A stretch of DNA of 27,707 nt, from positions 1 through 27,707 of IMG/VR virus record IMGVR_UViG_3300031227_000323. One strand, 5' to 3'. This DNA comes from a virus. The position numbers were made by a program, and so were the translations under genes. Shown piece by piece: positions 1 through 27,707 of the stretch; the stretch's first letter is position 1; the number at the start of each line of letters is the position of its first letter. The notes under the pieces are model-generated. The model was not told where the DNA came from, ran no database searches, and saw only the letters and a list, made by a program, of their open reading frames with translations.

Positions 1-165
1 GGATCACTTATTACTTTTCTTTCTGGTCCTAAGGCTGGGAAATGTGTTGTTGGAAATACTAAAATAAAAATTAGAAATAAGAAAACCGGAGAAATTAAAG
101 AAGTTGAAATGAGAAATTTTCATGAAAATATAGCACCGAAAACTGGAAAAACAAAGAATATATAA
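1..165 (+). CDS. 41: Replicative DNA helicase (T4 gp41/DnaB type), N-terminal fragment ending in a split N-intein; 5' partial
   Basis: The window opens inside this gene. Fourteen extein residues are visible and end in GPKAGK, the first part of a Walker A loop. The next residue is Cys (codon at 43), followed by VVGNTKIKI, a typical intein block A (C-x-x-G-D/N-T-x-I). The reading frame stops at 163-165 after only 40 intein residues. The missing serine of the Walker A motif, and the rest of the intein, are encoded at 1148-2380. Neither fragment alone has a complete ATP-binding loop, so active helicase should need protein trans-splicing. An N-intein of about 40 residues with a C-intein of about 117 is the atypical split seen in AceL-TerL-like inteins, not the usual split of about 100 plus 35. 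The family call is firm; splicing activity is inferred. The stop codon overlaps the promoter-like element serving the next gene. Confidence 0.88.
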   Translation, partial: GSLITFLSGPKAGKCVVGNTKIKIRNKKTGEIKEVEMRNFHENIAPKTGKTKNI

Positions 166-173
166 ATAAAAAG
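156..173 (+). promoter_or_regulatory. Late-promoter-like element before the split-site nuclease
   Basis: GAATATATAAATAAAAAG contains the T4 late promoter core TATAAATA and lies 2 bases before the start codon of the nuclease gene. It overlaps the stop codon of the N-intein fragment. It belongs to the recurrent family found before about a dozen genes in this window. Confidence 0.5.
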
Positions 174-175
174 TT

Positions 176-1144
176 ATGAAAACAAACATATATTCTGTAG
201 AATGGCAAATGCAAAGATATAATATATCTAAACAAGAAGCAGAAAGAAAAATTGAAAGTACAAAAGAAAAAGCCAGAGAATCTCAACGAAATATGAGCGC
301 TTTTGATAGAAAGGCAATGTCATCTAGTAATCCGGAACATTGGATTAAAAAAGGATATTCTAAAGCTGAAGCTAAAGAAAAAGGCAAAGAGCATATTAAA
401 AAAATGCAACTGGCTTATCAAAAAAAGAAAAAAGAAAATCCTGAAAAATATAAATCTTCATTTAGTACTAATATTGAATATTGGATAAAGCTTGGTTATT
501 CACATAAAGAAGCCGAAGAAAAGATTAAAGAGCGACAAGCCACTAGTTCATTAGAAAATTTTCAAAGACGGTATGGAAAGGAAATTGGAAAGGAAAAATG
601 GAGAGCAAGACAAGTTAAATGGCAAGAAACTTTAGATAAAAAATCTCCCGAAGAAAAAGAAAGAATTAACAAATTAAAGGGTATTACTTTAGAAAATATG
701 ATTAGGAAATGGGGAGAAGTAGAAGGGCCAGAAAAATATGATATTTGGTTAAAATCAAAACATTATTTTTATTCTCCTGTTTCTCAAAAACTTTTCTTTG
801 ATATTCTTGAATTTATAAAAGATAAAGAAAATGTTAAATTTGGAGAACATAATAATGAAAAATATTTTTCTGTCGGAAAGAAAACATATGCAATCGATTT
901 TTTCTATAATGGAAATGTTATAGAATTTAATGGTGATAAATTTCATGCAAACCCTAAAATGTACGATAAAGATGATACCCCAGCCCCTTTTTCTAATTTA
1001 ACAGCTAAAGATATATGGGAGTTGGATAATATAAAAAATAAAGAAATAAAGAAAAAATATAAATTATTAATAATTTGGGAACAAACTTATAAAAGTAGCC
1101 CTGAATTTGTATTAGAAAAATGTTTAACTTTTTTAAATTTATAA
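176..1144 (+). CDS. Free-standing Vsr-like (EDxHD/PD-(D/E)XK fold) homing endonuclease in the helicase gene break
   Basis: A 322-residue protein lying between the two halves of the fractured helicase. The N-terminal half has three copies of a degenerate, probably DNA-binding motif: (E)W-x3-(G)Y-(S)-x2-EA-x2-K(I), near residues 9-25, 56-74 and 101-118. Next come YGKEIGKEKW and a related WGEVEGPEKY segment. The C-terminal part has YAIDFFY (Asp241) and EFNGDKFHANP (Glu250, Asp254, His257), then a Lys/Asp-rich helix and the strand LLIIWE. This matches the Vsr-like homing nuclease family described with fractured genes and split inteins (I-Bth0305I type). It probably cleaves uninterrupted helicase genes and drives spread of the break. 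It ends 3 bases before the C-intein gene and has its own promoter-like element. The nuclease assignment is from motifs; the target is inferred from position. Confidence 0.78.
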   Translation: MKTNIYSVEWQMQRYNISKQEAERKIESTKEKARESQRNMSAFDRKAMSSSNPEHWIKKGYSKAEAKEKGKEHIKKMQLAYQKKKKENPEKYKSSFSTNIEYWIKLGYSHKEAEEKIKERQATSSLENFQRRYGKEIGKEKWRARQVKWQETLDKKSPEEKERINKLKGITLENMIRKWGEVEGPEKYDIWLKSKHYFYSPVSQKLFFDILEFIKDKENVKFGEHNNEKYFSVGKKTYAIDFFYNGNVIEFNGDKFHANPKMYDKDDTPAPFSNLTAKDIWELDNIKNKEIKKKYKLLIIWEQTYKSSPEFVLEKCLTFLNL

Positions 1145-1147
1145 CCT

Positions 1148-2380
1148 ATGAATAATAAAAAATTTACAGAAGTTTTTAAAACTAATGAATGGGAAGTAGA
1201 AACTGATACAGGTTGGGAAGATATAATCGCCACCGGAAAAACTATAAAATATAAAATTTTTGAATTAACTCTTGAAAATAATCTTATTTTAAGAGGGGCA
1301 GATAATCACATTGTCATAAATAAAAATGGTGAAGAAATATATTTGTGTGATGCAACTATAGAAGATTATATTAAAACTTCATTAGGTGTATCTAAAGTTA
1401 AAACTATATTAGAGACGAAAGAGTATGAAGAAATGTATGATATTGAAGTAAATACTGATAATCATACATATTATACAAATAATATTTTATCTCATAATTC
1501 CACATGGCTTGGAAATCTTGCATTAAAATCTGCTCAATTAGGACACCAAACAGCTTATATAACATTTGAGTTGCAGGAAGAAATTGTAAACATGAGAATT
1601 GGAGCAAACATGTTCACAATTCCAATGGATGATTATGAGGACTGGGCAAAGGATCAAGCTATGTTGAAAGAAAAAATTCACCAAGCTAAACAAAATTCTG
1701 TAATTCCGATGGGTAATCTCCATGTAAAAGAATTTGGAGCTTCAACCTGTTCGGTTAATGATTTAAGGACATATTTAAAGAAAGCTGAAGATGTGATGGG
1801 GGTTAAGTTTGATAATATTTTTGTTGACTACATCAATATTATGAAGAACTGGAGAAATCCAAACACAGAGAATACTTACATAAAAATCAAGCAAATTGCT
1901 GAAGATTTAAGAGCAATGGCAATGGAAGAAAGTTGGGCAATTATTACAGCAACTCAAACTAACAGATCTGGTTGGGAATCAAATGATTTAAATATCACAA
2001 ACATTTCCGAATCTGCTGCATTACTTCATACAGTTGATGTTTTATTTGGTATTATTACAAATGCAGAAATGAAAGCTAGAGGTGAATACTATCTCAAATG
2101 CTTGGCTAATAGGGTTTCGGGATACGAAAATACAAAGAAGAGATATGAAATAGATTGGAAATATGCGAGAATTTCAGAAGATAAAAATACACCAATCCAA
2201 GACATGGACTTCATAATTAATAATATCGTAAGTCCTCCTGATCATCCTACACCGAGGTCATCTGGGGGTACCGCTGATATCCACGCATTTATTGCAGGGA
2301 ATACCACTCCGGAGGTACCTATAGTGAACCCAGCAGAAGTTCTTCCGGAGATCGATATAACAGGTGAAAAATTGTTTTAA
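1148..2380 (+). CDS. 41: Split C-intein fused to the RecA-like core of the gp41/DnaB-type replicative helicase
   Basis: Residues 1-117 form the C-intein: a block-B-like GADNHIVI near residues 50-57, block F YDIEV...NHTYYTNNIL near 97-113, and the terminal SHN before Ser118, the +1 nucleophile. From Ser118 the protein is a hexameric helicase motor. STWLGNLA completes the Walker A loop begun at 1-165. A Walker B strand NIFVDYIN and the DnaB-type ATQTNRSGW segment follow, then ISESAALLHTVD. The C-terminal tail is proline- and glycine-rich (PPDHPTPRSSGG) and ends EIDITGEKLF. In T4 this helicase unwinds DNA 5'-3' at the fork and works with the gp61 primase. Translation starts just after the nuclease gene, so the three parts were probably once one gene. 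Trans-splicing is predicted, not shown. Confidence 0.9.
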   Translation: MNNKKFTEVFKTNEWEVETDTGWEDIIATGKTIKYKIFELTLENNLILRGADNHIVINKNGEEIYLCDATIEDYIKTSLGVSKVKTILETKEYEEMYDIEVNTDNHTYYTNNILSHNSTWLGNLALKSAQLGHQTAYITFELQEEIVNMRIGANMFTIPMDDYEDWAKDQAMLKEKIHQAKQNSVIPMGNLHVKEFGASTCSVNDLRTYLKKAEDVMGVKFDNIFVDYINIMKNWRNPNTENTYIKIKQIAEDLRAMAMEESWAIITATQTNRSGWESNDLNITNISESAALLHTVDVLFGIITNAEMKARGEYYLKCLANRVSGYENTKKRYEIDWKYARISEDKNTPIQDMDFIINNIVSPPDHPTPRSSGGTADIHAFIAGNTTPEVPIVNPAEVLPEIDITGEKLF

Positions 2381-2420
2381 TTATTGTAATAAATAGCTAA
2401 ACAAAAATCACCAACTATGA

Positions 2421-2891
2421 ATGGAATTTATAAATGAAGAGAATATGAAAGAAGATAAGATTATTAATAATTCCTTTAACTCGGGTGTATTAAACTATCA
2501 AGAATTTACTAGCACTATAAAAGTTGATAGTAGAGTTTCTAGTTTATATGAAGATCAATTAGGGGATATATTAGAACATAGAACTGCTCAATTATTAAGC
2601 AGCATAATTTATGATATTTTTAAGGTATCTGATTATTATGAAAAATATAAGAATCCAAAACGTGTCGACAAAAATGACATGATTAAGATGTATTATTTTT
2701 TCAAAGATGAAATAAAAAAGGAGAGAGATTTCAGCGCAATGGAAGTTTTCATTGGATTTGCTGAATTTTTCCAAATAAATTATGATCAACTCTATAATGA
2801 AATTAGAGTGCTAGATAAAGAATCACTATTAAAAGAATTAAATGACAAACTTGGGTTAGAAGGAAGAATAAAAACTAAAAGATTATTTTAA
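2421..2891 (+). CDS. Hypothetical protein downstream of the helicase
   Basis: A 156-residue, mostly alpha-helical, charged protein with no motif I recognise. The first 30 residues are Asn/Glu/Lys-rich. Residues 45-75 (DQLGDILEHRTAQLLSSIIY) look like an amphipathic helix. The end is Lys/Arg-rich (GRIKTKRLF). The ATG at 2421 is used because the one at 2417 runs into a stop after six codons; a second in-frame ATG at 2448 is possible. It follows the helicase by 40 bases and is closed by a strong terminator, so it is probably the last gene of the helicase operon. A helicase-loader (gp59-like) role would fit the position, but nothing in the sequence supports it. Confidence 0.72.
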   Translation: MEFINEENMKEDKIINNSFNSGVLNYQEFTSTIKVDSRVSSLYEDQLGDILEHRTAQLLSSIIYDIFKVSDYYEKYKNPKRVDKNDMIKMYYFFKDEIKKERDFSAMEVFIGFAEFFQINYDQLYNEIRVLDKESLLKELNDKLGLEGRIKTKRLF

Positions 2892-2916
2892 ATTAAGGCC
2901 CTGTTAAGAAACTTTT

Positions 2917-2952
2917 GAAAAGGCACGCAGACTAAAACCTACGTGCCTTTTC
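2917..2952 (+). terminator. Rho-independent terminator
   Basis: GAAAAGGCACG (2917-2927) pairs with CGTGCCTTTTC (2942-2952): 11 base pairs around a 14-base loop. The right arm includes a TTTT run and the left arm an AAAA run, so it could work in both directions. It separates the helicase block from the gp47/gp46 block. Confidence 0.8.
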
Positions 2953-2977
2953 GTATTATAATAATTAAACAATTTAT

Positions 2978-4087
2978 ATGACTAGTCCGAGCTCATTTAA
3001 AGTTGGTATTGAGAAAATTAAGTACAAAAATATATTCCTTTTATCAGACTTACATTTTGGTGTTAGAGCAAATTCATTAGAGTGGCTGCAAAATCACCTT
3101 CAATTTTTTGAAAATTTTTATATCCCATACCTGAAAGAAAACATGCAGGATGGCGATATTCTTTTTATACTAGGTGATTGGTTTGACAATAGACAATTAC
3201 TTGATATAAATGTTCTAAACAGGTCAATCGATCTTGTTATCGAGTTATCAGAAATTATACCACTTTATTTTATCACAGGTAATCATGATATTTATAAGAA
3301 ATATGACACGGATGTCAATTCTCTTAGACCATTCAAGGCCATCCCAAATGTAATCGTTTATGAGAAACCTCTTATAATTACAAATGGAGAGTCGAAAATT
3401 CTAGTACTCCCATGGGTAGGTGATGAAAAAATGGAAGAAGAATATGTAAAGAAAAATGACCATAATTATGTTTTTGCTCATACAAATATAGCAGGTTTTT
3501 CCTACGATAATGGAAGACAAATACATAAAGGCGCTAAATTTACTCAGATTGGTGGTATAAAAAGATTATTTTCGGGACATATCCACAAAAGACAAGAATA
3601 CCAACAGTATATTTATATTGGATCTCCTTATTCAACTAAACGTTCAGATATAGGAAATAAAAAAGGTTTGTATAAATTTAATCCAAGCGATAATACTGTA
3701 CAATTTACAGAAAATACGTTTTCTCCATTATTTCAGAAAGTTCCGTTGGAGAATATGTTGGAACTTACTCTTAACGAATCAATTGATATATTCAATAATA
3801 ACTACTCAGATATTATTGTCCGAGACAAACATATTCACTTATTTAATTTAACTAAGTTTGTTGATCTTTTAGAGGATTGTAAATATAAGAAAATTGAAAC
3901 CGTAGGTGAAAGAAAAATGTTAGGAGATGATTTAACCGAAATGGTTGAAGGTGTTGACATCAAAGATATCTTAACTTTATTAGAAAATAGTATAGAAGAC
4001 CTACAACATCAGGCAGAGGTTCTTATTAAATTGAAGTTACTTAATAAGAAATATTACGCATTAGCTTCCAAAGAAGACTTAAATTAA
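2978..4087 (+). CDS. 47: Recombination nuclease subunit gp47 (SbcD/Mre11 family)
   Basis: A 369-residue calcineurin-like phosphoesterase with all the metal-binding motifs in order: DLH (24-26), GDWFD (66-70), GNHD (101-104), His168 in AHTNI, and GHIH (200-203). In T4, gp47 pairs with gp46 to form the Mre11/Rad50-like complex that resects DNA ends for recombination-dependent replication and host DNA breakdown. The partner gene gp46 lies at 4623, two small genes downstream. After the terminator at 2917-2952 the leader is only about 25 bases and A/T-rich, with no Shine-Dalgarno sequence. The length suits phage members, which lack the longer cellular C-terminal domains. The call is firm on motifs. 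Confidence 0.93.
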   Translation: MTSPSSFKVGIEKIKYKNIFLLSDLHFGVRANSLEWLQNHLQFFENFYIPYLKENMQDGDILFILGDWFDNRQLLDINVLNRSIDLVIELSEIIPLYFITGNHDIYKKYDTDVNSLRPFKAIPNVIVYEKPLIITNGESKILVLPWVGDEKMEEEYVKKNDHNYVFAHTNIAGFSYDNGRQIHKGAKFTQIGGIKRLFSGHIHKRQEYQQYIYIGSPYSTKRSDIGNKKGLYKFNPSDNTVQFTENTFSPLFQKVPLENMLELTLNESIDIFNNNYSDIIVRDKHIHLFNLTKFVDLLEDCKYKKIETVGERKMLGDDLTEMVEGVDIKDILTLLENSIEDLQHQAEVLIKLKLLNKKYYALASKEDLN

Positions 4088-4088
4088 A

Positions 4089-4463
4089 ATGTTAAATTAT
4101 CTTAAAGACGAAATAAAAGACTTTAGTGAGGATCAATTTGGGCCCAGAACCGATCCCAGGGGACCACTGAACCATTTAAAGTTAGAAGTAATAGAACTTA
4201 TTGACTCAGTAAATGATGTTGATCAGTTTACACCAGCTAATCAATTTTTTGAATTAGCGCAATACACTGCTGCAAAACATGCTGAGGAAGAAGAATGGGC
4301 TGATTGTCTACTTCTTTTATTAGATGCATTTAGAATTCGACATGGGAATGATGTTTCTTTTAATAAATTGCTTCATTTCTCATTAAACAAACTTGAAATA
4401 GTAAAGAAAAGAGAATGGTCTAAAGAACCAGATGAAGATGGAGTCTTTAAAAGTAAGAAATAA
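4089..4463 (+). CDS. DUF550 MazG-like nucleotide pyrophosphohydrolase
   Basis: A 124-residue protein with the DUF550 layout: an N-terminal helix, the conserved FGPRTDPRGPLNHLKLE segment (residues 17-33), a helix with EEEEWADCLLLLLDA (about 66-80) carrying the MazG-type acidic metal ligands, and the closing KKREW...DEDG motif. The family hydrolyses (d)NTPs to monophosphates and pyrophosphate; related phage enzymes adjust dNTP pools. It starts one base after the gp47 stop codon, so it is translationally linked to the recombination genes. A spacer between the GPLNHL motif and the EEEW helix is longer than I expect for the family. Substrate preference cannot be read from the sequence. Confidence 0.75.
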   Translation: MLNYLKDEIKDFSEDQFGPRTDPRGPLNHLKLEVIELIDSVNDVDQFTPANQFFELAQYTAAKHAEEEEWADCLLLLLDAFRIRHGNDVSFNKLLHFSLNKLEIVKKREWSKEPDEDGVFKSKK

Positions 4464-4465
4464 TT

Positions 4466-4633
4466 ATGAAAAAATTTAGTATAAAAGAAATAGAAGATGT
4501 TGTCAAAAATTGTTGGGAACATAAAATAGAAGATAAAAAAAGCTGGGGTGACTGTTCAGTTTCATATACAACGACTATAAATCCAGGAGAATTATTACGT
4601 GAGTTAAGAAAAATAGCAAAGAATGAAGCTTAA
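4466..4633 (+). CDS. Small hypothetical protein, 55 residues
   Basis: A short gene that exactly fills the gap between the MazG-like gene and gp46. Its ATG lies two bases after the preceding stop, and its last 11 bases overlap the gp46 start. The protein is basic and helical, beginning MKKFSIKEIEDVVKNC and containing WGDCSVSYTTTINPGELL. No family is recognised. Support comes from tight packing, codon use like the neighbours and the start-stop overlap. It may serve translational coupling into gp46. Confidence 0.6.
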   Translation: MKKFSIKEIEDVVKNCWEHKIEDKKSWGDCSVSYTTTINPGELLRELRKIAKNEA

Positions 4634-6329
4634 AAAAATACAATGGAGAAATATTGGTCCATTTGGAAATAAATTACAAACTGTAGAACTACCAGATGGT
4701 GGAGGTCTTTGGATGGTCCTTGGTAAGAACGGTAACGGTAAATCTTTTTTTGTTAATTTGCCTAAAGTACTATATTATGGCAAATTAGATAAATTTAAGA
4801 AAGATGAGATTGCTAATAGAATGAATAAACACGGCTGGGTTAGAGGAGAAATTTCTGTTAATCCCACCACAGATGTTACAATAGAAAGAAAACTTTCCCC
4901 ATCAGATTTAAGAGTACATAAATATGCCCCGGGTGAAGAACCTAATGATGATAATGACATTGGAAAAAGTGGTATAGCAAACTACCAAAGTTATATCGAC
5001 TCGGAAGTTACCGGACTGCCATACCACATTTTTTCCAATATCATTTCATTATCAGTTAATGATTTCAAATCATTCATTTCAATGAATCCTAACGATAAAC
5101 GTATCATTATCGATAAATTGTTTGCGATGGATATTATCAATAAAATGAATAATCTCGTTAAGCATGATTTAAGGGATATTAAAATGAATATGACTTTGTT
5201 TGATAGAGAAATTATTTCATTCAAAAACAATATAAGTTCGGCGGTTAAAGAATTAGCTAAATTAGAAGAACAAGTCAACAAAGATAATACAAACAGAATT
5301 AGTGAGATTGTTACTCAATTGACTGCATACAAACCAAAATTACAAGAGGGCTATAAAAAAAGAAATGAGTATATTTCAAAGAAACAGGAAATTACAACTT
5401 CTTATAATACATTTATACAACAAAAAACAAAAGTAACACAAGAAATCGCCCAAATAAATAGACAACTAGCTTTATATGCAAAAGATAAATGCCCAACTTG
5501 TGAAACTCCTTTTAGTGAACAAAGGTTTGATTTAATCAAAGAAGATCTTAATTCGAAAATTAAAGAAAAAGAAACTAGTTTAGAAACTATAAAGAAAAGC
5601 GAACAGACTTATGCGGTAGCTTTTAAGAAATTAGAAGATGGAATCAACAAAATTAATGAATTCATTATTCAATATGAATCTGCATACAAAACTTTAGAAG
5701 CTGAACTTATTCGTTTAAAGGCAGATAAACCAAAAGAATTTGGGAGTATTAGAAATATTATCGACAAAAATTCTAAAAATTTATCCCAAAAAGAAAAAGA
5801 TAAAGTAAAATATGATGATGATTTTAAATATCTTGCAATATTAGAAGATATTTATTCAGACGCCGGAGTAAAAAAGAAGATTCTAGAGAGTTATCTACCA
5901 ACACTTAATAAGGAAATTGAATACACATTGAATGAACTTCATTTCCCATATTCATTAAATTTCAATTCAGATTTCGATCCATCATTAATGCAATTGGGTT
6001 TAGATATCAGTGTTGATACATTGTCGACAGGAGAAAAGAAAAGAGTTGATTTAGCAGTTCTTATTTCAATTATAAGAATGTTAAAGAGAAAGTACCCCTC
6101 ATTAAATATTTTTATGCTAGACGAAGTTCTTTCATCAATAGACGGGGATGGGATTTATGACATAATTGGTTTGCTGCAAAGCATTTCTAAAGAAATGAAT
6201 ATAAATATTTTCATCATCAATCATTCACCTCTTCCAATAGAACATTTTGACTTTAAAATTCAAATCTCTAAAAACGCTGGCTTTAGTGATATAGAGGTTG
6301 AAGAACTTGATAGAGGAGGGGGAGATTAA
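4623..6329 (+). CDS. 46: Recombination ATPase subunit gp46 (SbcC/Rad50 family)
   Basis: A 568-residue SMC/Rad50-like ATPase. The N-terminal head has Walker A GKNGNGKS (34-41). A central coiled coil carries the zinc hook CPTC (Cys290 and Cys293), which lets two Rad50-type molecules dimerise. The C-terminal head has the ABC signature STGEKKR (from about 468), Walker B IFMLDEVLSSID (Asp500, Glu501) and the H-loop INHSP. The coiled coil is short, as in T4 gp46. With gp47 it forms the end-resection complex used in recombination-dependent replication. The start overlaps the small ORF before it by 11 bases. The last residues are acidic, then RGGGD. Confidence 0.93.
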   Translation: MKLKKIQWRNIGPFGNKLQTVELPDGGGLWMVLGKNGNGKSFFVNLPKVLYYGKLDKFKKDEIANRMNKHGWVRGEISVNPTTDVTIERKLSPSDLRVHKYAPGEEPNDDNDIGKSGIANYQSYIDSEVTGLPYHIFSNIISLSVNDFKSFISMNPNDKRIIIDKLFAMDIINKMNNLVKHDLRDIKMNMTLFDREIISFKNNISSAVKELAKLEEQVNKDNTNRISEIVTQLTAYKPKLQEGYKKRNEYISKKQEITTSYNTFIQQKTKVTQEIAQINRQLALYAKDKCPTCETPFSEQRFDLIKEDLNSKIKEKETSLETIKKSEQTYAVAFKKLEDGINKINEFIIQYESAYKTLEAELIRLKADKPKEFGSIRNIIDKNSKNLSQKEKDKVKYDDDFKYLAILEDIYSDAGVKKKILESYLPTLNKEIEYTLNELHFPYSLNFNSDFDPSLMQLGLDISVDTLSTGEKKRVDLAVLISIIRMLKRKYPSLNIFMLDEVLSSIDGDGIYDIIGLLQSISKEMNINIFIINHSPLPIEHFDFKIQISKNAGFSDIEVEELDRGGGD

Positions 6330-6348
6330 CAATTTCTCTTTTTATTTC

Positions 6349-6370
6349 GAATATATAAAATAAAATATAT
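6349..6370 (+). promoter_or_regulatory. Late-promoter-like element
   Basis: GAATATATAAAATAAAAT is an exact copy of the recurrent consensus and lies about 10 bases before the ATG at 6376. The flanks CGAATATAT and ATATATTTG are complementary (with one G-U pair) around an 8-base loop, so a transcript from upstream could fold here. Confidence 0.55.
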
Positions 6371-6375
6371 TTGAT

Positions 6376-6855
6376 ATGAATGATCTAAAAAGGATCGAAG
6401 GAAAAACTATTAAGTCTGTTGATCAAGATTTCGACGGAGCCAATTCATACATCATAGTAAAATTTGAAGAGGGTGGAAAATTAAACATTAGTTCATATCC
6501 AAACGGGGATGATGGTGTTGGGCAACTTGATGTCGAATTAGGGAAAATGGAGCCAAAAGACTTAATTGGCAAAAGAATTCATACCGTAACTGAAGAATTC
6601 GATGGAACTAACGATTTCATAGTTTTTACTTTCAAAGATACAACCAAAATTACCATTACTTCATTTTGTAGTGCAGAAGATTCTACCGCCGGATTAGATA
6701 TAACTGTTTATAGTGATTCAAAGAAATTAGTAGCCGAATCTCTCCAAGAACTTTTTGAGAATAAATATTTACAACCCGGAGAATATACAATGTCCCAGGC
6801 ACAATACGAAAGTGAAGAAGATGAGGATGTTGAAGACGAAGAAGACGAAATATAA
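6376..6855 (+). CDS. Hypothetical protein with an internal duplication and acidic tail
   Basis: A 159-residue protein made of two similar modules of about 50 residues. Module one reads RIEGKTIKSVDQDFDGANSY and module two DLIGKRIHTVTEEFDGTNDF; each continues with a beta-rich segment (KLNISSYP and KITITSFC) and a G-x-LD-(V/I) turn. The last 15 residues are almost entirely Asp and Glu. No known family is recognised. The repeat suggests an internally duplicated small beta domain, and the acidic tail could mimic DNA or bind a basic partner, but that is speculation. It has a full-consensus late-promoter-like element immediately upstream. Confidence 0.75.
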   Translation: MNDLKRIEGKTIKSVDQDFDGANSYIIVKFEEGGKLNISSYPNGDDGVGQLDVELGKMEPKDLIGKRIHTVTEEFDGTNDFIVFTFKDTTKITITSFCSAEDSTAGLDITVYSDSKKLVAESLQELFENKYLQPGEYTMSQAQYESEEDEDVEDEEDEI

Positions 6856-6870
6856 AATAATATTACGATC

Positions 6871-7305
6871 ATGAAAAAGATCTATTTAGTTAAGGAAAAT
6901 CTAGATGAATTTGCTGGAAAAAGAGGAAGACCCCGTAAAATTAAAGATCCCGAAGCAGGAGCAGATAATTGGTATGGTGCCGATGATGAATTCGATGCTC
7001 CGGAAGCAGGTCCTGAACAAATCGAAGATGTCGAATTAGAAGACGAAGTAACGGACATTGCTATCCAAAAACAAATCCAAAAAAGATTAGAACATGAATT
7101 AACTTCCCCTGAATTTAGTAGAGTAAGTGTAAAATTTAGATCTGCTGGTGGTGTAGGAGAAGGTGTTCCCATGGCCAAAATGGGTGATGGTTTTTTATTA
7201 AAACTTAAAACTGGTGGAATGAAGAAAGTCAAAGTACAAGATATGATGGCTGAATCAGTTGCACCTAAACAATTTGTTGGAGAATCATTTAAAGATTATG
7301 AATAG
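6871..7305 (+). CDS. Hypothetical protein with an AT-hook-like motif
   Basis: A 144-residue protein. Near the N-terminus it has KRGRPRK (residues 17-23), which matches the AT-hook core R-G-R-P and suggests minor-groove binding to AT-rich DNA. An acidic stretch (PEQIEDVELEDEV, about 48-60) follows. The C-terminal half is better ordered, with GDGFLLKLKTGGMKKVKVQDMM, which may be a small beta barrel. Its last 8 bases overlap the next gene (ATGAATAG), so the two are likely translationally coupled. The function is unknown; a chromatin-like or internal head role is only a guess. Confidence 0.72.
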   Translation: MKKIYLVKENLDEFAGKRGRPRKIKDPEAGADNWYGADDEFDAPEAGPEQIEDVELEDEVTDIAIQKQIQKRLEHELTSPEFSRVSVKFRSAGGVGEGVPMAKMGDGFLLKLKTGGMKKVKVQDMMAESVAPKQFVGESFKDYE

Positions 7306-7912
7306 ACAAGAACTTTTCGAAATATTAAGATTGGATCCAAGGAAAGTTGCAGATCCTGTAGAATACTGGGCATTATATGCTACGTCATTCTATGAAAGAT
7401 TGTTTAGTAAAATAGATAGTACAAGAAAAGTAGAAAAAGTTTATAAACGGATGTTTAAAAATCCAAAATTAAATAAGAAAGCCCAAGACGCATTAACGTT
7501 CTTTTACAAATTAAGAATGGATGAATTAGAAAATCCAGATTTTTGGGAGCAAACTAAAGGAAATATAGAAGAAAATATGAAAGCAAAACTAGTAAAAGAA
7601 TCATTAAATGAATCCATGTCAAGATATTGTGATTTCTATAAAACAAAAGATGGAAAATGGTATATGGATTTAGCTAATGAAGAATATGGAGAATGGGAAG
7701 AAAGTACAACTTATGGACCATTTAGTTCAGAATCAGCAACGGAAAAATATTTAGATAATAATTTTTCCAATCCAGGTGGAATGGGTGTCGATGACTCAGG
7801 CGAAAGACCAGTTCCAACTGAAAGTCCAAATGGAAGTAAAGTAGTAAATCCAAGATCTAGTGGAGGGGGAAATATGTTCAATCATTATGGACCTCCTGGA
7901 AGAAGATTTTAA
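7298..7912 (+). CDS. Hypothetical protein with a Gly/Pro-rich tail
   Basis: A 204-residue protein. The start at 7298 is chosen because it overlaps the preceding stop (ATGAATAG), a layout common here. A longer reading from 7259 would add 13 residues inside the upstream gene. Residues 1-100 are helical and charged. A middle segment (YCDFYKTKDGKWYMDLANEE) looks like a small beta domain, and from about 150 the chain is disordered and rich in Pro, Gly, Ser and Asn, ending HYGPPGRRF. The tail contains PRSSGG, also present in the helicase tail. No family is recognised. A strong terminator follows at once. Confidence 0.72.
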   Translation: MNRQELFEILRLDPRKVADPVEYWALYATSFYERLFSKIDSTRKVEKVYKRMFKNPKLNKKAQDALTFFYKLRMDELENPDFWEQTKGNIEENMKAKLVKESLNESMSRYCDFYKTKDGKWYMDLANEEYGEWEESTTYGPFSSESATEKYLDNNFSNPGGMGVDDSGERPVPTESPNGSKVVNPRSSGGGNMFNHYGPPGRRF

Positions 7913-7924
7913 AAAATATTTAAC

Positions 7925-7953
7925 AAGACCTAAGAAAACTTAGGTCTTTTTTT
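7925..7953 (+). terminator. Rho-independent terminator
   Basis: AAGACCTAAG (7925-7934) and CTTAGGTCTT (7939-7948) form a 10-bp stem with an AAAA loop, and the T run continues to 7953. The helicase start codon lies only 8 bases past the T run, so that gene is read either by read-through or from an almost leaderless transcript. Confidence 0.88.
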
Positions 7954-7961
7954 GTCATAAA

Positions 7962-9689
7962 ATGTCTATGGACATACAACAGCACTTAACAGATTTTGAA
8001 GAAATATTTATGCCTGAAGATTTCATATGGCGTAAAGGACAAAAAGAAGCAGTAATAAGCATTGTAGAAGCTTATGAGAATAAAACTAAGGTAGTTATAC
8101 TAGATGCTCCTGTCGGATCAGGTAAATCAATAATTGGATTAGCAGTTGCATATATTCTAAACAAACATGGAAAAGAAGGATATATTTTAGCCTCTGATAT
8201 TGCACTCCAAGAACAATACGAAAAAGATTTCAAACGAAACCATTTTAAATGGGGTTCTGTAAAAGGAATTGATAATTATCTGTGCATTGATAACATGGAA
8301 AAGAATTCATTAGGGACTTGTAGAATTAGAAACAAAAAACCTAAAGGAATGTATTGTTACAATTCTTGTCCATATTTTAATGCCAGAGATCATGCATCTG
8401 AATCTCCTACTTCACTTCTCAACTATGCATATTGGTTAATAATGCAAAATTATACAAACCAACACATGGATTTAGATGATCAAATATTTCCTGCTAGAGA
8501 TTTTACAATTTGTGATGAGGCTCATAAAATTTTAGATATTGTCCAAAATCATTATTCACCTAGATTTGATCCAAATACTTTAGACAAAATAGAAAAATTA
8601 ACTAACTTTTTTGGCACATATAAAGTAGGTGATCACAATAAAGATTTCCAGTCAATAAAGGTTTTAACTACAGCTTTATTTGATTTTGAAAATCAAGATG
8701 AATTATTTAAAACTCTCCAGAGAATAGAAATTTATCTTGAAAATTTTAAACCATCTATAGACTTATTAAAAGAGCAAGTCCAAAAAGAATATCCAAAAGA
8801 TGATCCACCAAAGGAATGGAGAGAAGCACTTAGATTATGCGATTGGTTAAAAGATTTCCATTGTAAAATCGAGGATTATGTTTATATAATTGACAAAACT
8901 TCCACCCGAAATATTGTTAAAAATCCTGGTAAAGATGAAGAATTAGTATTTAATTGTCTGGAAGAAAATTACATGATGACAAAATACTTCCATGCTCATA
9001 CAGGATTCACTGTTTTAATGTCAGCAACCTTTGCCGATCCAACAGATTACTTAAAGAGTATTGCATTAACTGGTGCAAAGTATATTAAGATGGAATCTAA
9101 TTTCGATTATAAAAAATCTCCAATCTATTTTTATAATAAAAGGAGAATGACTTATACTCAAATGGAAGCAAATCTACCTTGGTTATATGAAAGAATAAAT
9201 GAGATTTTAGATAAACACCCTGGTGAAAATGGGATCATCCATACAGCTTCTTATAATCTTACAATGAAAATTCATAACAACTTATCTCATAAAAATAAAA
9301 TGAGGGTTTTAATATACGAAGGGACTGAAGAGAAGAGGAAGGTACTTGAGATGCTCAAGCAGGATCACTCGAAGGTGCTGATGGGCCCTAGTTTGTTGGA
9401 AGGATTGGACCTTAAAGATGAGTGGAGCCGCCTTCAGATATTCGCTAAGGTGCCTTATTTATCACTTGGTGATAAGTTCGTAAAAACTAAATTAGCCATA
9501 AATCCTGAATGGTACAGGTGGTCTGCGATAAAAAATGTTTTACAAGGAACTGGAAGGAGTGTTAGAAGTGAAAATGACTGGGCAGTTACATATATTTTAG
9601 ATGGAGCATTAGCAGATTTAATTCACAAGAATAGAGGAGCCTTTCCATTAAAGGAATTTATAAATAGGATTATTGTTATGCCTGACTAA
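7962..9689 (+). CDS. DinG/XPD-type superfamily 2 DNA helicase
   Basis: A 575-residue helicase. Walker A APVGSGKS lies at about 49-56, the DEAH box at about 185-188, motif III-like MSATF near 353, and motif VI QGTGRSVR near 529. Between Walker A and DEAH are four cysteines (in YLC, GTC and MYCYNSC), spaced as in the iron-sulfur cluster of Rad3/XPD/DinG helicases. These enzymes move 5'-3' and remove D-loops, R-loops and G-quadruplexes. MDIQ at 7968 is an alternative start. Bases 9321-9460 are oddly GC-rich (68 of 140 by my count) and use GAG, AAG, CTG and GTG codons unlike the rest of the gene. The family call is firm; the role in the phage is unknown. Confidence 0.88.
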   Translation: MSMDIQQHLTDFEEIFMPEDFIWRKGQKEAVISIVEAYENKTKVVILDAPVGSGKSIIGLAVAYILNKHGKEGYILASDIALQEQYEKDFKRNHFKWGSVKGIDNYLCIDNMEKNSLGTCRIRNKKPKGMYCYNSCPYFNARDHASESPTSLLNYAYWLIMQNYTNQHMDLDDQIFPARDFTICDEAHKILDIVQNHYSPRFDPNTLDKIEKLTNFFGTYKVGDHNKDFQSIKVLTTALFDFENQDELFKTLQRIEIYLENFKPSIDLLKEQVQKEYPKDDPPKEWREALRLCDWLKDFHCKIEDYVYIIDKTSTRNIVKNPGKDEELVFNCLEENYMMTKYFHAHTGFTVLMSATFADPTDYLKSIALTGAKYIKMESNFDYKKSPIYFYNKRRMTYTQMEANLPWLYERINEILDKHPGENGIIHTASYNLTMKIHNNLSHKNKMRVLIYEGTEEKRKVLEMLKQDHSKVLMGPSLLEGLDLKDEWSRLQIFAKVPYLSLGDKFVKTKLAINPEWYRWSAIKNVLQGTGRSVRSENDWAVTYILDGALADLIHKNRGAFPLKEFINRIIVMPD

Positions 9690-9717
9690 AAATGGTACAA
9701 ATGAAAAACAAACATGA

Positions 9718-9741
9718 GAATATATAAAATAAAATATATTC
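9718..9741 (+). promoter_or_regulatory. Late-promoter-like element with flanking inverted repeat
   Basis: GAATATATAAAATAAAAT is identical to the element at 6349. GAATATAT (9718-9725) and ATATATTC (9734-9741) form an 8-bp inverted repeat directly abutting the ATG at 9742. Confidence 0.55.
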
Positions 9742-10512
9742 ATGCAAATTTACAAAATAACTAATCTTTTAAATGGAAAAATTTACGTTGGAAAGGATAA
9801 ACATGATAATGAAAATTATTATGGTTCAGGACTTATAATTAAACAATCAATTAAAAAATACGGAAAAGAACATTTCAAAAAGAAAATAATAGAAACTTGT
9901 TTATCTGAAAAAGAAATGGGAGAAAGAGAAGTTTTTTGGATAAATGAATTAAATTGTCTAGCTCCAGAAGGTTATAATATTTCTAGAAAATCATGGGGAG
10001 GAGATATTATTTCAAGACATCCTAATAGAAGAGAAATAATAGAAAAAATAAGAAAATCAAATACTGGAAAAAAAAGAACTCCGGAATTTTGTGAATTAAT
10101 GAGAGAAATAGGATCAAGTATTGATCCGGAAATTAGAAAAGAAGCTGGAAAAAAGGGAGCAGAAACTAGAAAAAAAAGAATAAAAGAAAAAGGATATACC
10201 CAAAAAGAACTTAAAAATTATGAAAATAACGCTAAACGATTAACCGAATTTAATAAAACTCAGGAGGCAAGAGAAAGAGTTTCTAAACAATTTAAAGGAA
10301 AAAAGAAAAAACCCTTTTCTAAAGAACATAAAACAAATATAGGAAAAGCTAGTAAAGGTAGAAAAATTCCAGGGAAAAAGGTAAATATAGAAGGTATTAA
10401 ATATGAAACATTACATGCTGCATCTAAAGAATTAAATATTTCCTTATCAACATTAAGAAATAGGTTATTAAGTAATTCTAAAAAGTTTATAAACTGGAGC
10501 TATAATGAGTAA
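9742..10512 (+). CDS. GIY-YIG homing endonuclease with NUMOD3 and NUMOD1 motifs
   Basis: A 256-residue protein. The GIY-YIG nuclease domain (about 1-90) has YKITNLLNGKIYVGK for the GIY and YVG strands, then NYYGSGLIIKQSIKKYGKEH with its catalytic-site helix, and a conserved Glu in EREVFWI. The NUMOD3-like DNA-binding stretches are short basic repeats such as KIRKSNTGKKRTPEF and KPFSKEHKTNIGKASKGRK. The last 40 residues (GIKYETLHAASKELNISLST) match NUMOD1, a helix-turn-helix module. It lies free-standing between the DinG-like helicase and a small membrane protein, not within an intron. It is one of five related genes here and has its own late-promoter-like element. Confidence 0.9.
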   Translation: MQIYKITNLLNGKIYVGKDKHDNENYYGSGLIIKQSIKKYGKEHFKKKIIETCLSEKEMGEREVFWINELNCLAPEGYNISRKSWGGDIISRHPNRREIIEKIRKSNTGKKRTPEFCELMREIGSSIDPEIRKEAGKKGAETRKKRIKEKGYTQKELKNYENNAKRLTEFNKTQEARERVSKQFKGKKKKPFSKEHKTNIGKASKGRKIPGKKVNIEGIKYETLHAASKELNISLSTLRNRLLSNSKKFINWSYNE

Positions 10513-10531
10513 ACAATTTGTATGTGTAAAA

Positions 10532-10549
10532 GAATAAATAAAATAAAAC
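10532..10549 (+). promoter_or_regulatory. Late-promoter-like element
   Basis: GAATAAATAAAATAAAAC lies 3 bases before the ATG at 10553. It is a slightly diverged copy of the consensus and separates the homing gene from the membrane protein gene. Confidence 0.45.
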
Positions 10550-10552
10550 AAT

Positions 10553-10912
10553 ATGGGAAAGCTTATAAATAACACTTGGTCAAAACCACTAACTTCAGAA
10601 CAACGCCAGGCTATCAAAGACTTTCAAGAAAACCCACCTAGGTACTACAAGTGGTTTTATAGATGGTATACGCAATGGATAGGTAAGACAATTTTCCTTG
10701 GGATTATAGCCGTAGGTGCCTTAATGATTATTTTCAACGATGCAATTTTTGATGTAGTAAAAGGAATGTTCTTTGGATTACTAGGTCTTGTGTTTTGGGC
10801 AGCCACTGCCAATTGGTACAAACATCTTTATACAAAAAGATATGCAAAGAAACATGGGATGACAATTCAACAATGGAATCATTGGACAAAAGGGTTAATT
10901 CTTGATGTGTAA
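10553..10912 (+). CDS. Small membrane protein, two predicted transmembrane helices
   Basis: A 119-residue protein with a cytosolic-looking N-terminus rich in Trp and Tyr (YYKWFYRWYTQW at about 31-42). Two hydrophobic helices follow (TIFLGIIAVGALMIIF near 46-61, and GMFFGLLGLVFWAATA near 71-86). The C-terminus is basic (KHLYTKRYAKKHG). No signal peptide is seen. The family is unknown. A position among late genes suggests a role in lysis, superinfection exclusion or the cell envelope, but none of these can be shown. Confidence 0.7.
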   Translation: MGKLINNTWSKPLTSEQRQAIKDFQENPPRYYKWFYRWYTQWIGKTIFLGIIAVGALMIIFNDAIFDVVKGMFFGLLGLVFWAATANWYKHLYTKRYAKKHGMTIQQWNHWTKGLILDV

Positions 10913-10919
10913 ATGACAG

Positions 10920-10972
10920 AGACTCATTGTTTTTGGACGAATATATAATAAAAGAATAATAACAATGAGTCT
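10920..10972 (+). promoter_or_regulatory. Start-codon-sequestering hairpin with a late promoter in its loop
   Basis: AGACTCATTGTT (10920-10931) is perfectly complementary to AACAATGAGTCT (10961-10972). The right arm contains the ATG of the next gene (10965). The 29-base loop holds the promoter-like element at 10939-10955. RNA reading in from upstream would hide the start codon, whereas RNA begun in the loop would lack the left arm. T4 uses this logic for genes such as e (lysozyme), soc and I-TevI. Confidence 0.7.
10939..10955 (+). promoter_or_regulatory. Late-promoter-like element inside the hairpin loop
   Basis: GAATATATAATAAAAGA, a member of the recurrent family, 9 bases before the ATG at 10965 and lying in the loop of the 12-bp inverted repeat. 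Confidence 0.55.
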
Positions 10973-12293
10973 TTATAATACGTACAACAACGAAAATATC
11001 CTTTCTAGGGGTGTAATAGCAGGTATGCTAGGTGTCCTAAACAATAATCTCCGTTATAATCAAGTATGGTCTAATGAAGAAATTGAAGAGGTTCAAGTCC
11101 CTTGGTTTTATAACCAATCTGGTGACGAACGTTTTATGCAGGATTTCTATACTCATTACGCAGCTTGTGAGTTTCCTAGACCAGTTGATGGTAATTTCGA
11201 TGTTATTCCAAGAGGAATACTTACATATGGAGGATCTGATATTGATGCTAATCGTATCACAAACCGTTTTGTACAAGGACGTTATGTAAAAGAAATTGAT
11301 GGAAAGTTACAATCATTTGTATCTTTCTTATATTCTATTCCGCTTACTATTACCTTTGAATGTGAACTTTGGTTAGATACTCAAGTTACTGCTCTTAAAG
11401 TAGAACAAGCAATCCGCGAAACATTCTATAAAACTGTTACATTCTATTTTTACTACAAGGGAATGCGCCTTGGCGCGACCGCCGGTTTTAGTGAACAAAT
11501 AGGTGTAGAAAAAATGGTCGAATATTCCTTTGAGACCGGTGATGAGTCCAGACCAAAAATCAAGTTCACTATAGAAGTTGAAACTTATCAACCTGTATTT
11601 GATCCTACTACAGAAATGGATGCTAATAACTATATGAGAGGTATAGGGTATAGAATGTTTGAACATGATGAAAAAGATGATGGAAGAATTGAAATAGTTT
11701 CTCCCGCTGAAGGAACCATTGTCCCAAAAGAATTTCCCCTTTATATAGATTGGCATTTTAATGACGAGGGAGGGGTTATGCCAAAAGTGGATGCTTTTTG
11801 GCTAGAACACAATACTAATGAATGGAATTTAATCGAAAAGGGAATCCAGAATCATGAATTTTGGATTTGGAATATCCCAGAATCTTTTACTCAGTATAAA
11901 CAGCCGAAAATTACTTACGAAGAAGATTCAAGCATTCGTATACATAGAGAACCCATAATTAGTATTCTACCTGACACAACTACAAAAATTATTGATGAAT
12001 CAGCATTCACTATAATAAATGAAGGTTATTTTATGGCCCCATCAGAGGATGCAAGTATGGGAATAATTTTAGAAATGAGAGATGATCAGGATAGAATTAG
12101 TTATACTGGTGACAATGATATTTACCTGAATATAAAGCATTATAAAATAGATAGTTCTAATCCTGTATGGGTTGATCCGAGTGCAAATCTTGTATTTCCA
12201 GGAACCGTAGATTACAAAATAATCGATATACATATCGCCAACAATGTTAATAATGATGTATTTGGAGTTGTTAAAAGTATTAAAGTGGTCTAA
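10965..12293 (+). CDS. Probable virion structural protein
   Basis: A 442-residue, beta-rich, acidic protein without low complexity. The first 70 residues contain RGVIAGMLGVLNNNLRYNQVW and VPWFYNQSGDERFMQDFYTHY. The middle (YVKEIDGKLQSFVSFLYSIP, then FECELWLDT) has the aromatic, beta-strand character of tail or neck proteins. Residues from about 245 (IEIVSPAEGTIVPKEFPLYIDW) look like a second, immunoglobulin-like domain. I do not recognise the exact T4 equivalent. The structural call rests on composition, on the late promoter and start-codon hairpin upstream, and on nearby portal, head-completion and late sigma genes. The absence of catalytic motifs fits. A neck or tail-completion protein is the most likely alternative name. 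Confidence 0.62.
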   Translation: MSLYNTYNNENILSRGVIAGMLGVLNNNLRYNQVWSNEEIEEVQVPWFYNQSGDERFMQDFYTHYAACEFPRPVDGNFDVIPRGILTYGGSDIDANRITNRFVQGRYVKEIDGKLQSFVSFLYSIPLTITFECELWLDTQVTALKVEQAIRETFYKTVTFYFYYKGMRLGATAGFSEQIGVEKMVEYSFETGDESRPKIKFTIEVETYQPVFDPTTEMDANNYMRGIGYRMFEHDEKDDGRIEIVSPAEGTIVPKEFPLYIDWHFNDEGGVMPKVDAFWLEHNTNEWNLIEKGIQNHEFWIWNIPESFTQYKQPKITYEEDSSIRIHREPIISILPDTTTKIIDESAFTIINEGYFMAPSEDASMGIILEMRDDQDRISYTGDNDIYLNIKHYKIDSSNPVWVDPSANLVFPGTVDYKIIDIHIANNVNNDVFGVVKSIKVV

Positions 12294-12330
12294 CTTGTTA
12301 AGAAAAAGACATAATTTTTAAGAACTTGTT

Positions 12331-12348
12331 AAATATATAAAATAAAAT
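12331..12348 (+). promoter_or_regulatory. Late-promoter-like element
   Basis: AAATATATAAAATAAAAT lies 7 bases before the ATG at 12356. Two direct copies of AACTTGTTAA lie just upstream (near 12293 and 12323). Confidence 0.55.
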
Positions 12349-12355
12349 CTTATTA

Positions 12356-13015
12356 ATGAGTAAAGTTTTTTACACTTATATAATTACGAATATGATATCA
12401 ACCAAACAATATGTTGGTAGTCATATATGTTATAAGAAAGATATTAATAATGATGGCTATATGGGATCAAGTAAATATCTTAATAAAGATTATAAAATAT
12501 ATGGCAAAGAAAATTTTACAAAAAGTATAATTAAAGAAGGTTATTTAAATTCAACGGAAATGTTAGAGTCTGAATCCCATTATATTTTAAAATATAATAC
12601 GTTAGCTCCTGTTGGATATAATAGATTTATTCCTAATAAAAAAATAGGATTTCACATGAGCGGGTTAAAAGCTAGTGAAAAAACTAAAGAAAAAATGAGT
12701 AAATCACATATAGGCAAAACTCATTCTATTGAAACTAAAGAAAAAATGAGGATGTCGCGAATAGGATTGAAAAAATCTAAAGAAACTAAAGAAAAAACAT
12801 CCGTATCAAGAAAACAGTGGTTTGAAAATAATGAAAATCCTATAAAAGGTAGAAAAAGACCTGATCTTTCTAAAAATAGAAAAGGCAAAAATAATCCTAT
12901 GTTTGGCACTCGTTGGGTAACAAACGGAGTAGAAAATACAAGAATTCTAACTAATGAAAATATCCCAATTGGGTGGAAATTAGGAAGACAATTAAAAATG
13001 CAAAAAAATAATTAA
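12356..13015 (+). CDS. GIY-YIG homing endonuclease with NUMOD3 repeats
   Basis: A 219-residue protein. The nuclease domain covers about 1-95: FYTYIITNMISTKQYVGSH, then GYMGSSKYLNKDYKIYGKEN, and Glu in ESESHYIL. Basic NUMOD3 repeats follow with the pattern S-x-E-T-K-E-K-M-x-x-S-(R/H)-I-G-(K/L). The C-terminus (GKNNPMFGTRWVTNGVENTR) is a module common at the ends of phage GIY-YIG and HNH homing enzymes, closing with IPIGWKLGR. The gene fills the space between the structural protein and the large acidic protein, and its stop lies 2 bases before the next ATG. It probably took over the late promoter that first served the acidic protein. Confidence 0.9.
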   Translation: MSKVFYTYIITNMISTKQYVGSHICYKKDINNDGYMGSSKYLNKDYKIYGKENFTKSIIKEGYLNSTEMLESESHYILKYNTLAPVGYNRFIPNKKIGFHMSGLKASEKTKEKMSKSHIGKTHSIETKEKMRMSRIGLKKSKETKEKTSVSRKQWFENNENPIKGRKRPDLSKNRKGKNNPMFGTRWVTNGVENTRILTNENIPIGWKLGRQLKMQKNN

Positions 13016-13017
13016 TT

Positions 13018-15846
13018 ATGATCCAAAAGATAAATTTTCTTAAAAGAACAACAACTGTAGCAGACATAAAGTCATTGTGCGAGACTACCATCGCTGCAAT
13101 GAGTTCTGCAATTTATAACGCAGTTACCCCGGAAGCTCGTTTTGAAATTGAAAGAGTTGCTTTAGAGAACCTTTTCGAAGGATTATCTAAGTACCCAAAA
13201 GATAACCTTATTAGTGAATGGGTTAGCAACGAAAAGAGAATTTTTGCTGTTAAAAATATCGGTGTGAGAAAAGTAATTAACTCACTTAAAGAAAATGAAG
13301 CAAAAGAAGATGCTACTCTTGCAGGTCTGTTAGAGCATTTTGAAGAGCAAGTTAATCAAAAACATGAAGTTCTTGTTTATGAAGAGTTTATTTCTGCTCT
13401 AGCTGGCGAATACAATTGGGTACCCGGAGTTACTACTCAATTAGATGCATTAGCCAACCGCGTTTCTAAATATAAGAATGATATTGATCTTACGAAGATT
13501 ATAGAAACTATGAAGTTAACAAGAAGCAATTACTTGTTACCTTATATCGAAAGATATGTTGATAATTATTTAGCTAACAAAACTGAACAAACTAAGAGTT
13601 TCTTAAAAGAAGCACTTGTTAAGTTTAGCTATGATCCTTTTGTAAGAGATATTATTAATATCATTATGGTAGATGCAAAAGATCTTCAATTAGAATATGC
13701 AAGCGCAGATGCTGATATCGATAAAGTATATTCTCCACTTATGTATTTAGGTGAGAATGAAGTTTTATTCAATATCAAGGGCACTTACTATGTTAAGAAA
13801 GGAAATAACGTTAACAAACTTAAAAAAGAAGAAGTTGCTATGTTGGATGAAAACTACAAAGCGCTTTGTTCTGCTATAAATCTTCCAACTGTTGAGATTT
13901 CTAAAAAGGAGATTACAGTTTATGAAGGAAATAATAAAGCTGTTATTACTGAAAAAACTGTTGAAGTAAACACTCATGTAATGAATGAGGAAGAATTTAA
14001 AGCTCAAACTGAGGTTTCTCAGTGGTCAGGTGATACTAACTTCTATATGTTAGCCGAAGCTCTTAGATCTAATTTTAATGATATCGTTGAGGTTGATTTT
14101 GCAAAAAGAGTTTATCTAAAAGAAGATGAAGGTCATGCTGCTGACGTTATCAAATTAAGAAATAATATTTTTATTACTACATATGATCCTCTAAATAACA
14201 AATCTACGTTCTTTAGAAACATTAACCCTATCCAAGCTGAAAAGGTAATGTCAGAACATATGAATTTTGATGTTTCAAAAACATTTGCTGATATTCTTCC
14301 TAACAAGGAAAAAATTAAGTCACAAATAGAAGAAACTAAAAAAGAATATAAAAATTATATCAATACATTAAATGAAAAAATAGAATCATTTAATACACAG
14401 GAACCTACCGAACTTACTGAAGAAGTGTTATCTGCATTGTCAGAAGAACTTAAAGAAGTTAAGAACGAATACAAGGATTATGTTAATGAAATTGAAAAAT
14501 ATGTTAATGTAACTGAAGGTGTAACTGTAAGTATTGATGTAGATGGTCAAAAATATACTGTACCTATTCCAGAACCAACTTCTACTGCAAAAGGTGAAGT
14601 TGCTGATAACACAGCAGGAATTACTGTAGGTGCCGAACATATGGAAGATTCACCAGCATCAGAAATTACTTTTGATGATGACCAAACTGAATTACTTGGT
14701 GATTCACCATCAATTCAAGATGATCAAGTTGACTTAGGCGTTGATAACGTTGAAGCTCAAGCGGATGCAGCCGAAGCTGGAGAAGAAGATCCAGATATGG
14801 AAGACGCAGAAGCTGAAGGTGAAGAAGGAGCTGAAGAAGGCGGAGATGAATTAGGATTAGATGATGAAGGCGGAGAAGCTGAAGGTGAAGATCTAGGTTT
14901 AGGAGATGAAGAAGGAGATGCTGAAGAAGAATTAAGTGATGAAGAGCCAGAAGAAGAATTAGAAGGTGAAGAAGAAGATTACATGAAGAAGAAAGATATA
15001 TCTGAAGAAGCTCCCGAAGATGAAGAAGTAGCACCTATCGAAGGTGATGAACTTGAAGCACTTCCTGCTGAAGAAGCTCCAGAAGAATTAGAAAAAGGAG
15101 AACTTGATGGTGGAACTGAAGAAGAAGTTGAAGTTGAAGATGTTGAAGTTGAAACTAAATCAGCAGATGCTCCAAGAGTATTCCTTAAGAAGAAATCTGT
15201 TGTTGAATCTATGAAGGTAAAAAAAAAGTCTAAAAAATTGAACGAAAACGCTCAAGTTGGAGACAACGTAATGTTTGATAAGCAAAGAGGTTCTGTTATT
15301 GGCCAAACTGGTGATGGAGACTTAATTATTCAAGTTCAAGGATCAACGCACAAAACTGCTCCTTCTAAAGTATCAGTTATTGGTAAAAAGGCAGTAGAAA
15401 CTACTAAGCCTCCATATAAATTTTGTAAGAAAACTCTTCAAAATTTAACAACTAAATCGTTATTTGAACAATTTGTGAAATGTGGTATTTATATGGGTAA
15501 CACTCCTGTAAAACTAAATGAATGTTTTGTTAAATTTAATGATTGGAATGATGCTAGCGAAGAACAACCAGTTAGTGTAATGATTGAAGGACATACTTCA
15601 CTTATGCCGAAGATGCAAATCAGAATTCTAGAAAATATCAATGATTTTGCAAACCCTGAAAACTATGTAGAAGGAGTTATTGTTGATGAAGAATCAGGAG
15701 AAGCTGTTGAAAATGTAATGATTAATGCTTCTGATTATACACAAGCTGTTGGAGATGCTGACCCAGTTAGAATCGTTCAAGAAGTTGAAGGTGAACAAGT
15801 AGTTAATTCTGTTCCAGTAGCAATTCTAAAGACTCTTTCAGTTTAA
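13018..15846 (+). CDS. Large acidic low-complexity protein, possibly head core or internal structural protein
   Basis: A 942-residue protein in three parts. Residues 1-540 are helical, with a coiled-coil-like stretch near 440-500 (EEVLSALSEELKEVKNEYKD). Residues about 550-730 are almost wholly Glu, Asp, Gly and Ala, with repeats such as GEEGAEEGG and two copies of the theme (E/D)-L-G-L-x-D-E-x-G. Residues 740-942 start with a basic patch (VKKKSKK), then a compact domain (VGDNVMFDKQRGSVIGQ) resembling a KOW or Tudor-like fold, and a beta-rich end. The portal C-terminus also ends DDLGLGDEEG, so the two proteins may share a binding motif. No enzymatic motif is seen. A prohead scaffold or core role is an inference from acidity, position and the shared motif. 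Confidence 0.7.
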   Translation: MIQKINFLKRTTTVADIKSLCETTIAAMSSAIYNAVTPEARFEIERVALENLFEGLSKYPKDNLISEWVSNEKRIFAVKNIGVRKVINSLKENEAKEDATLAGLLEHFEEQVNQKHEVLVYEEFISALAGEYNWVPGVTTQLDALANRVSKYKNDIDLTKIIETMKLTRSNYLLPYIERYVDNYLANKTEQTKSFLKEALVKFSYDPFVRDIINIIMVDAKDLQLEYASADADIDKVYSPLMYLGENEVLFNIKGTYYVKKGNNVNKLKKEEVAMLDENYKALCSAINLPTVEISKKEITVYEGNNKAVITEKTVEVNTHVMNEEEFKAQTEVSQWSGDTNFYMLAEALRSNFNDIVEVDFAKRVYLKEDEGHAADVIKLRNNIFITTYDPLNNKSTFFRNINPIQAEKVMSEHMNFDVSKTFADILPNKEKIKSQIEETKKEYKNYINTLNEKIESFNTQEPTELTEEVLSALSEELKEVKNEYKDYVNEIEKYVNVTEGVTVSIDVDGQKYTVPIPEPTSTAKGEVADNTAGITVGAEHMEDSPASEITFDDDQTELLGDSPSIQDDQVDLGVDNVEAQADAAEAGEEDPDMEDAEAEGEEGAEEGGDELGLDDEGGEAEGEDLGLGDEEGDAEEELSDEEPEEELEGEEEDYMKKKDISEEAPEDEEVAPIEGDELEALPAEEAPEELEKGELDGGTEEEVEVEDVEVETKSADAPRVFLKKKSVVESMKVKKKSKKLNENAQVGDNVMFDKQRGSVIGQTGDGDLIIQVQGSTHKTAPSKVSVIGKKAVETTKPPYKFCKKTLQNLTTKSLFEQFVKCGIYMGNTPVKLNECFVKFNDWNDASEEQPVSVMIEGHTSLMPKMQIRILENINDFANPENYVEGVIVDEESGEAVENVMINASDYTQAVGDADPVRIVQEVEGEQVVNSVPVAILKTLSV

Positions 15847-15868
15847 GTAAAATAATTTACATCGAAAT

Positions 15869-16447
15869 ATGGGTGTAGTTCCAATAGATAAATTCAATCT
15901 GAATTCATTTTATGAAAAAACCCCCACTGCATTAAAGTATATTCTCGTAGTATCTTTAATAGTTGTGGGGAGTTATTTTTTGTTCTCAAAGAAAGTGTCC
16001 AAGAGCCAAGATAAGGAACTGGCAAAAATTGAGCAAACAATCGAAACAACCTACAATTTATTAGATAGATTTGATGATTTTGAGACAGCTCAATATCATT
16101 ATAATAAAGAAACTATGAGTTATCTCAAAAACATTTTCACATTAGTGGAAGAGTTAAATGAGAATACTAATAAAAAGTTTGATTTATTACTTACCCAAGG
16201 AGGATCAAACACTGATCAAATTTTAACTCAATTGACTATGTTAAACGAGTCATATGAAAAATTAACAGATGCATATACTCCAGAACCATTCGAAAAACCT
16301 ACTATAGTAGATCCAAGAGAAAATAAAACATATGAATATAAGGGTAATGTCGAAGCTATACCTGTAGATGAGAATGGAAATCCAATAGATACATCAATAG
16401 TTGATCCAACAGTTGGATTAAGAAAGAAAAAATACGATGACGATTAA
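15869..16447 (+). CDS. Single-pass membrane protein with coiled coil
   Basis: A 192-residue protein with one hydrophobic segment (YILVVSLIVVGSYFLF, about 24-39). A long helical, coiled-coil-like region follows (KSQDKELAKIEQTIETTYNL and onward to about 125), then a Pro/Asp-rich tail ending KKKYDDD. Its stop overlaps the start of the next gene, which also encodes a one-helix membrane protein with a coiled coil. The layout of two overlapping, membrane-anchored coiled-coil proteins recalls spanin pairs, but there is no lipobox or lysis cassette nearby, so the function stays open. Confidence 0.72.
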   Translation: MGVVPIDKFNLNSFYEKTPTALKYILVVSLIVVGSYFLFSKKVSKSQDKELAKIEQTIETTYNLLDRFDDFETAQYHYNKETMSYLKNIFTLVEELNENTNKKFDLLLTQGGSNTDQILTQLTMLNESYEKLTDAYTPEPFEKPTIVDPRENKTYEYKGNVEAIPVDENGNPIDTSIVDPTVGLRKKKYDDD

Positions 16448-16745
16448 TATGAGTACTAATACATATAAATCCAGAAAAAGAGCTCAAATTCGAGTAACTG
16501 CTATAGTGGTTGTGATCATACTTTATTTGGTCGGTGTTGCTACGTGGGATGCCTTTGTTTCTACGCCTAAGAAAAATGCACATATAGAAGTGGTTCATGA
16601 AAAATTTAATGACATGAAAACTTATTTAGATGCTAAATTACCCCAAATAGATTCTGCTTTATATAGACATGAGATTCAATTAGATGATCAAAATAAACAA
16701 TTAACAGAATTGAATGATCTTACAGAAATTCTAAAAGAGGAATAA
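16437..16745 (+). CDS. Second single-pass membrane protein with coiled coil
   Basis: A 102-residue protein with a basic N-terminus (YKSRKRAQIR), one transmembrane helix (VTAIVVVIILYLVGVATW, about 22-39) and a helical C-terminal domain (LYRHEIQLDDQNKQLTELND) likely to form a coiled coil. The start at 16437 overlaps the preceding gene by 11 bases; an in-frame ATG at 16449, just after that gene's stop, is equally plausible and shortens the protein by four residues. The positive residues before the helix predict N-in topology. A strong terminator follows, closing the unit that starts with the acidic protein. Confidence 0.72.
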   Translation: MTINMSTNTYKSRKRAQIRVTAIVVVIILYLVGVATWDAFVSTPKKNAHIEVVHEKFNDMKTYLDAKLPQIDSALYRHEIQLDDQNKQLTELNDLTEILKEE

Positions 16746-16770
16746 CTTTAACAAATTCTTAAAATACTTT

Positions 16771-16799
16771 GGCGGAGCAAAAACTTGTTCCGCCTTTTT
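16771..16799 (+). terminator. Rho-independent terminator
   Basis: GGCGGAGCAA (16771-16780) pairs with TTGTTCCGCC (16785-16794) through 10 pairs with one G-U, an AAAC loop, and a following TTTTT. Confidence 0.9.
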
Positions 16800-16915
16800 G
16801 TATAAAATAGGTATACATTAAATTAAGTGTTTTGCAAGTGACTCACTAAAATTTAATAAAAATTTTTGACATAATATAATGTTTATTGTTAAGATTCAAT
16901 TAAAAAAGAAAAAAA

Positions 16916-16951
16916 ATGGCTCACCAAGTTAATAAAAATTTAGATATATAA
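16916..16951 (+). pseudogene. Orphaned 5' end of gp55 upstream of a homing endonuclease
   Basis: A 12-codon frame reads MAHQVNKNLDI and stops inside the late-promoter-like element. The intact gp55 downstream (17535) starts MAHHVKNRDL. The first 11 bases, ATGGCTCACCA, are identical and the following bases are similar with one 3-base gap. Between them lies exactly one homing endonuclease gene. This is best read as the remains of the gp55 start left behind when the endonuclease gene inserted and a new gp55 start was formed on its other side. Confidence 0.65.
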
Positions 16952-16960
16952 AATAAAACA
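16943..16960 (+). promoter_or_regulatory. Late-promoter-like element
   Basis: GATATATAAAATAAAACA ends directly at the ATG at 16961, leaving almost no leader. If it is a promoter the message is near-leaderless; if not, the A-rich part may act in translation initiation. Confidence 0.5.
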
Positions 16961-17530
16961 ATGTATACCGGAATTATTTATAAAGCAACATCTCCTTCAA
17001 AAAAGATGTATTACGGGAAAAGTACGAGAACATTAGATTTACGTAAAAAAGAACATAGAAGAGATTCTCTTTATGAAAATAGACATTTTTGTAATGCAAT
17101 AAAGAAATACGGAATAAATAATTTTGATTGGGAAATCCTTGAAAAATATACATCAGAATCTTTGGATGAATTAACTAAAATACTTAATTCTATAGAAATT
17201 AAATGGATAAAATATTCAAAATCTCATTTAAGGGAAAATGGATATAATATGAGTACTGGAGGAGAAGGAGCAGCCGGCTTAAAACGTACTTTTTCTAAAG
17301 AACATAGAAAAAAATTAAGCGAGGCTAAAAAAGGTAAAAAGCTATCGGAAGAACATAAAAGAAAAATTAGTGAATCCGAAAAAGGAAGAGTATTTTCTGA
17401 AGAAACAAAGAAAAAAATTAGTGAATCTAAAAGGGGATCAAAGAATCCTTTTTATGGAAAAAAGTTATCAGCAGATCATAGAAAAAAATTAAGTGATGCT
17501 GCGAAAAAATATTATTCAAATAAAAATTAA
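16961..17530 (+). CDS. GIY-YIG homing endonuclease with NUMOD3 repeats, inserted at the gp55 start
   Basis: A 189-residue protein. The N-terminal nuclease domain begins [20 protein letters not shown] (the GIY and YYG strands), then Arg-rich helices and [17 protein letters not shown], with Glu in NSIEIKWI. From about 110 come four or five NUMOD3 repeats of the pattern F/L-S-x-E-(H/T)-(R/K)-K-K-(I/L)-S-(E/D)-(S/A)-x-K-G, ending [20 protein letters not shown]. It is more diverged in the nuclease domain than the other four copies (YYG instead of YVG). It separates an orphaned gp55 start from intact gp55. Its stop codon lies 4 bases before the gp55 ATG. Confidence 0.9.
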
Positions 17531-17534
17531 AAAT

Positions 17535-17882
17535 ATGGCTCACCATGTAAAGAATCGTGATTTAAGGGAAGAGATAATTCGTTGTAAAGAGGCGGATGAA
17601 TTATCACCGGTGGCATTAGATATGTTAATGTTAATGGCTGATAAATTCTCAAATAAATTAACATATGTTTATCCAGAAGATAAACAAGATTGTATTCAAT
17701 TTGCAGTAATGGATTGTTTCCAGTATTGGAGAGGGTATGATCCTGCAAAATCTCAAAATGCTTTTGCATATTATACTCAAATAATTAAAAATGGTTTTGC
17801 TAAAGGATGGAGGAAACTTTATGGTAATATGCCTAAGTCTTCTAAGATATCAATATCACAACACACAATTTACAACTTATAA
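17535..17882 (+). CDS. 55: Late-transcription sigma factor gp55
   Basis: A 115-residue protein. The segment CFQYWRGYDPAKSQNAFAYYTQIIKNGFAKGWRKLY has the sigma region-2 pattern of T4 gp55 (N-x-F-x-x-x-K-x-x-N-x-x-A-Y-x-T-Q), and the preceding helix DKQDCIQFAVMDCF also fits. In T4, gp55 replaces host sigma-70 and, with gp33 and the gp45 clamp, directs RNA polymerase to TATAAATA late promoters; this matches the repeated AT-rich elements in the window. Start 17535 is chosen over the longer frame from 17493, which lies inside the upstream gene, and is supported by the duplicated start at 16916. It is shorter than T4 gp55 (185 residues) and ends SISQHTIYNL, so the clamp-binding tail may be short or changed. 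Confidence 0.82.
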   Translation: MAHHVKNRDLREEIIRCKEADELSPVALDMLMLMADKFSNKLTYVYPEDKQDCIQFAVMDCFQYWRGYDPAKSQNAFAYYTQIIKNGFAKGWRKLYGNMPKSSKISISQHTIYNL

Positions 17883-17885
17883 TTT

Positions 17886-17924
17886 ATGCCAAATTCAAAT
17901 AAAATTTGTGAATATATAAAATAA
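17886..17924 (+). pseudogene. Orphaned 5' end of the gp4 gene upstream of a homing endonuclease
   Basis: A 13-codon frame reads MPNSNKICEYIK. The intact gp4-like gene at 18770 starts MSNSNYKAW. N-S-N is conserved at the same position, with AAT-TCA-AAT against AAT-TCT-AAT. One homing endonuclease gene lies exactly between, as at gp55. The frame runs into the late-promoter-like element and stops there. Confidence 0.55.
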
Positions 17925-17926
17925 AA
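17910..17926 (+). promoter_or_regulatory. Late-promoter-like element
   Basis: GAATATATAAAATAAAA matches the consensus exactly and ends 1 base before the ATG at 17928. Confidence 0.55.
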
Positions 17927-17927
17927 G

Positions 17928-18773
17928 ATGAACTTTGTGTATTTAACAACTAATTTAGAAAATGGAAAACAATATGTTGGAAGTCATGAAGGAGATATAA
18001 GTGATAATTATCTAGGTAGTGGAATTTTAATATCTAAAGCTATTAAAAAATATGGTAACGGGAAATTTAAAAGAGAAATCTTAGAAGAATGTAAGCCTAA
18101 TGATAACTTAATATTAGAAGAAAAATATATAAATAAGTATGATACTTTAATTCCTAATGGATATAATATTTCTCCAACAGGAGGAATTAGAGCAGGTGGA
18201 AGACATTCTGAAGAATCAAAGAGAAAAATTAGTAAATCAAGTATTGGTAAAGCTCCTACTAGAAAAGGGGTTAAACTCTCTGATAAAACTAAAGAAAAAT
18301 TACGAAAAGTACAATTAGGAAGAACTCATTCTAATAAAACTAAAGAAAAAATTAGCATGTCAAAAAAAGGGCAAGTTTCTCCAAGAAAGGGTATTAAATT
18401 AACAGAAGAGCATAAAGAAAAAATCAGTGAATCTAAAAGAAAAAATCCAGTAACTAAGGTTAATCATACTCCAGAAGGTTTAGAACGAATTAGACAGGCA
18501 ATGAAAACTCGAATAGTATCTGATGAAACAAAGAGAAAAATAAGTAAATCATTAAAAGGGAGAGAAGTCTGGAATAAAGGAAAACAACATTCTGAAGAAT
18601 CTAAGCAAAGAATGAGTGAAGCTAAAAAAGGAACCATGAAAGGAAAAAATAACCCAATGTATGGAAAATCTCCTTATGATATTTGGATAGAAAAATATGG
18701 AAAAGAAGAAGCAGACAAACGAAAAAACGCTCTTTATGAAAAACGTAGTAAAAATAGAAGAATAAAATCATGA
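17928..18773 (+). CDS. GIY-YIG homing endonuclease with many NUMOD3 repeats, inserted at the gp4 start
   Basis: A 281-residue protein. The nuclease domain (about 1-88) reads MNFVYLTTNLENGKQYVGSH, NYLGSGILISKAIKKYG and EEKYINKYDTLIPNGYN. About seven NUMOD3 repeats follow (H-S-E-E-S-K-R-K-I-S-K-S-x-x-G and variants), ending MKGKNNPMYGKSPYDIWIEK. The nuclease domain is closest to the copy at 20550, sharing NGKQYVGSH and TLIPNGYNISPTGG, so those two are recent relatives. Its TGA stop overlaps the gp4 start as ATGA, so the insertion rebuilds a coupled start codon for the displaced gene. It has its own late-promoter-like element. Confidence 0.92.
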   Translation: MNFVYLTTNLENGKQYVGSHEGDISDNYLGSGILISKAIKKYGNGKFKREILEECKPNDNLILEEKYINKYDTLIPNGYNISPTGGIRAGGRHSEESKRKISKSSIGKAPTRKGVKLSDKTKEKLRKVQLGRTHSNKTKEKISMSKKGQVSPRKGIKLTEEHKEKISESKRKNPVTKVNHTPEGLERIRQAMKTRIVSDETKRKISKSLKGREVWNKGKQHSEESKQRMSEAKKGTMKGKNNPMYGKSPYDIWIEKYGKEEADKRKNALYEKRSKNRRIKS

Positions 18774-19357
18774 GCAATTCTAATTATAAAGCATGGCACA
18801 AACCGAACCAAGGTCCATCTGCAAAAACTAAGCAAGGATATTATAAAGCTAAAAATCTTAGCAAATATATTGGAGATCCAGAACTAATCATTTATAGAAG
18901 TTCATGGGAATTCGGTTTTTGTAAATATTGTGACATGTCACCATCGGTTTTAAGATGGTCATCCGAACCGGTTTCAATTCCATATTTTGACAGAATTTCT
19001 AAATTAGAAGAATGTGCCAAACTTGGATTAGATCCAAACAACCCAAGTAACTGGGAGGTTAAAAATTATAACACAGATTTTTGGTTTGAAACTGATAGGG
19101 GAGCAGGAGAAGAAAATGAAAAAGTATTTGTAGAGATTAAACCCTCATATAAATTAAAGAAACCTCGTCCTCCAGCTCAAGATGCTTCATTAAAAGAGCA
19201 ACGAATCTTTAATTCTGCTGCCAAAGAATATATCATAAATGAAGCGAAGTTTGCTGCTATGAAAGTATGGGCAGAAAAAAATGGTTGTAAATTCTACGTT
19301 TTTACTGAACAGACTCTTGAAAGAATATTGGGAAGATTTTGGCACGAAAATAAATAA
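18770..19357 (+). CDS. 4: Head completion nuclease, T4 gp4-like
   Basis: A 195-residue protein with the gp4 layout. LIIYRSSWEFGFCKYCDMSP is followed by VLRWSSEPVSIPYFDR. A PD-(D/E)XK core comes next, with YNTDFWF giving the Asp and VFVEIKPSYKL giving the E-x-K motif. A helix follows (INEAKFAAMKVWAEKNGCKF) and then YVFTEQTLERI. In T4, gp4 finishes filled heads before tail joining. An insertion of about 20 residues between WSSEPVSIPY and the core makes it longer than T4 gp4 (150). The start codon overlaps the upstream homing gene's stop (ATGA). The family assignment is fairly firm; the symbol follows T4 usage. Confidence 0.83.
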   Translation: MSNSNYKAWHKPNQGPSAKTKQGYYKAKNLSKYIGDPELIIYRSSWEFGFCKYCDMSPSVLRWSSEPVSIPYFDRISKLEECAKLGLDPNNPSNWEVKNYNTDFWFETDRGAGEENEKVFVEIKPSYKLKKPRPPAQDASLKEQRIFNSAAKEYIINEAKFAAMKVWAEKNGCKFYVFTEQTLERILGRFWHENK

Positions 19358-19363
19358 CCATTA

Positions 19364-20062
19364 ATGGACTCTCCTGTTAAAAGATATAAATATTTAATGA
19401 ATGTCAATAATATAAAAGAAATAGCATATCAAACGCTATTTACTAAATATATTGTTGAAAATCTTAGAGGAGAGCAAAAGAACTGGGAAATTGATTCTAC
19501 TGATCAAGAAGGATTAATGAAAAGGATGAATGGGGGATATCCGCTACCTGGTTTCATTTATACTTTTTTATACCCTCCCCAAAGATCAGGAGACGGTGTA
19601 GTGGAAGTAAAAGATGGGAATAGTTTTAAGAAATATATTGATTATGTTCCTATTGTATTTTGTGTAAGTGCTGAAAAAGGAAAATTCAAGGGTATAAATT
19701 TAAATACTTTACCTAACTTAGAAAGATTAAAATTCTTAGAGACGTATTATGTTGGTTATAAAAAGTTTTTTGAAGATATTGAAAAATTAACAGAAAATGA
19801 TAAATTAGCGCTTAATATGGCATTTATATCTGTTGCAAAATCAGGAAATGGTCAGAAAATAGTTGATACAATGAATAAATTCGCAAGGGCAAATTTCTCT
19901 TACGGATTTAGATCATATAAAATGGAAAAGATAAAAATTCTAAGGATGATAGAATATTCAGAATGGAACTATATTCCTTTCTATGATCCCAAGAATGCCT
20001 TTAAACTAATGAATCAAAAACAGATTCATGCTCTTTATTGGAAAACAAGAGGAAATATATAG
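19364..20062 (+). CDS. Conserved-looking phage protein next to gp4, function unassigned
   Basis: A 232-residue soluble protein with a helical N-terminus. A middle segment rich in aromatic and proline residues reads YPLPGFIYTFLYPPQR and YIDYVPIVFCVSAEKGKFKG, and the C-terminal half is helical, with YGFRSYKMEKIKILRMIEYS. The pattern of a Y-D/P-(I/L)-V strand followed by F-x-G-(I/L)-N-L-x-x-L-P is one I associate with uncharacterised proteins of T4-like phages. In T4 the neighbours of gene 4 are genes 2 (DNA end protector) and 53 (baseplate wedge); I see no decisive motif for either. A palindromic hairpin overlaps its stop codon. Confidence 0.7.
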   Translation: MDSPVKRYKYLMNVNNIKEIAYQTLFTKYIVENLRGEQKNWEIDSTDQEGLMKRMNGGYPLPGFIYTFLYPPQRSGDGVVEVKDGNSFKKYIDYVPIVFCVSAEKGKFKGINLNTLPNLERLKFLETYYVGYKKFFEDIEKLTENDKLALNMAFISVAKSGNGQKIVDTMNKFARANFSYGFRSYKMEKIKILRMIEYSEWNYIPFYDPKNAFKLMNQKQIHALYWKTRGNI

Positions 20063-20082
20063 GGGAGTTAACTCCCCTATAT
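20057..20082 (+). terminator. Palindromic terminator overlapping the stop codon
   Basis: ATATAGGGGAGTT and AACTCCCCTATAT form a perfect 26-base palindrome (20057-20082) that includes the preceding TAG stop, followed by TTTG. The arms have no spacer, so the apical bases must open to form a loop in RNA. The weak T tail leaves termination efficiency uncertain. Confidence 0.6.
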
Positions 20083-20207
20083 TTGTCATTAGCTCTTTTT
20101 ATATTTTTGATAAATATAAAAAATAAGCTTAACTACCAAGGATGCTATCGGAAAAATATTCTCCTTGAAAAAATCTATGTATTCCATGATTTTAATTTTT
20201 TGATGAG

Positions 20208-20239
20208 TGGAGAATATGTTTCGGCGTATTCTCCATTTT
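20208..20239 (+). terminator. Hairpin with T tail, possible terminator
   Basis: TGGAGAATATG (20208-20218) pairs with CGTATTCTCCA (20225-20235) around the loop TTTCGG, with one G-U pair, followed by TTTT. Confidence 0.6.
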
Positions 20240-20256
20240 GATTAGACCATGTTTAA

Positions 20257-20287
20257 AGAGGACCATGCGCGCTGCCATTCGTCCTCT
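20257..20287 (+). repeat. Hairpin without T tail
   Basis: AGAGGAC (20257-20263) and GTCCTCT (20281-20287) are perfect complements; the 17-base loop contains ATG and CAT, which could extend the stem. No T run follows, so it looks more like part of a structured RNA or a binding site than a terminator. Confidence 0.4.
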
Positions 20288-20522
20288 GTTACCTATATAA
20301 GTTAATACAATATGTATCATTTTGTTTTTCTACCTTTATCATCCTTTTACAATACTTAATATATTCCACCGCATATTGTTTATGAAGAACCTCAATTTTA
20401 TTATATATCGATTACATCCCAGATATTTTTATAAGTTATTGCATTTGTTTTTCGTGTGCATCTTATTGGATATTAATATCTTATAAATTTAACACATACT
20501 TAACAATATTTTCCCAAATTTC

Positions 20523-20540
20523 ATAATATATAGAGTAAAT
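20523..20540 (+). promoter_or_regulatory. Degenerate late-promoter-like element
   Basis: ATAATATATAGAGTAAAT lies 9 bases before the TTG start at 20550. It keeps AATATATA but loses the following A run. Confidence 0.35.
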
Positions 20541-20549
20541 CCTGCCATA

Positions 20550-21251
20550 TTGAAAACTTATAATTTCACGTACATTACAACTAATCTTATTAATGGAAAA
20601 CAATATGTTGGCTCTCATGCAACTAATAATTTAAATGATGGCTATCTTGGGAGTGGTAAGTTAATTTTGAAAGCAGTTCAAAAATATGGAAAATCTAATT
20701 TCAAGATTGAAATACTTGAAGAGGATGAAAATATACTCAATATGAGAAAACTTGAGGAACATTATATCATAAAAAATAAGACGCTAATACCTAACGGTTA
20801 TAATATTAGTCCTACGGGTGGGCATGATTTTCCTGGTGCTGATTTACACGACTCCACTAAGAAAAAAATAGGAGATAAAAATAGAGGAAAAATAAGATCG
20901 GACGAAACCAAGCAAAAAATAAGTATTAGCTGTAAAGGGATTCAATCAGGTAAAAAACATCCTTTTTATGGAAAACATCATACTCCAGAAACTTTAGAAC
21001 GAATATCTAAGAATAGAAAGGGTAAAACTGGAGGGGAAAATCATCATTACTTCGGAAAATCTAGAGATGAAAAAACAAAAAAGAAAATCAAGCAATCTTT
21101 AACCGGTCGCAAAACACCAGATGAGGTAAAAAAGAAACTAAGTGAAGCATCTAAAAATGTTAAAAAAATAAAATGCGATCACTGTGGTAAAGAATTTACC
21201 CCCTGGGGATTAAAACGACATACAATTTCATTAGGAAATAAGGATATATAA
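20550..21251 (+). CDS. GIY-YIG homing endonuclease with NUMOD3 repeats and a C-terminal zinc-finger-like end
   Basis: A 233-residue protein starting at TTG (no in-frame ATG precedes the nuclease domain). The GIY-YIG domain reads YNFTYITTNLINGKQYVGSH, then GYLGSGKLILKAVQKYG, and Glu in KLEEHYII. NUMOD3 repeats follow (DETKQKISISCKG, KHPFYGKHHTPETLERIS and others). The last 30 residues hold CDHCGKEFTPWGLKRH, a C-x2-C...H zinc-finger-like module. The stop codon lies inside the element GGATATATAAATAAAC, so the gene's end supplies or preserves the promoter of the portal gene. It is closest to the copy at 17928. Confidence 0.9.
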   Translation: MKTYNFTYITTNLINGKQYVGSHATNNLNDGYLGSGKLILKAVQKYGKSNFKIEILEEDENILNMRKLEEHYIIKNKTLIPNGYNISPTGGHDFPGADLHDSTKKKIGDKNRGKIRSDETKQKISISCKGIQSGKKHPFYGKHHTPETLERISKNRKGKTGGENHHYFGKSRDEKTKKKIKQSLTGRKTPDEVKKKLSEASKNVKKIKCDHCGKEFTPWGLKRHTISLGNKDI

Positions 21252-21256
21252 ATAAA
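21242..21256 (+). promoter_or_regulatory. Late-promoter-like element before the portal gene
   Basis: GATATATAAATAAAC contains the exact T4 late core TATAAATA, 22 bases before the portal ATG, and overlaps the stop codon of the homing endonuclease. Confidence 0.6.
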
Positions 21257-21278
21257 CTAAACAAATTAAATAATAATT

Positions 21279-23075
21279 ATGGCTGGGTTCACTTTAAGAA
21301 ATTTAGACGGAAGACCATCAGGTTTTATAGCAAACATACAACGTAACATTCGATATTTTTCAGCTATTGGAATGAAGTACGATGATAAAATCATCAAACA
21401 ATCTAAGGCTGTTGGTATTACAGAGGCTACTGAGGATAACATGTATAGTTTATATGGTCAATCCCAGATATTCTCAGGATCTGATATTGGTCAAAAGGAA
21501 TTCATTGCTTATTATGATAAAGAATATCCTACACGTAGAGATTTCTTACGTAGATTTGCAATGAATGGTGAGATTGAACATATCTTAGAGGTAATTGCTG
21601 ATGAAACAATAGTATATGATGATAACAACTATTTTGCATATCCAAACACAAAAGTTTTAAAATCAGTTTTAAAAGAAGATAAAGCCAAAGTTATTATAGA
21701 TGATCTAAATGCAGCATATAAAAAGATTTATTACGCATTTGGATTTAATAACGGACACGATGCTTGGCATTATTGTAAAAAACTTTTAATTGATGGATTC
21801 TTAGCATTTGAAATTATTTACGACGTAGATGAAAAAGACAATGCAAATAATGTACTTGGATTTAAAGAACTTGATCCAGTTTCATTAGAACCAGAATTAA
21901 AGAAAGATGAAGAAGGAAATGAATATAAAGTATGGGTTCAGTATAGAGGTGATTCTGAAAGACAAAGAGAATTATTAGATGCTAACTTAATTTATATCTC
22001 TTGGGCAAGAACAAACTTTATTTCAAGATTATCATATGTTGAAAGATTAGTACGTTCTTTTAATATGCTCAGAACTCTTGAAAATTCAAGAATTATTTGG
22101 AATGTAATTAATTCACAATATAGAATGAAGATTGTAGTACCTATTGGAACACAATCCGAAGCCAAAGCAAGAACAAGATTAGCAGAATTACGTGGTATGT
22201 ATAAAGAGGATATCACAATTGCAGATGAATCAGGAGAGGTTACTGTAAATGGTCAACCAAACTTCTCATTTGCTAAAACCTATATACTTCCATCTAAAGA
22301 TGGAACCCAGACAGAAATTGATTCATTTAAACCTGAAGGTTATAACTTATCTGATACTGATTCACTTAAGTATTTCTGGATGAGATTTATCGTAGAATCA
22401 AAAGTTCCCGAAAGTAGATTTAGTAGCAGTTTCGAAAGTTCCGACGGCGGTGGCGGCGGGGGTGGTGAATGGTCTAGTGGCAGTGATAGTATTGCCAGAG
22501 AAGAAATGAGATTTTCATATTTCATTAGTCGTATCAGATCAATGTTTAAAGAAATTCTTCTTAAACCTACTTGGTACCAATTTATACTTAAACATCCCGA
22601 ATTTAAGGAAGATATGAACCTTAAAGGAGCGATTGGACTTTTATTCGTTGAAGAAAATTTATTTAAGATTGCTAAAGAAAGAGAAATTGCTCATGCTGGG
22701 GCTAATTTAATTAGTACATTATCAGGAATTACCCACCCAAGTGTTGGTCCTGATGGATCTCCGGTCGATGTTCCATTCTTTGATCCTAAGTTTTTAATAG
22801 AGAAATATATGCAAATGTCAGATATTGATCTAGCTCTTAATGACAAATATAGAAAAGAAAGACAATCAGAAATCCAGAAATTAATGACTGCTTATGGCAG
22901 ATTAAATAAAGCTAATGGAACTGGTGAAGAAGGAGCCGGAGGTGGAGACGAATTCGGTGGAGATATGGGTGGAGGTGGAGACTTCGGTGGAGGAGACTTC
23001 GGCGGTGGAGAAGATATGGACATGGGTGGAGATGATCTTGGCCTTGGCGATGAAGAGGGATCTACTGATCTTTAA
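21279..23075 (+). CDS. 20: Portal vertex protein gp20
   Basis: A 598-residue protein with the T4 gp20 layout. The N-terminal part includes YPTRRDFLRRFAMNGEIEHI and ETIVYDD. A stem and crown region follows (GFLAFEIIYDVDEK, LDPVSLEPE, YISWARTNFISRLSYVER). The clip/wing segment has YILPSKDGTQTEIDSF and YFWMRFIVESKVPESRF, the gp20 core near KYF. Next is a loop with seven consecutive glycines (22446-22466) and REEMRFSYFISRIR before the C-terminal helices. The portal forms a 12-mer at one head vertex through which DNA is packaged. The C-terminal 50 residues are Gly/Asp/Glu-rich and end DDLGLGDEEGSTDL, an extension not typical of T4. A late promoter with TATAAATA precedes it. Confidence 0.9.
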   Translation: MAGFTLRNLDGRPSGFIANIQRNIRYFSAIGMKYDDKIIKQSKAVGITEATEDNMYSLYGQSQIFSGSDIGQKEFIAYYDKEYPTRRDFLRRFAMNGEIEHILEVIADETIVYDDNNYFAYPNTKVLKSVLKEDKAKVIIDDLNAAYKKIYYAFGFNNGHDAWHYCKKLLIDGFLAFEIIYDVDEKDNANNVLGFKELDPVSLEPELKKDEEGNEYKVWVQYRGDSERQRELLDANLIYISWARTNFISRLSYVERLVRSFNMLRTLENSRIIWNVINSQYRMKIVVPIGTQSEAKARTRLAELRGMYKEDITIADESGEVTVNGQPNFSFAKTYILPSKDGTQTEIDSFKPEGYNLSDTDSLKYFWMRFIVESKVPESRFSSSFESSDGGGGGGGEWSSGSDSIAREEMRFSYFISRIRSMFKEILLKPTWYQFILKHPEFKEDMNLKGAIGLLFVEENLFKIAKEREIAHAGANLISTLSGITHPSVGPDGSPVDVPFFDPKFLIEKYMQMSDIDLALNDKYRKERQSEIQKLMTAYGRLNKANGTGEEGAGGGDEFGGDMGGGGDFGGGDFGGGEDMDMGGDDLGLGDEEGSTDL

Positions 23076-23090
23076 TAAATAAAATAAAAT
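23074..23090 (+). promoter_or_regulatory. Late-promoter-like element
   Basis: AATAAATAAAATAAAAT follows the portal stop codon and lies about 8 bases before the ATG at 23098. It is a diverged member of the family, without TATATAA. Confidence 0.4.
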
Positions 23091-23097
23091 ATATAAC

Positions 23098-23277
23098 ATG
23101 AAATTAGAAAAGAAAAAAGTATTCGGTTGGTTAAAAAAGAACTGGTACCCAATTGAATTAACTGTAACATGTTTTCTAATTGCTGTACAAGTATTTCCAA
23201 TATGGACTGCTTGGGCAGCAATATTTGGAGCAGGTTTGGGAATGTTAATTTATAAAATGGCTAAAAAGGAAATTTAA
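23098..23277 (+). CDS. Small membrane protein, 59 residues
   Basis: A short gene after the portal. It has a basic N-terminus (MKLEKKKVFGWLKKN) and two short hydrophobic stretches (ELTVTCFLIAVQVF, about 20-33, and AWAAIFGAGLGMLIY, about 38-52), then a basic end (KMAKKEI). It is probably a helical-hairpin membrane protein. No family is recognised. The reading frame, a promoter-like element upstream and normal codon use support it as real. Confidence 0.65.
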   Translation: MKLEKKKVFGWLKKNWYPIELTVTCFLIAVQVFPIWTAWAAIFGAGLGMLIYKMAKKEI

Positions 23278-23359
23278 CAAAAAAATAACAAATTAATGGT
23301 ACCAAAATCATATTTTAGTATTATATTATTATAATGCATAATATGTAAGTATTAAAGAT

Positions 23360-23575
23360 AATGAGGCCCGACGTAAATTCGTCTAGTTATCAGGATAATA
23401 TGTAAGACCAGGGTTCGACTCCCTGCATCTCCACTAATTTTATAAGATCATTCGGGGATGACTTGGCTTTTGATTGCATATGAAAGTAGTAATGAGCAAG
23501 CTTCAGCAACGCACTAAACGGCGTACAAACAGAAATGGCGATGGCTGCCTAAGAGGCACCATCCCAAGGAGACTT
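23360..23575 (+). ncRNA. ssrA: Circularly permuted (two-piece) tmRNA
   Basis: The order is acceptor half, spacer, coding half, as in two-piece tmRNAs. The T arm is CAGGG-TTCGACT-CCCTG (23409-23425). Acceptor strands CATCTCC (23426-23432) and GGGGATG (23454-23460) pair over 7 bases, with G-U at position 3-70, the alanine identity element, and A as discriminator. Helix P2 is TTGCATAT (23474-23481) with ATATGTAA (23398-23405), 8 pairs. The region between GGGGATG and P2 reads ACTTGGCTTTTGA, matching the tmRNA D region. A frame ending QTEMAMAA-TAA (stop 23550-23552) gives the proteolysis tag. Its stop codon lies in the loop of a P5-like hairpin (23540-23549 with 23555-23563, one bulge). A CAAG-GAGA-CTTG hairpin follows. 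The encoded 3' end is ACTA, so CCA would have to be added or repaired. The spacer is 23434-23453. Outer boundaries are approximate. Confidence 0.85.
23526..23552 (+). other. tmRNA tag reading frame
   Basis: This frame encodes QTEMAMAA followed by TAA. The resume codon cannot be fixed by eye: the open frame extends upstream through NALNGV, but a stem ACGC/GCGT (23509-23512 and 23521-23524) that may be part of pseudoknot 1 suggests the tag starts after 23524. The hydrophobic M-A-A end resembles the -LAA or -VAA ends of known tags recognised by ClpXP. Confidence 0.65.
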
Positions 23576-23602
23576 GCCCCCAGCCTTAATGGGGGCTTTT
23601 TT
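23576..23602 (+). terminator. Rho-independent terminator of the tmRNA gene
   Basis: GCCCCCA (23576-23582) and TGGGGGC (23590-23596) pair around GCCTTAA, followed by TTTTTT. It is the strongest terminator in the window and ends the RNA gene just before the next promoter. Confidence 0.93.
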
Positions 23603-23605
23603 CAA

Positions 23606-23633
23606 GAATATATAGAATATATAAAATAAAATA
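23606..23633 (+). promoter_or_regulatory. Tandem late-promoter-like element
   Basis: GAATATATA occurs twice in tandem (from 23606 and from 23615), the second continuing as AAATAAAATA. It lies just after the tmRNA terminator and 7 bases before the ATG at 23640. Confidence 0.55.
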
Positions 23634-23639
23634 CTTATT

Positions 23640-24119
23640 ATGAAAGCAGGCACTTTTAATCAGGGAGATTATTTAAACAGACTTCACGAAGAAGCAGAAT
23701 CTAATACTACAGCAGGATTTACCACCGGAAATGAAAAGGATGGAATTCTTATGCCAGATGATGATGTAACTAAGAAAAGCTTTGACTGGTTAAAAAGCGA
23801 ATATCAAAAGGGTAAAGTTGAAGTAAAGGTTGAAGTTAAAGGTGAAGGTTCATCTTTCAAACCTGGATATGATCTACAAACTGATGTAAAATCAGTAAAA
23901 GATTTCAAACCTGGGATGTTTGGTGCTGTAAAAACAACACAAGGTGAAACTCCCGAACCAAAATCTCCTAAAAATAAAAAAGAAGATACACCTGCCGAAG
24001 ATAAAAAACCAGAAGGAGATAATGAAGCAGAAACTGATACTAAAAAAGAAGCTGATAAAACTCCAAAGGCGCAGGCAATGAAATTAGATGCCACTAAAAA
24101 GAAAGAAGATGATAAGTGA
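23640..24119 (+). CDS. Charged low-complexity protein, possible prohead core component
   Basis: A 159-residue protein. The first 60 residues look ordered (GTFNQGDYLNRLHEEAESNT, then DDDVTKKSFDWLKSEY). The remainder is Lys/Glu/Asp/Pro-rich and disordered, with GKVEVKVEVKGEG, and ends in KKKEDDK. T4 has small charged prohead core proteins (gp67, gp68) right after gp20, so the position fits such a role, but there is no sequence proof. Its stop overlaps the following gene (ATG at 24109). Confidence 0.65.
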   Translation: MKAGTFNQGDYLNRLHEEAESNTTAGFTTGNEKDGILMPDDDVTKKSFDWLKSEYQKGKVEVKVEVKGEGSSFKPGYDLQTDVKSVKDFKPGMFGAVKTTQGETPEPKSPKNKKEDTPAEDKKPEGDNEAETDTKKEADKTPKAQAMKLDATKKKEDDK

Positions 24120-24408
24120 TAACGTATTAGGTGATAGATTGAATGCATTTAAAAAAGGAGAACCTCTTCCAGAACCAGAATCAGAGGAAATTTTAGAACA
24201 ATTAAATACAGTAAGTACGAGAATATCTCATATAGCAAAGATAAGTTATGAAATTATTAACTTATCTTTTGTTTTCTTAAAATCCCTAGCTTTTGGTATG
24301 GCAATTAATACAGTTTTCGCAACTGGTTGGGAGTTTTGGCCAATAATGGCGGTGGGGTTTTCGATACAAACGATTACATCGTCAATATTCAATTTATTTA
24401 ACAAATAA
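24109..24408 (+). CDS. Small membrane protein
   Basis: A 99-residue protein. The start at 24109 overlaps the previous gene by 11 bases and is preferred; a longer frame from 24088 would add seven basic residues. A soluble N-terminal part (DNVLGDRLNAFKKGEPLPEP) leads into a helix, then hydrophobic stretches ISYEIINLSFVFLKSLAFGM (about 44-63) and FWPIMAVGFSIQTI (about 74-87), probably two membrane helices. No family is recognised. Confidence 0.68.
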   Translation: MISDNVLGDRLNAFKKGEPLPEPESEEILEQLNTVSTRISHIAKISYEIINLSFVFLKSLAFGMAINTVFATGWEFWPIMAVGFSIQTITSSIFNLFNK

Positions 24409-24414
24409 GAACAT

Positions 24415-25116
24415 ATGCCTAAAGGTAGATTAATTGTCCTAGAAGGGACAGATGGTGCTGGAAAGAGCACCCAATTAGAACTTATTAAAAAATATATCAA
24501 AGAAAACGATTTGAAATATGATTATGTCCATTTTCCGAAATATGGTCATAATGAATTTAGCACAGTGATTGCTAAATTTTTACAAGGAGACTTTGGAAAT
24601 GTTGATGAAGTTAATCCCTATTTCGTTGCAAATATCTATGCAATGGACAGATTTCTATTTTTACCAGAATTAAATCAAATGCTAGAAGACAATGATATTG
24701 TCTTATTAGATCGTTATATTTTTTCTGGAATGGCTTTCCAGGCCGGAAAATATAAGGATCAAGAAAAAGCTAATAAAATAATATCTTGGCTAGATGATCT
24801 TGAATTTAATTTTCTAGAATTACCATATCCTGATTTAACATTATTTTTGGATGTCCCAATAAATGTAGTAGAAAAAAGATTAAAGAATAAAAGAACTGGT
24901 GATGATAGAGATTATTTAGAAGGAAAACAAGACATACATGAAGCTGACTTATCATTTCAAGCTAGGGTGAGGCAAGCGTATATAGATTTAGAGGTTGTCC
25001 ATGAATATAATAATTATCATATTCTACCATGCGTCGTAGATGATGAAGTTCTTTCGCCTCTAGATTTATTCAGAACATATAGACATTTAATAAAACACAC
25101 AATCGATGGCTTATAA
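24415..25116 (+). CDS. tmk: Thymidylate kinase (dTMP kinase)
   Basis: A 233-residue P-loop kinase with EGTDGAGKST (10-19). The dTMP-binding and DR(Y) segment is LLDRYIFSGMAFQAGK, and the substrate region has HFPKYG. A lid-like arginine-rich stretch (VEKRLKNKRTGDDRDYLEGK) completes the set. The enzyme phosphorylates dTMP to dTDP for DNA synthesis. Length and motif order are standard. It ends overlapping the next gene by 11 bases. Whether it also accepts a modified pyrimidine nucleotide cannot be told from the sequence. Confidence 0.9.
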   Translation: MPKGRLIVLEGTDGAGKSTQLELIKKYIKENDLKYDYVHFPKYGHNEFSTVIAKFLQGDFGNVDEVNPYFVANIYAMDRFLFLPELNQMLEDNDIVLLDRYIFSGMAFQAGKYKDQEKANKIISWLDDLEFNFLELPYPDLTLFLDVPINVVEKRLKNKRTGDDRDYLEGKQDIHEADLSFQARVRQAYIDLEVVHEYNNYHILPCVVDDEVLSPLDLFRTYRHLIKHTIDGL

Positions 25117-25378
25117 AAAACCTAAAAAAGAAAACGTAACTCTGTATTATCCAAAGGATTATCCAGGAACTAGAATTATAAAGAAATTTAAGAAACCTAG
25201 ATCACCCAGAACTAAAATTTTCGCATGTAGTGATAAAGATAATTGGTTTGTAGATGTATTAGATGTAAAAACTAGATCTAAAGAAGTTGCAGATGATGAA
25301 GGATGGATCACTATGAAAGATGTTCCGCAATGGACAAGTTGGTATAAAAGATTAGGATGGGAAGAAGTAAAAGATTAA
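25106..25378 (+). CDS. Small basic hypothetical protein
   Basis: A 90-residue protein with a very basic N-terminal half (MAYKKPKKENVTLYYPKDY, then KKFKKPRSPRTK). The C-terminal half is Trp- and Asp-rich (NWFVDVLDVKTR, DEGWITMKDV, SWYKRLGWEEV), which may be a small beta domain. It overlaps the end of tmk by 11 bases and so is probably co-translated. No family is recognised. A 167-base gap without a gene follows, holding A/T-rich sequence and the weak element GAATAAAATAAT near 25501. Confidence 0.66.
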   Translation: MAYKKPKKENVTLYYPKDYPGTRIIKKFKKPRSPRTKIFACSDKDNWFVDVLDVKTRSKEVADDEGWITMKDVPQWTSWYKRLGWEEVKD

Positions 25379-25545
25379 CATAAACATAACATTCTTAACA
25401 AACCATAACGTCACTTGGTGGTTATATTTAATTAACCTTATAAAAATTCAAAGTTTTTCTGATATATACTAAAATTATGTGAAACCTTTTGTATTCCGGT
25501 GAATAAAATAATTACAAGAAAAACAAACTAAAATAATTAATTATT

Positions 25546-25902
25546 ATGAAAATTGACGAAAAAGTAGACGAAACCAAAGAAGAACTTATTGAAGAGGTAG
25601 TTGCAGAAACTCCACAAGTAGATGAAGCGCCTGCAGTAGATGCAACACAAGAAGTTGAGGTTGATGCTTATGTCCCTACATATAAAGTTAAGCCGGAATT
25701 TAGACAGGCTGTTTTACAAGCAATTGGAGACAGACCATTTAACGAGATTGCTGGACTTATCAACGCAATTGGTGTTGATGTAATGGACCACAATACTCTT
25801 ACTCAGGTGATTAATGTTATTGGCAATTTCCCATTCGTAAAAGTGGAGAAGTTACTTGCTAACGTTAATTCATTCGTAGAACAAGTTATTCCTGAAGATT
25901 AA
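25546..25902 (+). CDS. Hypothetical protein with acidic N-terminus
   Basis: A 118-residue protein. Residues 1-45 are Glu/Asp/Val/Ala-rich and probably disordered (KEELIEEVVAETPQVDEAPA). Residues 46-118 form a compact helical domain (RQAVLQAIGDRPFNEIAGLI, then TLTQVINVIGNFPFVKVEKL). The two helical halves look weakly alike (AIGDRPFNEI and VIGNFPFVKV), suggesting a short internal repeat. No family is recognised. It stands alone between an A/T-rich leader and a strong hairpin, so it is probably monocistronic and may be well expressed. Confidence 0.7.
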   Translation: MKIDEKVDETKEELIEEVVAETPQVDEAPAVDATQEVEVDAYVPTYKVKPEFRQAVLQAIGDRPFNEIAGLINAIGVDVMDHNTLTQVINVIGNFPFVKVEKLLANVNSFVEQVIPED

Positions 25903-25916
25903 ACACCTTCCTTTCT

Positions 25917-25953
25917 TAATGCAGTCGACATTATAACTATGTCGACTGCATTA
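25917..25953 (+). terminator. 15-bp perfect hairpin between two genes
   Basis: TAATGCAGTCGACAT (25917-25931) pairs perfectly with ATGTCGACTGCATTA (25939-25953) around TATAACT. It likely ends transcription of the preceding gene, though the tail (TATATTTA) is not a pure T run. The right arm begins with an ATG in frame with the sigma factor; if that start is used, it is locked in the stem. Confidence 0.65.
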
Positions 25954-25995
25954 TATTTACAGCATATAAACAAACATAACAAAACAGCAAAATAT

Positions 25996-26619
25996 ATGAC
26001 TAGAAAATCAAATTCCATTCAAACTATCGCATTAGAGTTCGTTGAAAAAAGAGACAATACATCATTCAGCAATTTAATCGACCGTTTGAGACCTGGATTA
26101 ACGTCCTTTGTATATAAATATTTACAAGATAAGGACTTAATTAACGAAGTACTTTCCCAAACCTTCATTTCAATATGGGAAAAAATTGACCAATACAAAA
26201 CACAATATAATTTTTCAACTTGGGTTTATGCGATCGCTAAAAACGAAGCACTTGGCCAAATTCGTGTAAGGAATAAAACCTTATCACATGATAAATTAAC
26301 GGAAAATCATTCCCGAGTTTTAAAACTGCATTCACCTATTGATAGTTTAGAAACTGAAGTAATAGGACCTACTGGTGAAGAGTTGATTCAACAACTATAC
26401 GACGCATCTCTAAACGCCATTAATAATTTAAGAGAACCTTATAAAACTGTAATGATTGAACGTCAAGTTAAAGGAAAACAACTTCAACGAATTGCAGATG
26501 AATTAGGTTGGAATACATCAACTGTTAAAACCAGGCTTCGCAAAGCAAGGAAAGATATTGCCGAAAACATTAAAAAGCATTATCCTGATTTAGTTGAAGC
26601 TTATAATGAAAAAGACTAA
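25996..26619 (+). CDS. ECF-type sigma factor
   Basis: A 207-residue protein from the chosen start. Region 2 is FVYKYLQDKDLINEVLSQTF, then FSTWVYAIAKNEALGQIRVR, with the W-(V/L)-x-x-I-A-(K/R)-N core of ECF sigma factors. Region 4 is AINNLREPYKTVMIERQVKG, then IADELGWNTSTVKTRLRKAR, a helix-turn-helix that would bind the -35 element. The ATG at 25996 is preferred over the in-frame ATG at 25939 because the extra 19 residues do not look like sigma sequence and that start lies in a hairpin arm. The protein would redirect RNA polymerase to a second class of phage promoters, beside gp55. Its stop overlaps the next start (TAATG). No anti-sigma gene is recognised beside it. Confidence 0.86.
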   Translation: MTRKSNSIQTIALEFVEKRDNTSFSNLIDRLRPGLTSFVYKYLQDKDLINEVLSQTFISIWEKIDQYKTQYNFSTWVYAIAKNEALGQIRVRNKTLSHDKLTENHSRVLKLHSPIDSLETEVIGPTGEELIQQLYDASLNAINNLREPYKTVMIERQVKGKQLQRIADELGWNTSTVKTRLRKARKDIAENIKKHYPDLVEAYNEKD

Positions 26620-26759
26620 TGAGCGACGGAATCACAGAGGCTTATAAGAAATTAAGTCTAGAAAAAGAAATAGCCATGGAAGAACGCCGGATATATTGGA
26701 TGGAAATTAATTTGGAATTGGCTAAAAAGGCGTTAGAACGACTTCGAAAAGATAAATAA
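26619..26759 (+). CDS. Small helical hypothetical protein, 46 residues
   Basis: A short gene whose ATG overlaps the sigma factor's stop (TAATG). It encodes a single long amphipathic helix rich in Glu, Lys, Arg and Leu (YKKLSLEKEIAMEERR, then NLELAKKALERLRKDK). No family is recognised. The overlapped start and the tight fit before the next gene support it. A role as partner or regulator of the sigma factor is possible but only suggested by position. Confidence 0.55.
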   Translation: MSDGITEAYKKLSLEKEIAMEERRIYWMEINLELAKKALERLRKDK

Positions 26760-26767
26760 ATTAAAAC

Positions 26768-27238
26768 ATGTCATTATTTAAACCAAGAACTTGGGGAATC
26801 TCAAGGGTCTGGTCTGATATAGCAAACTATAGAGATTGGATTAGAGTAATTAAAAAAGAGAAAAAAAATATTAATTCTCCATTCAATAAATGGAAAATTG
26901 AACACAATCCTTTTTATACTATTCATTTTACAATGGATGTTAAAGAGGAAGAACTTCAATTACCAGAAACAGTAATGAAACTAAGATTAGTTGAAAGCCT
27001 TGCACCCCTACATAGGTATTTAGATGAAGAGTTAGGATTTGCTGAATGTCTTACTCCTGAATTCAATCAATATGTAGATGCAGAAACTGGTGAACCATCT
27101 CTAACTTATTTAATATCATATAGATTTTCATTTAACAAATTATCATTTTGGTGGGCAGTTCGATGGCTCAGCATTACTATTGGTGTTCTTGTTGCACTTA
27201 AACTTGGGATCGTACCATGGTTAATGGGTTTAATATAA
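26768..27238 (+). CDS. Hypothetical protein with C-terminal membrane helix
   Basis: A 156-residue protein. The soluble N-terminal part begins MSLFKPRTWGISRVWSDI and includes NPFYTIHFTMDVKEEELQLP, beta-rich, followed by a helix. The last 35 residues have a hydrophobic segment (FWWAVRWLSITIGVLVALKL, then VPWLMGLI), so the protein is probably tail-anchored in the membrane. No family is recognised. The next gene's start lies 22 bases inside its 3' end. Confidence 0.68.
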   Translation: MSLFKPRTWGISRVWSDIANYRDWIRVIKKEKKNINSPFNKWKIEHNPFYTIHFTMDVKEEELQLPETVMKLRLVESLAPLHRYLDEELGFAECLTPEFNQYVDAETGEPSLTYLISYRFSFNKLSFWWAVRWLSITIGVLVALKLGIVPWLMGLI

Positions 27239-27707
27239 AAGATACTAAGTGGATAACAGGATGGAAAGGACTTCCTGAATGTTATGTGAGAATAAAAACT
27301 CCCGGAGTTACATCCGTCATTGGTGATATGATCCCAGATCCAGAAATGGAAGAATGGGTTCGCAAAATGGGTCAGGAAACTGTGGATAGAATTCTCACAG
27401 CAGCAGGCCACAGAGGAACGGCTATGCATATGTTTATTGAACACTTTATAACTACTTATGCTAAGTCCAAAGATCCTTCAGAAGCACTCAGAGTAACCCA
27501 GACAACCTCTCCTCCACTACTCTTAAAAGAGGGTATTCCACAAGATAAAATTGATATCGGAAGAGAACTATTTTATAAGTTCTATTATTCTGAATTCGCA
27601 AACAGTTACGGTGGATTGATTGCAGCAGAATTACCAACATTTTCTGCTACCCTTTTTTATAGAGGTTTAGCAGATGTATTTTTTCAAGATAGAGTTTTTG
27701 GACCTGT
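27217..27707 (+). CDS. PD-(D/E)XK exonuclease, MGME1/RecB-nuclease-like; 3' partial
   Basis: The first 163 residues are visible; the gene continues past the window. The segment GVTSVIGDMIP resembles the L-P-S-V-T-T motif of this family. AAGHRGTAMHMFIEHFITTY carries the R-G-T-x-x-H and I-E motif of RecB/Cas4/MGME1 nucleases. LFYRGLADVFFQD supplies the conserved G-x-x-D that begins the PD-(D/E)XK core; the E-x-K half lies beyond the edge. Such phage enzymes degrade single-stranded DNA ends in recombination and host DNA turnover. The ATG at 27217 overlaps the preceding gene by 22 bases and is the first usable start. The family call is good; direction and polarity of digestion are not known. Confidence 0.78.
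   Translation, partial: MVNGFNIKDTKWITGWKGLPECYVRIKTPGVTSVIGDMIPDPEMEEWVRKMGQETVDRILTAAGHRGTAMHMFIEHFITTYAKSKDPSEALRVTQTTSPPLLLKEGIPQDKIDIGRELFYKFYYSEFANSYGGLIAAELPTFSATLFYRGLADVFFQDRVFGP

Follow-up and report, generated by a model that had tools for sequence, protein, structure and literature searches.

Predicted circularly permuted tmRNA genes in a clade of T4-like phages with likely Bacteroidota hosts

Permuted tmRNA genes have been described in three main lineages of bacteria and in mitochondria. Phage examples, including T4-like ones, are also already known, from Melnitz, Mosig, cyanophages and Stenotrophomonas phages: two-piece tmRNA was reported in Melnitz and its relatives, together with 53 calls that ARAGORN made across a database of phages (PMC9004378), and part of another report describes tmRNAs carried by huge phages (PMC7162821). 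The Rfam family of permuted tmRNAs, RF04321, was defined in PMC11915505. In our own analysis, permuted tmRNAs were verified by model and by ARAGORN in Mosig, S-CAM1, BUCT628 and DLP_6; tmRNA annotations are present in 160 kb Stenotrophomonas phages, and the Stenotrophomonas phages Marzo and Moby have near-identical T-arm DNA. Here we describe a gene within positions 23360-23602 of the window, by which we mean the whole 27,707-base stretch of DNA that was analyzed, a fragment that is itself the IMG/VR record. With a rough probability of 0.86, we read it as a functional tmRNA gene of the circularly permuted, two-piece kind, from a Bacteroidota phage that is T4-like and probably jumbo, based on its match to RF04321, the matches in its relatives, covariation and the conservation of the tag.

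The original prediction of a permuted tmRNA, which had been made from the letters of the window, was borne out by RF04321, which matched positions 23385-23552 with 58 bits (cut-off 47; E 5.1e-9) in an alignment covering the full length of the model, and by covariation in the relatives. The acceptor half (23409-23433) comes before the spacer (23434-23453) and the coding half (23454-23552), and given that the halves are reversed, the order of a one-piece tmRNA, in which the coding part lies between the tRNA-like halves, was ruled out. The positions predicted for the acceptor stem, T arm, 20-base spacer, P2, tag frame and stop hairpin proved exact to the base (Table 1); the 7-bp acceptor stem with G3.U70, the 8-bp P2 between the halves and the EMAMAA-stop ending with its stop codon in a hairpin loop were all recovered, and an intrinsic terminator that had been absent from the first list of features was added. 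CCA is not encoded in the gene, the acceptor stem being followed by A-CTA. In nearly all relatives there is a terminator-like hairpin in the same place, with a changed stem sequence. Pseudoknots are expected of many tmRNAs; a candidate long-range helix of this kind was spotted by eye and did not look consistent across sequences.

Searches with Rfam and ARAGORN had been proposed together with the original prediction, and each gave a divided result. RF04321 was above its cut-off, but the lineage models were not: cyano_tmRNA reached 40.3 of 70 on the window, and alpha_tmRNA and beta_tmRNA had no match to it among the matches listed, nor among these, which keep the higher-scoring of overlapping clan members, did RF00023, the standard one-piece tmRNA. 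ARAGORN called no gene in the window, but it did call a permuted tmRNA in 22 related loci. Weak Rfam matches in the window to ceN65, Thr_leader and sR2 were rejected as chance.

Table 1. Predicted features of the permuted tmRNA gene and its portal neighbor, in window coordinates
Feature	Position	Strand	Basis
Portal protein gene (T4 gp20 family), upstream neighbor	21279..23075	+	phrog_213, 173 bits
Candidate 5' hairpin of acceptor-half precursor, GACG-taaatt-CGTC	23370..23383	+	folding; hairpin visible here in most closer relatives
P2 3' strand ATATGTAA, partner of 23474-23481	23398..23405	+	8/8 pairs in window
T arm CAGGG-TTCGACT-CCCTG, 5-bp stem, TTCGACT loop	23409..23425	+	stem 94% paired; both-side changes in 5/5 pairs
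Acceptor stem 3' strand CATCTCC (23426-23432) and discriminator A (23433)	23426..23433	+	217/217 cells paired (31 sequences)
Intervening sequence (spacer), 20 nt, putatively removed in maturation	23434..23453	+	by reference to known permuted tmRNAs (PMC11915505)
Acceptor stem 5' strand GGGGATG, start of coding half, putative RNase P site	23454..23460	+	7/7 pairs, G3.U70; RF04321 match, relatives
D-like region ACTTGGCTTTTGA	23461..23473	+	TTTGA(C/T)-type
P2 5' strand TTGCATAT	23474..23481	+	8/8 pairs with ATATGTAA
Tag frame GGC...TAA = GVQTEMAMAA-stop, predicted resume codon GGC	23520..23552	+	frame kept in 31/31 sequences
P5-like hairpin, 9 bp, one bulged C, stop codon in loop	23540..23563	+	folding and third-base covariation
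Intrinsic terminator GCCCCCA-GCCTTAA-TGGGGGC-TTTTTT	23576..23602	+	fold

A T4-like phage as the source, as had been predicted, is supported by the gene content of the window, which includes the portal gene (phrog_213), SbcC/SbcD-like genes, a DnaB-like helicase, a DNA end protector and a head closure gene. Upstream of the tmRNA gene are the portal gene and then a small ORF, and on its other side is an ORF of unknown function. Interspersed with the T4-like genes are four genes for homing endonucleases of the GIY-YIG type (phrog_314; window 9742-10512, 12356-13015, 17928-18773 and 20550-21251). Another feature of the window is the repeat ATATAAAATAAA, which occurs 14-23 bases before ORF starts (window 6353, 9722, 12335, 16946, 17914 and 23619) and is perhaps a late promoter or a translation signal. 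No Shine-Dalgarno-like sequence was found directly before the window ORFs. Since the window is a 27.7-kb fragment, its host was predicted from relatives, and the named relatives of the portal protein include Lak/Prevotella, Tenacibaculum and Chryseobacterium phages. The predicted Bacteroidota host is consistent with these portal relatives, with the lack of Shine-Dalgarno-like sequences and with the Bacteroidota-like tag, all of them indirect indications. Related phage records reach 260-405 kb, and the source phage was probably jumbo.

Related IMG/VR contigs were reached via the portal protein, the longest with a tmRNA match being 405 kb. RF04321 matches were present in 11 of 14 records in a first set and 25 of 50 in a second, in most cases a short distance downstream of the portal gene. 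In the second set the gene was found in 25 of the 27 records at a portal identity of at least 63% and in none of the 23 at 50% or less, and RF04321 found no match in 11 relatives, either named or huge, whose portal identities were 45% or less (Lak, PTm1, PAU, MA9V-2 and others). Given this distribution, the tmRNA gene seems either to have been acquired by a single phage clade or to have persisted there. No near copies of the window gene were found in IMG/VR by DNA pattern. A tie of the clade to the bS21 lake phages (PMC9723584) was considered and dropped, a crude motif scan having yielded no convincing bS21 gene.

A comparison of P2 and the acceptor stem among related phages had also been proposed, and both were found to covary. 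Across 31 distinct tmRNA sequences the acceptor stem was paired throughout, with pairs 4 to 7 altered on both sides, and pair 3 was G.U (G3.U70) in all 31 although the neighboring pairs vary. With one bulge allowed, P2 had 224 pairs, versus 172 (sd 6.5) when its strands were swapped between sequences, none of 2000 swaps being as high, and seven of its eight pairs had changes on both sides. The covariation score of the tRNA-like core was 0.512 versus 0.158 (sd 0.016) for shuffled sequences and at most 0.18 for slid controls; the shuffles keep relatedness in, which affects neither the slid controls nor the complete pairing of the acceptor stem. The count made in a fixed register was lowered by four T arms with an apparent 6-base loop and by nine bulged P2 helices.

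The tag frame was also conserved. From the AAA(C/T) motif and resume codon to the stop the length was 30, 33, 36 or 39, in frame in all 31 sequences, and the presumed resume codon was GGC in 25 of them. The tag ended in Ala-Ala-stop in 30 of 31, with synonymous variety, the last codon occurring with each of the four possible third bases. In 29 of 31 sequences this third base made a standard pair with the nucleotide at position +3 beyond the stop, versus 12.8 (sd 2.5) when shuffled, and the pair types were T-A, C-G, G-C and A-T, i.e., all four Watson-Crick combinations. The covariation at the third base and the in-frame changes in length together indicate that the hairpin with the stop codon in its loop is real and that the frame is selected as a tag. 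From these comparisons, the tRNA-like domain, tag frame, stop-codon hairpin and terminator are judged to be kept under selection in the phage clade.

These patterns bear directly on other explanations of the gene. A decaying or passively inherited copy without function would fit with the window gene having been missed by ARAGORN, but such a copy is hard to reconcile with perfect acceptor stems, extensive both-side changes across the clade and retention of the gene in 25 of 27 records at the higher portal identities, and we regard it as very improbable. Only slightly more credible is a decoy, in which the RNA would bind SmpB or the ribosome and block host trans-translation with the tag being incidental. 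A TLD-only RNA like that of phage DS6A, which is reported to inhibit tmRNA strongly, provides a precedent (PMC4131195), and with no SmpB gene found in the phages the RNA would compete with host tmRNA for SmpB; however, a decoy would not need a tag frame conserved in 31 of 31 sequences, Ala-Ala in 30 of 31 and the stop hairpin in about 29 of 31.

A further possibility is a sub-case of the functional tmRNA that we favor, in which the RNA works and its main role is different tagging, the EMAMAA-type end versus the NYALAA of the host shifting the protease or adaptor, or the rate. The phage tags mostly have a Bacteroidota-like start (G, often GE) and an Ala-Ala end, and some, such as GENSYALQMAA, resemble the host GENNYALAA. 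Supporting different tagging is that YALAA is replaced in them by xMAMAA/xMAA-type ends, but the phage ends still resemble ClpXP-type signals, and we consider this main role rather unlikely. For a functional permuted tmRNA the most likely benefit would be that ribosome rescue is maintained in infection, when cleaved messages are abundant, with the tag set by the phage. We know of no permuted tmRNA from a phage for which tagging of proteins during infection has been demonstrated.

A gene for SmpB was not found in the eight phage records searched (three of them 260-405 kb), and the same search did identify SmpB in a Bacteroidota host genome; as such, the phage RNA would need host SmpB, EF-Tu, AlaRS, RNase P and CCA-adding enzyme. 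By analogy with two-piece tmRNA biology (PMC11915505), a single precursor would be transcribed, ending at the terminator (23576-23602), its spacer would be removed by RNase P and 3' processing, CCA would be added by the host, and the two RNAs would be held together via the acceptor stem and P2. Host AlaRS would charge the acceptor piece through G3.U70, and host SmpB and EF-Tu would bring the charged RNA to stalled ribosomes, which would restart translation at GGC, append GVQTEMAMAA and terminate at the UAA in the P5 loop, with the tagged product passing to host proteases.

In the relatives the spacer is 15-186 nt long, and it has structured segments that are common to several of them in different combinations. 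A 24-base element, GCTAAYCCGTCGCGTTAGTACGGT (variant ...CGCTTTAG...), was identified by exact and looser patterns in 15 IMG/VR contigs, each of which also has a match to permuted tmRNA. Four of these belong to the T4-like clade (L258, L268, L272 and L274), and the other 11 (L292, L294-L298 and L301-L305) have RF04321 matches with E of 0.001 or better, eight of them above the cut-off. In at least 14 of the 15 contigs the element is flanked by the two acceptor strands, the halves of L297 (28.9 bits) and L303 having not been properly assigned by script and only L303 having been settled by eye. Searches of 396 Bacteroidota genomes, of named phages and of plasmids did not turn up the element; it has no Rfam family, and the 20-base spacer of the window does not contain it. 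Read by eye, its fold would pair CTAA with TTAG and CCGT with ACGG in a pseudoknot-like manner. At least five further structured spacer segments are shared as if exchanged (L023/L027, L028/L276, L029/L269, L257/L261/L269 and L253/L271). For another segment, module B, five extra IMG/VR matches were without a tmRNA and appear to be accidental. A second group of phage permuted tmRNAs was also observed (L294, L296, L298, L301, L302, L304 and L305), with tags such as GKTINLFREVAIAA. We speculate that the phage genes form a separate permutation lineage derived from a one-piece gene of Bacteroidota, in which the spacer serves as an exchange site for structured RNAs, including a 24-base element exclusive to permuted tmRNAs, that would aid precursor processing or regulation. 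Taken as a whole, this proposal is tentative and falls somewhat short of an even chance.

The statement accompanying the original prediction that Bacteroidota use one-piece tmRNA was upheld in our sample. ARAGORN called the one-piece form in 23 of 25 Bacteroidota loci and the permuted form in none, these loci having been picked by the Bacteroidota tag pattern, which favors genes with that tag, and RF04321 had one match in 396 Bacteroidota genomes (L158 in genome G251; E 1e-6). That permuted tmRNA has the tag GKVIQMNNAPVRLAA and adjoins tRNA-Met, tRNA-Ile and small ORFs in a region that may be prophage-like; the same genome also has a one-piece tmRNA gene (160 bits). A phage lineage in one-piece hosts would point to a gene arrangement carried, and perhaps created, by phages and absent from their hosts, even as the SmpB, AlaRS and proteases of the host are used. 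The altered tag makes phage resetting of ribosome rescue and proteolysis in infection testable, and the spacer elements may reveal a role for a segment so far taken as waste.

The phage clade shares with the alpha/beta/cyano-type permuted tmRNAs (RF04321) the same order of halves, the G.U acceptor stem, the T arm, P2 and the Ala-Ala tag end. It differs from them in that all listed lineage-model scores are below gathering (alpha 49.8 of 50 in L258, beta 49.6 of 84 in L021 and, in the window, the cyano score given above), and in its D region, which is of the TTTGA(C/T)-type with TTCGAC in none of the 31 sequences, whereas alpha/beta/cyano-type phage copies have TTCGAC. Mosig, a pelagimyophage, and Melnitz, a methylophage, have a permuted tmRNA in T4-related myophages, as here (PMC9004378), but the Mosig gene is alpha-type by model (67.6 bits), with the tag GEDNFALAA and a TTCGAC D region, in other phages and hosts; the tmRNA of Melnitz has a source that is not its host's lineage (PMC9004378). 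Those of DLP_6, a Stenotrophomonas phage, and BUCT628, an Acinetobacter phage, are likewise permuted but beta-type by model (94-104 bits), with the tags ANDDSFAPMAIAA and ANDNVFGAKTLAA, respectively. The annotated tmRNA of the crAss-like cr130_1 (L002 2452-2842) is permuted, in a likely Bacteroidota phage, and has a TTTGAT D region and a low lineage-model score; unlike the phage clade, it has a tRNA-like sequence inside the spacer and another tag, and belongs to an unrelated phage group.

The Bacteroidota one-piece tmRNA (tag GENNYALAA) resembles the phage clade in its resume context, TAAAC/T-GGC-GAA, its GEN... tag start and its TTTGAC D region, with TT(T/A)GAC in 108 of 114 one-piece sequences and TTCGAC in none, but it is not permuted, ends in YALAA and scores 129-160 bits with RF00023. 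A tree of the tRNA-like domains, which is poorly resolved on its 70 columns, gives a hint as to origin: nine phage sequences were placed with Bacteroidota one-piece sequences (SH-aLRT 94, bootstrap 83) and apart from five alpha/beta/cyano-type phage sequences, and the 31 phages did not form one group. Given that the alpha-type tmRNA of Mosig also has a GE... tag, the tag alone is no proof of a Bacteroidota origin. The lineage scores, D region and tag start together suggest that a separate permutation of a Bacteroidota gene is likely. What is new in comparison with the described systems is a permuted lineage in Bacteroidota phages that scores under the alpha, beta and cyano cut-offs and has a Bacteroidota-like tag start and D region.
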